DNA from: Collimonas humicola
GTDB lineage: Bacteria; Pseudomonadota; Gammaproteobacteria; Burkholderiales; Burkholderiaceae_D
Direction of reading: 5' to 3'
Length of the DNA stretch: 64,000 nucleotides
Assembly (NCBI RefSeq): GCF_018304945.1
Contig: NZ_JAGQEE010000001.1
Location: 1,612,001 to 1,676,000, forward strand
In this document: piece by piece, positions 1 to 64,000 of the stretch
How positions within the stretch are numbered: position 1 is the stretch's first letter
How the letters are laid out: every line of letters begins with the position of its first letter
Translations under genes and position numbers: made by a program
Notes under the pieces: model-generated
What the model was told of the DNA's origin: nothing
Database searches by the model: none
What the model saw: only the letters and a program-made list of their open reading frames with translations

Positions 1-133
1 CGTAACTGGCGAGATATTCAACCAGGTAAGCCATCACCGGCTTGCCCAGGATCGGTATCATCGGCTTGGGCAGATCGTAGGTCAGCGGACGAACGCGCGT
101 CCCTTTGCCTGCAGCTAGAATCATTGCTTTCAT
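1..133 (-). CDS. Sugar-phosphate nucleotidyltransferase, N-terminal part (cut by window edge)
   Basis: Only the first 44 codons are inside the window. The protein starts MKAMILAAGKGTRVRP and continues PLTYDLPKPMIPILGKP, which is the nucleotide-binding signature (GxGTRxRP, then PKPM) of glucose-1-phosphate thymidylyl/uridylyl and mannose-1-phosphate guanylyltransferases. Such enzymes make the activated sugar donors for polysaccharide assembly in the cytoplasm, which fits its place as last visible gene of the eps operon. The ATG at 133 has GAGG about 6 bases upstream. Which sugar nucleotide it makes cannot be told from this fragment. Confidence 0.85.
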   Translation of the reverse strand, partial: MKAMILAAGKGTRVRPLTYDLPKPMIPILGKPVMAYLVEYLASY

Positions 134-195
134 TTTTCACCTCGCATAAGTTTGAACAAGATCGGGTCGGACAGCCGCCTCAACGGGCAACGTCT

Positions 196-942
196 TCAGG
201 TTTTCCGGCTATGGCTGTCGTGCTTGCGGCACAGCAGCAGGAATTTCAGGATGTCGACGGTATAGCGGCGCAACAGGCGGCGCGGCTCAAGACATAGGCG
301 ATACAGCCATTCGAGCCGCATCCTTTGCACCAGCTGCGGCGCGCGCGGTTTATAACCGCCCCAGAAATCGAACAGGGCGCCGACGCCGATGACGACTTTC
401 GCATCCAGCGCCTGGCGGTTAGCGAGTATCCATTCTTCCTGCAGCGGATTGCCTAGCGCCACCAGCACGATGTCGGCCTGCGCCCGGTTGATCTCCCCGA
501 CCAGGCCGGCGCGCCGCTGCTGCAACTCGGCATAGCCGTCGCAACTGCCGACCACGGTTTGTTTCAGCTTCCCCCGCACATGCTCCACCGCCTTGGGCAG
601 GATCTCCGGCTTTCCTCCCACCATGAATACGCGCTTGGCGCCGTCCGCTCCAGACAGCAGCTGGGGTATGAAATCGGTGCCGTTCAGGTTTTCCTTGAAG
701 GCGTCGCGGCGGAACAGGAACGCGGCGATATCCATGCCGACGCCGTCGTTGACTATCGTCACGGAATTGCTTTTCATCTTCTCCAGCAGATGGTTGCAGC
801 GGACGATAAAATTCGTGTTGGCGAAAAACAGCGTTATCTTCTTGTTGAGCCACATCGCGTACAGCAGATACCTGGTCAGCGCGGAGGAAGTCGTCGCCAC
901 TATCGGAAAGCCTGCAATCGGAATTGTCTTCTTTGTGCTCAT
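196..942 (-). CDS. WecG/TagA/CpsF family glycosyltransferase
   Basis: A 248-residue cytoplasmic or membrane-associated glycosyltransferase of the WecG/TagA/CpsF family (GT26), which transfers a sugar such as N-acetylmannosamine or its acid to a lipid-linked acceptor. Family marks are visible: VNDGVGMD at 64-71, LNGTDF at 86-91, the VGGKPE turn at 108-113 and a GNPLQEEWI motif further on. Length is typical. The ATG is preceded by a strong AGGAGAG box 7 bases upstream. It lies between the flippase gene and the nucleotidyltransferase, so it probably adds a sugar to the repeat unit. Donor and acceptor cannot be read from sequence. Confidence 0.88.
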   Translation of the reverse strand: MSTKKTIPIAGFPIVATTSSALTRYLLYAMWLNKKITLFFANTNFIVRCNHLLEKMKSNSVTIVNDGVGMDIAAFLFRRDAFKENLNGTDFIPQLLSGADGAKRVFMVGGKPEILPKAVEHVRGKLKQTVVGSCDGYAELQQRRAGLVGEINRAQADIVLVALGNPLQEEWILANRQALDAKVVIGVGALFDFWGGYKPRAPQLVQRMRLEWLYRLCLEPRRLLRRYTVDILKFLLLCRKHDSHSRKT

Positions 943-1006
943 GAAAAATCTCTCCTAAACCGCGTCGCTGAGGACGCGCAAATGCCCATGGCTACGCCTT
1001 GGCCGC

Positions 1007-2476
1007 TTATCGCATGCGGCCAAGGCGCATGGCGGAAAGCAGCAAGCCGTGCCAGGAAGCGTTAACCGTTCTGATCTGCCAGCCGGTGACGGCCACCATG
1101 AACGGGTACAAAAAACAGGCAATAAGAACACCGCCCGCAACTAGAATCACGTTGCCAAGACCTGGCGGAATCAGCGACAAGTAAAGCAGCAGCCCTAAAA
1201 CCAGAATGATGCTGCCCACCAGCGGCGGCGCCAGCGCGTACCACATCGCCCGCGCGTTCAGGCCGAGCGCGCGGTTCAGCAGGATCTGGGATACGGGAAA
1301 AACCAGCAGGTAGGCGCAGCAGAACGACAAGCTCATGCCGAACAGGCCGAAGCGATAGAAACTCACAGCCAAGATGGTCGCCAGCGTCAGTTGCGCGATG
1401 CCGAGCAGTACCGGAACACGGTTTCTCCCCAAGGAGAAAAACAGGTAATCGTTCAGATGGACGATGGACGACAGCAGGTACAGCAAGGCGAGTACGCCGA
1501 CTATCGGCGCCGCCGGCAGCCATTGGTCGCCGAATACGGCTGCCACCAGCGGTTCTGCCAGCACAGCCTGGAAGCACAGCAAGGGAGCCACGCAAAACAG
1601 CGTGATACCGACAATCTTCAGATAGCCGCGGCTGAGCGCTGACAAGTCGGCGCCCGCATCGGAAAATACCGGCAAGGCGACTTTCTGCATGGAGCTGGCG
1701 ATCACCATGTAAACCGACGAGGTCACGCGCTTTGCCAGGTTGTACAAGCCAGTGGCGTAAGGTCCCAGGAAAATGCTCACCAGCAGCGAATCGCCATTGG
1801 TGTTGGCAAAGCTCAAGACGCCGGTCAAGCCGACCTGGCGGATGTCGTTCCAATACTTGCTGTTCAACGCGCGGTCGAACACGATGCGCGGCAGCCAGCG
1901 GCTTTGCAGCGCAATCAGCGCCAGCGCCAGGCCGGATCCAGTCACCTGCTGCACCACCAGCGACATCGCGCCCCAGCCGCTGGCGGCAAGCGCAATGCCG
2001 GCTACGCCGCCGGTCAATACCGAACCGATCGAGCGTATCGCCAGCTGGCGGAACATCATGTTGCGCACCAGCCTGGCTTCGTAGGCGCGCATCAGGCCAA
2101 AAAACAACACCGAAAGACTCATGCCCTGCAATACCGGCTTCAGTTCCGGCGCCCGGTACATGGAGGAAACCACGCCCGCGGAAAAAAACATCAAGACGGT
2201 CAGCAGCAAGGCCGCCGCCGCGCAACAGGTAAACACCCAGGAATAAAGCCTGTCGTCCGGGGTCCCGCCGCGTATCACCGGCATGGCAATCGCATCGAAC
2301 ACCACCAGCCGGGTAAACAGGATGAACAGATGTGCGACCGTCAACAGGCCGAACGCATCCGGGGCCAGAAAGCGCGCCAGCACCGCAAAGATCACGAAGG
2401 AAATGATCTGCTGTGCGAGATTGTCCACGATCGACCATATCGATCCGGACGCTAAGCCACTGGTCTTCTGATTCAT
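1007..2476 (-). CDS. Polysaccharide flippase, MOP/Wzx-like
   Basis: A membrane protein of about 489 residues that should flip undecaprenyl-linked repeat units to the periplasmic face. It begins MNQKTSGLASGSIWSIVDN, then shows the alternating hydrophobic segments of the polysaccharide-biosynthesis MOP family over the whole length, about 12-14 helices. An upstream ATG at 2500 would add 8 residues, but the ATG at 2476 has GGGAG 5 bases before it and is preferred. Neighbours are glycosyltransferases and a Wzy-like polymerase, so a Wzx/Wzy-type assembly route is likely. Substrate unknown. Confidence 0.87.
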   Translation of the reverse strand: MNQKTSGLASGSIWSIVDNLAQQIISFVIFAVLARFLAPDAFGLLTVAHLFILFTRLVVFDAIAMPVIRGGTPDDRLYSWVFTCCAAAALLLTVLMFFSAGVVSSMYRAPELKPVLQGMSLSVLFFGLMRAYEARLVRNMMFRQLAIRSIGSVLTGGVAGIALAASGWGAMSLVVQQVTGSGLALALIALQSRWLPRIVFDRALNSKYWNDIRQVGLTGVLSFANTNGDSLLVSIFLGPYATGLYNLAKRVTSSVYMVIASSMQKVALPVFSDAGADLSALSRGYLKIVGITLFCVAPLLCFQAVLAEPLVAAVFGDQWLPAAPIVGVLALLYLLSSIVHLNDYLFFSLGRNRVPVLLGIAQLTLATILAVSFYRFGLFGMSLSFCCAYLLVFPVSQILLNRALGLNARAMWYALAPPLVGSIILVLGLLLYLSLIPPGLGNVILVAGGVLIACFLYPFMVAVTGWQIRTVNASWHGLLLSAMRLGRMR

Positions 2477-2544
2477 AACGCTCCCATTCCAGATAAGCAT
2501 CGCTGCCGGCGCCGGCTATCGCGGCGCGGGCAAGCACTTGGTTG

Positions 2545-3381
2545 CTACGCGCGCCAGCCGCGCATGCGCGCCAGCACGCTCAGGTACTTGAACCGGGCCT
2601 TGAGAAAATTACCGCTCGCCAGCGCCACCATGACACCGCAGCAAGTCCTGATGCAGGTCACCGGGAAATACCAGAACGGATAGTGGTTGATGCGCATCAC
2701 ACGCCCTATTCCAGCCTCATATTTTTGCTGCCGGTTGCAGGCGCCGGCATCGAAATGGCTGGTCTTTACCGGATGATGCAAAGTCATGTCGGCCATGAAT
2801 TTGAGCTTGAACCCATGGTGCAGGCTGCGCAGAAGATAGTCGGTGCCCTCCGCCGCACCCCAGGCCGTACCCGCGCCGACACCCAGCGTCTGGTCGAACG
2901 GCCCGATCGCATCGACCACGCGCCGGCGCAGGAAAATGCTGAATTCAATCGCGCCGCGCCATACGTTATAGCGGTCCAGCAACACGCTGCTTGCCAGCCA
3001 GCGGCCCTCGGTATTGCCGTCGCCATCGGTGAAACGGCCGGTAATCCCATCCAGTTCCGGATGGCCGTTCAATACGGTTGCGACCTTTTGCAGCAAGCCC
3101 GGCGGGTACCAGCAATCGTCGTCGGGGAAGGCGATCACGTCTCCATCCACCAGGTCCAGGCCGAGATTGCGTGCGCGCGATACGCCGCGCGCCGGCGCGC
3201 GCACATGGCGCAGCGAGAACTTCTGGCGATAGCGCTGCAGCAGCGCCGCCAGCCTGTCGTCACTGTTCTGGTCGACCACGATCAATTCAAAGTTGCGGTA
3301 GTCTTGCGCGTCCAGCGATTCCAAAAACCGCACAAGTTCGTCAAACCGTCCTACCGTAGCTAACACCAGCGAAAATTTCAT
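2545..3381 (-). CDS. Glycosyltransferase family 2
   Basis: A GT-A fold glycosyltransferase of 278 residues. The N-terminus MKFSLVLATVGR followed by VVDQNSDD near 36-42 is the nucleotide-sugar binding start of family 2. FPDDDCW at 85-91 contains the metal-binding DxD-type acidic cluster. A longer frame opens at 3417, but the ATG at 3381 has AAAGGA 7 bases upstream and begins exactly at the family's conserved beta strand. It sits between the GH5 gene and the flippase gene in the eps operon and probably extends the repeat unit on the cytoplasmic side of the inner membrane. Donor sugar not determined. Confidence 0.9.
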   Translation of the reverse strand: MKFSLVLATVGRFDELVRFLESLDAQDYRNFELIVVDQNSDDRLAALLQRYRQKFSLRHVRAPARGVSRARNLGLDLVDGDVIAFPDDDCWYPPGLLQKVATVLNGHPELDGITGRFTDGDGNTEGRWLASSVLLDRYNVWRGAIEFSIFLRRRVVDAIGPFDQTLGVGAGTAWGAAEGTDYLLRSLHHGFKLKFMADMTLHHPVKTSHFDAGACNRQQKYEAGIGRVMRINHYPFWYFPVTCIRTCCGVMVALASGNFLKARFKYLSVLARMRGWRA

Positions 3382-3430
3382 TTGCGTTCCTTTCAGTCTT
3401 GCGTTCTGGCTGGGCATGCTCTGCCGGGCG

Positions 3431-4456
3431 CTATTGCGTGTCCTTGGATGGCATGGCCTTTTTCAAGATCGACATTTGCGGCCGCTCGCCGCCGCTGTCC
3501 GGCTGCAGGCTGAACGGATAAGTCCCCAGCCATTGCCCCGCGGCCCAATAGGTCCAGCCGCCCCAGGCCGGATTGCCTTTCATTGCATCGGCCATTGCCG
3601 ACAAGGCTGCCAGGCACGGCTGATTTGCCGGCACGCCGAATTCACCCAGAAACAGGCGGCGCCTGGTCGAAGTGGCCCATAGGGCGACGTTGGCCATGAT
3701 CGCGCTCAAGCGGGCGGGCTCCACGCAGTCGTTGCCGGTGCCGGAAAAATTCGCGTCCGCGTACTGATGGACTTCGATCATGTAGTTATCGGCCGGATCG
3801 TGAAAGAAGCGGAAGGCGTCGGCATTGGAAACCGCGCCGTCCTTGGCATACCAGGAGTGGGCTCCGCTCCAGCCGCCGCCGGGAACCATGATCAGATGCC
3901 GCGAACCTTTCCTGCGCAAGGCGCTCAGCGTCTCTTGCGCAGTCGCCGCCCATTCCGCGGTCGGCAGCTTGGCCGGTTCGTTCATCAGGTCGAAGGCGAC
4001 GTTGGCCGGATCCTTGAAATTGGCCAGCAGGCGCTGCCAAAGATCGACCAGAGCCGCGCGCGGCACTTCCGGCGAGCCGATAGGCTTGCCGCGGTACTGG
4101 CCGTAGTTGTGCACGTCGAGGATCAGGCAGACGCCGATCGAGCTGGCGGCCGCAACGCTATCCTTGATGCGCTGCAGTTCGGCCTGGTCCAGTGCGCCGA
4201 ACAGCTGCGGCTGCACCCTCTCCCACAGGAACGGCAGGCGGAAGGCGTTCATGCCCATGGCCTGGAACAGGCGCATTTCATCCAGGTCTGGATACATGTA
4301 GTCGGTAAATACCTTGCCGGGCAACTTCTCGGCGGCGAACTCGGCCCCGCTCAGGTTGACGCCGGCTAGGGGCTTGCCGTCCAGGCAGGCCGCCAGCGCC
4401 GGCTGGCACAGCAAGGCTAAAACCAAGGCTGCAGCGGAAAACAGGGATTTGATCAT
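3431..4456 (-). CDS. Secreted glycoside hydrolase family 5 (cellulase-like)
   Basis: A 341-residue exported beta-glycosidase. Residues 1-23 form a signal peptide ending ALA-AC. The GH5 clan-A marks are present: DVHNYG around 115-120, FDLMNEP with the acid/base Glu160, and LFLGEFG with the nucleophile Glu272. No carbohydrate-binding module is seen. Its start overlaps the acyltransferase stop by 4 bases, so the two are translationally coupled inside the eps operon. Established knowledge: several polysaccharide operons carry a periplasmic or secreted glycosidase that trims or recycles the polymer; that role here is inference, and plant or fungal glucan degradation is the alternative. Confidence 0.9.
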   Translation of the reverse strand: MIKSLFSAAALVLALLCQPALAACLDGKPLAGVNLSGAEFAAEKLPGKVFTDYMYPDLDEMRLFQAMGMNAFRLPFLWERVQPQLFGALDQAELQRIKDSVAAASSIGVCLILDVHNYGQYRGKPIGSPEVPRAALVDLWQRLLANFKDPANVAFDLMNEPAKLPTAEWAATAQETLSALRRKGSRHLIMVPGGGWSGAHSWYAKDGAVSNADAFRFFHDPADNYMIEVHQYADANFSGTGNDCVEPARLSAIMANVALWATSTRRRLFLGEFGVPANQPCLAALSAMADAMKGNPAWGGWTYWAAGQWLGTYPFSLQPDSGGERPQMSILKKAMPSKDTQ

Positions 4457-5535
4457 CTGGTGTCGCCTCCTAAAGGCAAGGTCCGAGGCATCGGAAACAG
4501 GGCAAGGAATTTCCGCTTGAATACGGCGCCCGCCGATTTGATCAAACGCGCTCCGGGCTTTTCAAGCAGTCGATAGTTGAGCCATGAAAGCAAGAGCACC
4601 AGAATTGGCAAGGGAAGCAGGATGGCGAGCGGCATCGGTTCCGGATGGATTTTGCGGAGCAGGTAAATAAGCGGCATATGCAGCAGATAGATGGAAAAGC
4701 TGCATTCGCCGCATAGCAGCATGAGCCGGTTTGCAAAAAAGCCATTGCCGACGGCAGAGGGAAAAGACAGGCCGAATACCAGCAAGGCGCCGAATACGGC
4801 GGTGAGGATGCTGTTGTAGAACGCCTGGTTGCCGGAGAACGGAAGAAGCAGCCATCCCGCCGCAATCGATATCAGCACGGCTATCGATAGCGCATGCAGG
4901 ACGGCGAACAGCTTGCGGCTCTGGTCCGCGCTCCGGATGCGGGATCGCATCAAGCCGGCAACCATGCCGAACAGGAAATAATGCAGTTTCGAGCCGACGA
5001 AGGTGCCCGGAAACATATCCCGGTACGACAACAGGATTACGCTGGCCAGGACCAGGAACAACAGTCCGGCGATGTCGGCGCGGATCAGGTAGCGGCTGCT
5101 CGCGGCCCATGCCAGCACGAACAGGAAGTAGAACTCCACCTCCGGCGTGATGCTCCAGAATACCGATACATTGCCCGAGAAGAAAATATGGCGCAGGATA
5201 TTCTTGCCCGATATCCCGTAGACGAAATTCGGATCGACGTAGACGCAGATGAAGAGAGAAATCAGGAGGATGGCAAGGTAGGCCGGCGCGATGCGGGAAA
5301 ATCGGGCAACCGCGTAGTCGGCCACGTTGATCGCCGAAAATCCCTTGCCGAGGTAGAGATAGGCCATCAGGAAGCCGCTCAAGGAAAAGAAGATCGTCAC
5401 GCCGATTTCCCCGGAAAGATGATTTTTCCAGGGCAGCGCGAACCAATCCAGCGCGTGGCCGTACACCACCAGCAGCGCCGCCAGTCCGCGCAATCCCGTG
5501 ATTGCATCGATTTTTTCTCTATCCATGGCTTGCAC
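4453..5535 (-). CDS. Acyltransferase 3 family membrane protein (OafA/ExoZ type)
   Basis: A 360-residue integral membrane acyltransferase, expected to O-acetylate or otherwise acylate the polysaccharide. The family signature ITGLRGLAALLVVYGH is near the N-terminus with the conserved His27, followed by about ten hydrophobic segments. The frame opens with GTG at 5535; an in-frame ATG three codons later (5526) is equally possible and neither has a strong Shine-Dalgarno. It overlaps the GH5 start by 4 bases. Neighbouring glycosyltransferases support a role in decorating the exopolysaccharide; the acyl group and site are unknown. Confidence 0.9.
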   Translation of the reverse strand: MQAMDREKIDAITGLRGLAALLVVYGHALDWFALPWKNHLSGEIGVTIFFSLSGFLMAYLYLGKGFSAINVADYAVARFSRIAPAYLAILLISLFICVYVDPNFVYGISGKNILRHIFFSGNVSVFWSITPEVEFYFLFVLAWAASSRYLIRADIAGLLFLVLASVILLSYRDMFPGTFVGSKLHYFLFGMVAGLMRSRIRSADQSRKLFAVLHALSIAVLISIAAGWLLLPFSGNQAFYNSILTAVFGALLVFGLSFPSAVGNGFFANRLMLLCGECSFSIYLLHMPLIYLLRKIHPEPMPLAILLPLPILVLLLSWLNYRLLEKPGARLIKSAGAVFKRKFLALFPMPRTLPLGGDTR

Positions 5536-5556
5536 CGGATGCCGTCAGCTGTCGTC

Positions 5557-6678
5557 TCAAGGCACCAGCTCCTTGTATACATCGATATATTTTTCGGCGA
5601 TGCTGCGCCAGTCGTAACGTTCCACGAATTGCTGCATCTGGGTCCGCCGCTGCGCGTAATTCATCTGCACCTCTTGGTGCAGGGCCAGCAGGCGGCTTAT
5701 GTTTTGCCCTGGGTCTTGCGCCGACAGCAGCAAGCCCGCTCCGGATTGTTCCAGCAGGTTGCGAAATGGCGGGATATCGCTCAAGACCGGCGTCAGGCCG
5801 GCGCTCATCGCCTCTATCGGCGCGATGCCGAAGCCCTCATGCCTGGACAGGCAGATGAAATAGCTGGACTGCGCCATGAGCGCCGCCAGTTCATGGTCGG
5901 AAGGATTCGCGACGATCCGCACCGCGTCCGCCAGCCGCTCCCGGTTGGCCCATGCCTGCAATTCTTCCGCGCTGTGGTCGTATTCGCGGCCAGCGATAAT
6001 CAGTTTCCAGCCGGACTGGCGCTGCGCAAGCTGCTGGAACAAGGCCAGTGTTTCGAGCAGGCCCTTGTTGATGGACCAGCGGCCGAAATAGATCAACGTC
6101 CGCGTAGGCTCAAGCGCCGACCGGCCGCTGTATTTTTCCACGTTGACGCCGTTTTCAATCACGGCCAGCTTGGGCGGCCTGACGATTCCGGAGAACATGT
6201 CGCCGTCGTTGCCGCTGGTGGCGATGATCTTGTCGTAGGCCATGCATGAAGCGCGCGTGACCGTGTTGAAATAGATTTTCTTGAGCCTGGAGGCGAACCT
6301 GGTGTGGAAGAATCCGCCATGGGTCGACGCCACCAGCGGCCGCCTGTGCAGGGGCCGGGTCAGCGCCAGGTAATCGAAAAAGAAATCGATGCCATGTACG
6401 TGGATCACGTCGGCGTCGGCGACATGCTCCAGCACGCTCGGGCACACCGGATATCTGCTGCTGCCGCGGAACGGCAGGCGCACCACCGCGACACCGTTGA
6501 CCATGGCTTCGGAACTGAGGAATTCGGCTGAATTCCTGAACAAACGGTTGAGCGTGACCACTTTCGGCAGCTGGCCATGGTGATCGCGCTGCTGCCTGGC
6601 GATATTCTGCACCACGTCTTCCATGCCGCCGATGGAGGGAGAATACTGGCGCACGATGTGCGTGACTTTAATAGGCAT
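5557..6678 (-). CDS. Glycosyltransferase family 4 (GT-B fold)
   Basis: A 373-residue retaining glycosyltransferase. The N-terminal domain begins IKVTHIVRQYSPSIGGMEDVV, the usual glycine-rich start of family 4, and the C-terminal domain carries SRHEGFGIAPIEAMSAG, the EX7E nucleotide-sugar binding motif. AGGAG lies 7 bases before the ATG. Its first codons overlap the end of the polymerase gene by 11 bases, so it is cotranscribed. It should add one sugar to the lipid-linked repeat unit in the cytoplasm. Confidence 0.92.
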   Translation of the reverse strand: MPIKVTHIVRQYSPSIGGMEDVVQNIARQQRDHHGQLPKVVTLNRLFRNSAEFLSSEAMVNGVAVVRLPFRGSSRYPVCPSVLEHVADADVIHVHGIDFFFDYLALTRPLHRRPLVASTHGGFFHTRFASRLKKIYFNTVTRASCMAYDKIIATSGNDGDMFSGIVRPPKLAVIENGVNVEKYSGRSALEPTRTLIYFGRWSINKGLLETLALFQQLAQRQSGWKLIIAGREYDHSAEELQAWANRERLADAVRIVANPSDHELAALMAQSSYFICLSRHEGFGIAPIEAMSAGLTPVLSDIPPFRNLLEQSGAGLLLSAQDPGQNISRLLALHQEVQMNYAQRRTQMQQFVERYDWRSIAEKYIDVYKELVP

Positions 6679-7972
6679 TTTTTTGCTCCTTGGTATTACC
6701 CGTCGGCCGTACTGCCGGGCCGGCCGGGGATGAGGAAGAAGAGGCGGTCGCCTCGGCCGCGGCGCAGCCGACCAGGAACCAGAGGATGCCGGCGGTCTTC
6801 AAGGCAAACAGCGAAGTGCCGCTGACACAGAGGATCAGGGAGATGTACAGCGTGATATAGCTGCGGAAGCGGTCGCCCCGCCGGTCCGCCATCTTGAGCA
6901 TCCAGAAAGGGCACCACAACAGGAAACACAGCGGCAGCCCCAGCCGCGTCAGCAAAGAGGGATAGCCCATGTCGCCGAAACTGGTGTTGTAGCCGTCCAG
7001 GCCCAGCAGCATGCCGGCATTGAGGTTGAGCAGCGTGCGGCCGCTCACATACAGCCTGCCCAGGAAACTGTCGCTGTAACCGCCGTCAAACAGCGCGCCT
7101 ATCAGCAGCAGCATCAGCGCGCTCAGCAAGGGCAGCACGATCAGCCAGGAATTGCGGCTCCCGGCCAGGGGCGAGCAGCGCAGCACGATCAGCGCCGCAA
7201 CTGTGATCATGCCGTAACGCGAGTCGCTCATGACAATCATGACGGCGGCGGCCAGCAGGAAAAAAATCGTATCCTTGATTTCTTCGCGCCGTTTCGCCAA
7301 GCCCCAGGCCGCAATGATCACGGCGAAATTCCCTAGCGACACCGGCTCCAGGAAAATCGAGGATATGCGGTGGCTGCCGAGCAGCGCCGGCAGTATGGTG
7401 CGGCCGATTCCCTCCGGCCGTATCCCGTTCAGTCCCAGCACGCTGTCTTTTGCCCAGTTGGAGCCGGCAGCCAGGCCGCCCTGGTTGACGTAATAGGAAA
7501 AAATATTGAAGATGCGCGAATAAAAATCCAGGAAAAACCACTCAAGGAAGCCGAAAGCCAGCACCAGCAGCACCGCCAGCTTGAGGATGCGGTCGGCATA
7601 TCGGATATCGCCGATCTGCCGGCCGAGGCCGTAGAACAGGATGGGAATCATCGCATCCCGGAATCCCTTCGGATCGAGCTGGTTGCGCATGATCGCCAGC
7701 AGGAACAGGTAGGCCGCCGTCAAGGCGGCGATGGCGACCAGTTCCAGCCTGATGTTCTTGCTCAGCACTGCCATGCATAGCAGGTAAATGACAAATTCCG
7801 AAACCACCACGCCGGCGGTGGAAATGGCATGGAGATTGGTATGGATGGCGCACAGGACCGCCTGGTACAGCAGGGCTGCCATCAGTATCCACCAGGTCAG
7901 CCGTTCGGCCGGCAGCGACAAGCCGGCCGAACGCGGAAAAAAGAAATCCCTGATGTTTGCGAAACCTTGCAT
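6668..7972 (-). CDS. Wzy-like polysaccharide polymerase / O-antigen ligase-type membrane protein
   Basis: A 434-residue polytopic membrane protein with about ten to twelve hydrophobic stretches and a larger soluble loop in the middle (around residues 150-215, with LEPVSLGNFAV at its end). This layout and its position directly after epsG fit the Wzy/O-antigen-ligase superfamily, which polymerises flipped repeat units at the periplasmic face. Sequence conservation in this family is poor, so the call rests on topology and context. AAGGA precedes the ATG by 9 bases. The last 50 residues are low-complexity and charged. Confidence 0.75.
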   Translation of the reverse strand: MQGFANIRDFFFPRSAGLSLPAERLTWWILMAALLYQAVLCAIHTNLHAISTAGVVVSEFVIYLLCMAVLSKNIRLELVAIAALTAAYLFLLAIMRNQLDPKGFRDAMIPILFYGLGRQIGDIRYADRILKLAVLLVLAFGFLEWFFLDFYSRIFNIFSYYVNQGGLAAGSNWAKDSVLGLNGIRPEGIGRTILPALLGSHRISSIFLEPVSLGNFAVIIAAWGLAKRREEIKDTIFFLLAAAVMIVMSDSRYGMITVAALIVLRCSPLAGSRNSWLIVLPLLSALMLLLIGALFDGGYSDSFLGRLYVSGRTLLNLNAGMLLGLDGYNTSFGDMGYPSLLTRLGLPLCFLLWCPFWMLKMADRRGDRFRSYITLYISLILCVSGTSLFALKTAGILWFLVGCAAAEATASSSSSPAGPAVRPTGNTKEQKNAY

Positions 7973-7989
7973 GGATGCGATTCCTTTTA

Positions 7990-8862
7990 TCAGAAGCTGA
8001 CCAGCACCGAACCGACGACTTCCGTGCCGCTGCGGCGCAGCTGGTCGCTGAAGGCGCCGAGGTCGGCCGTCCGGGTATGGTCTTTGCGCACCACCAGCAG
8101 CACGCCGCCGGCGCGGGCAGCGATCGTCAGGACGTCGGCTGCGCTGGAGCAGGCCGGCGTGTCATACAGGATGACGTCGAAACGGCTGCGCAAAGTCTGG
8201 TTCAAAGCGTTGAAGCTGGAGCGATTGATCAGTTCCTGGGGATTCGGCACCGATGCGCCGGCCGGCAGCAGCGACAGGTCGGCGAACGATTCGGCAACCG
8301 CGAGCGGCTCCAGGCCGGAGCGCCCGGCCAGCACGTCGGCCAAGCCATGGCCGGCGGCCAGGTTGAATATCCGGTGCTGGCGCGGCTTGCGCAAATTGGC
8401 GTCCACCAGCAAGGTCTGCAGGCCCAGCTGGGAAAACACGATAGCCAGGTTGGCCGTCAGCAGGCTGGTGCCGTCACCCGCATTGACGCTGGCGATGGCC
8501 AGCGTCTTGCGCGTCCCGGTAAACCAGCGCAGCATCAGCTGGCTGCGCACCGAACGCAGCATCTCGACTTCTGCGCTGAAAGGCTGATAGGCGGCTACCA
8601 GGGCCTCCGGATAGTTTCCTGCGCTGTCCTGATAGGGGTAGCCGAACTGGCGCGACAGCACTTGCTGGATATCCAGTTCGCTGACCAGGCCCAGCTGCAG
8701 CGCCGCTTCGCCGAAACGCAGCCCTTGTTCCTGTTGCAGACGCCTTACGCGTTCGGCCTGTTCCAGCGTGAGTTTCCCTTGTTCCACCAGCATGCGGCCC
8801 ATATTGCCGTCCTTGCGGGACCCCATTGCGCTGCCGAAGAGAGGACTGACCGGCTTATTCAT
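7990..8862 (-). CDS. epsG: EpsG-type chain-length-determinant tyrosine-kinase-like ATPase
   Basis: A 290-residue protein of the EpsG family, the cytoplasmic partner of the EpsF chain-length regulator. Residues about 20-78 look like a MshEN/type II secretion GspE N-terminal domain (GRMLVEQGKLT, then FGEAALQLGLV). The ATPase part has Walker A-prime LLVDANLR at 151-158 and Walker B ILYDTPAC at 231-238. The P-loop NAGDGTS at 127-133 lacks the lysine of a canonical GKS/T, and the C-terminal 57 residues contain no tyrosine, unlike classical BY-kinases such as Wzc. It may therefore act as a structural or weak-ATPase regulator. Spacing to epsF is 29 bases. Confidence 0.88.
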   Translation of the reverse strand: MNKPVSPLFGSAMGSRKDGNMGRMLVEQGKLTLEQAERVRRLQQEQGLRFGEAALQLGLVSELDIQQVLSRQFGYPYQDSAGNYPEALVAAYQPFSAEVEMLRSVRSQLMLRWFTGTRKTLAIASVNAGDGTSLLTANLAIVFSQLGLQTLLVDANLRKPRQHRIFNLAAGHGLADVLAGRSGLEPLAVAESFADLSLLPAGASVPNPQELINRSSFNALNQTLRSRFDVILYDTPACSSAADVLTIAARAGGVLLVVRKDHTRTADLGAFSDQLRRSGTEVVGSVLVSF

Positions 8863-8891
8863 ATTGCTTCACCTTTCCGGTTGGCGCGCGA

Positions 8892-10283
8892 TCATCGCGA
8901 CAAAAAAAGTTGCGGGAATGCGATCCTGCGTGCCGGCTTTTGCCAGACGATGGCGCCCAGCACCGGCGCATCCAGCACATTGAGCAGGTCGCTGCCGCTC
9001 CTGATGCGCCGGTTCGCCATTTCCGCCAGCACCGCCAGGGCCAGTCCAAACATGCTGCCGAACAGCAGCGACAGCACCATGTTGAGCGGGACATTCGGAC
9101 TGGCGGGCCGGGTCGGCACGGTGGCCGGGCTCAGCACAGAGACGTCGGACTGGTTCGACTGCCCTTCCAGTTCAGTCTGGCTCAAGCGCTGGGCGGCGGC
9201 ATCGTAGGCATGCTGCGCACTCTCGACATCCTTGGCCAGCACCGACAATTCATCGCGGGCACGGTTCAGCTGCAGCACCTTGGCGGTTTGCGCCGACAGT
9301 GCGGCGCGGATCTCGCCCTCGCGCTGGCGCTGGATCCGGGCGTTATTGGCGGCGCCGGCATTGGCGGAGCTGATGCTGCTGTTGAGTTCGGAGCGCAACT
9401 GGTCGACCTCTGCCTTGGCGGCCTGGTACTGCGGGTGGTTGCGGTCCAGGTTCTGCGACAGCAAGGCGAACTTCCCTTCCGCCGTCGCCAGCGATGCTTT
9501 CAGGTTCTGCACCAGCACGTTCGAAATCACGTCCGGCGAATCGCGGCCGCCGCGCCCCATGGCCTGGCTGCCGCGCGACGAGGCTTCCGCCCCCTGCCCT
9601 TGCGCCAGCACCAGCTGGCTGGACAACTCATTCAAGCGCGCAGTCTCGACATCCAGGTGACTGTCGGCGCTGACCAGGCCGTGCTCTTGCTGGTAGCGCG
9701 ACATCTTGTCCTGGGCTTGCTCCAGCTCGACGCGCAAAGCCTTGGTCTGCTGCGTGAAATACTTGGCGGCCTGCTGCAAGGGCTCGACCTTGATCTGCAG
9801 ATTGAGCTGCTGGTAAGCCGCCGCGATGCCGTTCGCCACCTGCGCCGCAAATGCCGGATCGCTGCCCTTGGCGGTGATTTCTATCATGCTGCTCTCGCGC
9901 GAAGGCGCCACTTCGATCATCTTCAGCAGGGAATCGGCCAGCCAATCGCGGATCGAACCCTTGCCGTTGGCCAGCTGCCTGAAGCGCTGCTGGGTGACCG
10001 GATTGTCGGCCAGGCCAAGCATGTCGACCGCCTTCAAGGCCACGCTCCTGCTGCCGACGATATCGACCTGGGTAGCGGTATAGCCGGACACCAGCTGCGC
10101 CGGCAGCACGCGGCCGGACACCGGATCGGTGCCCTTGTAGTTAAGCAGCAGCGTCGCTGAGGTCCGGTAAATCCTGGGCAAGGCGAAACTGACTGCGGCG
10201 GTCGCCGCCACCGCGATCAGCAAGGTCAGCAAGATCACCTTGTGGCGTGCGCGCAGGATGCTTAGAAGCTGTGGGAAAGTCAT
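8892..10283 (-). CDS. epsF: Chain-length determinant protein EpsF (Wzz/PCP family)
   Basis: A 463-residue inner-membrane polysaccharide copolymerase. One membrane helix lies at about 17-37 and a second near 405-428 (NMVLSLLFGSMFGLALAVL), with a long periplasmic coiled-coil region between them. The Pro-rich PNVPLN lead into the second helix is the family's typical feature. Strong GAGAGGAG box 5 bases before the ATG. It sits between the EpsE export protein and the EpsG ATPase, the normal order, and should control polymer length and bridge the inner membrane to the outer-membrane channel. Confidence 0.93.
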   Translation of the reverse strand: MTFPQLLSILRARHKVILLTLLIAVAATAAVSFALPRIYRTSATLLLNYKGTDPVSGRVLPAQLVSGYTATQVDIVGSRSVALKAVDMLGLADNPVTQQRFRQLANGKGSIRDWLADSLLKMIEVAPSRESSMIEITAKGSDPAFAAQVANGIAAAYQQLNLQIKVEPLQQAAKYFTQQTKALRVELEQAQDKMSRYQQEHGLVSADSHLDVETARLNELSSQLVLAQGQGAEASSRGSQAMGRGGRDSPDVISNVLVQNLKASLATAEGKFALLSQNLDRNHPQYQAAKAEVDQLRSELNSSISSANAGAANNARIQRQREGEIRAALSAQTAKVLQLNRARDELSVLAKDVESAQHAYDAAAQRLSQTELEGQSNQSDVSVLSPATVPTRPASPNVPLNMVLSLLFGSMFGLALAVLAEMANRRIRSGSDLLNVLDAPVLGAIVWQKPARRIAFPQLFLSR

Positions 10284-10339
10284 GAAAGCTCCTCTCTAGT
10301 AACGGCGTGAACAGGCCGACAAATGAATCGAAACAAGCA

Positions 10340-11149
10340 TCAGAACAGGCTCTCTTTCACATAAACGACATCGTCCGTCTGCAATACTTCGTCGCGCTTG
10401 GCGTCTATCATCAGGAAATTGCCGTTGCTGTCGCGCCGCTTGATGCGCACTCCGCGCTCGGTGCCGCGCGGCGTCAGGCCGCCGCCGATCGACAAGGCCT
10501 GGGCGATAGTCATGTTGCGTTCCAGCCGGTAGCCGCCGGGATGCTGCACTTCGCCGTAGATATAGAATTTGGGCGCGCGGTCGACATAGATCATGTCGCC
10601 GTTGACCAGGTCCAGGTTCGCCTTCATGTCGGCTGCCTGGATCATGTCCTGCAGATTGACTACCTGCTTGCTGGTCTTGCCGTTGCGGGTGCGTATCACC
10701 ACGGCGGTATCGCCGCCCTCGGGGCCGACGCCGCCGGCCATCGCCAGCATGTCGGTCACGCTGCGCTTGCCGGCAATCGCGTAGCGCCCCGGATGCAGCA
10801 CCTGGCCGAGTATCGATACCTGCTGGCTCTGCAGCTCGGTCACCGTGATATTGACCTCCGCCTTGCGCAGGAAGCCGCCCTCGATCAGCATTCCGGAGAT
10901 TTTTTTCTCGGCCTCGGCAGTCGACAAGCCGCCGATGCCGACCGCGCCGATCAGCGGAAACGTGATGTTGCCGGCGTCGCTGACCTTGGTTTCCAGGCTC
11001 AGGTCGGGATTCCCGAATACCGAAATCTTCAAGCCGTCGCCGGGACCGATCGGCGTGTCCGCCGCATTGGCGGCATTGATAGAAAGCGCCGCCAGCAACG
11101 CCAGCAGGCACAGGTAAGTTCGTCTCATCATGATGGCCATCCCATTCAT
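10340..11149 (-). CDS. epsE: Polysaccharide export outer-membrane protein EpsE (Wza-like)
   Basis: A protein of up to 269 residues with a signal peptide (MMRRTYLCLLALLAALSINAANA) followed by the polysaccharide-export domain IGPGDGLKISVFGNPDLS and then SLBB repeats containing ILGQVLHPGRYAI and IYGEVQHPGGY. It should form the periplasmic and outer-membrane channel for polymer export. No lipobox Cys is present after the signal peptide, so it differs from lipoprotein Wza. Several Met codons stand at the start (11149, 11140, 11131, 11128); a start at 11131 or 11128, with GGGA upstream, gives a cleaner signal peptide. Confidence 0.92.
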   Translation of the reverse strand: MNGMAIMMRRTYLCLLALLAALSINAANAADTPIGPGDGLKISVFGNPDLSLETKVSDAGNITFPLIGAVGIGGLSTAEAEKKISGMLIEGGFLRKAEVNITVTELQSQQVSILGQVLHPGRYAIAGKRSVTDMLAMAGGVGPEGGDTAVVIRTRNGKTSKQVVNLQDMIQAADMKANLDLVNGDMIYVDRAPKFYIYGEVQHPGGYRLERNMTIAQALSIGGGLTPRGTERGVRIKRRDSNGNFLMIDAKRDEVLQTDDVVYVKESLF

Positions 11150-11183
11150 CTATTGTTGATTCCGGCAAGCGGCGTCAGGCTGC

Positions 11184-12161
11184 TCATTTGAACCCCGCCA
11201 CGCCGGACACTTCCATGCTCTTGTTCACCTCGGCCTGCTGCTTGCCCGGCGACGTCGCCGCCACCGGCATGCCCCTGCTGTCGATGCTGCCCGCCGGCTT
11301 CTCCATGTATTCAAGCTTGGCGGCCGAACGCAAGCGAGTGATTTCGGCAAGGGCGATTTCCTGCATCTTCTTGTTCATCAGGTAACGCTCGATCTGCGGC
11401 CTGGCGGCGTCCGCCGCAACCGGGCTGTCACGCAGTTCGGTCAAGGCGCACAATAGATCTCGCTGCCCGTCCTTCATGACAAACAGGCGGCTCCTGCCCA
11501 GCGTCTGCAGCCGGTTGCCTACTTCCGGCGGCAAGTCCGCGCTGCTGTACGAATACTGTCTTTGCACATGGGCGATCTTGTTCTTCTGCAGCCATGCGGC
11601 CACCTGGCTGAGCGACTTCGACGTATCCATCATGGCTTTCAGCGGCGCGCTGAAATCCTGGTCGGCGATGATCAGCTGCTCCACCTCAAATACCTTGCGA
11701 CGGGAAAACATCTCCGGATGCGCTTGAAAATAGCCGTCGATTTCGGCCTTGCCGGGCTGCTCCTGGTTTCCCGCCTTGGATTCGAGGTAAGCCTGCACGA
11801 TGGCCTGGGTCTTGAAGCGCTCGATGATCAATATCAACGCCGGATCGCGGTCGATCTTGTTGCGCAGGGCTTCGCCCAGCAGCAGCTGGCGGTCGATCAA
11901 GGCTTCCACGGCTTGCTCGCGCATGGCTTGCCGCGGCGCGGCGCCATCGTCCTGCAGCCTGCTTGCATAGCGCAGCTCAGCCTCCAGCTGAGGAGCAGTG
12001 ATCTCTTCGCCGTTGATCCTGGCCACTACCTGGCCGCTTTTCTTTTTCTGGTCGTCGCAGGCAGATAAATTTATTACGGTAAGCAGCATCAGAATGCCTA
12101 TTCCTTTCACGCCTAATACGTTATTGACGAATGATTTGCTGCCAATGCGTTCAGAGCACAT
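11184..12161 (-). CDS. epsD: EpsD-family lipoprotein (parvulin-like peptidyl-prolyl isomerase)
   Basis: About 325 residues. A hydrophobic stretch GILMLLTVINLSAC ends in a lipobox-type LSAC, so the mature protein is probably a lipoprotein starting at that Cys. The rest resembles the SurA/PpiD-type N-domain (VARINGEEIT, then ALIDRQLLLGEAL) and the EpsD family, which is linked to exosortase-type Eps clusters. It is likely a periplasmic chaperone for EpsE or EpsL. Start is ambiguous: TTG at 12164 and ATG at 12161 are adjacent, with GGGGAG 7-10 bases upstream; both give a long lead before the hydrophobic core. The last residues are poorly conserved. Confidence 0.88.
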   Translation of the reverse strand: MCSERIGSKSFVNNVLGVKGIGILMLLTVINLSACDDQKKKSGQVVARINGEEITAPQLEAELRYASRLQDDGAAPRQAMREQAVEALIDRQLLLGEALRNKIDRDPALILIIERFKTQAIVQAYLESKAGNQEQPGKAEIDGYFQAHPEMFSRRKVFEVEQLIIADQDFSAPLKAMMDTSKSLSQVAAWLQKNKIAHVQRQYSYSSADLPPEVGNRLQTLGRSRLFVMKDGQRDLLCALTELRDSPVAADAARPQIERYLMNKKMQEIALAEITRLRSAAKLEYMEKPAGSIDSRGMPVAATSPGKQQAEVNKSMEVSGVAGFK

Positions 12162-12224
12162 CAAAATCCGACTCCCCGACTCTTGTTGACAAGACGATTC
12201 CCATCGATGCGCTTGCGCGCACCG

Positions 12225-12740
12225 TCAGGCAGCATGCTGCCCGGCCAGCCGCGACGCCGAACCGAAACCGATGGAGGTGCGCATGGGGCGCCGGCGGACC
12301 TGGTACAACAGGAAACTGAGCGCGATGAACAGCACGGCCCAGCGCGCCGGCTTTTGCGGCGGCCTTGCCCTGAAGTCCTTGAGGAAATAGAACAGCAGCT
12401 CGTCCGACGCATTCATCCCGGCGGCCGCCTTCCTGGGAACCTGGAGCGGCTTGGGCGCACTTGAAAAAGCCACGGGAACGATGCCGGCAGCAGGCCAGGC
12501 GCGGCCGCCCTGTGCGGAAAATGCATCCTCCCCGGCCGCTGCGGCGGGCACCGGCGCCACCATGGCAGCGATAGCGGAAGCAGAACCGGCGGCCTCGGCT
12601 TGCGACGCATAGGCGTACGCCGCGGACGCATTTTCCGCCTCCTGCCGTTGCCCGTGCAGCTGGAAAACCGGGGCCGCGGCCATCAGCGGAGCGTAATAGG
12701 CCGCCAGCAGCAAGCCCATCGACAGCACGACTTTTTTCAT
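12225..12740 (-). CDS. Small exported protein with C-terminal membrane anchor, function unknown
   Basis: I do not recognise this 171-residue protein. It has a signal peptide at 1-22 (ending LMAAA), an Ala-rich low-complexity middle, and a single hydrophobic segment at about 134-147 (WAVLFIALSFLLY) followed by the basic stretch QVRRRP. That tripartite tail resembles exosortase sorting signals, but the Pro-Glu-Pro box is absent; only RPPQKPARW precedes the helix. A strong AGGAGAG box 4 bases before the ATG indicates it is translated. It lies between epsD and the phosphoglycosyltransferase gene, both of which belong to exosortase-linked eps sets. Confidence 0.7.
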   Translation of the reverse strand: MKKVVLSMGLLLAAYYAPLMAAAPVFQLHGQRQEAENASAAYAYASQAEAAGSASAIAAMVAPVPAAAAGEDAFSAQGGRAWPAAGIVPVAFSSAPKPLQVPRKAAAGMNASDELLFYFLKDFRARPPQKPARWAVLFIALSFLLYQVRRRPMRTSIGFGSASRLAGQHAA

Positions 12741-12816
12741 GATTCTCTCCTGACAAAGTCCATCGTATTGACCGTATTAATCGAATTGATCGTATTTCTT
12801 CATAGCCTGATGCGCG

Positions 12817-14199
12817 CTAGTAAGCGCTGTCCTTTTTCAATACCTCTTTGACCGTGCGCACGATGATCCACAGATCCAGCGCCAACGACCAGTTGCGCAG
12901 GTATTCCAGGTCGAATTCGATCCGCGAGCGCATCTTGTCCAGCGTGTCGGTCTCGCCGCGGTAGCCGTTCACCTGGGCCCAGCCGGTGATGCCCGGCTTG
13001 ACCTTGTGCCGCAGCATGTAGCCCTTGATCAGCTTGCGATACATCTCGTTGTGGGCGACCGCATGCGGACGCGGCCCGACGATGCTCATGCGCCCTTGCA
13101 GCACATTGAAAAACTGCGGCAATTCATCCAGGGACGTGCGCCTCAGGAAACCGCCGAAGCGCGTCACGCGGACATCGTTCTTCTTGGCCTGGTCGACTAC
13201 CGCGCCGTCTTCGGCAACCGTCATCGAGCGAAATTTGTAGACGATGATTTCTTCGCCGTTCAAGCCGTAGCGGCGTTGCGCAAAGATGATCCGCCCAGGC
13301 GAAGAAAGTTTTACCCCGATCGCGATGACCAGCATGATCGGCAGCAGCATGATCTGGATCAGCAGCGCCAGGACTATGTCGCTGCCGCGCTTCAAGACGC
13401 CGCGCAAGCCGATGAAAGGGGTTTCGCAGATGCCGATGACCGGAATCCCGGCGATGTGGTCGAGCCGGGCCTGTATCAGGCCGAAGGTATAGATATCGGG
13501 TACAAAATAGACCGACGCCGTGGTGTCGCGCAATTCTTCCATCAGAGCCAGCACCCGTGGCTGCGCCGACATCGGCAGGCAGATGAATATGGTGCGTATC
13601 TTGTGGGCGCGCACATAAGCGCCGACGTCCGCGATGGCGCCCAGATGCGGGCAGCTCATGCCGGCCGGACGCTCGGCCTGGTTGCGGTCGTCGAAGAAGC
13701 CGCGCATGTCGATGCCGGCATTGCTGCCCGAGGCCAGGCACTTGAGCACATCGTCGATCGGATCATTGGAACCGACGATGATCGCCGAGCGCAGCTTCAG
13801 CTCCTTGCCGAAATGGAAGGCCAGCATGTGCGCGGTAAGGCGGCTCAGCAGCAATGCGAACGGCGCCAGCGCAAACCAGGCCAGGATGACGCTGTCGGAA
13901 AACTCGTAGCGCAGCCCGGTTCCCTGCCCTATCAGGACAAGGATGACGACGGTGGCCGCCCAGCCCATGAAAATATCGCCGGCGTAGCCGAGCTGCTTGC
14001 CGATATGCAGGGTGCGGTACAGGTCGATCTGCTCGTAGACATAGGAAGATATAAAGAAGGCGATGATCATCAGGAGCAGATAGTCGCCGGTGAATATTTC
14101 ATTCTGCGTCAGGACGATCAGGTACAGCGAGCCAAGGATAATCGCCGGGTCAAGCAGGCGCTTGAAAAACGAAACCAGGGGGATGTCGTTCTCAGTCAT
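12817..14199 (-). CDS. Undecaprenyl-phosphate sugar phosphotransferase (WcaJ/PssY type)
   Basis: A 460-residue polyprenyl phosphoglycosyltransferase that starts repeat-unit synthesis by transferring a sugar-1-phosphate to undecaprenyl phosphate at the inner membrane. The N-terminal third holds four hydrophobic helices and a CoA-binding-like Rossmann domain; a further helix near 270-295 leads to the catalytic domain. That domain carries VYKFRSM, RRTSLDELPQFFNVL with the catalytic Asp-Glu pair, MSIVGPRP, KPGITGWAQVNGYRGE and the C-terminal LDLWIIVRTV. The start follows the epsL stop by 9 bases, with AGGGG overlapping the epsL end. Glucose is the usual substrate, galactose the alternative. Confidence 0.93.
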   Translation of the reverse strand: MTENDIPLVSFFKRLLDPAIILGSLYLIVLTQNEIFTGDYLLLMIIAFFISSYVYEQIDLYRTLHIGKQLGYAGDIFMGWAATVVILVLIGQGTGLRYEFSDSVILAWFALAPFALLLSRLTAHMLAFHFGKELKLRSAIIVGSNDPIDDVLKCLASGSNAGIDMRGFFDDRNQAERPAGMSCPHLGAIADVGAYVRAHKIRTIFICLPMSAQPRVLALMEELRDTTASVYFVPDIYTFGLIQARLDHIAGIPVIGICETPFIGLRGVLKRGSDIVLALLIQIMLLPIMLVIAIGVKLSSPGRIIFAQRRYGLNGEEIIVYKFRSMTVAEDGAVVDQAKKNDVRVTRFGGFLRRTSLDELPQFFNVLQGRMSIVGPRPHAVAHNEMYRKLIKGYMLRHKVKPGITGWAQVNGYRGETDTLDKMRSRIEFDLEYLRNWSLALDLWIIVRTVKEVLKKDSAY

Positions 14200-14208
14200 T
14201 GCCGGCCC

Positions 14209-15498
14209 CTAGAATGCATAGCGCGTATTGAGCATCACGCCGTTGCTCACGAAGCCGCCCGGCGCATTTCTCAAGGTCTGCGTGCTGCGGATGCCGGACA
14301 GCTGGACGCGCCAGCGCAGGGTCGGGTTGTACACTACGCTCAGCGCGGCATCGCGCAGTACATCGTTTTGATTGATGGAACCGAAGGTGCCGGATCCGGA
14401 GGACTGGCCGAAATCTCTTTTTTGATATTTGTACTGTGCCACCAGTTGGACTTTTTCCGAATACTGCCAGGCCGAGGCCAGGCTGGCGCCATGGTTCAGC
14501 GAATAGACGGTGGAGAGATCGTCCACTGCGCCTATCTCGCGCCAGCCGGCGACGGTGAGCTTGATCTTGCCGGTCGGCGACCAGTCGGCGGAGAGGCGCG
14601 TGTTGACGCCGCTGAAATCCCTGACTGGAAGCGCATCCTGCTTCCGGCTGACCCAGCCGCCGAGGAAGTGCAGCTGCGTCTTGCCGCTCAACAGCCAGTC
14701 TATCTTGGCCTTCACTTCATCCTGGTTATAGCCGTTGAACACCTGCAAGCCGTTGTCCAGCTCGGGATTCGGGAAATCGGCGTGCGTGTGACGCAGCTGC
14801 AGGCCGATCGTGCTGCCGCTGGCGGCGAGATAATCCAGGCCCAGTTCAGTCTGGTTCTGGTTGTTGTCGGCCGGCTGCTGCGACACCAGGTCGTATTTCA
14901 ACTTGCTGTACTCCAGGCCGCCGCGCACGCGCCAGCTGGGATGGAATTGCCAGGAACCGTCGGCATAGACTTTTTCCTGCGTGCGTATATTTCGCTCCAG
15001 CAGATGGAAGTCGATGAACGGTGTCAATCCTTCCGAATAATTGGCGCCGATATTGCCTTCGAAATGGTCGCCTGCATGCCAGTTCCAGTTTGCGGCGAGA
15101 TTCTTGTCGAGATGATTGAGCTGATCAAAGCGGTCGTAATCCACTTTAGCGACGTTCAAGTTCGCCGTCAGGTGCTGCCGGCTGAGCGTTTTGTCAACCG
15201 CCAGCCCGAACAGGTAGCGCTGCGTGGTATCGGACAGATCGCTGCCTATCCCCATCGCCTGCGCCGCCGCGGAATTCTGCAACCGCAGCAGATTGCTGTC
15301 GTAGCCGACGCTGTAGCCGGCATAGGGAGTGACCGCATCCGCCGGCGGCTGGACGATGTCGGCGGGCGGCATGATATCGGTTGGCACCAGGTCGGCGGCG
15401 CTGGCCTGGGTTGCGGCGCAAGAGCATATCGGTATCAGTAAAACGATCTGCCATGGCATTCGGTAAAGCTCGCTACAGGATTTTGAACGCCTGTTCAT
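14209..15498 (-). CDS. epsL: EpsL-family outer-membrane beta-barrel protein
   Basis: A 429-residue outer-membrane protein and the first gene of the eps operon. It has a long signal peptide ending near residue 35 (CAATQASA-AD), then the family's opening VTPYAGYSVGYDSNLLR, alternating amphipathic strands through the whole length, and a terminal Phe (NTRYAF) typical of beta-barrels. EpsL proteins accompany EpsD-EpsG in exopolysaccharide clusters and are thought to act in export across the outer membrane. AGAGAGG stands 6 bases before the ATG. Upstream is a 1.1 kb AT-rich gap that should contain the operon promoter. Confidence 0.88.
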   Translation of the reverse strand: MNRRSKSCSELYRMPWQIVLLIPICSCAATQASAADLVPTDIMPPADIVQPPADAVTPYAGYSVGYDSNLLRLQNSAAAQAMGIGSDLSDTTQRYLFGLAVDKTLSRQHLTANLNVAKVDYDRFDQLNHLDKNLAANWNWHAGDHFEGNIGANYSEGLTPFIDFHLLERNIRTQEKVYADGSWQFHPSWRVRGGLEYSKLKYDLVSQQPADNNQNQTELGLDYLAASGSTIGLQLRHTHADFPNPELDNGLQVFNGYNQDEVKAKIDWLLSGKTQLHFLGGWVSRKQDALPVRDFSGVNTRLSADWSPTGKIKLTVAGWREIGAVDDLSTVYSLNHGASLASAWQYSEKVQLVAQYKYQKRDFGQSSGSGTFGSINQNDVLRDAALSVVYNPTLRWRVQLSGIRSTQTLRNAPGGFVSNGVMLNTRYAF

Positions 15499-16635
15499 TA
15501 CACACCTCTCTAACGCAGCGGCTGCGTCATAAATGCATCGATCCAGGCTGGCGTGATATTGATATTTTTTTACCAGGCAAGCGGCGCGGCGTAATCTGCC
15601 GCTTATTGCCGCTTATGGATCGATTCGCTTTTTTGGAAAACCATCAAGCGATCAAAGATTGAGTATTGCGAAGAAACCGGGTATATCGCCCCAGGCTGCG
15701 GACGGAATTCCGGCTTGACTACCAGTTACGGAGAGCTGGAACTGTGCTACAGACAACAATGCCTGCCTGCCGTCAAACTGCTGACGGCAACTGCGATATC
15801 GGATGAAACAAGAGCGGGTGGAAGGAAAAAAAGGAAATGCCGTTCAGACGATTGCGTACGATGTACGACATGCGGACATCGATTTTCTGGAAACGCTTCA
15901 GGTCTTGCGCGCCAGACGCCGGTACTCCAGGAGGATTGGAATTCTTACAAAAACGGTGAGCGATTTTTCGCATGATATTTCCCTTAACAAGATACTCATG
16001 GAGCCAGTTGCGGCTCGTACTGTAATCTGAATAAAGTTGGCACCAACGTCAGTTTGTTACGATCCGATAACGCCAGGTTTCGATCTGTATTTCTGAAATA
16101 ATCGCATTGCGAATGCATGTTGCACGACAACATAATGACCCCCATCACGAAAGCTTAGTTCGTCATTGAAACGATTTGTTACATCTTACTTTTTGTCAGT
16201 TCTCACGTTGACAACTACTTCGTTGACTGTTTAAAAATACATAAAAACATCAAATCTCCAATCCATTGAATTTCTCGCAGCATGTGCCGGAGATCAATAA
16301 ATAAAAGGACTTTCAGACTATTCAAAATATTTATGACAGAATATGCGCACATAAATTCAGATGTACAAAAAAACCAGCGACGACATTTTTCGCCATCAGA
16401 AAAAAATCTGTCACTTCTTTCCTGATGCCGGTTTTCCATTACAAAAGCCATGTGCTGCGAAGCAGCAAATAAGCACAAAAAAATAGCTTTACACAAATCG
16501 ATGCGGCGGATTAAATCATGGAAATCATATAAATCGTATATTCAATAAACCGAACCTGTTTCCAAAGCATCGACTCTTATCGCTCCTTATCGCCTCTAAT
16601 AAGCAGACGAATTTTTTCAAGGAAAAACAGACATC
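15499..16635. other. AT-rich intergenic region between eps operon and PAP2 gene
   Basis: No convincing gene is present in these 1137 bases. Short open frames exist on both strands (up to 93 codons) but lack ribosome sites, family resemblance and the third-position GC bias of the flanking genes. Base composition falls sharply: 19 of 60 bases are G or C in 16201-16260. A sigma-70-like pair TTGACA (16208-16213) and TTAAAA (16231-16236), 17 bases apart, points towards the PAP2 gene. This stretch must also hold the promoter of the minus-strand eps operon. Confidence 0.6.
16208..16236 (+). promoter_or_regulatory. Candidate sigma-70 promoter in the AT-rich gap
   Basis: TTGACA at 16208-16213 is a consensus -35; 17 bases later comes TTAAAA at 16231-16236 as a weak -10. 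It would fire towards the PAP2 gene, about 400 bases away. In such AT-rich DNA a chance match is possible. Confidence 0.3.
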
Positions 16636-17349
16636 ATGTGGAACAACAATGCGGATATTGCCGCGATGAATTGGCTATCTCAGTTCACGACCATGTCGGC
16701 GCCTTTCAACCAGATCGTTCACTATATTTCCGGCTCCAACTTGTTCAAGGGCCTGCCTATCATGGGCATATTGTGGTATTTCTGGTTCAGGGATGCCGAT
16801 CCAAAATCCAATAGCAGACGCATCATCATCGCCACCTTGCTAGGCTGCGTAGCTGCCGTGCTGATTGCCAGGCTCGCAAACAATCTCGGCCCTTACCAGC
16901 CGCGCCCTTTTGCCAGCAGCGCACTCTCATATCACGCGCACATCGGCTTGCCGGCGCCGGAAAGCCAGGCCTTGTATATCTGGAGCTCCTTTCCCAGCGA
17001 CCATGCGGCCTTGTTTTTCAGCCTGGCGACAGGGATCTACTTGATTTCAAGATCCGCTGGCCTGCTGGTCTATCTTTACGTCCTGCTTTTCATCGCACTG
17101 CCCCGGGTATATCTTGGCTTGCACTACCCTACGGACATCATTGCAGGCGGCATCCTTGGCATAGCCTGCGTAGCGCTGTCCAGCCGCAGCAGCGTCATCG
17201 CTCTATACGACAAGCACAGCAGCATGCTGCTGGCAAAATATCCGGCGGCCTTCCAGACCGCCTTGTTCATCATCAGCGTTGAAATAGGCACGCTGTTCGG
17301 CGACATCCGCCTTCTTCTCGAGGGCATAGTGAAATACTTTCCAAGATAG
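16636..17349 (+). CDS. PAP2-superfamily membrane phosphatase
   Basis: A 237-residue membrane protein of the PAP2/BacA-independent undecaprenyl-pyrophosphatase or lipid phosphatase type. Motif 2 FPSDHA (with the catalytic His) and motif 3 PRVYLGLHYPTD are clear and lie between hydrophobic helices. Motif 1 normally reads K-x6-RP; here the seven residues before RP are NLGPYQP, giving Asn in place of the Lys. Substrate could be undecaprenyl diphosphate, which would recycle the lipid carrier used by the adjacent eps operon; this link is inference from proximity. It is divergent from the operon. Confidence 0.85.
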   Translation: MWNNNADIAAMNWLSQFTTMSAPFNQIVHYISGSNLFKGLPIMGILWYFWFRDADPKSNSRRIIIATLLGCVAAVLIARLANNLGPYQPRPFASSALSYHAHIGLPAPESQALYIWSSFPSDHAALFFSLATGIYLISRSAGLLVYLYVLLFIALPRVYLGLHYPTDIIAGGILGIACVALSSRSSVIALYDKHSSMLLAKYPAAFQTALFIISVEIGTLFGDIRLLLEGIVKYFPR

Positions 17350-17646
17350 GGTTGTCCGGACATCTGACATGCCGCTCCAGGCATTACGCAAGCGCCTCGA
17401 CAATGATCGGGCGCGAAGAATTTCCTGGGGAAACGGTCATGTCATTCCAAGAAAATGCGGGCCTGCCTGACAGTCTTGGCCGGAAAGTGCAGACAGGATA
17501 TCGATCAATTCGGCCTTGGTATGTACGCTGGCTAACAGAGAAAGCCGTGCAGGCCTTCGCTCCGGTTATCGCGGTTACGCATGGGCACTGGTGCCCATCC
17601 TAAAAGGGTGAACGGCAAGCAAGATTTGTCATGTTGCAGGAAAGTA

Positions 17647-19023
17647 TCAATCGGCGCGGACGGCCTGCCGGTAGCCAGCGGCCGGATGCCTGGCGGGCAA
17701 GGCCGGCTGCCCGGGTTCAAACAATTTCTCGCGCAAGGTTCCCTCTTCGTAATCCAGCTTGTAGGAACCGCGCGCCTGCAACTCCGGGATCACCAGGTCG
17801 ATGAAGTCCTCGAAGCTTTCCGGCGCCACCGTGCGCGTCAGGTTGAAGCCGTCGATATCGGCATCCCTGACCCAGGCTTCCAGCTGATCCGCCACCTGCT
17901 GCGGCGAGCCGACGATGGTAGCGTAACGTCCGCCCAGCGCCAGCTGGTCCAGCAGCTTGCGCACGGTCCAGCCGGCATCGGCGGCTGTCACTGCCTTGGC
18001 GGAGGACTGGATGGCGTTGCTGCTGGCCGGCTTGATGGGGTCGTCGATGCCGTACCTGGAAAAATCGAAGCCGGTGCCGGCGGCGAAATGCGCCAGGCCG
18101 GCTTCCGGATTGGCATAGCGGCAGTACTCGGCATATTTTTCTTGCGCCTCGGCGGCGGTCGGCGCGACGACGACCGAGATGCCCATGAAGATTTTCAGGT
18201 CGCCGCGCTGGCGGCCCGCCAGCTGCGCCTGGTCGCGCAAGCCGCTCGCCAGCTTGCGTGCTGCCTCCGGCTTCTGGCTGGAGATGAATATGCATTCGGC
18301 GTGGGCGGCGGCAAACTGCTGGCCGCGGTCCGAGGCGCCGGCCTGGTACAGCACCGGGGTGCGTTGCGGCGATGGCTCGCTGAGATGATAGCCATCCACC
18401 TGGTAGTGCTCGCCGCGATGGCTGATGCGGTGCACCTTGGCCGGATCGGCAAAGATCCGGCGCTGGCGGTCGCGCAGCACGGCATCGTCTTCCCAGCTGC
18501 CTTCCCACAGCTTGTAGAGCACTTGCATGAACTCCTCCGCCCTTTCATAGCGGCCATCGTGTTCCGGCTGTTCGCTCAGTCCCATCGCGCGCGCGGCGCT
18601 GTCCAGATAGCCGGTGACGATGTTCCAGCCGATGCGGCCGCGGGTCAGGTGATCGAGGGTCGACATGCGGCGCGCGAACAGGTACGGCGCCTCGTAGGTC
18701 AGGTTGACGGTGACGCCGAAGCCGAGATGCTTGGTGACGGCGGCCATGGCCGACACCAGCAGCAAGGGATCGTTGACCGGCAGCTGAATCGATTCTCGCA
18801 CGGTGAGATCGGCCGAGCCCTGGTAGACATCATAGACGCCGACGATGTCGGCCAGGAACAGGCCGTCGAACTTGCCGCGCTCCAGCAGCCTGGCCTGCTC
18901 GGTCCAGTATTCGAGGCTGGTGTATTCGCTGGAACGGTCGCGCGGGTGCGTCCACAGGCCATGGTTGATGTGCCCGACGCAATTCATGTTGAAAGCGTTC
19001 AGGCGGATTTGCTTCTTCGGCAT
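17647..19023 (-). CDS. FMN-dependent LLM-class monooxygenase (NtaA/SnaA/DszA family)
   Basis: A 458-residue cytoplasmic flavin monooxygenase. It starts KKQIRLNAFNMNCVGHINHGLW and carries the family's GRIGWNIVTGYLDSAARAMG, DGYHLSEPSPQRTPVLYQAGASDRG pieces. These enzymes use FMNH2 from a separate reductase to oxidise sulfonates, sulfones, nitrilotriacetate or dibenzothiophene sulfone. Its stop-start spacing to the upstream SfnB-like gene is 8 bases, so it is in one operon with two SfnB-like flavoproteins, pointing to organosulfur use under sulfate limitation. No flavin reductase or transporter is visible nearby. Exact substrate unknown. Confidence 0.9.
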   Translation of the reverse strand: MPKKQIRLNAFNMNCVGHINHGLWTHPRDRSSEYTSLEYWTEQARLLERGKFDGLFLADIVGVYDVYQGSADLTVRESIQLPVNDPLLLVSAMAAVTKHLGFGVTVNLTYEAPYLFARRMSTLDHLTRGRIGWNIVTGYLDSAARAMGLSEQPEHDGRYERAEEFMQVLYKLWEGSWEDDAVLRDRQRRIFADPAKVHRISHRGEHYQVDGYHLSEPSPQRTPVLYQAGASDRGQQFAAAHAECIFISSQKPEAARKLASGLRDQAQLAGRQRGDLKIFMGISVVVAPTAAEAQEKYAEYCRYANPEAGLAHFAAGTGFDFSRYGIDDPIKPASSNAIQSSAKAVTAADAGWTVRKLLDQLALGGRYATIVGSPQQVADQLEAWVRDADIDGFNLTRTVAPESFEDFIDLVIPELQARGSYKLDYEEGTLREKLFEPGQPALPARHPAAGYRQAVRAD

Positions 19024-19031
19024 AGATTTAA

Positions 19032-20240
19032 TCAGATGGCGCCGTGGCGCGGCGGATTCTTTTCGTTGAGATAGTAGTTGCCGACCGCGTGATACTTCCA
19101 GCGCACCGGATCGTGCAGCGTGTGGGTGCGGGCGTTGCGCCAGTGGCGGTCGAGGTTGTGTTCGGCAAGGGTCGCTTGCGTGCCGGCCAGCTCGAACAGC
19201 TTGCTGCCGGCGGCCAGTGAAATTTCCGTCGTCAGTACGCGCGCTTCAGCCACTGCTATCGAAGCCGCCGCCACCGTTGCCGCGGTCGGATCCCAGGCAG
19301 CGGCGTCGACCGCCGCGCCGGCCAGCTCCAGCAGCGCTTCGGCGCCGGCCAGCCGCACCGCCAGGTCGCCGAACTCGCGCACTGTCAGCGGATCGTCGAT
19401 GGCGCGCTCGACCTTGCTATCGATCCAGGCGCGCGAGCGCGTGCGCACGAATACCGCGGCGTCATGCAAGGCGGCGCGGGCGATGCCGACATCGATCGCC
19501 GCATGCAGCAGTTGCGCCACCGGCCCCAGTGAAGTCGGCCGCTCGAAAGCGCTCTGGAACGGCAATACTTCCTCCGCAGTTACCCAGACATTATCGAACA
19601 CCACGGAACCGCTGCCGGTAGTGCGCTGGCCGAAGCCGGACCAGTCGTCGATCACCTTGACGCCCTCGGCATCGCGCTTGACGATGGCCAGTTGCTGGAC
19701 GCCGTCGTCGTCGATCGCCGAAACCGGAATCCGGTGCGCATACAGCGCGCCGGTGGCATAGAATTTGCGGCCGTTGATACGGAACCCGTCGCCATCCTTG
19801 CTCAAACGCGTGCGCCGCTCCTGCGAAGTACGCGTGCCGAGTTCCGCCAGGGCGTTGCCGAAACGCTCGCCGGCCAGGATGCGTTCGAAGTAATAGCGCT
19901 TTTGCGCCTCGCTGCCGTTGACCCGCAGGATCTCGACCGCATAGAAATGGTTCTGCGGAATCTGCCCGAGCGAGCCGTCGGCGGCGGCGATAGCGGCGAT
20001 CACCTCGGCCAGCGTAACGTGGGAGACGCCGGCGCCGCCATAAGCGCGCGGCACGGAAATCCCCCACAGGCCGGAACGGGAAAACTGCTCCAGCTCATGC
20101 AGCGGCAGGCGCCGCTCGCTATCGCGCCGGCTGGCCTCGCGCGTGAATGAGGCTGCCAGCGCGCGCGCTGCCGCAATCGCCTGGATATCGTCGAGAATTC
20201 GCACCACCGGTCCGGCGGCGGCGTTGATAGAAGTCGTCAT
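19032..20240 (-). CDS. SfnB-like acyl-CoA-dehydrogenase-family flavoprotein (copy 1)
   Basis: A 402-residue FAD/FMN enzyme of the acyl-CoA dehydrogenase fold, sulfur-acquisition SfnB branch. Seen: SLGQIPQNHFYAVEIL, NGRKFYATGALYAH, DDWSGFGQRTTGSGSV and the C-terminal NLDRHWRNARTHTLHDPVRWK, the last being characteristic for the SfnB/DszC group. Such proteins take part in oxidation of dimethyl sulfone or related sulfur compounds. Closely related in sequence to the next gene upstream, from which it is separated by 4 bases. The last residues EKNPPRHGAI match the family tail. Confidence 0.9.
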   Translation of the reverse strand: MTTSINAAAGPVVRILDDIQAIAAARALAASFTREASRRDSERRLPLHELEQFSRSGLWGISVPRAYGGAGVSHVTLAEVIAAIAAADGSLGQIPQNHFYAVEILRVNGSEAQKRYYFERILAGERFGNALAELGTRTSQERRTRLSKDGDGFRINGRKFYATGALYAHRIPVSAIDDDGVQQLAIVKRDAEGVKVIDDWSGFGQRTTGSGSVVFDNVWVTAEEVLPFQSAFERPTSLGPVAQLLHAAIDVGIARAALHDAAVFVRTRSRAWIDSKVERAIDDPLTVREFGDLAVRLAGAEALLELAGAAVDAAAWDPTAATVAAASIAVAEARVLTTEISLAAGSKLFELAGTQATLAEHNLDRHWRNARTHTLHDPVRWKYHAVGNYYLNEKNPPRHGAI

Positions 20241-20244
20241 GGCG

Positions 20245-21489
20245 TCAGTTCCAGGAATGGCGCGCGGGCGCGATGCCGTTCAGCAGATAGTTGCCGATGG
20301 CGTGCAGCTTCCAGCGCACCGGATCGTGCAAGGTATGGGTGCGGGCATTGCGCCAATGGCGGTCCAGGTTGTGTTCCGCCAGGGTCGATGCCGAACCGGC
20401 CAGCTCGAACAGCTTTTCGCTGGCGAGCAAGGCTATCTCGGTGGTCAGCACCTTGGCTTTGGCGACCGCAATCGAGGCGCGGGCGGAGGCATCCGCATCG
20501 ATCGCTACGGTTGAAATCTGGTCCAGCGCGGCAGCGGCCTTGCCCAGCAATGCATTGGCCGCATGCAGGCGGATCTTCAGGTCGCCGATGTCGCGGATGA
20601 CATAAGGATCGTCGCTGGCGCGCTCCACCCCGCTGTCGGCCCATGGCCGCGAGCGGCTGCGCACGAAATGCACGGTGTCTTCGATGGCGGCTGCGGCAAT
20701 GCCGGCGTCGATCGCGGCCTGGATCAGCTGCGAGGCCGGTCCCTGGATGCCCGCCTGTTCTGCCAGCTTGCGCAGCGGCAGCACGTTTTCCGCGGCCACC
20801 GCCAGGTTTTCCAGCAGCACCGTGCCGCTGGCCGTGGTGCGCTGGCCAAATCCTGACCAGTCGTCGACGATGGTCAGGCCGGGTGTGCCGCGCTTGACGA
20901 ACACCAGCACCGGCTGGCCCTGGTCGTCCAGCGCCTTGACCGGCACCCAGTGCGCGAACAAGGCGCCGGTGGAATAGAATTTCTTGCCGTTGAGGCGATA
21001 GCCGTTTGGCGTTGTGGTGAGGCGCGCCTTCATCTCCAGGATGTTCCTGGTGCCGCGCTCCGGTCCGGCATTGCCGATGCGCAGGCCGTTCAGGACATCG
21101 CCGTAGATGCGCGCCTTTTGCGCGGCGTCGGCGCTGTGCGCGACCACGCCAAGGATGCCGAAATGGTTTTGCGGAATCTGTCCCAGCGCCGGATCGGCGG
21201 CGCACAGCAGGCGGAACACTTCCGCCAGCGTGCGGTAAGAAACCTGGGCGCCGCCGAACTCGCGCGGCACCGTGATGCCGCCCAGTCCGCTGGCGGAGAA
21301 TTTTTCGATTTCGGCCCAGGGCAGGCGGCGCTGGCTGTCGCGCACGCTGGCCTCTAAGCGGAACTCGGCCGCCAGCTCGCGGGCGATATCGAGCGCTTCC
21401 TGGTCCCTGCTGATGCGATGGGCCGGCAAAACCCGGGGTAACAGGTCTGCCTGGCTTGCATCCGTTGCTGTTGTCGCGATAGACGACAT
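20245..21489 (-). CDS. SfnB-like acyl-CoA-dehydrogenase-family flavoprotein (copy 2)
   Basis: A 414-residue paralogue of the downstream gene. Shared blocks include SLGQIPQNHF-type (here ALGQIPQNHFGILG), NGKKFYSTGALFAHWVPV, DDWSGFGQRTTASGTV and NLDRHWRNARTHTLHDPVRWK. AGAGAGG lies 6 bases before the ATG, the best ribosome site of the three genes, so this is the first gene of the sulfur operon. Two SfnB-like genes in tandem suggest two related substrates or a hetero-oligomer; neither can be chosen from sequence. Confidence 0.9.
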   Translation of the reverse strand: MSSIATTATDASQADLLPRVLPAHRISRDQEALDIARELAAEFRLEASVRDSQRRLPWAEIEKFSASGLGGITVPREFGGAQVSYRTLAEVFRLLCAADPALGQIPQNHFGILGVVAHSADAAQKARIYGDVLNGLRIGNAGPERGTRNILEMKARLTTTPNGYRLNGKKFYSTGALFAHWVPVKALDDQGQPVLVFVKRGTPGLTIVDDWSGFGQRTTASGTVLLENLAVAAENVLPLRKLAEQAGIQGPASQLIQAAIDAGIAAAAIEDTVHFVRSRSRPWADSGVERASDDPYVIRDIGDLKIRLHAANALLGKAAAALDQISTVAIDADASARASIAVAKAKVLTTEIALLASEKLFELAGSASTLAEHNLDRHWRNARTHTLHDPVRWKLHAIGNYLLNGIAPARHSWN

Positions 21490-21846
21490 GAATCACCTCT
21501 CTGGTAGCGCAGTTGACGGCAACTTGTGGTTGCCGCCGGTTGCCAAGAGAAAACGATAGCGCGCAGAGGCGACAGGCGTCCAATAAGAAAAACGCGTGAG
21601 AGTATGCGGAAATTGCTTTGCCGGCGTTCAGCGCTTGCAGATTGCCTGCAGCACGGTCACAACGACAGGACTGAAAGACTTGTTCAGGGAGGGGAAAGCG
21701 TTACTGCGGTGAGCCTGGAGCCGCGGCCAGTCATCCAGTACATCGAACGACCGCGGCCAGATATGAGAACTTAGCAGAACTTGAAAGGAAGGAAGTACGA
21801 CTGCTCAGGCTGCTGCAAAAACTGCATCAACCTTGCTCATGCAAAC
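21490..21846. other. Intergenic region between sulfur operon and glnB
   Basis: No gene seen in 357 bases. It contains the upstream region of the minus-strand sulfur operon and the 3' side of glnB. I found no clear terminator and no clear Cys/Cbl-type activator site by eye. Confidence 0.5.
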
Positions 21847-22257
<411 letters not shown>

Positions 22258-22314
22258 TCAAGCGCAATCTCGTAGAGTATATGAAAAACTCTATTTGTCT
22301 ATACGCGGCAATCA

Positions 22315-22339
22315 ATAACTCTGTTTTTAAGAGAGTTAT
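22315..22339. promoter_or_regulatory. Inverted repeat between nadE and glnB
   Basis: ATAACTCT at 22315-22322 and AGAGTTAT at 22332-22339 form a perfect 8-base inverted repeat with a 9-base loop. No U-run follows on the minus strand, so it looks more like an operator or mRNA structure upstream of glnB than a terminator. Confidence 0.4.
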
Positions 22340-22365
22340 GCAACACGGCCTGAACTGTCGTGCGC

Positions 22366-24420
<2,055 letters not shown>

Positions 24421-24557
24421 CATTCTTCCTGCGCTCTGCGTGATGCTTTCAATTATCGCATGTAATGCGCCAGGCTCAGGATGCCGCGGCAGAGCGGTGG
24501 GGATGCTGCTAAACTTCTCGTTTTCGTTTTCCTCTTCATTCACGGTACGTCCAGTCC

Positions 24558-25733
24558 TTGATCAATCAAACAACAGAGCCGAACGCCAGCCAGTTCGCCA
24601 CCCGCATCGTCGCCTCGCTGAGCGAGGTCGGCCAGGCGGCATGGGACGAACTGCTGGGCTTGCAAGCCGACGCCAACCCCTTCCTCTCTTTCGCCTTCCT
24701 GCACGCCTTGCACGAAAGCGGCAGCGCTTCGGAAAAATCGGGCTGGCAGCCGCAGTACCTCACCTTGTGGAACCAGGCCGGACAGCTGGCGGCGGCGCTG
24801 CCCTTGTACGTCAAATACCATTCCTACGGTGAATACGTGTTCGACTGGGCCTGGGCCGACGCCTACCAGCGCAACGGCCTGGAATACTATCCCAAGCTGC
24901 TGTCGGCGATTCCGTTCACGCCGGTGACCGGCGGCCGCCTGCTGGCGCGCGACGCCGCCGCGCGGGCGGCGCTGCTCAAGGTGCTGCAGGCGCTGCGGCG
25001 CGATACCCAGACTTCATCGACCCACATCCTGTATCCCCCGGCGGAACAGGCCGAAGCCTTGCAGCAGGCCGGCTTCATGCTGCGCAGCGGCGTGCAGTTC
25101 CATTGGCTCAATCCCGGCTACCGCGATTTCGATCAGTTCCTCGCTACGCTGGAACGCAAGAAGCGCAAGAACATCGTGGCCGAACGGCGCAAGGTGGCCG
25201 AGGCCGGCGTGCGCCTGCGCCGGGTGCGCGGCGTCGACGCCACGGAAGCGGACTGGGCGTTTTTCAACCGCTGCTATGCGCGCACCTACGCTGAGCACCG
25301 CTCCACGCCCTACCTCAACCTGGACTTCTTCCTGCGCATCGGCGCCAGCATGCCGCACAACATCCTGCTGATCGTGGCCGAACGCGACGGCCGGCCGATC
25401 GCTTCCTCGCTGCTGATCCATACCGAGCAAACCCTGTACGGCCGCTACTGGGGCGCGCTGGAATTCGTGCCCTGCCTGCATTTTGAAACGGCCTACTACC
25501 AGCCGCTGGAATTCTGCATCGAGCAACAGATCGCCTGTTTCGAAGGCGGCGCCCAGGGCGAGCACAAGATGGCGCGCGGTTTCCTGCCGCAGAAAACCTG
25601 GTCGGCGCACTGGCTGGCGCATCCGGGTTTTGCCGATGCGGTGGCGAATTTCCTGGAACGCGAATCGGACGGCATCGACAGCTACATGGATGAATTGAAC
25701 GACCGCAATCCTTTCCGTTCCGTCCCAAGCTGA
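24558..25733 (+). CDS. DUF482/GNAT-fold peptidogalycan-biosynthesis-like protein
   Basis: A 391-residue protein of the COG3146 (DUF482) family, predicted N-acyltransferase fold. Family stretches are visible: [47 protein letters not shown] and [17 protein letters not shown]. No experimental function is firmly known to me. The frame begins with TTG at 24558; no good ribosome site is seen there, so the true start may lie a few codons later. It is divergent from nadE with a 137-base gap. Confidence 0.8.
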
Positions 25734-25784
25734 CTCGGCAATCCATCCCGCTTTACCGGTTCGGCGGGCGCCTGCTGCCGGCGC

Positions 25785-26699
25785 TCAGGCGCTGGCCGCG
25801 ATGCGGCCTAATCCCTGCTCGACGGCGTCGAGAAACAGCCTGACCTTGGACGACAGATAGCGGTTCGGCAGATAAATGCCGTACAGGCAGCGCTGCGGCA
25901 GCGGTGCATATTGCGGCAGCAGCCGGATCAGTTTCTTTTGCGCCAGGTCGGCGCCCGTCATGTAATCCGGCAGCAAGCCGATGCCCATGCCGCGCCGCAC
26001 GCACTGGTGCAGCCAGACGCTGTTATTGCAATTGATGTGCGGCGTGATCCTGATTTCGTGGCGCGATCCAGGCTTGCCGCCCACTTCTTCAAACTGCCAG
26101 ATGTCCCTGGCGCCCATGATGTTGTCGGCCAGGCAGTCGTAGGCTGGCAATTCCTCCAGCGTCTGCGGCAAGCGCCGCGTGGCGAAATATTCGGCGCTGC
26201 CGACCACGCTCCAGCCGACCCGGTACAGCATGCGCGCATGGACGTTCTCCGGCGGCGTATTGGCGATCCGCAGCGCGACGTCAATGGAGCGTTCGGCGAG
26301 GTCGAAAAACTGGTCGGACAGGGTCAGCTCCAGCTCGATCTCCGGATGCTGCTGCATGAAATCACAGACGATATCCGGCAGGCAGACATTGGCGAAATTA
26401 GCCGGCGCGGTCACCCGCAAGATGCCTTGCGGTGAATCCTGGCGCCGCAGCACTTCCTGCTCGGCCTCAGCCACTTCCGACAAGATCGCCTTGCAGCGCC
26501 GGTAAAACACCTCGCCGGCCTCGGTCAGGCTGAGGCTGCGCGTGGTCCGCTGCAGCAGCTTGACCCGCAGCTCGCGCTCCAGCGCGCTGACCTGTTTGCT
26601 GACATGCGAGTTCGACACTTCCAGCCGCGCCGCCGCGATGGAAAAACTGCCGTGGTCCGCCACCGCGACGAAAGCCACCATTCTTTGCAAATCGATCAT
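25785..26699 (-). CDS. LysR-family transcriptional regulator
   Basis: A 304-residue LysR regulator: N-terminal winged helix-turn-helix (LQRMVAFVAVADHGSFSIAAARLEVSNSHVSKQVSALE) and a C-terminal effector-binding domain. It is of the AaeR/DmlR-like branch (LLQRTTRSLSLTEAGEVFYRRC). It is divergent from an EamA-type transporter gene with only 97 bases between the two starts, so it probably controls that transporter and itself through the dyad sequences in the gap. Confidence 0.92.
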   Translation of the reverse strand: MIDLQRMVAFVAVADHGSFSIAAARLEVSNSHVSKQVSALERELRVKLLQRTTRSLSLTEAGEVFYRRCKAILSEVAEAEQEVLRRQDSPQGILRVTAPANFANVCLPDIVCDFMQQHPEIELELTLSDQFFDLAERSIDVALRIANTPPENVHARMLYRVGWSVVGSAEYFATRRLPQTLEELPAYDCLADNIMGARDIWQFEEVGGKPGSRHEIRITPHINCNNSVWLHQCVRRGMGIGLLPDYMTGADLAQKKLIRLLPQYAPLPQRCLYGIYLPNRYLSSKVRLFLDAVEQGLGRIAASA

Positions 26700-26701
26700 A
26701 T

Positions 26702-26755
26702 TTTCTGTATAGAATCAATGATTTTATAAAACCTAATTTAATCATCATACAGAAA
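26702..26755. promoter_or_regulatory. Nested inverted repeats between LysR and EamA genes
   Basis: TTTCTGTAT at 26702-26710 is mirrored by ATACAGAAA at 26747-26755, a perfect 9-base match. Inside these arms lie ATGATT (26719-26724) and AATCAT (26740-26745). The array fills most of the divergent promoter region and is a good candidate for the LysR binding sites. Confidence 0.55.
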
Positions 26756-26796
26756 TAATAAACTGGCTTCATCTTTCTTTCACGGAGTAATTCAAG

Positions 26797-27681
26797 ATGC
26801 AAGCCACCGATGTTTTCCTGGCAATCCTGACGGTCTCGATCTGGGGCCTTAACTTTGTCGCCATCAAGATCGGCCTGCGGGGTTTGCCGCCTATCCTGTT
26901 TTGCGCGCTGCGCTTCATGTTCGCGGCGCTGCCGCTGGTGTTCTTCATCAAGCGGCCAGCCATTCCATGGCGCTTGCTGCTTGCCTACGGCGGCCTGCAG
27001 TTCGCTGGCCAGTTTTCCTTGCTGTTCATCGGCATGAAGCTGGGATTCGCGCCGGGGCTGGCGTCGCTGGTGATGCAGCTGCAAGTGTTCTTTACGGTAG
27101 CGCTGGCGGTGCTGATGCTGGGCGAACGGGCAGGCGCGGCGCAGATCTTCGGGGCCGTGGTTGCCTTTGCCGGCATGGGCGTGGTCGCCGCCCATCTGGA
27201 TGGCACGGCAACGGTGCTCGGCTTCCTGCTGGTGATGGCGGCCGGACTCAGCTGGGCCGCCGCCAATATCGTCACCAAGCAGATCGGCAAAGTCAATCCG
27301 CTGGCGCTGGTGGCGTGGGGTGCGCTGATGGCGGCGCCGGCGCTGTTGCTGGCATCGCTGGCGTTTGAGGGTGCGGCCGCCTGGCAGGATGCGGCGCAGC
27401 GCTTCAACTGGACCTCGGCCGGCGCCATCCTGTTCCAGTCCTATCCGACCACCATCCTCGGCTTCGCCATCTGGTCGACCCTGATGCGCAAATACCCAGC
27501 GGCTACGGTCGCGCCGTTCTCGCTGCTGGTGCCGGTGGCCGGCATGCTGAGCGCCTCCCTGATATTGGGAGAAGCGCTGCAGCCGTGGAAAATCACGGCC
27601 GGGCTGCTGGTGCTGTGCGGCTTGCTGCTGAACCAGTTCGGCGGCCGCCTGATGCTGCTGCTGAAAACCGCCAGGCCATGA
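26797..27681 (+). CDS. EamA-family (DMT superfamily) transporter
   Basis: A 294-residue inner-membrane exporter with ten hydrophobic helices in two EamA repeats (FLAILTVSIWGLNFVAIKIGL at the start; the second repeat begins near VLGFLLVMAAGLSWAAANIV). The family includes amino-acid and metabolite exporters such as YdcZ/EamA/RhtA. GGAG lies 9 bases before the ATG. Divergent LysR suggests inducible expression. A perfect rho-independent terminator follows directly after the stop. Confidence 0.9.
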   Translation: MQATDVFLAILTVSIWGLNFVAIKIGLRGLPPILFCALRFMFAALPLVFFIKRPAIPWRLLLAYGGLQFAGQFSLLFIGMKLGFAPGLASLVMQLQVFFTVALAVLMLGERAGAAQIFGAVVAFAGMGVVAAHLDGTATVLGFLLVMAAGLSWAAANIVTKQIGKVNPLALVAWGALMAAPALLLASLAFEGAAAWQDAAQRFNWTSAGAILFQSYPTTILGFAIWSTLMRKYPAATVAPFSLLVPVAGMLSASLILGEALQPWKITAGLLVLCGLLLNQFGGRLMLLLKTARP

Positions 27682-27707
27682 AAAAAGCGCACCACGGTGC
27701 GCTTTTT
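27682..27707 (+). terminator. Rho-independent terminator
   Basis: AAAAAGCGCAC-CACG-GTGCGCTTTTT: a GC-rich 6-base stem extended by A/T pairs, with a T-run on both strands. It can end transcription of the EamA gene and, on the other strand, of ppa. Confidence 0.9.
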
Positions 27708-27750
27708 CAGTAAAACCCGGCCCGCTCAGGCAGGCCGTAGTACCGGCCAA

Positions 27751-28290
27751 TCAAGCCGCGATGGACTTCTTGTAAGCCTCGACGCCCGCCAGGATTTCCT
27801 TGCGCGCTTCGTCAGGGCCGAACCAGCCGTCGATTTTGACCCATTTACCCTTTTCCAGGTCCTTGTAGTGCTCGAAGAAATGCTGGATCTGCTTCAGGCG
27901 CAGTTCATTCATGTCTTCCGGCTTTTGCCAGTGGGTATAGATGCTCAGCACCTTGTCGACCGGCACCGCCAGCAGCTTGGCGTCCTGGCCGGCTTCGTCC
28001 GACATCTTCAGCACGCCCACCGGACGGCAGCGCACCACCACGCCCGGGAACAGCGGGAACGGCGTGATCACCAGCACGTCGACCGGATCGCCGTCTTCCG
28101 ACAAGGTTTGCGGGATATAGCCGTAGTTGCATGGGTAGTGCATCGCAGTGCCCATGAAGCGGTCCACGAAAATCGCGCCCGATTCCTTGTCGACTTCGTA
28201 TTTGATCGGATCGGCATTCATCGGGATTTCGATGATGACGTTGAAATCGTTTGGCAAATCGCGCCCGGCCGATACTTGATTCAGACTCAT
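27751..28290 (-). CDS. ppa: Inorganic pyrophosphatase (family I)
   Basis: A 179-residue cytoplasmic enzyme hydrolysing pyrophosphate to two phosphates. Family I marks: [19 protein letters not shown], the [21 protein letters not shown] block, and the metal-binding DGDPVDVLV signature. Length matches bacterial Ppa. Both its 3' end and the EamA gene converge on the shared terminator. Highly conserved, no oddities. Confidence 0.97.
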
Positions 28291-28481
28291 GGTGTGCTCT
28301 CGTCAATAATTAAAAAGTTTGCTACTGCATCTGCAACCTTAAATTATAACGGCTGATGGGCTTATCGTGCGATGCAACATCACGTTATGTTGCGCTTGCT
28401 CGATATCTTTTCAGCAATTTGTCAGCGCTTCGTTGCGGGCAAAGCATTAATCGCGGCAAATGATGCGGCACAACACGATCC

Positions 28482-28510
28482 TTGCAAGTATTTCTGTTTT
28501 ATCTTATATT
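28482..28510 (+). promoter_or_regulatory. Sigma-70 promoter of the GbsR/MarR-cyd genes
   Basis: TTGCAA (28482-28487), a 17-base spacer, and TATATT (28505-28510). The 18-base palindrome at 28509-28526 begins inside the -10 box, an arrangement expected for repression. Confidence 0.6.
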
Positions 28511-28526
28511 TCAGTAATTACTGAAA
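28509..28526. promoter_or_regulatory. Perfect 18-bp palindrome, likely operator of GbsR/MarR regulator
   Basis: TTTCAGTAATTACTGAAA is a perfect palindrome 12 bases before the regulator's start codon and overlapping the end of the -10 box. This is the size and position typical of MarR-type autoregulatory operators. Confidence 0.7.
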
Positions 28527-28538
28527 ATTCAAAATACC

Positions 28539-29198
28539 ATGCACACCATCCCTCCCGGCAACACCAGCATCGCCAGCGCTCCGCTGACTCCCTTGACGCC
28601 GCTCACCCAGCGCTTCATCTCGCACTTCGGCGAAATGGGCAGCCGCTGGGGCATCAATCGCACCGTCGGCCAGATTTATGCGTTACTTTATGTCCTGGGG
28701 CAACCTTTGAATGCCGACCAGATTGCCGAGTACCTGACGTTTTCCCGCTCCAACGTCAGCATGGGCCTGAAAGAATTGCAATCGTGGCGCCTGGTCAAGC
28801 TGCTGCATCACCCCGGCGATCGACGCGAGTATTTCGAACCGCCGAAAGACATCTGGGACATTTTCAAGACTTTGCTGGAAGAGCGCCGGCGCCGCGAAAT
28901 CGAGCCGACCTTATCGATGTTGCGCGATGCGCTGCTGGAAACCCCTGCCAACGAGACCGACCAGCAGGCGCAGCAGCGGATGCGCGAAATGTACAACCTG
29001 ATCGAGCTGTCCAGTTCCTGGTTTGACGATGTGCAGCGGCTCTCGCCGGACACCCTGGCTTCGCTGATGAAGATGGGTTCCAAGGTCAAGAAGCTGCTGG
29101 ATGTACGCGACAAGTTCCGCATGCCTGGCTCGGGCAGCAAGACCAAGAGCGGCAACGATCACCCCGATGTGCACCAGAACGCCAAGCTGAAGGAGTAG
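28539..29198 (+). CDS. GbsR/MarR-family transcriptional regulator
   Basis: A 219-residue regulator with a GbsR-type winged helix: RFISHFGEMGSRWGINRTVGQIYALLYVLGQPLNADQIAEYL then FSRSNVSMGLKELQSWRLVK. The C-terminal 90 residues are helical and charged. It is the first gene of a run with cydP-cydA-cydB-cydX, 7 bases before cydP, so it probably controls the bd oxidase. The palindrome just upstream suggests it binds its own promoter. The signal it senses is not evident. Confidence 0.85.
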   Translation: MHTIPPGNTSIASAPLTPLTPLTQRFISHFGEMGSRWGINRTVGQIYALLYVLGQPLNADQIAEYLTFSRSNVSMGLKELQSWRLVKLLHHPGDRREYFEPPKDIWDIFKTLLEERRRREIEPTLSMLRDALLETPANETDQQAQQRMREMYNLIELSSSWFDDVQRLSPDTLASLMKMGSKVKKLLDVRDKFRMPGSGSKTKSGNDHPDVHQNAKLKE

Positions 29199-29205
29199 AC
29201 GCCCT

Positions 29206-29433
29206 ATGTCTTTCGCCTTGAACAAACGCCTTACGCGCCTGCCGCTGGCGGTCGAGATCACCCTGATCCTGATCGTCAAGATTGCGCTGCTGACCGTGCT
29301 CTGGAAAGCTTTCTTTTCCGAGCCGCAGACCAAGAAAATGCGCATGCCGACCGACCTTGTAGAACAGCACATGCTCAGTCCGCAGCCCGCCGCAACCCCT
29401 TCCCATCTATCCCCTTCTGAGGCCCGCCAATGA
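29206..29433 (+). CDS. cydP: Cytochrome bd oxidase small subunit CydP
   Basis: A 75-residue single-pass membrane protein (hydrophobic segment LAVEITLILIVKIALLTVLW at about 14-33). Its position directly before cydA, with a 4-base ATGA overlap, and its small size and topology match the CydP family found ahead of cydAB in proteobacteria. Role: accessory subunit or assembly factor of the quinol oxidase. The C-terminal 30 residues are polar and Pro-rich. Confidence 0.82.
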   Translation: MSFALNKRLTRLPLAVEITLILIVKIALLTVLWKAFFSEPQTKKMRMPTDLVEQHMLSPQPAATPSHLSPSEARQ

Positions 29434-31016
29434 TTCCTATCGATGAAGTCGTCGCCCTGTCGCGCCTGCAGTTCGCTGCGACCGCGATGTTCCATTTCCT
29501 GTTCGTGCCGCTCACCCTCGGGCTGGCGTGGATCCTGGTCATCATGGAGTCGGTCTATGTCATGACCGGCAGCCCGATCTACAAGGACATGACACGCTTC
29601 TGGGGCAAGCTGTTCGGCATCAACTTCGCCATGGGAATCGCCACCGGCATCACCCTGGAATTCCAGTTCGGCACCAACTGGTCGTATTACTCGCACTATG
29701 TCGGCGACATCTTCGGCACGCCGCTGGCGATCGAAGGGATGATGGCCTTCTTCCTCGAATCGACCTTCGTCGGCCTGTTCTTCTTCGGCTGGGATCGCCT
29801 GTCGCGGGTCCAGCATCTGCTGGTCACCTTCCTGGTGGCGTTCGGCTCCAGCCTGTCGGCCCTGTGGATCCTGATCGCCAACGGCTGGATGAACAATCCG
29901 GTCGGCGCCGAGTTCAACTATGAAACCATGCGCATGGAATTGACCAGCATCATCGACGTCATCTTCAATCCGGTGGCGCAGGTGAAGTTCGTGCACACCC
30001 TGTCCGCAGGCTATGTCGCCGCCTCGATGTTCGTGCTGGGCATCTCCGCTTTTTATCTGCTGCGCGGCCGCGACACCGCCTTCGCCCTGCGCTCGTTTGC
30101 GATCGCAGCCGGCTTCGGCCTGGCTTCGGTCCTGTCGGTGATCGTGCTGGGCGACGAATCCGGCTATACCGCGGGTGAAGTGAACAAGGTCAAGATGGCG
30201 GCGATGGAAGCCGAATGGCATACCGAGCCGGCGCCGGCCGGCATCACCGTGGTCGGCTGGCCGAACGAGAAAGAACAGCGCACCGACTATGCCGTCAAGA
30301 TCCCGTACGTGCTGGGCCTGATCGGCACCCGCTCGGCCGACAAGCAGATCACCGGCATCCAGGACCTGAAGAAAGAGCATGAAGTGCGCATCCGCAACGG
30401 CATGCTGGCCTACGCCGCCCTGACCCGCCTGAAAGGCGGCGACAAGTCGCCCGAGGCGGTGGCCGCCTTCGACAAGCTGAAAGACGATCTCGGCTATGGC
30501 TTGCTGCTGAAGAAGTACACGCCGAACGTGGTCGACGCCACGCCGGAACAGATCGCCATGGCAGTCAACGACACTTTCCCGAAGATTGCGCCGATGTTCT
30601 GGTCGTTCCGGCTGATGGTCGGGCTGGGCATGCTGTTCCTGTTCATCTTCTCATGCTCGTTCTACTTCCTGATCCGCAAGCAGCTGGCCAAGCAGCGCTG
30701 GCTGCTGCGCCTGGCGGTGTACAGCATCCCGCTGCCGTGGGTAGCCATCGAGCTGGGCTGGCTGCTGGCCGAGTACGGCCGCCAGCCATGGACCATCTCG
30801 GGCGTGCTGCCGACCCACCTGTCGGCCTCCACCCTGCAGCCTGGCAGCCTCTACTTCAGCCTGGCCGGCTTCCTCGGCTTCTATGGCTTCCTGTTCATCA
30901 TTGAAATGATACTGATGGTCAAATACGCCCGCCGCGGGCCGAGCAGCCTGCATACCGGCAAGTACCACTGGGAACGCCTGGAAGCATCCACAATGGCCTC
31001 GAACGCCAAGGCATAA
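29430..31016 (+). CDS. cydA: Cytochrome bd ubiquinol oxidase subunit I
   Basis: A 528-residue inner-membrane subunit of the high-affinity quinol oxidase. Seen: SRLQFAATAMFHFLFVPLTLG with His22 as the b595 ligand, GIATGITLEFQFGTNW with the heme-region Glu, a quinol-binding Q-loop around 240-330, and GWLLAEYGRQPW near the C-terminal side. It starts inside cydP by the overlapping ATGA. Cytochrome bd supports growth at low oxygen and resists nitric oxide, cyanide and sulfide; the latter is family knowledge. Confidence 0.97.
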   Translation: MIPIDEVVALSRLQFAATAMFHFLFVPLTLGLAWILVIMESVYVMTGSPIYKDMTRFWGKLFGINFAMGIATGITLEFQFGTNWSYYSHYVGDIFGTPLAIEGMMAFFLESTFVGLFFFGWDRLSRVQHLLVTFLVAFGSSLSALWILIANGWMNNPVGAEFNYETMRMELTSIIDVIFNPVAQVKFVHTLSAGYVAASMFVLGISAFYLLRGRDTAFALRSFAIAAGFGLASVLSVIVLGDESGYTAGEVNKVKMAAMEAEWHTEPAPAGITVVGWPNEKEQRTDYAVKIPYVLGLIGTRSADKQITGIQDLKKEHEVRIRNGMLAYAALTRLKGGDKSPEAVAAFDKLKDDLGYGLLLKKYTPNVVDATPEQIAMAVNDTFPKIAPMFWSFRLMVGLGMLFLFIFSCSFYFLIRKQLAKQRWLLRLAVYSIPLPWVAIELGWLLAEYGRQPWTISGVLPTHLSASTLQPGSLYFSLAGFLGFYGFLFIIEMILMVKYARRGPSSLHTGKYHWERLEASTMASNAKA

Positions 31017-31028
31017 GGAGAAATCGCA

Positions 31029-32168
31029 ATGTTTGACTATGAAACCTTGAAAGTAATCTGGTGGGGCTTTGTCGGCGTACTGCTGATCGGCTTCGCCCTG
31101 ACTGACGGCTTCGATTTCGGGGTCGGCATGATGCTGCCCTTTATCGGCAAGACCGACAGCGAACGCCGGGTCGTCATCAATTCAATAGGCAGCACGTGGG
31201 AAGGCAACCAGACCTGGTTCATCGTCGCCGGCGGCGCCATTTTCGCGGCCTGGCCGCTGGTCTACGGCGCTGCGTTCTCGGGCTTCTATGTCGCCTTGAT
31301 GCTGCTGCTGTTCTCGCTGTTCTTCCGGCCGGTCGGCTTCGATTACCGCAGCAAGGTCGCCGACACGCGCTGGCGCAATGCCTGGGACTGGGGCCTGTTC
31401 GCCGGCGGGTTCGTGCCGCCGCTGATTTTCGGCGTCGCCTTCGGCAACCTGTTCCTCGGCGTGCCTTTCCATTACGACGACACCATGCGGGTGGAATACA
31501 CCGGCAATTTCTTCCAGCTGCTCAATCCCTTCGGCTTGCTGGCCGGCCTGCTGAGCGTGGCCATGCTGCTGATGCACGGCGCCGCTTACCTGCAGGTCAA
31601 GACCGATGCCCTGATCGCCCAGCGTGCGCGCGGCGTCGCCAAGGTAGCCGGACTGGCGACGGTGCTGCTGTTCGTGGCCGGCGGTTTCTGGGTGGCCTTC
31701 GGCATCCACGGCTATCGCGTCACCGCCATGCCGGACGCCAACGGCGCCTTCATGCCTATCGTCAAGACCGTCGCTACTGCCAACGGCGCCTGGTTCGACA
31801 ACTATGCGCGCTGGCCTGCGATCTGGGCCCTGCCTGGCATCGCCGTCGCCGGCGCTTTGCTGTGCGTGCTGTTCAGCGCCGCCAACAAGGCCATGGCCGC
31901 CTTCCTCTCAAGCGGCTTTTGCGTCACCGCCATCATCCTCACCGCCGGCGCCTCGCTGTTCCCGTTCATCATGCCGTCTTCGCTCGACCCCAACAGCAGC
32001 CTGACGATCTGGGATGCTGTATCCAGCCACAAGACGCTGGGCATCATGTTCTGGGTAGTGGTCGTCATGCTGCCGGTCATCATGCTGTATACAAGCTGGG
32101 TGTACCGGGTCATGCGCGGCAAGGTCACGCTCAAGCATATCGAAGACAACCAGCACACTGCTTACTGA
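31029..32168 (+). CDS. cydB: Cytochrome bd ubiquinol oxidase subunit II
   Basis: A 379-residue polytopic membrane protein starting [34 protein letters not shown]-like, the standard CydB opening with the conserved [31 protein letters not shown] follows. AAGGAG lies 8 bases before the ATG and 12 bases separate it from cydA. Forms the heterodimer with CydA. Confidence 0.97.
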
Positions 32169-32189
32169 GCACACAGACAGGAGAAGATT

Positions 32190-32363
32190 ATGTGGTATTT
32201 CGCATGGATATTAGGCGTCGGCCTGGCGCTGGCCTTCGGCATCATCAACGTCATGTGGCTGGAGGCCAACTACGCCTTCGGCAGCCGCGACGAAGAAACC
32301 ACGCGGGAGCGCTTTGAAAGCGCTGCGGCCGAGCATGAACAAGCACGGGGACGCAAGAAATGA
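32190..32363 (+). CDS. cydX: Cytochrome bd oxidase small subunit CydX
   Basis: A 57-residue protein beginning MWYFAWILGVGLALAFGI, then NVMWLEANYAFG: one membrane helix followed by a charged tail. The MWYFxWILG start and LExxYAF block are the CydX signature. GGAGAAG stands just upstream of the ATG. CydX stabilises the heme site of the CydAB oxidase. The charged C-terminal tail (about 25 residues) is longer than in the 37-residue E. coli protein. It overlaps the next gene by 4 bases. Confidence 0.93.
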   Translation: MWYFAWILGVGLALAFGIINVMWLEANYAFGSRDEETTRERFESAAAEHEQARGRKK

Positions 32364-32878
32364 GCGCCGCCGCCCATGCCGTGGCAAACCTGGTTGCACC
32401 CAGCCCGGATTGCGAAACGCTCTTGCCCGGCCATGACTTTGTCGACGCCTATCAGGTGCAGGCCGGCCTGCCGGGACTCCGCGCCAGGCAGGCCGCCGAC
32501 GCCATCATCAAGCATCCGCCGGGCTGGATCAGGCAACTGGTGGCGACCCGCAACTGCGTGGTGAGGCTGTTCCGGCTGCGCACGGTGGATATCGGCGTCG
32601 ACGATCCGCACGCGTCGGAGCAGACGGTTGGCGGCTTTCCGCTGGTGACGCAATCGGAGCGCGAAGTGGTGCTGGGATTTGACGACCGCCATCTGGATTT
32701 CCGCATCAGCATCAGGGTCGCGCCGGACGGCCCGGCAGCGACGCAGGTGACGGTCTCGACCATCGTCAAGACCAACAACCTGGCGGGACGCGCCTATCTG
32801 GCGACGATCATGCCCTTCCATCGGCTGATCGTGCGCCATCTGCTGGAACATGCGCGCTTCCGGCAACATCCTTCCTGA
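32360..32878 (+). CDS. DUF2867-like protein
   Basis: A 172-residue soluble protein resembling the DUF2867 family (FVDAYQVQAG near the start, GGFPLVTQSEREVVLGFDDRHLDFRISI in the middle, a helical tail FHRLIVRHLLEHARF). No catalytic motif or signal peptide is seen. Function unknown. Its ATG overlaps the cydX stop by 4 bases, so it is translationally coupled to the cyd operon; whether it serves the oxidase is open. Confidence 0.65.
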   Translation: MSAAAHAVANLVAPSPDCETLLPGHDFVDAYQVQAGLPGLRARQAADAIIKHPPGWIRQLVATRNCVVRLFRLRTVDIGVDDPHASEQTVGGFPLVTQSEREVVLGFDDRHLDFRISIRVAPDGPAATQVTVSTIVKTNNLAGRAYLATIMPFHRLIVRHLLEHARFRQHPS

Positions 32879-32896
32879 GCGCTACGGGCCAAGCTT

Positions 32897-34807
32897 TCAG
32901 CGCAGGTGCAGTTTGCGGTACACCGTATTGCGCGACACACCCAGGGCCTTGGCGGTAGCGGAAACGTTGCCGCCGCTGGCCTCGAACGCCTGCCTCACAG
33001 CCGTCACAGCCCGATCCTCCAGACTGCCGCTGCCGGCTGCGTTAAGCGCTGCCGGCGGCAACGCCTGCATATCCTCCAGGAAATCGTCAGGCAAGTGCTC
33101 CAGCCGGATCACCCGGTCGGCGCCGGCCATCACCACCGCGGTCCTGAGCAGGTTGCTCAACTGGCGGAAATTGCCCGGCCAGCCGTGGCGATGGAACAGC
33201 GCCATGATCTCTGGCGCAACCGTACAGCAAGGCTCGCCGCCGGGCTCTTCCAGCAGCAGCTTGTTGACGATGGCTTCAAGGTCGGAACGTTCGCGCAAGG
33301 GCGGCAGCTTGACCACCAGCCCGTTCAGGCGATAGTACAAGTCCTCGCGGAACAGGCTGGCGGCAATCAGTTCGCGCAGGTTGCGGTTGGTGGCGCAGAT
33401 CAGCGCCAGGTTGACCGGAATCGACTTGGTGCTGCCCAGCGGCGTCACCATCCGTTCCTGCAGCACGCGCAACAGGCGCGCCTGCAAGGCCAGCGGCATG
33501 TCGCCGATTTCATCCAGGAACAAGGTGCCGCCGTTGGCTTGCAGGATCTTGCCCTGGCCGCCTTTTTTCCGGGCGCCGGTAAATGCTCCCTCTTCGTAGC
33601 CGAACAGCTCCGATTCGATCAGCGTTTCCGGAATCGATGCGCAATTGACGGCGACGAAAGCGCCATGCCGGCGCGGTGAATCGTTGTGGATCGCCTGCGC
33701 CAGCAATTCCTTGCCGGTGCCGGTTTCACCTGTGATCAGCACCGGAATGTCGCGCCCTCTTACCTTGTCCAGCTTGCCGATCAGCGCCGCCATCTGCGGA
33801 TCGCCGGTATTCAGGTAACGCAGGCTGGAGAGACGCGGCGGCGATTTCGACAGCGCCGGCGCGGCGGCATCCGCCGCGGGGCGGACTTCGCTGAAATGCT
33901 GGAACACGCTGTTCGACAGCCGCAGCTCTGCTTTCGCAGATACTCTGACGCCGCTGTGCAGGCAAAGATCAAGCAAGCCAGGCGCCGCCGTTCGATAATG
34001 ATCGAACAGGGTCGATACCGGCAAGCCGAACAGCGAGCTGAAGGTATGCGACTGCAATGCCGTCAGCGGCAAGCCGAGCTGGAACAAGGCGCTGCGGTTG
34101 GCCGACAGGAAGCGCCCGCCCGGCGTAAAGCAGGCGATGCCCTCCATCAGCGTGCCGACGAATTCGGGCCGGCTGTGGAAATGCAGGGCGACCGCATTTT
34201 CAAACGCGGCGGTAAACAGCTGGTTCTCGATCATCTGCGCCGACATCCGCACCAGCGCCATGGTGTGCTTGTGATAGCTGTCGCGGTCGCCGCTGACATC
34301 CAGTACGCCGAGGATCTTGCCTTGGTGGTCGAAGATCGGCGCCGCCGAACAAGTCAGGAAATGGTTGGCCTGCAGATAATGGGCGTCGGCATGCACCGTG
34401 GTCGGCGCCCGCTCCGCCAGCGCGGTGCCGATGGCGTTGGTGCCCTTGCTTTGTTCGGACCAGGCCACGCCCGGATTCAGCGCCACCCGCTCGGCCTTGA
34501 CCAGGAAATCGTCGTCGCCCAGCGCATGCACGATGACGCCGCTGGCATCGGTCAGCAGCACCATGTTGTGGGTATTGATGATCTGCTCGTAGAGCGTTTC
34601 CATGACCGGCAAGGCATGCGTGTACAGTGCGTGGTTCTGCTCCAGCAGCAAGGACAGTGAAGCCGCCCCGAGCGGCCCGATATCGGGCTTGTCCTGCCGC
34701 GCCAGGCCGTAGGCGCTGGAACGCTGGTGCGATTTCTCGATCACGCCGGGGTCGCTGGCCGCCAGCGCGAAGCGCTCGGCCGGCCTGTTGCATGAGAGGT
34801 CACTCAT
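32897..34807 (-). CDS. Sigma-54-dependent enhancer-binding regulator, AcoR type
   Basis: A 636-residue activator of sigma-54 RNA polymerase. N-terminal GAF-like sensor (about 60-205), a second PAS-like stretch (about 210-300), AAA+ domain with Walker A GETGTGKE at 360-367, the sigma-54-contacting GAFTGA at 407-412, and Walker B LFLDEIGD near 429. A Fis-type helix-turn-helix (GGNVSATAKALGVSRNTVYRKL) ends the protein. AGGAG lies about 6 bases before the ATG at 34807. Downstream DUF779 and aldehyde dehydrogenase genes, and the -24/-12 promoter before the latter, make it the likely activator of alcohol or aldehyde oxidation. Confidence 0.93.
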   Translation of the reverse strand: MSDLSCNRPAERFALAASDPGVIEKSHQRSSAYGLARQDKPDIGPLGAASLSLLLEQNHALYTHALPVMETLYEQIINTHNMVLLTDASGVIVHALGDDDFLVKAERVALNPGVAWSEQSKGTNAIGTALAERAPTTVHADAHYLQANHFLTCSAAPIFDHQGKILGVLDVSGDRDSYHKHTMALVRMSAQMIENQLFTAAFENAVALHFHSRPEFVGTLMEGIACFTPGGRFLSANRSALFQLGLPLTALQSHTFSSLFGLPVSTLFDHYRTAAPGLLDLCLHSGVRVSAKAELRLSNSVFQHFSEVRPAADAAAPALSKSPPRLSSLRYLNTGDPQMAALIGKLDKVRGRDIPVLITGETGTGKELLAQAIHNDSPRRHGAFVAVNCASIPETLIESELFGYEEGAFTGARKKGGQGKILQANGGTLFLDEIGDMPLALQARLLRVLQERMVTPLGSTKSIPVNLALICATNRNLRELIAASLFREDLYYRLNGLVVKLPPLRERSDLEAIVNKLLLEEPGGEPCCTVAPEIMALFHRHGWPGNFRQLSNLLRTAVVMAGADRVIRLEHLPDDFLEDMQALPPAALNAAGSGSLEDRAVTAVRQAFEASGGNVSATAKALGVSRNTVYRKLHLR

Positions 34808-35002
34808 CGGGTCTCCTTCGGCCGGCAATGCCCGCCTTTGCGTCGGGCGCTGACGCGCCTCTAGAGGTAATTAACCCTTAGTCTACCTTCGAATGACTAT
34901 CGACGTGATTAAACTGCGACGCACGGCGCAGCATGGTCAAGAGGGATGGAGGAAACTCCTGCCGCTGCGCCAGGCGTACCCCAGCCAACCCGGACAGCAG
35001 CG

Positions 35003-35401
35003 TCAGTTGCTGGACTGGCTGCCCAATAGCAAAGGCGTTTCTGCCACCTTGGCATATTCGTCGTCGCTGAACAAGCGCGAGCGGCTCAGAAACCTGAGGC
35101 CGCTGCCGTTTTCCAGGGAAAACATGCCGCCGTTGCCCTGCACGACATCGATGATCAGCTGAGTATGTTTCCAATATTCAAACTGCTCGGCGCCGATGTA
35201 GAACGGCGCGCCGTCCAGGTCGCCCAGATAGACGTCGGCATCGCCGACCTGGAAATCGCCGAGCGCGTAGCACATGGGCGAACTGCCGTCGCAGCAGCCG
35301 CCCGATTGAAAGAACATCACCGGACCGTGCTTTTGCCTGAGGCTGCGCAACAGCTCGAGTGCGGCGGCGGTGGCGCTGACGCGGGCGATAATCGAGGGCA
35401 T
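35003..35401 (-). CDS. DUF779-domain protein
   Basis: A 132-residue cytoplasmic protein of the DUF779 family, which often accompanies AcoD/ExaC-type aldehyde dehydrogenases. The Cys-rich SGGCCDGSSPMCY motif around 35-48 is the conserved core and could bind a metal. An upstream frame start exists at 35422, but the ATG at 35401 has AAGG 6 bases before it. It lies 238 bases downstream of the dehydrogenase gene, behind a long inverted repeat, on the same strand. Function not established. Confidence 0.85.
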   Translation of the reverse strand: MPSIIARVSATAAALELLRSLRQKHGPVMFFQSGGCCDGSSPMCYALGDFQVGDADVYLGDLDGAPFYIGAEQFEYWKHTQLIIDVVQGNGGMFSLENGSGLRFLSRSRLFSDDEYAKVAETPLLLGSQSSN

Positions 35402-35492
35402 GATTGACCTTGCAGGTAGCAAGCAACTGGTGGCAAAAACGGTCCCGCCTGACGCTTGCCAGGCAGGACCGCAGCGGGTTTAGGCCCCGCCA

Positions 35493-35629
35493 GGAAATAA
35501 CTTGAACATTTGGACGGCCGTAGCTGGCGCGCTGCTGCGTTGCCCACCGCTTGCAGTGCTCGCACTGCAGCGCGTCGGGCGCCTTGCATCGCATTCAGCT
35601 ACGGCCGCCCAAATGCCCAACTTATTCCC
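35493..35629. repeat. 137-bp long inverted repeat (34-bp arms) with internal hairpin
   Basis: The left arm 35493-35526 and right arm 35596-35629 are complementary with about five mismatches over 34 bases; the inner 20 bases (35507-35526 vs 35596-35615) differ at one position. The 69-base loop holds a second perfect hairpin, TGCAGTGC-TC-GCACTGCA. It begins 10 bases after the dehydrogenase stop. It could be a dispersed palindromic element, an mRNA stabiliser or an attenuating hairpin before DUF779. Confidence 0.85.
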
Positions 35630-35639
35630 TAACGGGCCC

Positions 35640-37160
35640 TTAGAAAAAGCCCAAGGCGTCGGGACTGTAGCTGACCAGCAGGTTCTTGGTCTGCTGATAA
35701 TGATCCAGCATCATCTTGTGGTTTTCGCGGCCGATGCCGGATTGCTTGTAGCCGCCGAACGCCGCATGGGCCGGATACAGGTGATAGCAATTGGTCCAGA
35801 CGCGGCCGGCCTGGATCGCGCGGCCCATGCGGAAGGCGCGCGAGCCGTCGCGCGTCCACAGGCCGGCGCCGAGGCCGTACAAGGTGTCGTTGGCCAGCGC
35901 CAGCGCCTCTTCCTCATCCTTGAAGGTGGTTACCGACAGCACCGGGCCGAAGATTTCTTCCTGGAAGATGCGCATCTTGTTGTTGCCTTCAAATACCGTC
36001 GGTTCCACATAGAAGCCGGCATCGAAATCGCCGCCCAGCTGCTTGCGCGTGCCGCCGGTGAGAAGCTTGGCGCCCTCCTGCTTGCCGATGTCGATGTAAG
36101 ACATGATCTTTTCCAGCTGCTCCTGCGACGCCTGGGCGCCGATCATGGTTGCACTGTCGAGCGGATTGCCCTGCTTGATGGCCTTGACCCGCTTCAACGC
36201 GCGCTCCATGAAACGCTCATAGATCGATTCCTGGATCAGCGCGCGCGAAGGACAGGTGCAGACCTCCCCCTGGTTCAGCGCAAACATGGCGAAGCCTTCC
36301 AGGCATTTGTCGAAGAAGGCATCGTCCTGGTCCATCACGTCGGCAAAGAACACGTTCGGCGACTTGCCGCCCAGTTCCAGCGTCACCGGAATGATGTTTT
36401 GCGAGGCATATTGCATGATCAGGCGGCCGGTGGTGGTTTCGCCGGTGAAAGCGATCTTGGCGATGCGCTTGCTGGACGCCAGCGGCTTGCCGGCTTCCAG
36501 GCCGAAACCGTTGACGATATTCAGGACGCCGGGAGGCAGCAGATCTTGCACCAGCTCGATCCAGACCATGATCGAAGCCGGCGTCTGCTCGGCCGGCTTG
36601 ATTACCACGCAATTGCCGGCCGCCAGCGCCGGCGCCAGCTTCCACACCGCCATCAGGATCGGGAAGTTCCAGGGAATGATCTGGCCGACCACGCCCAGCG
36701 GCTCATGGAAATGATAGGCATAGGTCTGCTCGTCGATGGTCGCCACCGAGCCTTCCTGGGCGCGGATGCAGCCGGCAAAATAGCGGAAGTGGTCGATCGC
36801 CAGCGGAATGTCGGCGGCGGTGGTTTCCCGGATCGGCTTGCCGTTGTCGATGGTTTCGGCGATCGCCAGCAATTCCAGGTTGGCTTCCATGCGATCGGCG
36901 ATCTTGTTCAGGATGTTGGCGCGCTCGGCCGGCGAGGTCTTGCCCCAGGCGGTCTTGGCGGCGTGGGCGGCGTCCAGCGCCAGCTCGATGTCTTCCGCGC
37001 TGGAACGGGCGATTTCGCAGAAGGTCTTGCCGATCACCGGACTGACATTCTCGAAATACTCACCCTTGACCGGCGGCACAAACTTGCCGCCGATGAAATT
37101 GTCGTAACGTTGCTTGAATGGATTGCGGGTAGCTAGCTTGCTGATGTCTGCGAGATTCAT
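35640..37160 (-). CDS. NAD-dependent aldehyde dehydrogenase (AcoD/ExaC-like)
   Basis: A 506-residue cytoplasmic dehydrogenase oxidising aldehydes such as acetaldehyde to acids. Catalytic Glu262 in [14 protein letters not shown] and catalytic Cys301 in [11 protein letters not shown] are in place, as is the NAD-binding [11 protein letters not shown]. The length equals that of AcoD/ExaC enzymes. The ATG at 37160 has GAGG 5 bases upstream. A sigma-54 promoter lies 67 bases further upstream, matching the AcoR-like activator encoded nearby. Confidence 0.94.
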
Positions 37161-37226
37161 GTCGTCCTCTGTCCTGGTTGGAGTCATTGTCTAGGATGGA
37201 TAGTTACAAACTACACCTGACATGGC

Positions 37227-37241
37227 GCAATGAACGTGCCA
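37227..37241 (-). promoter_or_regulatory. Sigma-54 (-24/-12) promoter of the aldehyde dehydrogenase gene
   Basis: On the minus strand TGGCACG-TTCA-TTGC matches the -24/-12 consensus TGGCACG-N4-TTGC at every defined base, with 10 bases between the invariant GG and GC. It ends 67 bases before the start codon at 37160. Confidence 0.9.
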
Positions 37242-37326
37242 GCAGCCGGCGCATGCCAGGAGCGGCCAAACACCAGGCAAGAGAGGGGGAGATCGGTTTC
37301 GGATGGATGCCTGGACGCCAGGAAGA

Positions 37327-37343
37327 TGTTCAGTTATTGAACA
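37327..37343. promoter_or_regulatory. Enhancer-type dyad 1 (upstream activator site)
   Basis: TGTTCA-GTTAT-TGAACA, a perfect dyad with 6-base arms and 5-base spacer, about 86 bases upstream of the -24 box, the expected distance for an enhancer-binding protein. Confidence 0.65.
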
Positions 37344-37358
37344 GTTGCGCGGCACATC

Positions 37359-37375
37359 TGCTGCGAAATGCAACA
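37359..37375. promoter_or_regulatory. Enhancer-type dyad 2 (upstream activator site)
   Basis: TGCTGC-GAAAT-GCAACA, with 5 of 6 arm bases paired and the same 5-base spacer as dyad 1. Its centre is 32 bases from that of dyad 1, about three helical turns, so both face the same side of DNA. Confidence 0.55.
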
Positions 37376-37415
37376 CAGGGACCGGCCGCCATGCTGCGGC
37401 CGGGAGACACCGGCA

Positions 37416-37658
37416 TCAGGCCGCGCAACTTTCCTGCGGCGCCGCGGCTTCAGCGTGACCGGCTTCATCGGCCGGCGCGCCATCGTCAACGCTGATGGCG
37501 ATAGCGACCTGCTCCAGCTTGGTCACCGCCACATTCAGGGAATCGTTGATCTGCGCCCTGGTATGTTCCGGCATGGTCTCGGCGATCTGCGCCACCGCCC
37601 CTGCCAGGTCGATCACCGCCAGCGTCAGGTTGGCAATCAGGTCGCGCTCATTCGTCAT
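37416..37658 (-). CDS. Small conserved-type hypothetical protein
   Basis: An 80-residue soluble protein, helical and acidic, starting TNERDLIANLTLAVIDLAGAVAQIAE and ending in an Ala-rich tail. No domain is recognised. It lies alone between the aldehyde dehydrogenase promoter and earP. The codon use looks like that of neighbouring genes, which supports a real gene, but function is unknown. Confidence 0.5.
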   Translation of the reverse strand: MTNERDLIANLTLAVIDLAGAVAQIAETMPEHTRAQINDSLNVAVTKLEQVAIAISVDDGAPADEAGHAEAAAPQESCAA

Positions 37659-37756
37659 CTTTTATGGTCCTCATTGTTCTGTGCATGGTCCTGTATCATA
37701 CGGGGCTGGCATTATTACACTAGCCGGCCGGATACGGCACCGCCCGGCGATAAAAA

Positions 37757-38968
37757 ATGCCCGCGATAATCGATAACCGAATCTTGAATCATCAGACCAT
37801 GCAGCCGAAATCCCTTTCCGACCAGCGTCCGCCAACATCCCTGGCCTTGTTTTGCAAGGTCGTCGACAACTATGGCGACATCGGCATCTGCTGGCGCCTG
37901 GCGCGGCAGCTGGAGCAGGAACATGGGATTGCCGTGACCCTGTGGGTCGACGACTTGCAGAGCTTCCGGCGGATTTGCCCTGAAGTCGGCGTCGACCAGG
38001 AGCTGCAGCTGATCAGCGGCGTCACGGTACGCCATTGGCGCGACCAGCAAGGCGCATTCAGCGCGCAAGACGTGGCCGATATCGTGATCGAGTTTTTTGC
38101 CTGCGACATTCCACCCGGCTATATCCAGGCGATGTCGGAACGCAGTCCGCGTCCGGTGTGGCTGAACCTGGAAGGACTGAGTGCGGAAGAATGGGTGGAA
38201 GGCTGCCACGCCTTGTCGTCGCCGCAGCCGCAATCCTTGACCAAATACTTCTTCTTCCCCGGCTTCACCAGCCGCACCGGCGGCTTGCCGCTGGAATCCG
38301 GCTTGCTCCAGCAGCGCCGGGCATTTCAGCAGGATGCGGCGGCAATCAGCGCTTTTCTCGGACAGTTCGGCGTCACGCCGGCCGAGATGGCATCCCTCAA
38401 AATCTCCCTGTTCTGCTACCCCCAGGCACCGGTTGCCGAGCTGTTCGCAACCTGGCAAGACAGCGGCCGGACGATCACCTGCCTGGTGCCGGAAGGCGTG
38501 GCCACCGATGCCGTCCAGGCATTTCTCGGACAAGCCGCCACCGCAGGCGCCAGCGCCAACCGCGGCGCGCTGACCGTGCGCGTGCTGCCCTTCGTGCCGC
38601 AGCCCGATTACGACAAGCTGCTATGGGCTTGCGACCTCAATTTCGTCCGCGGCGAGGATTCTTTCGTGCGCGCGCAGTGGGCCGCCAAGCCGTTCATCTG
38701 GCATATCTATCCGCAAGACAAGGATTTGCATCACGTCAAGCTCAATGCCTTCCTGCAAGCGACCAGCGCAAAAACCGCCAGCCTGATTGCTTTCACCCTG
38801 GGATGGAACGGCGCCGCCGGCGAAGCCGTCGACTGGAACGTGGCATGGCGCCGGCTTGAGGCCGAGCTGCCGGAAATTGCCAGATTGTCTACAAGTTGGG
38901 AGAGTCAATTGCTGGCAAATGGCGACCTGGCCGCCAATTTATGCAAGTTCGTCGAAACAGTTAAGTAA
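37757..38968 (+). CDS. earP: EF-P arginine rhamnosyltransferase
   Basis: A protein of up to 403 residues (GT104, GT-B fold) that transfers rhamnose from dTDP-rhamnose to an arginine of elongation factor P in the cytoplasm. Its signature FCKVVDNYGDIGICWRLARQL includes the conserved Asp residues of the catalytic site, and FFFPGFTSRTGGLPLE and the C-terminal RGEDSFVRAQWAAKPFIWHIYPQ are present. Two starts are possible (37757 or 37799), giving 403 or 389 residues; the later Met is closer to the conserved core. efp follows 138 bases downstream on the same strand, the known arrangement. Confidence 0.95.
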   Translation: MPAIIDNRILNHQTMQPKSLSDQRPPTSLALFCKVVDNYGDIGICWRLARQLEQEHGIAVTLWVDDLQSFRRICPEVGVDQELQLISGVTVRHWRDQQGAFSAQDVADIVIEFFACDIPPGYIQAMSERSPRPVWLNLEGLSAEEWVEGCHALSSPQPQSLTKYFFFPGFTSRTGGLPLESGLLQQRRAFQQDAAAISAFLGQFGVTPAEMASLKISLFCYPQAPVAELFATWQDSGRTITCLVPEGVATDAVQAFLGQAATAGASANRGALTVRVLPFVPQPDYDKLLWACDLNFVRGEDSFVRAQWAAKPFIWHIYPQDKDLHHVKLNAFLQATSAKTASLIAFTLGWNGAAGEAVDWNVAWRRLEAELPEIARLSTSWESQLLANGDLAANLCKFVETVK

Positions 38969-39106
38969 GGGGCATGGAAAAATAGGTTAAAATATAGGGC
39001 TAATTTTTGACGCATTCTAAAATTCAATCATACGTGGGCTTGCGGTGCTTCCTGCCAGTAGGCTACAGATGATTTTTATGCAACCTACTTTTTACGTATA
39101 TTCGCT

Positions 39107-39676
39107 ATGAAACCAGCAAAAGAAATTCGTGTCGGCAACATCATCATGGTTGACAGCAAGCCTATGATCGTTCTGCGCTCCGACGTCAACGGTTCGAGCC
39201 GCACGGGCTTCACCTACAAGTGGAAGATGAAGAACCTGCTGACCAACAGCCCGCAGGAAAACGTCTTCCGCGGCGACGACAAGTTCGACGTGGTCGTCCT
39301 CGACAAGAAGCCAGTCACCTATTCGTACTTCGCCGATCCGCTGTTCGTGTTCATGGATGCTGATTACGAACAATACGAAATCGAAGAAGAAAACCTGGGC
39401 GACGCCCTGCACTACCTGAAAGACGGCATGGAATGCGAAGCCGTGTTTTACGACGGCAAGGCAATTTCGGTCGAACTGCCGACCACGATCCAGCGCCAGG
39501 TGGTCTACTCGGAGCCGGCGGTCAAGGGCAACACTTCGGGCAACGTCCTGAAAGAAGCCAAGATTGAAAACGCCATCGAAGCCAACCAGCACATCGTCAT
39601 GGTGCCGCTGTTCGTCAGCTCCGACGACGTGATTGAAATCGACACACGCACCAACGAGTTCAAGAAGCGCGCTTAA
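39107..39676 (+). CDS. efp: Translation elongation factor P (Arg32 type)
   Basis: A 189-residue EF-P that rescues ribosomes stalled at polyproline. At the tip of domain I the sequence [10 protein letters not shown] places Arg at position 32, the residue rhamnosylated by EarP, instead of the Lys34 modified in E. coli. Three domains are complete. It is preceded by an AT-rich leader and followed by a strong terminator. The polyproline-rich TonB encoded at 61-62 kb is an example of a likely client. Confidence 0.97.
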
Positions 39677-39681
39677 TAATA

Positions 39682-39691
39682 GCCCCCCCCC
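39682..39691. repeat. Poly-C tract after efp
   Basis: A run of nine C residues lies a few bases past the efp stop codon, before the terminator. Such a tract is prone to slippage, and to sequencing error. Confidence 0.7.
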
Positions 39692-39702
39692 TTCTGCCCG
39701 CT

Positions 39703-39737
39703 AAAAAACGCTGCCGATCATCGGCGGCGTTTTTTTT
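39703..39737 (+). terminator. Rho-independent terminator of efp
   Basis: AAAAAACGCTGCCGA-TCA-TCGGCGGCGTTTTTTTT: a ten-base stem with one G-T pair and a long T-run. Confidence 0.92.
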
Positions 39738-39775
39738 GCCTGCGCAATTTTTCGGAGCGAGTGCTCAATCACATC

Positions 39776-39793
39776 ACCCCCCCCAAAAAAAAA
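39776..39793. repeat. Poly-C/poly-A junction
   Basis: Eight C residues are directly followed by nine A residues. No gene is near it; it marks a non-coding, slippage-prone spot. Confidence 0.65.
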
Positions 39794-39891
39794 CAGCATC
39801 CACCCGCGCTGGTTTTCCGACATGGAAATCAAGTCCGGGATCAAATCAGGTCGATATTTGAGCGAGGATTCACTTCTTAACTGACTCCATC

Positions 39892-39910
39892 ATCCCCGCG
39901 AACGCGGGAT
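39892..39910. repeat. dRS3-like inverted repeat, copy 1 (diverged)
   Basis: ATCCCC-GCGAACGC-GGGAT, a short inverted repeat whose core GCGAACGC is the complement of the core in the second copy. It lacks one base of the 20-base consensus. Confidence 0.6.
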
Positions 39911-39940
39911 CCATTTTCACGGCCATATTCAGCAACCTGG

Positions 39941-39960
39941 ATTCCCGCGTTCGCGGGAAT
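39941..39960. repeat. dRS3-like inverted repeat, copy 2
   Basis: ATTCCC-GCGTTCGC-GGGAAT fits the 20-base form ATTCCC-N8-GGGAAT known from Neisseria dRS3 elements and from related repeats in other betaproteobacteria. The two copies are in opposite orientation and 30 bases apart. Confidence 0.7.
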
Positions 39961-40002
39961 GTCGGGGACGCCTAGTCGGGGACGCCTAGTTGGGAACACC
40001 TA
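39961..40002. repeat. Three tandem 14-bp repeats
   Basis: GTCGGGGACGCCTA at 39961-39974 is repeated exactly at 39975-39988 and with three changes (GTTGGGAACACCTA) at 39989-40002. It abuts the dRS3-like element. Confidence 0.85.
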
Positions 40003-40095
40003 GTCCGCAGCGCGCAGCGAGGGGTTGCCCAGACACGGCCGACCAGGCGGGGTCGCCTCGCCTGGACAAAGCCCCCGCGCTATTGGCCGGCCCGA

Positions 40096-41343
40096 TTACT
40101 TAGCGAGCACTTCCGCCAGCCTCTTGTTGCCCATGCCAAAACTGGCAATCACCGCCAGGCTGGTCAGCGCCAGGAACCCACCCAGCCACAGCGTGGCGGA
40201 AATCCCTACCGCATCGACCACCACGCCGCCGGTGAAGGAACCCAGCGCGATCGCCACCTGGACGATGCTGACGAACAGCGCCGAGCCGGCTTCCGGCAAA
40301 TCCGGAGAAGAGAGCTGCAGCCAAATGCTGAGGCAGAGCGGGATCGCGCCGAAGGCGACGCCCCAGGCCAGCACCATGACCGCCACCGCAGCGGGCGACG
40401 CATGCACCAGCGGCAATGTCGCCAGGGCCACCAGCAAGATCGCCACCATGGCGAACAGCGAAGCCTGCAGATGACGCGTCACGGTCGTCGAGATCGCCAG
40501 GTTGGCGATAAAGCCGACGAAGCCGAAGCCCAGCAGCACCGACGTAATCGCCGGCAAGCTGAAGTTGTTTTGCGCAAGGAAAGGCGTGACATAGGTATAG
40601 GACGAGAAATGCGCACCAAACACCAGCGCCACCATCAGCAGGCTCTTGCGGGCAGTCGAGCGGCTCAGCAGGGCACGCAGGTCGCTGAAGCGGATCGCCG
40701 CCTTGGACGGCAAGGATGGCAACAGGAAAGCCTGCGCCGCCAGCGCCACCGCTGCCAGGGCGCCGGTGGCGATGAACGAGGCGCGCCACGAATACAGCCC
40801 GCTGATGAAGGTGCCGAGCGGCACGCCGATCACGGTAGCGAAAGTGACGCCGCTCAGTATCATCGCCGTCGCCTTGGCCGCGTGCTCTTGCCGCACCAGC
40901 CGTCCCGCAGTCGCCAGCGCCAGGGTCCAGAAACCGCCCAAGGCCGCCCCCAGCAGGGCGCGCCCCAGCAGCATGATGCCGAAGCTGGGCGCGAAGGCCG
41001 ACACCAGGTTCGATGTCAGCAGCAGGATAGAGAGCGCCAGCAGGATGAAGCGGCGGTCAATCCGCCCTGCTCCCAGCATCAGGCCCGGCGCCGAAATCGC
41101 GGCGATGATGCCGGGCGTGGTCACCATCAGGCCCGCCGTGCCCGGCGAGACGCCGAGATCGCTGGCGATCTGCGGCAGCAGACCCACCGGCAGGAATTCC
41201 GTCGTCACGAAAGCAAAAGCGCCTATCGCCACCGACACCACCGACAGCCAGGAGCGCAGCGGCGATGCCGCGCTGGCCGCGTGGGCCGGCATATCCAGAA
41301 GGCTGTCGTTTTGCGCGCTGAGCGCCGCCAGATTTTTTTCCAT
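40096..41343 (-). CDS. MFS transporter, DHA1/AraJ-like efflux
   Basis: A 415-residue inner-membrane transporter with 12 hydrophobic helices. The start region VVSVAIGAFAFVTTEFLPVGLLPQIASDLGVSPGTAGLMVT is typical of the AraJ/YdhP drug and sugar efflux branch. The frame is open to 41463, but ATG 41343 has GGGGAG 6 bases upstream. Two copies of an Rrf2-type operator lie in the region upstream, so the Rrf2 gene next door probably represses it. Substrate unknown; a toxic small molecule is plausible. Confidence 0.9.
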   Translation of the reverse strand: MEKNLAALSAQNDSLLDMPAHAASAASPLRSWLSVVSVAIGAFAFVTTEFLPVGLLPQIASDLGVSPGTAGLMVTTPGIIAAISAPGLMLGAGRIDRRFILLALSILLLTSNLVSAFAPSFGIMLLGRALLGAALGGFWTLALATAGRLVRQEHAAKATAMILSGVTFATVIGVPLGTFISGLYSWRASFIATGALAAVALAAQAFLLPSLPSKAAIRFSDLRALLSRSTARKSLLMVALVFGAHFSSYTYVTPFLAQNNFSLPAITSVLLGFGFVGFIANLAISTTVTRHLQASLFAMVAILLVALATLPLVHASPAAVAVMVLAWGVAFGAIPLCLSIWLQLSSPDLPEAGSALFVSIVQVAIALGSFTGGVVVDAVGISATLWLGGFLALTSLAVIASFGMGNKRLAEVLAK

Positions 41344-41505
41344 GTAAAACTCCCCTGCGCCTGGTCCAGGACCAGCGATTAAATAAGCCGAATAAAAAAT
41401 TGATTCAGACCAGCCGGCCGGCCTTGACCCGCTACCCACTACCCGCCCGCTCGCCGACTGCACTGCAATGGCATCGAAGCGATGCGATACGATGCGCCTC
41501 GATTA

Positions 41506-41530
41506 AACTGTATTATTTTTAGATACAGTT
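41506..41530. promoter_or_regulatory. Rrf2-type operator, site 1
   Basis: AACTGTA-N11-TACAGTT; the arms extend to a perfect 8-base inverted repeat (AACTGTAT/ATACAGTT). It lies 163 bases upstream of the MFS start. Confidence 0.75.
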
Positions 41531-41578
41531 AAGAACATAAAAATAGGATCGAAATGATCCTTCCTGCCCCGAAAAAAC

Positions 41579-41605
41579 TAACTGTAATATACCAGAATAC
41601 AGTTA
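41579..41605. promoter_or_regulatory. Rrf2-type operator, site 2
   Basis: TAACTGTA-N11-TACAGTTA, a perfect 8-base inverted repeat with the same 11-base spacer as site 1. It lies between the MFS and Rrf2 genes. Confidence 0.75.
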
Positions 41606-41621
41606 TCCATAAAAAAACAGC

Positions 41622-42056
41622 CTATTTTCCAGCCCTGCCGGCGATCTTGTTGACCAGCTCGCACAGCTTTCTTTCCCGCAAAATATCCAGCAAAGCACTT
41701 TCCACTTCCGACACCACCGGGTCCAGCACCATGTCCATGCCGCAGCTGACCGGGCAGCACAGGTCTTTCGAGCGCGTATTGTGCTTCAGCACCGGCCCCT
41801 CTTCCACCGCCAGGTAAATCTCGGCCAGGTTGATGGCAGATGCCGGCCGCGCCAGCTGCACGCCGCCGCCCTTGCCTTCCTTGGTCACCACCAGCTTGGC
41901 CTTGCTCAGCTTGCGCAGCAGCTCGCGCACGAAAACCGGATTAGTATTGACGCTGGCAGCAATCGCCGTGGACGGGAAATACACTTCCCCGCCCCTGGTG
42001 GCGTACTCCACGCTGACTAAGATATGCGCCGCGACGGCAAATCGACTGGACTTCAT
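41622..42056 (-). CDS. Rrf2-family transcriptional regulator
   Basis: A 144-residue winged-helix regulator starting MKSSRFAVAAHILVSVEYATRGGEVYFPSTAIAASVNTNPVFVRELLRKLSKAKLV-type Rrf2 fold. Cysteines at 100, 101 and 105 in LCCPVSCG occupy the effector loop and could hold a cluster or act as a redox switch. The start at 42056 has no Shine-Dalgarno; a -10 box lies 7 bases upstream, so the mRNA may be leaderless. Operator site 3 overlaps its promoter, indicating autoregulation, and sites 1-2 link it to the MFS gene. Confidence 0.9.
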   Translation of the reverse strand: MKSSRFAVAAHILVSVEYATRGGEVYFPSTAIAASVNTNPVFVRELLRKLSKAKLVVTKEGKGGGVQLARPASAINLAEIYLAVEEGPVLKHNTRSKDLCCPVSCGMDMVLDPVVSEVESALLDILRERKLCELVNKIAGRAGK

Positions 42057-42079
42057 ACTGTAATTATATTGCATACAGA
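42057..42079. promoter_or_regulatory. Rrf2-type operator, site 3
   Basis: ACTGTA-N11-TACAGA, sharing 11 of 12 arm bases and the spacer length with sites 1 and 2. It covers the -10 box of the Rrf2 gene and touches its start codon. Confidence 0.75.
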
Positions 42080-42090
42080 TAATCGTGCAA
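42063..42090 (-). promoter_or_regulatory. Sigma-70 promoter of the Rrf2 gene
   Basis: On the minus strand TTGCAC (42090-42085), a 16-base spacer, and a perfect TATAAT (42068-42063). The expected start of transcription is at or within a base or two of the start codon at 42056. Confidence 0.7.
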
Positions 42091-42162
42091 CGAATATCTT
42101 GGTATATGCTTATGAGGCTGCCGGCGCGCGCGGCCAATCACTATCTGAATGACGAGAACAAC

Positions 42163-42450
42163 ATGCCCAAGTACCTGGAAAGAGACGCCGTGGTGGAGCT
42201 GGAGGATTTGCCGAATATCAGCAAGGCCGGCGCCGCCGACCTGCGCTGCATCGGCATCCTGCAGCCGGCGCAGCTGATCGGCAAATCGCCGCTGCAGATG
42301 TATGAGAAATTATGCAGCACGACCGGCGCCCGCCACGATCCCTGCGTGATCGACGTGTTCATGTCGGCGGTGCGCTATATGGAAGGCGCCGAGCCGCTGC
42401 CGTGGTGGTCGTACACGGCAGAGCGCAAGCGCCTGCTCAAGTCTGGCTAG
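42163..42450 (+). CDS. Helix-hairpin-helix protein (Cdd1/pathogenicity-locus type)
   Basis: A 95-residue cytoplasmic protein with one HhH motif, VVELEDLPNISKAGAADLRCIGI, followed by the family block YEKLCSTTGARHDPCVIDVFMSAVRYMEGA and PWWSYTAERK. The Cdd1-type family is widespread, small, and has no proven function. An upstream Met at 42085 is possible, but the ATG at 42163 begins at the conserved core. It is divergent from the Rrf2 gene. Confidence 0.75.
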   Translation: MPKYLERDAVVELEDLPNISKAGAADLRCIGILQPAQLIGKSPLQMYEKLCSTTGARHDPCVIDVFMSAVRYMEGAEPLPWWSYTAERKRLLKSG

Positions 42451-42458
42451 GCGATAAA

Positions 42459-43352
42459 TCAATCCGCCTTGGCCAGCATATTGAAAATGCTGGAAAAATC
42501 CAGGCCGCCGGCGCCGCTCTTGCTGTGGATATCGTACAGGTTGCGCGCCAGCGCGCCGAGCGGCACGCTGCTGCCGGTCGAGAGCGAGTTCTCCACCGCC
42601 AGCCCGAGGTCTTTCAGCATCAGGTCGACGCCGAAACCGCCGCTGTAGCCCTTGGAGGCCGGTGCATTTTCCATCACGCCGGGACAAGGGTTGTAGACTT
42701 CCAGCGCCCAATTGCGGCCCGAGCTCTTGGCCATGATTTCCGACAGCACCTTGGGATCCATGCCGTTCGCCATGCCCAGCCGGATCGCTTCCGAGGTGCC
42801 TATCATCAGGATCCCCAGCAGCATGTTGTTGCACACCTTTACGGTCTGGCCGCTGCCATTGTCGCCGGCATGGAAGATCGCCTTGCCCATCTTTTCCAGA
42901 TACGGCTTGGCCGCGGCGAAGCCTTCGGCCGAGCCGCCGACCATGAAAGTCAGCGTGCCGGCCTGCGCGCCGCCGGTGCCGCCGGAGACCGGCGCATCGA
43001 GCATGGTGAAGCCCTTGTCGCGCGCTGCCGCCGCTACCTTGCGGGCAGCGTCGGGAGCGATGGTGGAGCAGTCGATCAGCAAAGTGCCGGGCGCGGCCTG
43101 CGCCAGGATGCCGCTGGCGCCGAGATAGGCGCCTTCGACATGGCGGCTAGCGGGCAGCATGGTGATGATCACCTTGGCGGCGCCGACAGCGGCGGCCAGG
43201 TCGGCGCCAGTACTGCCGCCGCCGGCGGCGAATTTCTCGACGCTGGCGGCGACCAGGTCATGGCCGCTGACCTTGTGGCCAGCCTTGACCAGGTTGAGCG
43301 CCATCGGCAAACCCATGTTGCCGAGGCCGATAAAAACGATTTCGTGGTTCAT
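42459..43352 (-). CDS. mmsB: 3-hydroxyisobutyrate dehydrogenase
   Basis: A 297-residue NAD-dependent enzyme oxidising 3-hydroxyisobutyrate to methylmalonate semialdehyde in valine breakdown. N-terminal Rossmann GLGNMGLPMALNLVKAGHKVSG, the substrate-binding DAPVSGGTGGA and the catalytic Lys region GSGQTVKVCNNMLL are present. ATG 43352 has a weak GAGA box. Its product is the substrate of MmsA encoded 72 bases upstream on the same strand. Confidence 0.93.
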   Translation of the reverse strand: MNHEIVFIGLGNMGLPMALNLVKAGHKVSGHDLVAASVEKFAAGGGSTGADLAAAVGAAKVIITMLPASRHVEGAYLGASGILAQAAPGTLLIDCSTIAPDAARKVAAAARDKGFTMLDAPVSGGTGGAQAGTLTFMVGGSAEGFAAAKPYLEKMGKAIFHAGDNGSGQTVKVCNNMLLGILMIGTSEAIRLGMANGMDPKVLSEIMAKSSGRNWALEVYNPCPGVMENAPASKGYSGGFGVDLMLKDLGLAVENSLSTGSSVPLGALARNLYDIHSKSGAGGLDFSSIFNMLAKAD

Positions 43353-43424
43353 GCTAAGTCTCTTTCTCGCGTGGTCTTGCATCGCCTGCCGCCGTCACCT
43401 GCATGGCGGCGGCAGGCTGCCTCG

Positions 43425-44924
43425 TCACTTCATCGAAATGGTGGTATTGATCTCGCCGCCATCCGCATCCGGCGCAAACCAGCGCGCGGTCACGGTCTTG
43501 GTCTGGGTCCAGAACTGCACCGCCTGCTTGCCGTTAGGACCGAGGTCGCCCAGTTTCGAGGCGCGCGAACCGGTGAAGCTGAAGTACGCCACCGGCACCG
43601 GGATCGGCACGTTGATGCCGACCTGGCCGACGTCGATTTCGTTCTGGAACTTGCGCGCGGCCCAGCCGGAGGAAGTGAAGATCGACGTGCCGTTGCCGTT
43701 CGGATTGGCGTTGATGAAGGCGATCGCTTCATCCAGCGTTTCCAGCTCGACCACGCACATGGCCGGGCCGAAAATCTCCTGCGTATAGATATCCATTTTC
43801 TCGGTAACGCCGGCGAAAATCGTCGGGCCGACGAAATTACCGTCAGGATAACCAGCCACCTGGCAGTTGCGGCCATCGAGCAGCAGCTGCGCGCCCTGCT
43901 CCACGCCCGATCCGATCAGGCGCTCGGTACGCGCCTTGGCGGCTTTCGACACCATCGGGCCGAGATCCGCCTGGCGGTCGCTGCCCGGGCCGATCTTCAG
44001 GCCGCGCGAACGTTCGACGATTTCCGGCAGCCAGGAACGCGCCTTGCCGACCAGCAGCACCATCGAGTTCGCCATGCAACGCTGGCCAGCCGCGCCGAAG
44101 GCCGCGCCCAGCAGGTTGTTGATGGCCTGGTCCTTGTTGGCGTCGGGCAGCACGATGCAATGGTTCTTCGCGCCCATCATGCATTGCGCGCGCTTGCCGG
44201 CTTCGCTGGCGCGGCGGTAGATATGGGTGCCGACGCTGGTCGAGCCGATGAAGGAAATCGCCTTGATGTCAGGGTGATCGCACAGCATGTTGGCGACGTC
44301 CGGGCCGCCGTGCACCACGTTCAGCACGCCCGGCGGCAAGCCGGCCTGCTGCGCCAGTTCAACCAGGAACAGCGACGACGACGGATCCTGCTCGGAGGGC
44401 TTGAGGATAAAGGTATTGCCGCAGGCGACCGCCACCGGGAACATGAAGCAAGGCAGCATCACCGGGAAGTTGAAAGCGGTAATGCCGGCGCCCACGCCCA
44501 GCGGCTGGTTGATGGTGTAGACATCGACGCCGCTGGCGGCGTTTTCCGCCAGCTCGCCCATCTGCAGCGAGGTGATGGAACAGGCATGCTCGACCACTTC
44601 CAGGCCGCGCATGACTTCGCCTTCGGCATCCGGCAACGTCTTGCCGTGTTCGCGGGTGATCAGCTCGGCCAGCGGCGCGATGTTTTCGCGCAGCAGCTGC
44701 TGGAACTTGAGCATGATGCGCATGCGCTGCGCCAGCGAGGTATTGCGCCAGCTGGCGAAGGCTTGCTTGGCGTTGGCGACCGCGTGGTCGACTTCGGCCT
44801 TGGTGGCGAACGGCACCCGCGCCACGATTTCCTGGGTGGCCGGATTGAGGACGTCGCGCCATTCAGTGCTGGTGGACTGTACGGCTTTGCCGCCGATGTA
44901 GAGCGGAACGTTTGGGATCGACAT
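43425..44924 (-). CDS. mmsA: Methylmalonate-semialdehyde dehydrogenase (CoA-acylating)
   Basis: A 499-residue NAD-dependent enzyme converting methylmalonate semialdehyde to propionyl-CoA. MmsA marks are FKPSEQ-type [23 protein letters not shown] and the catalytic Cys in [19 protein letters not shown] stands 5 bases before the ATG at 44924. With mmsB downstream and a branched-chain-type periplasmic binding protein upstream, it forms a valine-use unit. Confidence 0.94.
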
Positions 44925-45008
44925 GATGACTTCCTTCAAATGAAAAACAGAACGCAGACAAAAATAAGCAAAAACAGGCGCCGTCCGGCTCAGCGCCGAA
45001 CGGCATTT

Positions 45009-46232
45009 TTATTTGGTCAAGGAACAGGAAGCATCCATGGGCTTGAACGCCTGCTGCGCCGGGATGGTCGACAGCAGCTTGAGATAATCCCAAGGCGCTT
45101 TCGATTCGGCCGGGGTCTTGACCTGGTACAGATACATGTCATGGATCACGCGGCCGTCGGCACGGATGGAAGCGTTGCGCATGACCGCATCGTGGATGGG
45201 AATTTCGCGCATCTTCTGGGTCACGACTTTCCAGTCGTGCGACTTGGCGGCAGCTGCGGCTTTCAGGTAGTGATACACGCTGGAGTAGACGCCGGCATGC
45301 ACCATGGTCGGCTTGCTGCCTTTGTTCAGCGCTTCAAACCGCTTGGAGAAAGCGCGCGTATCGTTGTCGAAATCCCAGTAGAAACCGTCGGTGTAGACCA
45401 GGCCCTGGGCATCGTTGAGGCCAAGCGCATGGACATCCGACAGGAACACCAGCAGTGCCGCCAGGCGCTGGTTCTTGCTGCCGACGCCGAACGAGCGTGC
45501 CGCCTTGATCGCATTCACCGTATCCTGGCCGCCATCGGCCAGGCCGATCACTTGCGCTTTCGAACTCTGCGCCTGCAGCAGGAAGGAGGAGAAGTCGCTG
45601 GCGTTCAAGGGATGGCGGACCGAACCGACTACTGTGCCGCCCAGGCTCTTGACGACATCGCCCGCATCTTTTTCCAGCGATTGGCCGAAGGCGTAGTCGA
45701 CCGTAACGAAATACCAGGATTTCTGCCCCATCTTGGTCAAGGCGGCAGCGGCGCCGGCCGCTTGCGAATAGGTATCGAACATCCAGTGGAAGCCGTTAGG
45801 CGCGCATTCGGCGTTGGTCAGCACGGTGGTGGCCGGGCCGCCGTACATGGCGATGCCGCCCTTGTCGCGGATCAGCTTTTGCACCGCCAGCGCCACCGAG
45901 GAATTGGTCAGGTCGGCGATGGCGTCCACCTTGTCGCGGTCCAGCCATTCGCGCGCCTTGGAAGCGCCGATGTCCGCCTTGTTTTGATGGTCAGCGGTGA
46001 GCAGCTCGATTTTCATGCCCTTGCATTCGGCCTTCATGCAATCCTCGATCGCCATCTTGGCCGCCGCCACCGAGCCCGCCCCGCCCATCGCCGCATACGG
46101 ACCCGACATATCGGTCAGGATGCCGACCTTGTAGACGTCGCTGTCCTGGGCCCGCGCCTGGCCGAGCGCCAGCAAACCCGTTAACGAAAAGACCACGGCC
46201 GAACCAGCTGCAAGCAGCCTGCGCTTTGTCAT
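45009..46232 (-). CDS. Branched-chain-amino-acid-type ABC transporter substrate-binding protein
   Basis: A 407-residue periplasmic protein (Peripla_BP_6, LivK-like) with a signal peptide of about 28 residues ending QARA-QD. The mature domain begins VYKVGILTDMSGPYAAMGGAGSVAAAKMAIED. No ABC permease or ATPase is near. ATG 46232 has AGGAG 6 bases before it; the longer frame above is noise. It lies upstream of mmsA and is divergent from a LysR gene, which probably controls the unit. Confidence 0.88.
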   Translation of the reverse strand: MTKRRLLAAGSAVVFSLTGLLALGQARAQDSDVYKVGILTDMSGPYAAMGGAGSVAAAKMAIEDCMKAECKGMKIELLTADHQNKADIGASKAREWLDRDKVDAIADLTNSSVALAVQKLIRDKGGIAMYGGPATTVLTNAECAPNGFHWMFDTYSQAAGAAAALTKMGQKSWYFVTVDYAFGQSLEKDAGDVVKSLGGTVVGSVRHPLNASDFSSFLLQAQSSKAQVIGLADGGQDTVNAIKAARSFGVGSKNQRLAALLVFLSDVHALGLNDAQGLVYTDGFYWDFDNDTRAFSKRFEALNKGSKPTMVHAGVYSSVYHYLKAAAAAKSHDWKVVTQKMREIPIHDAVMRNASIRADGRVIHDMYLYQVKTPAESKAPWDYLKLLSTIPAQQAFKPMDASCSLTK

Positions 46233-46320
46233 CCTTGTCTCCTGTTTGCAGGGTGGCACGCAATGCCCGCTCTGCGTCGTTTTTATAAAATTTTCTGTAG
46301 AGACATTCTGCATGTGCATT

Positions 46321-46344
46321 ATTATTGAAACAATAGACAATAAT
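46321..46344. promoter_or_regulatory. Dyad in the LysR / binding-protein divergent promoter
   Basis: ATTATTG (46321-46327) and CAATAAT (46338-46344) are perfectly complementary with a 10-base spacer; inside lies ATTG-AAA-CAAT. This fits a LysR T-N11-A type binding site. Confidence 0.55.
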
Positions 46345-46352
46345 CCACAATG

Positions 46353-46378
46353 GCTTTGCATTTTTGCAAAGCGAGGAG
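46353..46378 (+). promoter_or_regulatory. Hairpin directly before the LysR ribosome site
   Basis: GCTTTGCA-TTTT-TGCAAAGC is a perfect 8-base stem ending exactly one base before GAGGAG (46373-46378), the ribosome site used by the GTG start at 46385. It may modulate translation. Confidence 0.5.
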
Positions 46379-46384
46379 ATGCAG

Positions 46385-47323
46385 GTGAAACCGACAAATG
46401 CCGTGCTGGACTGGGACAACCTGCGGGTGTTCCTGGAACTGACGCGCAGCCAGGGACTGGTGGAAGCGGCCAAGAAACTTGGCATAGACCACTCGACCGT
46501 ATCGCGCCGCATGCGCCGCTTTGAAGAACAGATCGGCAGCCAGCTGTTCGAGCGCAACAACCAGGGCTACACGCTGACCGCCGAAGGCCACCGCCTGATC
46601 GAATACGCGGAAAAGATGGAAAGCACCATGTACGCCGCCGCCGAGGAACTGAGCGGCCACAACCGCCTGCTGTCGGGCCAGGTGCGGCTGGGCGCCACCG
46701 AAGGCTTCGGCACCTTCGTGCTGGCGCCGCACCTGGCGCACTTCTGCGCACGCCATCCGCACATCACGGTCGACCTGCTGCCGGTGCCGCGCTTCGTCAA
46801 CCTCTCCAAGCGCGAAGCCGACATCGGCGTCACCATCGAACGCCCGCAGAGCGGCAACTATGTGGTCACCAAGCTGACCGACTATCTGCTCAAGCTGTAC
46901 GCCACCCGCTCCTACCTGGACCGCCACGCGCCGATCAAGACACTGCAGGACCTCAGCCAGCACGCCTTCATCGGCTATGTCGACGACCTGGTGTTCAGCG
47001 AAGAGCTGCGCTACAAGGAAAACGTCGCCCCGGCCGCCCACCGCGCCTTCCGCAGCACCAGCGTGATCGCCCAGTACACGGCGGCGCGCAGCGGCCAGGG
47101 GCTGGCGATCCTGCCCTGCTTCCTGGCGCAGCAAAGCGAGGACCTGGTGCCGGTGCTGGATGGCCAGGTCGATATCCAGCGCGCATTCTGGCTGGTGGCC
47201 GCCACCGAAACCCGCAATGTGGCGCGGGTGGCGGCGCTATGGCGTTATCTGCGCGAGGTGATCGAACCCAACCGCCCCTACCTGATGGGCGAGTCGCGCG
47301 AGATGATCTGCCAGGCCGACTGA
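46385..47323 (+). CDS. LysR-family transcriptional regulator
   Basis: A 312-residue LysR regulator with helix-turn-helix LTRSQGLVEAAKKLGIDHSTVSRRMRRFEEQIG and a compact effector domain. The frame has an in-frame TTG (46364) and ATG (46379), but GAGGAG sits 6 bases before GTG 46385, so the protein probably starts with VKPTNAVLDWDNLR. The HSTVSRRM helix marks the group whose members often regulate mmsA-type operons. Divergent from the binding-protein/mmsAB genes. Confidence 0.85.
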   Translation: MKPTNAVLDWDNLRVFLELTRSQGLVEAAKKLGIDHSTVSRRMRRFEEQIGSQLFERNNQGYTLTAEGHRLIEYAEKMESTMYAAAEELSGHNRLLSGQVRLGATEGFGTFVLAPHLAHFCARHPHITVDLLPVPRFVNLSKREADIGVTIERPQSGNYVVTKLTDYLLKLYATRSYLDRHAPIKTLQDLSQHAFIGYVDDLVFSEELRYKENVAPAAHRAFRSTSVIAQYTAARSGQGLAILPCFLAQQSEDLVPVLDGQVDIQRAFWLVAATETRNVARVAALWRYLREVIEPNRPYLMGESREMICQAD

Positions 47324-47349
47324 TGCGGAAGCGCGGGAAAATTACGGCG

Positions 47350-48453
47350 CTACGAACGCGGCGCCACGCAGTGATTGATGAAGGCGCGCACCTTTTGAGA
47401 AGCGGCTCCCGGGATATCCACCTTGAAGCCGAAGAAGGCGGCGTCGTCGCGCGCGACCTGCATGGCGTGGCCGACCGAGCGGCTCGCTGCTATGCGGCCG
47501 GCCTGCTCCGGCGTCAGCGTGAAGAAGGTTTGCAGCTCGCCCTTGTCAGCCACCACGCTGTCCGGATCAGGCAAGGCGACCATGCCGCCGTCGAGCAATA
47601 GCGAATGGGCCCAGCGGCCGACAGCCATGGCGTCGGCTTTATCGCCGGCCTGGTAAAAGGTGAACATCTGGATCTTTTGCTGGTCGCACAGGAAGGCGAT
47701 TTTGCCGCGGCCGTATTCTGTGTCCTGCATGCCGCGCAGGTATTCGCCGCCATCGGTCACTTCCAGCGACCAGTCGGCAGGCTGACGGCCGTTGTTGACC
47801 ACATTCAGCGCCTTCAGCTCGGCATCGCTCAGCAGGTAGATGCCGTGTTCGCCCTGCTGCACCAGCAGATCGAGCAAACCCTGTCCTACGCCCATCACCC
47901 GGATGTAATGCGCGATGCCGGCCGACACGATCTGCCCGGTATCGAGGTCGCCGGCAGCGGGCCCGGAGGTGCGCGATACGCGATGCACACCGTATTGCGA
48001 CCCCTCGCCGACATAGCGGTAGACGCCGCCCAGGAAGGCCAGCGAACAGGCGCTGTAGCAGACACCCGGCCGGGGCGCGGCTGACGCCAGGCCGGCGCCG
48101 CCTTGAGTGCCGCGCCCCGCCATATAGCGTCCGACATGCGTGCTGGCCCGTGCCTGCCGCAGCAGCTGGCCGATTTCCATGCCGGCGAACAGATCGCCGC
48201 CGGTCGAATCGAGATAGACTTCCACGCCTGCCGATCCGGTCCGCGCCAGAGCTGCCTTTACCCGCGCCGGCGCAGCGGCATCGATTTCGCCATCGAGGCT
48301 CATGATCCACGATGCGCCAAGGCCGTCCGCCGCGGCGCGGCCCGGCTGGTCCAGATGCACTGCCATGACAGCGGCACCGGCACCGGCCGCGCAAAGGAAT
48401 ATCGAAACGCCAACAAGACTGCGCAGCATCGAAATCATGGGGTCCGTTCTCAT
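47350..48453 (-). CDS. Periplasmic ClpP/crotonase-fold-like protein (COG3904 type)
   Basis: A 367-residue exported protein. After a signal peptide (about 1-28) a domain with GVEVYLDSTGGDLFAGMEIGQLLR, CYSACSLAFLGGVYRYV and YGVHRVS follows. This pattern (a GG loop, a Ser in CxSAC, and a His further on) matches the predicted periplasmic COG3904 proteins with a ClpP-like fold, where Ser could be nucleophilic. The C-terminal 150 residues have no recognised domain. The start may be the ATG three to six codons later. Function unknown. Confidence 0.7.
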   Translation of the reverse strand: MRTDPMISMLRSLVGVSIFLCAAGAGAAVMAVHLDQPGRAAADGLGASWIMSLDGEIDAAAPARVKAALARTGSAGVEVYLDSTGGDLFAGMEIGQLLRQARASTHVGRYMAGRGTQGGAGLASAAPRPGVCYSACSLAFLGGVYRYVGEGSQYGVHRVSRTSGPAAGDLDTGQIVSAGIAHYIRVMGVGQGLLDLLVQQGEHGIYLLSDAELKALNVVNNGRQPADWSLEVTDGGEYLRGMQDTEYGRGKIAFLCDQQKIQMFTFYQAGDKADAMAVGRWAHSLLLDGGMVALPDPDSVVADKGELQTFFTLTPEQAGRIAASRSVGHAMQVARDDAAFFGFKVDIPGAASQKVRAFINHCVAPRS

Positions 48454-48562
48454 TTATCATTCGGGAATATGAGCTGTGTCTTTGCGCTCTGCATAAAATA
48501 ATAGAACACAATGAAGCCTGTGCCGAAGTAATTTCCCTCATCTCTCTTGCCCCGATCCCGCC

Positions 48563-49399
48563 ATGATCCTGACCGGCCCCGAACTTGCCCAAATACTTGA
48601 ATTTGCCGAAGCCAGCCATTTAAGCAGACAGACCGACGCTTACCGTGAGTGGAGCGGAAACCCGCGCGCCCGGGCTATTGCCGTCGCCGGCGGCATCGCG
48701 GCGCTGACCGATCCGGCCTTCGGGCGCAAGCTCAACCACGTCACCGGCTGCGGCATGGATGCGCCGCTGCAGGCAGCAGAACTGGCCGGACTGGAAAGCA
48801 TGTATGCCGCGCAAGGGCTGGAGACGCAGATAGATCTTTGTCCGCATGCGCACAGCGGGACGCTGGCGCTTTTGGCAGAACACGGCTATGCGGTCAATGC
48901 CTTCAGCAATACTTATGTGCGCAGCCTGGCTGCAGCAGATGTGCGCACCGCCGCAGCCAACGGCATTGAAATAATCGGCGACCAGGCCTGGGTAGCCGCC
49001 AGGTTTGCAACGCACTCGGTCGCGGGATTTTCGGTGCAGGCGGTCAAGCGCCCGCCCGCCTTGCTGGAAGCGCTGGCGCAGATCGCGTTGCGACGCAGCG
49101 ACACGCGGCTGTTTGCCGCGACCGTAGACGGCCAGATCGCCGGCACGGCGGGGATGAGCCTGATCGAGACGCCCGCCGGCTTGCTGGCGCACTTGTACAT
49201 CGCCAGCACCTTGCCTGCCTATCGCGCACGCGGGGTGCAGCTGGCGCTCTTGCACGCCAGGCTGGATGCCGCGCGCGAAGCCGGCTGCAGGCTGGCCAGC
49301 GTCACCGCCCGGCCGGCCAACGCCAGTGCGCGCAACACCGAACGCGCGGGCTTCAGCCTGGCCTACGCCAAGGCGACTTTCAGCAAGCGCCTGGCTTAA
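48563..49399 (+). CDS. GNAT-family acetyltransferase
   Basis: A 278-residue cytoplasmic protein whose C-terminal half is a GNAT domain: LFAATVDGQIAGTAGMSL, then LYIASTLPAYRARGVQLALLHARLDAARE, the acetyl-CoA-binding RxxGxQxxLL-type loop. The N-terminal 120 residues are of unrecognised, GNAT-like fold. Divergent from the periplasmic protein gene with 109 bases between starts. Substrate unknown. Confidence 0.85.
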   Translation: MILTGPELAQILEFAEASHLSRQTDAYREWSGNPRARAIAVAGGIAALTDPAFGRKLNHVTGCGMDAPLQAAELAGLESMYAAQGLETQIDLCPHAHSGTLALLAEHGYAVNAFSNTYVRSLAAADVRTAAANGIEIIGDQAWVAARFATHSVAGFSVQAVKRPPALLEALAQIALRRSDTRLFAATVDGQIAGTAGMSLIETPAGLLAHLYIASTLPAYRARGVQLALLHARLDAAREAGCRLASVTARPANASARNTERAGFSLAYAKATFSKRLA

Positions 49400-49411
49400 G
49401 CTAGCGTCCCG

Positions 49412-50008
49412 TCAGGTTTCATTGATCTGCACCGCGATGCCGTCCGCCTGCACCGTGATCTCGCCGGGCTCGAAGGCTTTCCCGCTCAGGCGCAGTTCAT
49501 CGGCGGTAAAGGTATAGATCGGGTAATCCTTCAGCACCTGCTCGGCAACCATGGCGCCGATCTGGCTCAGCTGCTCCCGGTATTGCGGCGGCACGCTGCT
49601 GAAATCGATGGTGTCGACGGTGGGGCTGTCAAGACGGATGGCGCGCGTTGCCTTGTCGTACTTCAGGCGGCTGCTCAAGGTGATATTGCCGTTCAGCGGC
49701 GCCGCCAGCAGCAAGGGGCTGAGCACGCTGACATGCACCAGCGTGACGACCCGGTTCTGCGGCGCATTGAGGCTCAGCAGCGGGTTTTTCAAATCGACGT
49801 TGAACACTTCCGCATAACGCAGCCGCAGCGGAAATTTGCGCTCGATGGCGCTCTGCAGCTGTTGCTGCGTAAACGTGTATTCATTGGACCAGATGTTGTA
49901 GCCGGCCCAGGCGCCGCCGGCAGCGCCGAACGCGCCCAGCGCCAGCAGCGATTTGATCAGCATGCGCCGCTTCAAAGTTATTTCCATAGCCATTCTTGTC
50001 ACTTTCAA
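49412..50008 (-). CDS. DUF1439 (YceB-like) lipid-binding-fold protein
   Basis: A 198-residue protein with an N-terminal hydrophobic export segment (LIKSLLALGAFGAAGGAWAG) and the DUF1439 core YTFTQQQLQSAIERKFPLRLRY and PPQYREQLSQIGAMVAEQVLKDYPIYTF. The E. coli relative YceB is a lipoprotein of unknown role; here no lipobox Cys is seen. Met at 1, 6 or 8 are all possible starts. It stands alone between convergent GNAT and the remnant region. Confidence 0.8.
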   Translation of the reverse strand: MKVTRMAMEITLKRRMLIKSLLALGAFGAAGGAWAGYNIWSNEYTFTQQQLQSAIERKFPLRLRYAEVFNVDLKNPLLSLNAPQNRVVTLVHVSVLSPLLLAAPLNGNITLSSRLKYDKATRAIRLDSPTVDTIDFSSVPPQYREQLSQIGAMVAEQVLKDYPIYTFTADELRLSGKAFEPGEITVQADGIAVQINET

Positions 50009-50115
50009 ACGTCAGATGGCAGATGCCATTTTTCCAGCTAGCGGAACTTCGACCGGCCCGGTCCGGAATAATTCAATTTCGGGCAAACGGCCAGAACAGT
50101 CCACCAGTCCACCAG

Positions 50116-50340
50116 TCAAGCAGGCAGCAGGATGACGCCGCCGGCGGTCTTGCCGCTTGATGGAACGGTAGGGGCCAAGCTCGTTGAGCGGCAGGAGCGC
50201 GCTGCCGACAGTGCCGATCATGCGCGCACCCTGGCGACATGCTGGAACAGCATGTGGGCGGTGATGCCGCGCAGCAGAGTGCCGGTGGCCTGGACGTCGC
50301 TGACGCCTGCCTCGATGCCCTCAGCTGCCGCGAACAACGG
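50116..50340 (-). pseudogene. Remnant of a quinone oxidoreductase (zinc-dehydrogenase-like) gene
   Basis: Three short pieces in shifting minus-strand frames match the NADPH:quinone reductase family in the correct order. The first contains VSDVQATGTLLRGITAHML, the mid-protein block. The next, IGTVGSA, is the Rossmann strand. The last, GKTAGGVILLPA followed by a stop, is the C-terminus. The intervening 150 or so codons are missing, so the gene has been deleted internally and frameshifted. It lies 6 bases beyond the GlcG-like stop. Confidence 0.6.
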
Positions 50341-50346
50341 CGCGCA

Positions 50347-50871
50347 CTACTTGATCGTGTCGGCTGCAGCCTTGCACACGGCGGCGTCCTGATCGCCTGT
50401 GCCGCCGCTACAGCCGATGGCGCCGACAAGCTTCCCTCCTTCTACCAGCGGGAACCCGCCTGGCGATGCCACCAGCTGCGCATCCAGCGTTTGCACGTAT
50501 CCATGCCCGGTCTCAGACTGGTTGTAGAAGACCCGGGTTTCGCGGCGAAATCTGGCGGACGTGCGTGCTTTGTTCTGCGATATCGCGATCGATGCGAATT
50601 GCGCACCGTCCATGCGCTCGAACGCGAGCAGTTCGCCATGCGGATCGACGACAGCGATATTCATTTTCCAATCGTGTTTCCTGGCTTCGGTTTCCGCAAT
50701 CATGAGCAGTTTCTTCGCGCTGTCCAGGCCGATCGCGGCGCCATAGGGAATCTCGAATGGCATCTTGTCGGGCGTCCCGCCCGCCGGGGGTTGCGGGGCC
50801 GGGGTTTGCGCCGTCGCGGCGGTTGCCGCTGCCAGGCAGGCAGCGCACGCGATCTGGATGAGGTTTTGCAT
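50347..50871 (-). CDS. GlcG/HbpS-family heme-binding-type protein, exported
   Basis: A 174-residue protein with a signal peptide (QNLIQIACAACLAAATAATAQ) and the GlcG/HbpS fold: SAKKLLMIAETEARKH, NIAVVDPHGELLAFERMDGA, ASIAISQNKARTSARF and GGFPLVEGGKLVGAIGCSGG. GGGAG lies 8 bases before ATG 50871. Members bind heme or cobalamin or act in C1 and aromatic pathways; the role here is unclear. Immediately downstream lies a quinone oxidoreductase remnant. Confidence 0.85.
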   Translation of the reverse strand: MQNLIQIACAACLAAATAATAQTPAPQPPAGGTPDKMPFEIPYGAAIGLDSAKKLLMIAETEARKHDWKMNIAVVDPHGELLAFERMDGAQFASIAISQNKARTSARFRRETRVFYNQSETGHGYVQTLDAQLVASPGGFPLVEGGKLVGAIGCSGGTGDQDAAVCKAAADTIK

Positions 50872-51273
50872 CGCATCATCTCCCATGGGTTGGCGGGAGC
50901 CGCGTGCTTGAGGCTGTGTCGGAGCGCTTGGCACGCCGGGCCGGGTGTTCCCACTGTAGCGCCACGCTGGACGGCACGCAAGGGGCATTTGCTCATCTTG
51001 GATGCACGCGGATTTGCCGCCCCGCGACAGCCGCGCCATTTCAGTCAGTCAGGCGCCTCAGGTGTATGCTAATGCGGTAAATCCTGATTTGCAGCTTTTC
51101 GCGGAAATTGAGTGCAGTACAAAAATGGCATCGAGATCCCGGACACGCAGGCGGCATGCCAGCCTCAGACTTTGACCCGCGGCGGAGCCATGCCGCGGCA
51201 GCCAGAGCTATCCTGCAATACTGCGTCCCATATCGAAGTTCGTCATCACAGCACAGGGAAAGGTAAAGAAATC
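50872..51273. other. Intergenic region between GlcG-like and SRPBCC genes
   Basis: No gene supported in 402 bases. The frame of the SRPBCC gene extends upward into it, and the GlcG frame extends into it on the other strand, but neither extension looks coding. No clear promoter or terminator was seen. Confidence 0.5.
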
Positions 51274-51720
51274 ATGGCTACGAACACAATCCGTCTTCAT
51301 CGCGTACTCCGGGCACCTCCAGAGAGAATCTACCGGGCGTTTCTTGATGCCGACGCGATGACTAAATGGCTCCCACCAAACGGGTTCACTGGCAAGGTCC
51401 ACCATATCGACGCCAAAGTCGGCGGCACTTACAAAATGTCGTTTACGAACTTCGCCACGAAACATAGCCATTCCTTTGGCGGGGAATATCTCGAGCTAAT
51501 ACCCAACGAACGAATTCGGCATACGGACAAATTCGACGATCCCAATTTGCCGGGGGAGATGCAAACGACGATTTCTTTGCAAAAGGTCTTCTGCGGCACT
51601 GAAGTCAACATTGTGCAAGAAGGCATACCGGAAGCCATTCCACCCGAGGCTTGCTATCTTGGATGGCAGGAATCGCTCACTCTTCTTGCGCAACTGGTTG
51701 AGGCTGAGGTTTCCGGATAA
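51274..51720 (+). CDS. SRPBCC/AHSA1-family protein
   Basis: A 148-residue cytoplasmic protein with the START/Bet v1-like SRPBCC fold: HRVLRAPPERIYRAFLDADAMTKWLPPNGFTGKVH, VGGTYKMSF and the C-terminal LGWQESLTLLAQLVE helix. This is the AHSA1-type opening with the conserved WLPP. These proteins bind hydrophobic ligands or act as co-chaperones; no specific role is known. ATG 51274 begins at the conserved core; the upstream open frame is not supported. Confidence 0.87.
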   Translation: MATNTIRLHRVLRAPPERIYRAFLDADAMTKWLPPNGFTGKVHHIDAKVGGTYKMSFTNFATKHSHSFGGEYLELIPNERIRHTDKFDDPNLPGEMQTTISLQKVFCGTEVNIVQEGIPEAIPPEACYLGWQESLTLLAQLVEAEVSG

Positions 51721-51908
51721 CCAGTTGCGAGGAATACTATGCCGAGACTTCGGGTCCAGAGCTTTGCGATTGCAATCGACGGTTACTGTGCTGGACCGAG
51801 CCATACATGGCTGCCCAGGTGCCGATCATGGAATTCTTCGCGGTCAGGTGGCTGCGGCAGCCGCCCAGGTACACATTGCCGGTGCTGGCGCCGCAGGCAG
51901 GCGCAGCC

Positions 51909-52328
51909 ATGAACGCCATCGCACCTCCGCTCGTCGCTGCCAGTGCAGCGATCATTCTGCTGCTGGGCCTCCTGCATCTCCTGTACACCTTCTACGGTCC
52001 CAAGCTGTTCCCCCGCGATCGTGAACTGCAAACGCGCATGCAAGAGGTCTCGCCCGTTATCACGCGCCAAACAACGATGTGGAAGGCCTGGGTCGGCTTC
52101 AACGCCAGTCATAGCTACGGCCTCATCCTGTTCGGCGCCGTGTATGGCTACCTGGCCCTTGCGCACAGCGACTTCCTGTTCCAGTCCGTCTTTCTGCTCT
52201 TGCTCGGCCTGATACTGCTGTTCGGCTACGTCTTCCTCGCCAAGAGGTATTTTTTCCGCATCCCGTTTCGGGGCACCCTCTTGGCAACCATCCTCTATAC
52301 CCTCGCGCTCATTATCCGCTGGACCTGA
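51909..52328 (+). CDS. Small four-helix membrane protein (LIC_13387-like)
   Basis: A 139-residue integral membrane protein with four hydrophobic segments (AASAAIILLLGLLHLLYTF; SYGLILFGAVYGYLAL; FLFQSVFLLLLGLILLFGYVFLA; LATILYTLALII). The HLLYTFYGPKLFPRD and FNASHSYGLILFG stretches match a family of small membrane proteins of unknown function. Starts earlier in the frame are not supported. Immediately downstream is an MFS remnant. Confidence 0.65.
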   Translation: MNAIAPPLVAASAAIILLLGLLHLLYTFYGPKLFPRDRELQTRMQEVSPVITRQTTMWKAWVGFNASHSYGLILFGAVYGYLALAHSDFLFQSVFLLLLGLILLFGYVFLAKRYFFRIPFRGTLLATILYTLALIIRWT

Positions 52329-52354
52329 CACTTCCTTCACGTGGCATTAAGCAA

Positions 52355-52579
52355 TCTCTTCCGCCCAAGCTCGTCACGGGAGCCGGTGCGGCCGGCGGGA
52401 TCGCCTTGATCAACACGTTGGGCCAGCTCGGCGGCATTGTCAGTCCGGTGATGGTGGGCAGCATCAAGGATCTCACCGGCAGCACTACGCCGGCGCTGTA
52501 TGCGATCGGCGGCATGACCTTGTTATGCGCACTGATCCTGATGTACGGTTTGCCGGAAAAGCTGCAGCAAAAAGAGTAG
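52355..52579 (+). pseudogene. C-terminal remnant of an MFS transporter
   Basis: About 74 codons in one frame encode the last two helices of a phthalate/tartrate-permease type MFS protein: SLPPKLVTGAGAAGGIALIN, LGQLGGIVSPVMVGSIKDLTG, LYAIGGMTLLCALILMYGL, then a stop. There is no start codon or N-terminal part; the DUF gene directly precedes it. The piece looks like what is left after a deletion. Confidence 0.75.
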
Positions 52580-52605
52580 CGTACCAAGCGCTTGATTGCT
52601 GATTT

Positions 52606-53517
52606 TCATTGTGTGGATTGGTCAATGCCTGCCCACTCCCGCACAGCCTGCGTAAACAGTTTCAGCGCCGTCGGCGGATGGCGGTTGGCCGGGTAATACA
52701 GGCACAGGCCCGGCATGGAGGGACTCCACTCGGGAAGCAGCTGAATCAGGCGACCCGACAGCAAATGCTCTTTCACGTGATAATCCGGCACCCAAGCGAT
52801 ACCAATTCCAGCCAATGCCGCATCGACCATCAGGTTGGTATTGCCAAGCGTCATTGGTCCTGCGACATCCATGTTCACGTTTGTTCCCTGGCGCTCCAGA
52901 TTCCAGCGATAGAGTGCGCCGCTCGCGAACCGAAAGCGTATGCACCGATGGTGTTCCAGATCCTGCGGCGTCTTCGGCGGTGCGTGCCTGGCGAGGTAAT
53001 CCGGCGACGCAACTGCAGCGAACCGCATATCGGGGCCGAGTCGGACAGCGATCATGTCGCGCGGCACATCTTCCAATATCCGCATGCCTGCATCGAAACC
53101 ATCGGCCACGATATCCACGAATCTTGTATCCACAACGATTTCCACATGAATATCTGGATATTTCTTCAGAAAGTCTGGAAGTACGTGGCGCACCAGGGGC
53201 TTGGCGCCGGCTTCGGCTGCGCTGATGCGTATCGAACCGGAAGGACGATTGATAACAGACGCGGCTTCGTTCACTGCGTCCGTCAGATCGGTGATAGCAG
53301 GTTTGACACGTCGGAGCAATTGCTCGCCGGCCTCGGTTAACGCAACAGAGCGGGTTGTCCGGTTAAATAATCGCACGTTAAGCCGCTCTTCGAGGTTCCG
53401 CATGGCGTGACTCAATGCCGATGGCGAGACCCCCATCTCGCGCGCGGCCGCACGAAAGCTTTTCTGTTCTGCGATAGCAACAAAAGCTGTGAGTTCGGAT
53501 AAGCCTGCTTGCAGCAT
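52606..53517 (-). CDS. LysR-family transcriptional regulator
   Basis: A 303-residue LysR regulator of the CrgA/DmlR type: [38 protein letters not shown] and [22 protein letters not shown]. It is divergent from the SDR gene with 211 bases between the starts, and probably activates the SDR-MFS-hydrolase-decarboxylase-cupin set. A CTCAA/TTGAG dyad (53530-53565) in the gap is a candidate binding site. Confidence 0.92.
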
Positions 53518-53529
53518 AGATGAATTTTA

Positions 53530-53565
53530 CTCAATAGATTGTACATATCTTACTGGATTGTTGAG
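53530..53565. promoter_or_regulatory. Candidate LysR dyad upstream of the SDR gene
   Basis: CTCAA (53530-53534) and TTGAG (53561-53565) are complementary and lie just outside the LysR start codon. Arms are only five bases, so the call is weak. Confidence 0.3.
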
Positions 53566-53728
53566 CATTGCGCAGCAACCTATACTGCATCCGACAGAAC
53601 GCCGACAGGCGCCCAACGGTGCCTGTCGGCATCGAGCATTTCTCATGTGCGCCCCGCTTCACTCACCGATCGATCCGCTCTCGCCCGCACGGCGACGCGT
53701 TGGCCGTGACACCTCAAAAGGAAATTGC

Positions 53729-54493
53729 ATGGATACCCGCAACCCAACTGGCAACAACATCGAAGGAAAAGTCGTCGTTATCACCGGGGCAAGCAGCGGG
53801 CTAGGTGAAGCCACCGCCCGGCACTTGTCCGCGCTGGGTGCGACAGTTGCGCTAGGCGCTCGACGTACGGATCGCATCCAGGCATTGGCGGAAGAATTGA
53901 CCCGCGCCGGCGGAAAGGCCATCGCAGTCGCAACCGACGTCACCGACCACGAAGCGGTGAAAGCATTGGTCGACACAGCAGTGCTTTCCTTTGGGCGCAT
54001 TGACGTCATGATCAACAATGCCGGACTGATGCCTCACTCCCCTCTTGAACGCCTCAAGATCGAAGACTGGAACCAGACAATCGACGTGAATATCAAGGGT
54101 GTCTTGCATGGCATCGCGGCAGCGCTGCCGCATATGAAACGGCAGAAAAGCGGCCACATCATTAATGTCTCGTCGGTTGCCGGTCGTCAGGTCCGGCCCG
54201 GCAGTGCCGTCTATGCGGCAACCAAAGCCGCCGTGCTGATGATTTCGGAAGGCCTGCGCCAGGAAGTGAAGCCGTATGACTTGCGGACCACCGTGATCTC
54301 GCCAGGCGCCGTCGCCACAGATCTTCCAGGCAGCGTGACTGAGCCGGATGTCGCGGGCTTTATCAGCAAGTTCTATGAAGAATATGCAGTCCCGCCGGAG
54401 TCCTTTGCGCGTGCCGTCGCCTTCGCCATCAGTCAGCCGCCGGAAATCGATGTGAACGAAATTCTATTCCGGCCAACGCGCCAGGAAGGTTGA
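53729..54493 (+). CDS. Short-chain dehydrogenase/reductase
   Basis: A 254-residue cytoplasmic NAD(P)-dependent oxidoreductase. The cofactor motif [10 protein letters not shown], the NNAG block MINNAGLM, catalytic Ser in NVSSVAGRQ and YAATK with Tyr and Lys are all present; the Arg-rich LGARRTDRI suggests NADPH. ATG 53729 has AAGGA 6 bases upstream. First gene of the LysR-linked set. Confidence 0.93.
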
Positions 54494-54589
54494 GTCTTGT
54501 AAATATGAAAAAATGCAGAAGCATCAATTTGGTCTTGACGGCATCGAAGCCTTCTCGTCTGGACTCGACGGCATGAATATGGGCTGTCC

Positions 54590-56014
54590 ATGAAGGCGAC
54601 TACTTTCAATCGGTTTGAGGAAGTACGCCTGGTACATCGAGTCCCCTTGCTGGCGATCATTCTTTTGAGTTATCTGATGATCGTGCTGGATGTCTCCATC
54701 GTGATTACCGGTCTCCCGAAAATTCGTGACGGCCTGGGCTTTTCCGCCACAGCCTTGTCCTGGGTGCAAAACGCATACACCCTGACGTTCGGCGGTTTGC
54801 TGTTGCTGGGTGCGCGTGCCGGAGACATCCTTGGCCGACGCGCAATGCTCATCACTGGATTGGCCGTATTCACCGGCGCATCGATGGCGATCGGACTGGC
54901 AGCAACCCCTGCCTGGCTGGTGTGCGCACGCGCGATACAAGGTGTGGGCGCTGCCATTCTGGCCCCATCCACCTTGGCGTTGCTATCGACAAATTTTGCG
55001 GAAGGTCCCGAGCGCACCCGGGCGCTTGGATACTATGGCGCGACGGCCGGCATCAGCGCCAGCGTTGGGTTGGTGGTAGGCGGCGTCCTGGCCGACCTGC
55101 TTTCCTGGCGCGTCGGCTTTTTCCTGAACCTGCCGATCGGCATGGCGCTGATCTGGGCGGCGCGCAAGTATATCCAGGAGACGCCGCGCCGCTCGGGCCA
55201 GCTGGATATCGTGGGCGCCGTCACCTCAACGCTTGGCATGAGCGCTCTGGTCTATGGCCTGGTCAATGCCGCCGCGCGCGGCTGGAGCCACCCGCAGACG
55301 GTAGCGACGCTGGGAGCCAGTCTGATTTTGCTGGCGTTGTTCGTTTTCAACGAGTCCCGGGTGCAGCAGCCAATATTGCCACTGCGCTTGTTCTCCAATC
55401 TTTCGCGCAATGGCGCCTATCTGTCGCGAATGCTGTTCCTCGGCGGCATGATCGGCTTCTGGTTTTACACCACACAGTTCTTGCAGGGCATATTGGGCAT
55501 GCGGCCCATGCAAGCGGGACTGGCCTTCCTGCCTGCGACGCTGATGAATTTTGCGGTAGCGATGATGGTGCCAAGGCTGGCGCAGCGTTTCGGTAATTCC
55601 CGCTTGCTTGTTGCGGGCCTTGCCACTTCAGTCATCGGCATGACATGGCTGGGACAGGTCACTGTAGATACCTCCTATTTAACGGGTATCGCGTTGCCGA
55701 TGCTGCTCATTGGCGCCGGACAAGGCGCCTCGCTCAGCCCACTCACGGTTGCCGGTGTTGCCGGGATTGCTGCGGAAGATGCGGGAGCTGCTTCGGGCCT
55801 GGTGAATGTGGCGCATCAGCTGGGCGGCTCCCTGGGCCTGGCGACGCTGATTGTCGTCTTTGCGTCTGCCGGAGGCGCCGGCATTGCCGACAGCCGGGTT
55901 GACCTTGCGCATCGTATTGCGACGGTGATGTCCGCCGGCGCAGTTCTCCTGGCGCTGGCATTGATTATTGCCCTGTTCAGCGTCGCTCGACGCAATACGG
56001 GGCGAAACATATAA
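54590..56014 (+). CDS. MFS transporter, DHA2 (EmrB/QacA) family
   Basis: A 474-residue inner-membrane drug:proton antiporter type protein with 14 helices. Motif C and A regions are seen in LLLGARAGDILGRRAMLI and VLDVSIVITGLPKIRDGLGFS. Lies 96 bases after the SDR gene on the same strand. It probably exports a substrate or a toxic intermediate of the same pathway. Confidence 0.92.
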   Translation: MKATTFNRFEEVRLVHRVPLLAIILLSYLMIVLDVSIVITGLPKIRDGLGFSATALSWVQNAYTLTFGGLLLLGARAGDILGRRAMLITGLAVFTGASMAIGLAATPAWLVCARAIQGVGAAILAPSTLALLSTNFAEGPERTRALGYYGATAGISASVGLVVGGVLADLLSWRVGFFLNLPIGMALIWAARKYIQETPRRSGQLDIVGAVTSTLGMSALVYGLVNAAARGWSHPQTVATLGASLILLALFVFNESRVQQPILPLRLFSNLSRNGAYLSRMLFLGGMIGFWFYTTQFLQGILGMRPMQAGLAFLPATLMNFAVAMMVPRLAQRFGNSRLLVAGLATSVIGMTWLGQVTVDTSYLTGIALPMLLIGAGQGASLSPLTVAGVAGIAAEDAGAASGLVNVAHQLGGSLGLATLIVVFASAGGAGIADSRVDLAHRIATVMSAGAVLLALALIIALFSVARRNTGRNI

Positions 56015-56118
56015 CCAGATCACCGTCATTGCCCTCATCGCACGCGGGCAAACCGCAATGGCGACAACAGCCCATCCAATTTTCTGAAACCTGAGTTTTA
56101 CAAACAAGGAGCATTCAT

Positions 56119-57174
56119 ATGGTGCACAAAGCTTTAAATTCCATCGTCCTGGCAGCGGCGGTTGCGGTCTCGGCAAGCCAGGCCGACGCGGCGGATTACA
56201 GAAAGAATCCCTTCACTTTGGTCTACGAGGGCGCAATTACCCAAAATCTACCGGGCAAGGTCAATATGCATCCGGTCACTTACAAGCTGAACGGCCTGGA
56301 TATTTCCGCCAACATCTATACCCCAGCCAACTACGATCCGAAGAAAACCTATCCCGCCGTGGTAGTGGCGCATCCGAATGGCGGGGTGAAAGAGCAAACG
56401 GCAGGCTTGTATGCCCAGAGGCTGGCGGAACAAGGCTACATCGCGATCACCGCGGATGCAGCGTATCAAGGCGCGAGCGGAGGCCAGCCGCACAATACGG
56501 ACAAGCCAGCAAACCGTATTGAGGATATCCATGGAATGGCGGACTTCATCACCCGGTATCCTGGCGTAGATCAGGCCCGTTTAGGCTTGCTCGGCATCTG
56601 CGGCGGCGGCGGGTACTCGTTGGCAGCGGCGCAAACAGACAAGCGATTCAAATCGGTTGCGACCTTGAGCATGTTCAACTCCGGAATGGTTCGCCGCAAC
56701 GGCTTCATGGATTCACAACTATCCACCATTCAAGAACGCCTTCAGCAGGCCTCCAATGCCCGCGCCCAGGAAGCCGCTGGCGGGGAAGTCCTCTATGCGA
56801 ACAACGTGCAATTGACCGATGAGAAAATTGCCAAGCTTCCGTTTGAAATGTATCGCCAAGGATTTGAATATTACGGAAAAACCCATGCCCACCCGAATTC
56901 GGATCCTAAATATACATTGAGCAGCCTGTTGGACCTGATGAGTTTCGATGCCACGGATCACATTGATCTGATTGACAAACCGCTGTTGATGATCGCCGGC
57001 GGCAAAGCCGACAGCCTGTACATGACAGAGCAGGCCTTTGCCAAGGCATCCGGAACCAAGGATAAAGAGCTGTTCAAAATCGATGGCGCAACGCATATTG
57101 AAACCTATTGGGTGCCTAAGTATGTGGACGCCGCCGTGGGAAAACTGGCCAAGTTTTATGCAAGAACCCTCTAG
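56119..57174 (+). CDS. Exported dienelactone-hydrolase-like alpha/beta hydrolase
   Basis: A 351-residue alpha/beta hydrolase with a signal peptide at 1-25 (ending SQADA-AD). The nucleophile elbow LLGICGGGG has Cys in place of Ser, as in dienelactone hydrolases. The acid is probably the Asp in KADSLYM and the base His in DGATHIETYW. An oxyanion-type HPNGG lies ahead of the elbow. It follows the MFS gene by 104 bases with AAGGAG upstream. Substrate unknown; an ester or lactone is expected, acting in the periplasm. Confidence 0.88.
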   Translation: MVHKALNSIVLAAAVAVSASQADAADYRKNPFTLVYEGAITQNLPGKVNMHPVTYKLNGLDISANIYTPANYDPKKTYPAVVVAHPNGGVKEQTAGLYAQRLAEQGYIAITADAAYQGASGGQPHNTDKPANRIEDIHGMADFITRYPGVDQARLGLLGICGGGGYSLAAAQTDKRFKSVATLSMFNSGMVRRNGFMDSQLSTIQERLQQASNARAQEAAGGEVLYANNVQLTDEKIAKLPFEMYRQGFEYYGKTHAHPNSDPKYTLSSLLDLMSFDATDHIDLIDKPLLMIAGGKADSLYMTEQAFAKASGTKDKELFKIDGATHIETYWVPKYVDAAVGKLAKFYARTL

Positions 57175-57217
57175 AGCGAACGACGGACGCCCCAAAGGAA
57201 TCATTCGGGAGAAATAC

Positions 57218-57676
57218 TTGAAACATCGCGCAATCAGCCTCTTCCACGCAGCGAGCATGATGCTCTGCGGCCTGTCGGTCGAGGCGCATGCCCAGGGCGC
57301 GGCGCCTGCTGCTGTCACAGAGACCAGCGCTAGCTGGCAACCGACGCGGGCTCAACAGCTGATGGGCGACATTGCCCCTAAGATGGCGGAACTGACGGAC
57401 GATGTCTTGTTCGGAGACGTATGGCAGAGGCCCCAGTTATCCAAACGGGATCGCAGCCTCATCACCGTAAGTGCACTTGTCGCCATGAATCGCCCGGATC
57501 AACTGCGCGCCCATCTTGCCTTAGCGCGCGAGAACGGGCTGAGTGAAGAAGAACTCATTGAAACGATCACGCATCTGGCGTTTTATTCCGGATGGCCAAA
57601 TGCCGTGACTGCAATTTCGGTGGCTAGAGAAGTTTTTAAAAAAACACCTGTCGAAGACAAGAAGGGAATACCATGA
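57218..57676 (+). CDS. Exported carboxymuconolactone-decarboxylase-family protein
   Basis: A 152-residue protein of the CMD/AhpD fold, starting at TTG 57218, which has GGGAG 6 bases upstream. A signal peptide ends near AHA-QG. The core [53 protein letters not shown] is the CMD helix pair; no CxxC is present, so it is not an AhpD-type peroxidase. It lacks obvious partners other than the neighbouring hydrolase and cupin. It overlaps the cupin gene by 4 bases. Confidence 0.88.
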
Positions 57677-58164
57677 AAAGCTACGTCGCATTGGCCGCAG
57701 CCTCGTTAATTGCCAACTCTGCCGTGTCCGGCGGACTGGATGAAAAAATTACAGTCACCGAAGTCGGCTCGCAAGACTCAACCGTCGGGCCGGCTGCCAA
57801 TTTCACCGGCACGGTGCGCGTCGACTCTCCATTTCGGGCCGCCATGCCGGCAAGAGTCGGTGGCGCAATCGTTACCTTTGAACCCGGCGCACGCACCGCG
57901 TGGCATACCCACCCTCTGGGACAAACATTGATTGTCACTGCGGGAGCGGGATTGGTCCAGCAGTGGGGCGGGAAGATCCGGCGCATTCGGGCAGGCGATG
58001 TCGTATGGATTCCGCCGGATACCAAACATTGGCATGGCGCCGCGCCTGCAACTGGCATGACACATATTGCAATCGCGGAATCGCTCGATGGAAAAGCCGT
58101 GACATGGATGGAGAAAACCACCGACGAACAATACCGCGCAAGCACGGATACCGAATCCAATTGA
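57673..58164 (+). CDS. Exported cupin-domain protein
   Basis: A 163-residue single-domain cupin with an N-terminal export segment ([19 protein letters not shown]). Metal-binding His residues lie in [20 protein letters not shown] (HxH with downstream Gln) and [15 protein letters not shown]. Coupled to the upstream decarboxylase-family gene by a 4-base overlap. This pair of cupin and CMD-fold protein recurs in oxidoreductase operons; the reaction is not known. Confidence 0.88.
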
Positions 58165-58506
58165 ACCGCGTTCCCAACGCTTCAAGCTCTTGTAAGCGCA
58201 TAAAAGCACGTAATGAAGTCCGAACCTTGTCGGGCCCCCACGTGGAAAATGGTCGCCCATGCAGGCAACGATCATCAGCGTCCGCGCCTGACGCACGCGC
58301 GCACATATCGGTCAAAGCCGTCTATCAAGCTTACTGATTATCGCGTTCAGCTATATCCGTCATTTCATCTATCGCAATTATGGCTTGACTTAAAGCCCAC
58401 TTTAACTTGTATCCTGGCCCGCAACCCAACTTCACACATTGCTTGAATCATTAAGTTGGCCTCACGTTGCTTATATATCAACACATCAGGAATTCAAGGA
58501 GCCGAT
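58165..58506. other. Intergenic region before tpm
   Basis: No gene seen in 342 bases. AAGGAG (58497-58502) belongs to tpm. No terminator or clear promoter was found. Confidence 0.5.
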
Positions 58507-59151
58507 ATGGAAGCAAGTTTTTGGCATAAAAAGTGGGAACGAGGCGAGATCAATTTTCATGAGAGCGAGGCAAACCCGCTGCTGACAGCACATTTTGAAA
58601 AATTGCATCCGGCAAATGGCAGTCGCGTATTCCTGCCCTTGTGCGGCAAGACACGTGATATTGCATGGCTGCTTGCCTGCGGCTATCGAGTTGCCGGAGC
58701 AGAATTGAGCGGACATGCCGTCAGCGAATTGTTTAAAGAACTTGCCTTGGAGCCGAAAATATCCAAAGTCGGGAAATTGACACGTTACAGCGCCAAAGAT
58801 ATCGACATATTGGTAGGGGATATTTTTGACGTGTCTGCCGAATATCTCGGGCCTATAGACGCGATATACGATCGTGCGGCGTTAGTTGCCCTGCCCCTTT
58901 CCGCACGAGAGAAATATGCGTCGTACCTGATGAAAATAACCGGCGCGGCACCGCAATTGCTGATCACTTACGAATACGAGCAAGCGCTGATGGATGGTCC
59001 GCCGTTTTCGGTCAACGGTGACGAAGTAAAGCAACGCTATGGCGCTGCTTACCAATTGACGCTAGTCGAAAACAGGGATGTCGCGGGTGGATTGAAGGGG
59101 AAAGTGGCGTCGACGGAGACCGCCTGGTTGCTCCAGAAAGCCAACAAATAA
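58507..59151 (+). CDS. tpm: Thiopurine S-methyltransferase family protein
   Basis: A 214-residue SAM-dependent methyltransferase. The N-terminus EASFWHKKWERGEINFHESEANPLL and the SAM-binding VFLPLCGKTRDIAWLLACGYRVAGAELS and YDRAALVALP are family marks. AAGGAG 5 bases before ATG 58507 decides the start. Family members methylate thiopurines, tellurite or selenite; the natural substrate here is unknown. Confidence 0.92.
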   Translation: MEASFWHKKWERGEINFHESEANPLLTAHFEKLHPANGSRVFLPLCGKTRDIAWLLACGYRVAGAELSGHAVSELFKELALEPKISKVGKLTRYSAKDIDILVGDIFDVSAEYLGPIDAIYDRAALVALPLSAREKYASYLMKITGAAPQLLITYEYEQALMDGPPFSVNGDEVKQRYGAAYQLTLVENRDVAGGLKGKVASTETAWLLQKANK

Positions 59152-59290
59152 TGTGCTGATTCGAATCGGTGCGGATATCCTGGGCCACCCCCCGGCCTGG
59201 TGACGCAGCAGGTGGTTGACGATACTCCCCGCGGCAGGTTGTATACTGTTGGCTTTTTACGGCGACAGCCTTACTCCGAAAGACAAGATC

Positions 59291-59635
59291 ATGAGCACTC
59301 TGCCAGCCTGCCCCAAATGCAGCTCCGAATTCACCTATGAGGACGGCGGCCTCTATATTTGCCCGGAGTGCGCCCACGAGTGGCCGCAGCAGGCGGCGGC
59401 CGATGCCGCCGGCGACGGCGCCAAGGTTTACCGCGACGCTGTCGGCAATATCCTGCAGGACGGCGATACCGTCACCGTCATCAAGGACCTGAAACTGAAG
59501 GGCTCGGGCGGCGTGGTCAAGGTCGGCACCAAGGTAAAGAACATCCGCCTGGTCGACAGCGACCACGACATCGACTGCAAGATCGATGGCTTCGGCGCCA
59601 TGAGCCTGAAATCGGAGTTCGTCAAAAAGGTGTAA
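59291..59635 (+). CDS. Zinc-ribbon protein YjdM (PhnA family)
   Basis: A 114-residue cytoplasmic protein with a zinc ribbon (CPKC, then CPEC, 20 residues apart) followed by the PhnA-type beta domain [37 protein letters not shown]. The old name PhnA does not mean phosphonoacetate hydrolase activity. No operon partner is evident. Confidence 0.93.
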
Positions 59636-59711
59636 TCGCACGGGAGCCTTGACCGGTTCCCAAGCCGCAGTCTGGTTTCCGAGTTGCCCAACCAAGCGCT
59701 TTCCATAGCCC

Positions 59712-61055
59712 ATGCCGAGACACAATCCAGCGCTGCACCGCATCCACAAACCGCCCATGACGGCGCGCCGGCTGCGCTTCCTGATCTTCGGCGGAATCGT
59801 CTTGCTGGCCTTGCTGGGCTGGGGCCTGGCAGTCGTCCTCAAGCCGGCGATCCAGCGCACCATCGTGATCACCACCGGCGCCGACAAAGGCATCTACGCC
59901 GGTTTCGCCGACCGTTACGCGCCGCTGCTGAAGCGCGAAGGCATCACCCTGGATATCCGCAGCTCTTCCGGTTCGGTGGAAAACTATCAGCGGCTGAAGG
60001 ATCCAGACAGCGAATACGAAGTCGGCTTCATCCAGTCCGGCACCGCCGCGCCCTCGCCCGAAGACCGGCTGCAAACCATCGCCGCCGTATCGTACGAGCC
60101 GATCTGGGTCTTCTATCGCGGCGACGCCGTCGTCAACCGGCTGGCGCAGCTGCGCGGCAAGCGGATTTCTATCGGCGTTCCCGGCAGCGGCCTGCTGACG
60201 GTTTCGCGGGTGCTGCTGGGTCACAGCGGCGTCAGCGCCGATAACACCAGCCTGCAGGAAATGGATGCCTACAAGGCCTATCAAAGCCTGGAAAGCGGCC
60301 AGCTGGACGCCGCCTTCTTCATCGGCCGGCCGGATGCGCCTATGCAGCAAATGCTGCTCAACAGCGACCTCAAGCTGATGAGCTTTGCCCAGGCCGATGC
60401 GCTGGTGCTGAAATTTCCTTCGCTTTCCAAGATCATCTTCCCGCGCGCCTCGACCAGCGTCGTCAACGACCTGCCGCAAGCCGACGTCACCCTGCTGGCG
60501 GCGACCGCGCTGCTGGTTTCCAAGGACACGCTGCACCCGGCGCTGGCTTACCTGCTGCTGGAAGCGGCCAACGCCGCGCATGCGCGCGAAGACTATTTCA
60601 CGCCGCGCGGCGTGTTCCCCAACCTCAACACCGATGATTTCCCCGTCTCGGACGAGAGCACGCGCTACTTCAAATCCGGCCGCCCTTTCCTGCAGCGCTA
60701 CCTGCCGTTCTGGCTGGCCAGTTTCATCGAGCGGCGTTTGCTGATCCTGCTGCCTTTCATGGCCTTGCTGTTCGGCCTGCTGCAGGCTTTGCCGCGCATG
60801 GTGGAGGCGCGCATGAAAAACCGGCTGGTGGTGTGGTATCGGGAGATCAAGTCGCTGGAAGATGAGATATGGCAAAACAAACAGCCAAGTCCGGAACAGA
60901 TTGCGCAGTGGCGCGAGGATATCGAAAACATCGACGCCAACGCTAGCCAGATCCGGATCCCGCAGCGTTATTTCCAGGATGTGTACACGCTCAAGCAGGC
61001 GATCCGCGTAGTGCGCGACAGGATTTCACAGGTTGCCGGCAAGACCAAGGAATAG
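59712..61055 (+). CDS. Membrane-anchored TAXI-type solute-binding protein
   Basis: A 447-residue protein: an N-terminal membrane anchor (FLIFGGIVLLALLGWGLAVV), a TAXI/NMT1-type ligand domain (TGADKGIYAGFADRYAPLL, VGFIQSGTA, GVPGSGLLTVSRVLL), then a second transmembrane segment (LLILLPFMALLFGLLQAL) and a C-terminal coiled-coil-like tail. Usual TAXI proteins are soluble and work with TRAP membrane subunits; none is near. A later Met at 59757 is also possible. Confidence 0.87.
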   Translation: MPRHNPALHRIHKPPMTARRLRFLIFGGIVLLALLGWGLAVVLKPAIQRTIVITTGADKGIYAGFADRYAPLLKREGITLDIRSSSGSVENYQRLKDPDSEYEVGFIQSGTAAPSPEDRLQTIAAVSYEPIWVFYRGDAVVNRLAQLRGKRISIGVPGSGLLTVSRVLLGHSGVSADNTSLQEMDAYKAYQSLESGQLDAAFFIGRPDAPMQQMLLNSDLKLMSFAQADALVLKFPSLSKIIFPRASTSVVNDLPQADVTLLAATALLVSKDTLHPALAYLLLEAANAAHAREDYFTPRGVFPNLNTDDFPVSDESTRYFKSGRPFLQRYLPFWLASFIERRLLILLPFMALLFGLLQALPRMVEARMKNRLVVWYREIKSLEDEIWQNKQPSPEQIAQWREDIENIDANASQIRIPQRYFQDVYTLKQAIRVVRDRISQVAGKTKE

Positions 61056-61390
61056 ATCTTGCGCTGCGGCAGGCTGCTGCAGCAGCGCTACACCGTCCAG
61101 TTTCCAGACATATTGCATTCTCGTCTCGGACTGCACCGGCACGCCGTCGCGAACAATATCAAAAAGACAACTATTCGTATCGCAGCAACAGTCGCCGAAG
61201 GCGATCAAGGGCGACCGGCTGACCGGGCAGATGTTCCGCTTGCCTGCCCTCGCTGGAAGCCGCCTTCAAGGTCGGCAGCCGCGCGGCGCGCGAATTGAGC
61301 GGTCACTGGGACAGATAACGCGACATCCGGCCGAAGCGCAAATAAGACCAGGGCCGGGAAGCGGCATGCTTCCGGTCTTGTCCTGCCGGC
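61056..61390. other. Intergenic region with a TonB remnant
   Basis: No intact gene in 335 bases. It holds the decayed TonB C-terminus (61090-61160) and some frame-shifted sequence (61190-61310) of no recognised family. Confidence 0.5.
61090..61160 (-). pseudogene. Fragment of a tonB C-terminus
   Basis: About 24 minus-strand codons read DGVPVQSETRMQYVWKLDG, nearly the same as the end of the intact tonB gene 300 bases away (DGQPVQSTTRMQYVWKME). The rest of the gene is absent. It appears to be a duplicated or partly deleted tonB copy. Confidence 0.8.
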
Positions 61391-62059
61391 TCATTCCATT
61401 TTCCAGACATACTGCATGCGGGTAGTCGACTGCACCGGCTGGCCGTCCGCCATTGCAGGCGTGAAATGGCAAAGGCTCCAGGCTTTCAAGGTAGCGCGGT
61501 CCAATTCTTTGAAGCCGCTGCTTTTTTCAATCGAAGCGTCGACCACGCTGCCGTCGGCGCCGATGATCAGCTTCACGTTCACCGTCCCGGTTTCTTCATT
61601 GCGCAGCGAAGTCCTGGGGTATTCCGGCTTTTCGCAATTGCCGCTCACGCGCGCGCTGGTATGCTCTGGCCCGGCGAGCGCGGTCGTTGCCGCCGCGGGA
61701 GAAGGCTGGGCGACAGAAGTCGGCAGCTCGTTGGTCGGCGGCTTGACGCTGGTGACGGCGGCAATCACATTTTCCTGTGGCTGCTGCGCTACCTTGACTT
61801 CAGGCGGCGGCACATACGGCGGCGGCGGCGGCGCGGTGGATTTCGGCGGCGGCGGTGTCGGTTTGTCGGGCAGCGGCGGGGGCGGCGGAGGCTTGATTTC
61901 AGCGATGATCTTGGTGATCACCGGTTCCTGGATCACCTCCACCACTTTGCGGGCCAGACCTGTCACCAGTGCATATACGACCGCGATATGCATCAAGACG
62001 ACAATGCTGACGCCGACCAGCTTCCTGATCGGCCGCTCCTGTTCCAGCGTGAAATCCAT
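61391..62059 (-). CDS. Energy transducer TonB
   Basis: A 222-residue inner-membrane protein that passes proton-motive force to outer-membrane receptors. A membrane helix at about 15-35 is followed by a Pro-rich stretch (PPPPPPLPDKPTPPPPKS and PPPPPYVPPPEVK) and the TonB C-terminal domain YPRTSLRNEETGTVNVKLIIGADGSV ending in MQYVWKME. No exbB/exbD is adjacent, so partners lie elsewhere. The polyproline makes it an expected EF-P client. Confidence 0.93.
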   Translation of the reverse strand: MDFTLEQERPIRKLVGVSIVVLMHIAVVYALVTGLARKVVEVIQEPVITKIIAEIKPPPPPPLPDKPTPPPPKSTAPPPPPYVPPPEVKVAQQPQENVIAAVTSVKPPTNELPTSVAQPSPAAATTALAGPEHTSARVSGNCEKPEYPRTSLRNEETGTVNVKLIIGADGSVVDASIEKSSGFKELDRATLKAWSLCHFTPAMADGQPVQSTTRMQYVWKME

Positions 62060-62208
62060 TGCCGGACTCCTGTCTGCTCGCCTGGCTTTTTAACGATTCT
62101 GGCACCGGCGGCAAGCCAGCCGCCGATGTCCTGATTTGTTGCGGATCGTCTAATTTCATACTAGCAGCTTAGGCGCCACAGTAAAGGGTGCGCTGCAATA
62201 TTCACAGC

Positions 62209-62538
62209 CTAATCGACCACAAACAGCTTGGCGCCAACGGCGGTAAACGACCTGTGCGGCTCGGCGCCATCCGCCACCTGGTAGCTCATTCCCGGCTTCA
62301 GCACGAACTTGCGGCCGTCTTCCAGTTCCGTCTCCAGTTCTCCTTCCAGGCAGAACAGCACATGCCCCTTGCTGCACCAGTGGTCGGCCAGGTAGCCCGG
62401 CGTATATTCGACCATGCGCACCCGGATTTCGCCGAAATGGCGGGTGCGCCAGTAGGCCATCCCGCTTTCGCCCTTGTGTTCAGTCCGTTCCACGCTTGCC
62501 CAGTCGGTGGTTCCGAAAGGGATATCAGTCATCTTCAT
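62209..62538 (-). CDS. DHCW-motif cupin-fold protein
   Basis: A 109-residue single-domain cupin. Its DHWCSKGHVLFCLEGELETEL segment contains the DHCW-type motif (Asp, His, Trp, Cys) of this small family, and the second half shows GMSYQVADGAEPHRS. Both Met1 and Met3 could start. No catalytic role is known. It lies in the tonB to xdhC stretch on the same strand. Confidence 0.85.
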   Translation of the reverse strand: MKMTDIPFGTTDWASVERTEHKGESGMAYWRTRHFGEIRVRMVEYTPGYLADHWCSKGHVLFCLEGELETELEDGRKFVLKPGMSYQVADGAEPHRSFTAVGAKLFVVD

Positions 62539-62595
62539 GGTTTTCCTGGATTTTTGCGTATATCGATGCCGCCGGAAGCGGTCAAACCCTGGCGT

Positions 62596-63597
62596 TCAGG
62601 GCCGCTCGACCATCCGCACATCGTTGGCGCCGACAGCGCAGCTGGAGGGCGATGCCGCCACGCTGCCGCGGTTGCGCAACAGCACCAGTTCGGCCAGCAC
62701 AGACACCGCGATTTCCGCCGGCGAGCGGCTCCATATCTGCATGCCGATCGGCGCATGCAGCCGTGCTATCTGCTCGCTGCTCAGGTCCAGCGTCAGCAAT
62801 CTTTCCTTGCGCGCTTCGGTGCTCGCCATCGAACCGATCGCGCCGACGTAGAAAGCATCCGTCTTCAACGCTTCCATCAGCGCCATGTCGTCGACTTTCG
62901 GATCATGGCTGAGGGTGACGATGACGGTGCGGCGGTCGGGCTTGAACGCCAGCACGACATCGTCCGGCATGCCGTCCAGCCAGGTGACGTCGTCAGCCTG
63001 CCAGTTGCGGCGCTGTTCTTCGCGCGGATCGTTCAGGTAGACAGAAAAATCCAGCGCCGGCGCCATCTGCGCCAGGTATTCCGAGACCTGGCCGGCGCCG
63101 ATGATCAGCAGGCGCCAGCGCGGCCCGAAGACCTGCAGCAATTCTTCTTCATCGAAACGCAGCGCGAAATCGGCGGCGGTGGCTTCGACAGTGGCCACGC
63201 CACTGCGCATGTCGAGGCGGCGCTGCACCAGCCGGCGGCCGCCGACGGCCTCCAGCAAAGGCGTCAGCGCGGCGGCTGAGCTGAGCGGCTCGATCACCAG
63301 CTCCAGCGTGCCGCCGCAAGGCAGGCCGAAACGGCGCATCTGTTCGGCGCTGATGCCGTAGCGGACCAGTTCGATTTTTTCCGGGAAGGCGGCGGCGAAG
63401 CGCTGCATCAGGTCGTCTTCGATGCAGCCGCCGGAAACCGAGCCGGTAAAATCGCCGGCATCGGTAATCGCGAACAGCGACCCGAGCGGCCGCGGCGCCG
63501 AGCCCCAGTTGCGCACCACCGTCACCATGGCGACCCGCTTACCCTGCTGCAGCCAGGCGGCGGCGCTCTTCAATACTTGATAGTCGACTGCATTCAT
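62596..63597 (-). CDS. XdhC-family molybdenum-hydroxylase accessory protein
   Basis: A 333-residue cytoplasmic factor that helps insert sulfurated molybdenum cofactor into xanthine dehydrogenase-type enzymes. The N-domain GSVSGGCIEDDLMQRF and GLPCGGTLELVIEPL, the Rossmann LLIIGAGQVSEYLA, and YVGAIGSMASTEARKERL are present. Convergent neighbours do not encode the oxidase itself; a cytochrome c gene precedes it, as in isoquinoline/aldehyde oxidoreductase clusters, so the enzyme is probably beyond the window edge. Confidence 0.93.
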   Translation of the reverse strand: MNAVDYQVLKSAAAWLQQGKRVAMVTVVRNWGSAPRPLGSLFAITDAGDFTGSVSGGCIEDDLMQRFAAAFPEKIELVRYGISAEQMRRFGLPCGGTLELVIEPLSSAAALTPLLEAVGGRRLVQRRLDMRSGVATVEATAADFALRFDEEELLQVFGPRWRLLIIGAGQVSEYLAQMAPALDFSVYLNDPREEQRRNWQADDVTWLDGMPDDVVLAFKPDRRTVIVTLSHDPKVDDMALMEALKTDAFYVGAIGSMASTEARKERLLTLDLSSEQIARLHAPIGMQIWSRSPAEIAVSVLAELVLLRNRGSVAASPSSCAVGANDVRMVERP

Positions 63598-63693
63598 GCT
63601 CGCTTGATTCCTCTTTCAATTCTCACCAGTGTAATGAAAAACAGGATCGACCGCTTGCACGGTGGATCCTGTCGAACTGCCGGCGGCGACCGG

Positions 63694-64000
63694 TTAATGT
63701 GCAGCAGCGCTCAGCCTTAACGCCTTGACCTGATCGGCAGTGATGCTGGCCGACTGGCCGCCCCAGGTGGCGCGCAGGAAATTGGCCAGCTGCGCCAGTT
63801 CCTTGTCGTTCAGCTGGCCGGCAAATCCCTGCATGTCCTGCAGGCTCTCGGTGCCAGGGAATTTCTGCGCTTCGATGCCGTCCAGCATGGCGACGATCAG
63901 GTTATGGGGATCGGCGTTGCGCACCGTCGAATTGCCCTTCATCGCCACCGCCACATGCGGCTTGCCGTCGCCCTGGAAACCATGGCAGCCGGCGCACACC
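63694..64000 (-). CDS. Class I cytochrome c, C-terminal part (cut by window edge)
   Basis: At least 102 residues of a c-type cytochrome. CAGCHG is the heme-binding CxxCH motif, and the methionine ligand is probably in LQDMQGFAGQL. The C-terminal helix KELAQLANFLRATWGG is normal. The N-terminal signal region lies outside the window. Placed 97 bases upstream of xdhC on the same strand, it could be the electron acceptor of a periplasmic molybdenum hydroxylase. Confidence 0.88.
   Translation of the reverse strand, partial: VCAGCHGFQGDGKPHVAVAMKGNSTVRNADPHNLIVAMLDGIEAQKFPGTESLQDMQGFAGQLNDKELAQLANFLRATWGGQSASITADQVKALRLSAAAH

Follow-up and report, generated by a model that had tools for sequence, protein, structure and literature searches.

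Quinone modification of the cysteine at the start of helix 5 releases SifR of S. pneumoniae, a member of the Rrf2 family, from DNA, and the operator of SifR and HypR is given as TGTAA-N9-TTACA, 19 bp long for SifR (PMC9218516). The word 'leaderless' is absent from that paper. A leaderless message is described for a repressor of another kind, AcuR of Rhodobacter sphaeroides, which heads a leaderless operon and is translated far below the genes downstream of it (PMC3017554). All leaderless starts described for S. meliloti, which has a published list of 171 such transcripts, are ATG (PMC3616915), as are the regulator start codons of the 24 loci compared below. The leaderless genes of Burkholderia cenocepacia are enriched for transcription regulators, and class K (transcription) is over-represented among those of Cupriavidus metallidurans. 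In the accessible portions of the literature no leaderless Rrf2 autoregulator was found, and those of PMC5015018, PMC7563307 and PMC3017554 describe no leaderless Rrf2 gene, though supplementary tables may already list some. A literature search for Collimonas with Rrf2 found no paper.

The locus described here lies on a 64,000-nucleotide stretch of the genome of Collimonas humicola (NCBI RefSeq assembly GCF_018304945.1), the whole of which is referred to as the window. Its regulator is an open reading frame of 144 amino acids on the minus strand (41622..42056, ATG at 42056, stop codon at 41622-41624). It belongs to the Rrf2 family by its fold and by its match to the Pfam profile PF02082 (E 7.3e-26, 91.3 bits with a curated cut-off of 30); its score of 61.3 lies below the cut-off of 73.3 of the NCBIfam superfamily model TIGR00738. 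The nearest named relatives are from Collimonas (91-94% identity) and then from Herbaspirillum (79-83%). Downstream on the same strand is a DHA1-like MFS exporter of 415 amino acids (40096..41343, MFS_1 E 4.8e-32). The top NCBIfam match of the exporter is the sugar transporter PRK03545 (216 bits, below the cut-off of 401), and its closest solved structures are sugar efflux transporters (PDB 6KKK, E 2.4e-41). A Shine-Dalgarno-like AGGGGAG precedes it at 41350..41356 on the minus strand, identified from the sequence and from the exporter start regions of the loci. On the other side of the regulator, a divergent Cdd1 gene (pathogenicity locus, PF11731; 42163-42450, plus strand) starts 107 bases away. 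The EarP rhamnosyltransferase and elongation factor P, an ordinary gene pair, lie side by side elsewhere in the window (37757-39676, plus strand).

Three dyads around these genes had been noticed in an initial annotation of the window, two of them before the exporter and one over the -10 box of the regulator gene. Both the pattern and this placement were borne out. ACTGTA-N11-TACAGW fits all three without a mismatch, TGTA-N11-TACA is their common core, and two of them lie between the Rrf2 stop codon and the MFS ATG. The coordinates of the first two required correction by 1-2 bases while the third was right. The predicted autoregulatory operator, TCTGTA-N11-TACAGT, is at 42057..42079 on the minus strand, where it spans the -10 box and has its last base at -1 relative to the ATG. 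Putative exporter-side operator 1, with perfect half-sites, is at 41581..41603, 18 bases past the regulator stop codon, and is confined to Collimonas loci; putative exporter-side operator 2 is at 41507..41529, both on the minus strand. The exact pattern occurs at only these three places in the whole 5.62 Mb genome. Allowing up to two mismatches gave eight matches in the window, where shuffles gave 1.02 on average and never more than 4. Genome-wide, near matches with up to two mismatches showed no excess (91/97 against 332/299 in a control read backwards), so no wider regulon is visible, and such a regulon was rejected as a candidate. Around clustered near-matches in one other locus (L056) there are two open reading frames, neither of them identifiable on inspection as Rrf2 or MFS.

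The predicted promoter of the regulator consists of a -35 box, TTGCAC (42085..42090, minus strand), a 16-base spacer and a -10 box, TATAAT (42063..42068, minus strand), that ends six bases before the ATG. With this -35 box and spacer the promoter elements are less than ideal, and a general promoter scan did not list the promoter because TTGCAC agrees with TTGACA at only three of six places. It had been proposed that the spacing of these boxes puts the transcript start at or next to the ATG and that there is no ribosome site. No Shine-Dalgarno match of at least 4 bases was found upstream of the regulator ATG, and the promoter position was examined by comparing loci. Those with protein identity of at least 75% were fetched (37 in total) and, after removal of 13 same-locus copies, 24 distinct loci were retained, 14 from the genus of the window and 10 from Herbaspirillum or its genus code. 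At the cut-offs used the gene is absent from at least one genome of the same genus (G102, 1.7 Mb) and from one with the Herbaspirillum genus code (G026).

All 24 distinct loci have a promoter at the leaderless position, namely a -35 box, a 16-18-base spacer, a TATAAT-like -10 box and then the ATG that serves as start codon in every one. The -35 box starts with TTGA in 20 loci and with TTGC in four; the gap from the -10 box to the ATG is 6 bases, except in L007, whose best match gives 8. In every locus the dyad, as TCTGTA-N11-(T/G)ACAGT, reaches exactly to the base before the ATG; the ungapped mean column identity across it is about 0.9, and at 21-60 bases upstream it is 0.56-0.73. Shine-Dalgarno matches of at least 4 bases are absent from 23 of the 24, the exception being L014 with AAGG. 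As a control, promoters at this distance were scored ahead of 558 ATG candidates, which came from 290 open frames over 400 kb of the C. humicola genome. The window scores 10.4 and the 24 orthologues 8.9-12.7, while none of the 290 control genes attained the score of the window, the highest reaching 7.2. A second in-frame ATG in the window, at 42074 (-18), would sit upstream of the predicted transcript start, and an ATG is found at the same place in just five of the 24 loci. In four loci (L007, L013, L032 and L033) an in-frame stop codon at -12, four codons ahead of the ATG, excludes initiation farther upstream. The proposed transcript start has thus come through this comparison, which gives good support to a leaderless message with its predicted 5' end at the ATG.

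The exporter is present downstream of the regulator in all 24 distinct loci (73-100% identity), each with at least one exporter-side operator. The one shared by all is that closer to the exporter, operator 2 in the window. Two perfect exporter-side dyads are found in 12 of the 14 Collimonas loci; of the others, L031 has a single operator, and L012 has a degenerate first one. A single exporter-side dyad is present in each of the ten Herbaspirillum-type loci, in the form ACTGTC..GACAGT in nine. The spacing of the two dyads in Collimonas takes values of 65, 68, 74, 75, 80, 85, 87 and 93 bases. Helical phasing of the sites was rejected on account of this variation, which also makes a fixed loop unlikely.

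Between the two exporter-side dyads is a terminator-like hairpin, AGGATC-ATTTC-GATCCT followed by a run of T (41545..41561, minus strand). A hairpin and T run occupy the same place, just before the exporter-near dyad, in 24 of 24 distinct loci, although they are weakest in L014. The stems vary yet still pair (GGATC/GATCC, GGGATC/GATCCC, GAGGATCG/CGGTCCTC and AGGACC/GGTCCT). Given that one terminator-like site in this region of the window compares with 1.4 expected in shuffles, and so is not significant by itself, it is the conservation that points to this hairpin as the probable end of the regulator mRNA. Across the loci, the exporter showed no convincing sigma-70 promoter; the best common position averages only 5.5 bits, and the commonest position has its top scores in Collimonas, with TTTATA and AATAAT. 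Despite this, the region 41500-41570 upstream of the exporter is conserved. In the absence of a convincing promoter, it is the position of operator 2 that suggests that it could block exporter transcription.

This arrangement resembles that of AcuR, which represses its own unit from an mRNA that begins at the AUG without a Shine-Dalgarno sequence, a layout also reported for its relatives; however, AcuR is of the TetR family and its leaderless operon transcript includes the target genes, at least as set out in the accessible part of PMC3017554. In the window, the target has operators of its own and a terminator-like hairpin intervenes. CvkR (PMC9938897), lambda cI and the tetR of Tn1721 (both also in PMC3017554) are likewise described as repressors made from leaderless mRNA but are of other families and have mobile-element settings.

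The initial annotation also drew attention to three cysteines in the effector region, Cys100, Cys101 and Cys105, and all three are present. Among the 24 distinct orthologues Cys101 and Cys105 are invariant, Cys100 is found in 23 and Cys132 in seven; residue 102 is Pro in 20 and Arg in four. Cys101 is also invariant in all 24 rows of a second alignment, A1, nine of whose rows are distant. The solved structures nearest in sequence are 1YLF and YwnA (1XD7), both YwnA types, and the top Foldseek matches of the AlphaFold model (pLDDT 84.4) are 1ylf, RsrR and 1xd7. In this model, the mean confidence of which is 68 at residues 91-100 and 82 at 101-110, the predicted long helix spans residues 102-128 with Cys101 just before its start. 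Cys101 aligns with the conserved cysteine of YwnA and SifR, at the place of the quinone-reactive Cys102 of SifR.

The regulator shares with SifR and with YwnA of B. subtilis, as these are presented in PMC9218516, the Rrf2 fold and a conserved cysteine at the start of helix 5, and the distance between the operator half-sites of SifR is identical to that in the dyads of the window. The same source gives SifR and YwnA a single cysteine with PNPxC, whereas the regulator has Cys-Cys-x3-Cys, and the PNPxC signature (HxxPNPxC) is absent from the window-clade regulators in all 24 orthologues. With three clustered cysteines and no PNPxC the regulator was not filed in the monothiol class. The targets differ too, being catechol or quinone enzymes for SifR (PMC9218516) and, presumably, an MFS exporter here. 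SaiR and HypR are also cysteine-based redox regulators of the Rrf2 family, and HypR shares the operator geometry, but SaiR has C-X7-C and HypR has Cys33 and Cys99 according to what was accessible of PMC9218516; against the NCBIfam model of HypR the regulator scores 40.9 with a cut-off of 180. By cysteine position and operator geometry, the regulator plausibly works like SifR.

Taken together, the locus quite probably forms a self-contained two-gene efflux switch, in which a leaderless, autoregulated, YwnA/SifR-like Rrf2 repressor would be released by thiol modification of Cys101. A dimer of the repressor would occupy the three TGTA-N11-TACA sites; at one of these, ending at the base before the start codon, it would mask its own -10 box, and at the other two it would sit upstream of the exporter, so that neither gene is expressed. 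A quinone-like electrophile or an oxidant that modified Cys101, possibly with Cys100 or Cys105 taking part, would free the repressor from DNA, and exporter and repressor would then both be induced. The repressor mRNA would begin at the A of the AUG and be translated without a Shine-Dalgarno sequence, which may keep repressor output low even under induction, while the exporter, whatever compound it may export, would be translated from a normal ribosome site. An autoregulated, redox- or ligand-sensing efflux circuit had been suggested from the outset. Conservation in 24 of 24 loci and the control support three of its parts, namely autoregulation, control of the exporter and the leaderless message; redox or ligand sensing is no more than plausible.

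Autoregulation is also compatible with a leadered message, made from a second promoter farther upstream and translated from a ribosome signal that escapes recognition. The in-frame ATG at 42074 fits such a message, as does an ungapped identity that is still 0.56-0.62 at 31-60 bases upstream. Beyond 60 bases, however, identity falls to 0.35-0.40, 23 of the 24 loci have no Shine-Dalgarno match (that of L014 being of 4 bases), and every locus has its promoter at the leaderless position, so that a leadered message appears rather unlikely. The three cysteines of the sensor region could instead hold an Fe-S cluster, as in IscR, NsrR or RsrR, and Foldseek does place RsrR and IscR among the close folds. 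Against this, the scores of the regulator are far under the cut-offs of the corresponding models (IscR 31.4/207.55, NsrR 25.1/182 and RirA 38.3/193 bits), Cys100 is missing in one of 24 orthologues and the solved structures nearest in sequence are YwnA types. To our knowledge the C-C-x3-C arrangement also differs from the published spacing of IscR or NsrR, and cluster sensing is judged rather improbable.

The start-codon dyad might also control Cdd1, which would make a circuit of three members. A weak promoter-like site on the plus strand (42042-42070) overlaps the dyad, and Cdd1 adjoins 11 of the 14 distinct Collimonas loci. One such site is nevertheless to be compared with 0.8 expected in shuffles, and the dyad is kept in the ten Herbaspirillum-type loci, where Cdd1 was found in none of the fetched flanks of 1.5-3 kb. 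Cdd1 is thus unlikely as a third member, and the two-gene switch is preferred.

Leaderless regulators are a known class; what is new is the recurrence of the same layout in other Rrf2 subclades. Four members, each of them leaderless-looking, provided the profile used to gather further Rrf2 genes, and promoters were scored across a wider span of distances. The 136 loci gave 87 unique rows and, after 15 near-copies from the window clade were dropped, a tree set of 72 rows. On the basis of promoter consensus, the leaderless label went to 29 of these and the leadered label to 33, while 10 received neither; leaving out eight window-clade rows, 21 of 64 were leaderless. Since sampling began from leaderless members, these fractions are not family-wide frequencies. 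Among 285 control genes, taken entirely from the genome of the window, two received the leaderless label. On a quick tree with long-branch warnings, the label requires six changes compared with about 20.6 in shuffles, none of 500 being as low. Leaderless rows make up the window clade, the QFS-type clade that attaches weakly to it (in which L165 is leadered and L163 and L164 are unlabelled) and part of a separate clade with GTAAC-N7-GTTAC. The best automatic dyad ends at most 3 bases from the ATG in 16 of the 64 rows outside the window clade, a count without shuffle control. Within that clade, the automatic score picked the start-codon dyad in only two of eight rows as other repeats scored higher, and a fixed dyad pattern was therefore used there.

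The operator word differs between subclades. It is TCTGTA..TACAGT before the ATG in the window clade, and TTGTG..CACAA in other genera of the window's family. On some plasmids of rhizobia, Paracoccus and Ewingella it is GTAAC-N7-GTTAC, which continues into the ATG. A second Rrf2 copy in some Collimonas genomes (L096-L098 and L100), 34-35% identical and leaderless-looking, has GGATA..TATCC, with the dyad GGATACGATAATAATATCC just before the ATG in three of these four loci; the window's own genome has one match only to profile A2 at E <= 1e-18. Among named plasmids, 264 records matched and 15 loci were fetched from the 20 matches listed. GTTAC abuts the ATG in 10 of these 15 (S. meliloti pSymB, Sinorhizobium sp. 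K101, Shinella, three Paracoccus, Pseudosulfitobacter, Roseovarius, Rhizobium sp. T1473 and Ewingella), and in seven of the ten the best promoter scores are at least 7 at 5-9 bases, those of L184, L188 and L195 being lower. The other five, from Rhizobium and Phyllobacterium, do not have GTTAC-ATG and have RNDSRLSRM or RRDSRLSRM starts. On four plasmids (L181, L184, L187 and L189) a gene for an NAD(P)/FAD-dependent oxidoreductase directly follows the GTTAC-ATG Rrf2 gene, with a methyltransferase gene next in L187 and L189, and such an oxidoreductase is likely to be a second kind of Rrf2 target. Some related Rrf2 genes have a dyad over a -10 box that nonetheless ends 21-30 bases before the start.

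We lean slightly towards the view that the fusion of operator, -10 box and start codon within about 40 bases recurs, along with a leaderless message, as a design among cysteine-type Rrf2 autoregulators, having been acquired or retained by several subclades whose operator words differ; their own translation would thereby be held low and independent of a Shine-Dalgarno sequence. If this is true, the locus would provide a compact model for the study of leaderless translation that is conserved in two genera of soil bacteria and belongs to neither phages nor transposons. The leadered Rrf2 relatives would serve as a natural comparison, and exchange of leaders within one family could test why regulators are so often leaderless. 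The regulator would also represent a proteobacterial branch of SifR-like sensors with another arrangement of cysteines, wired to an exporter.
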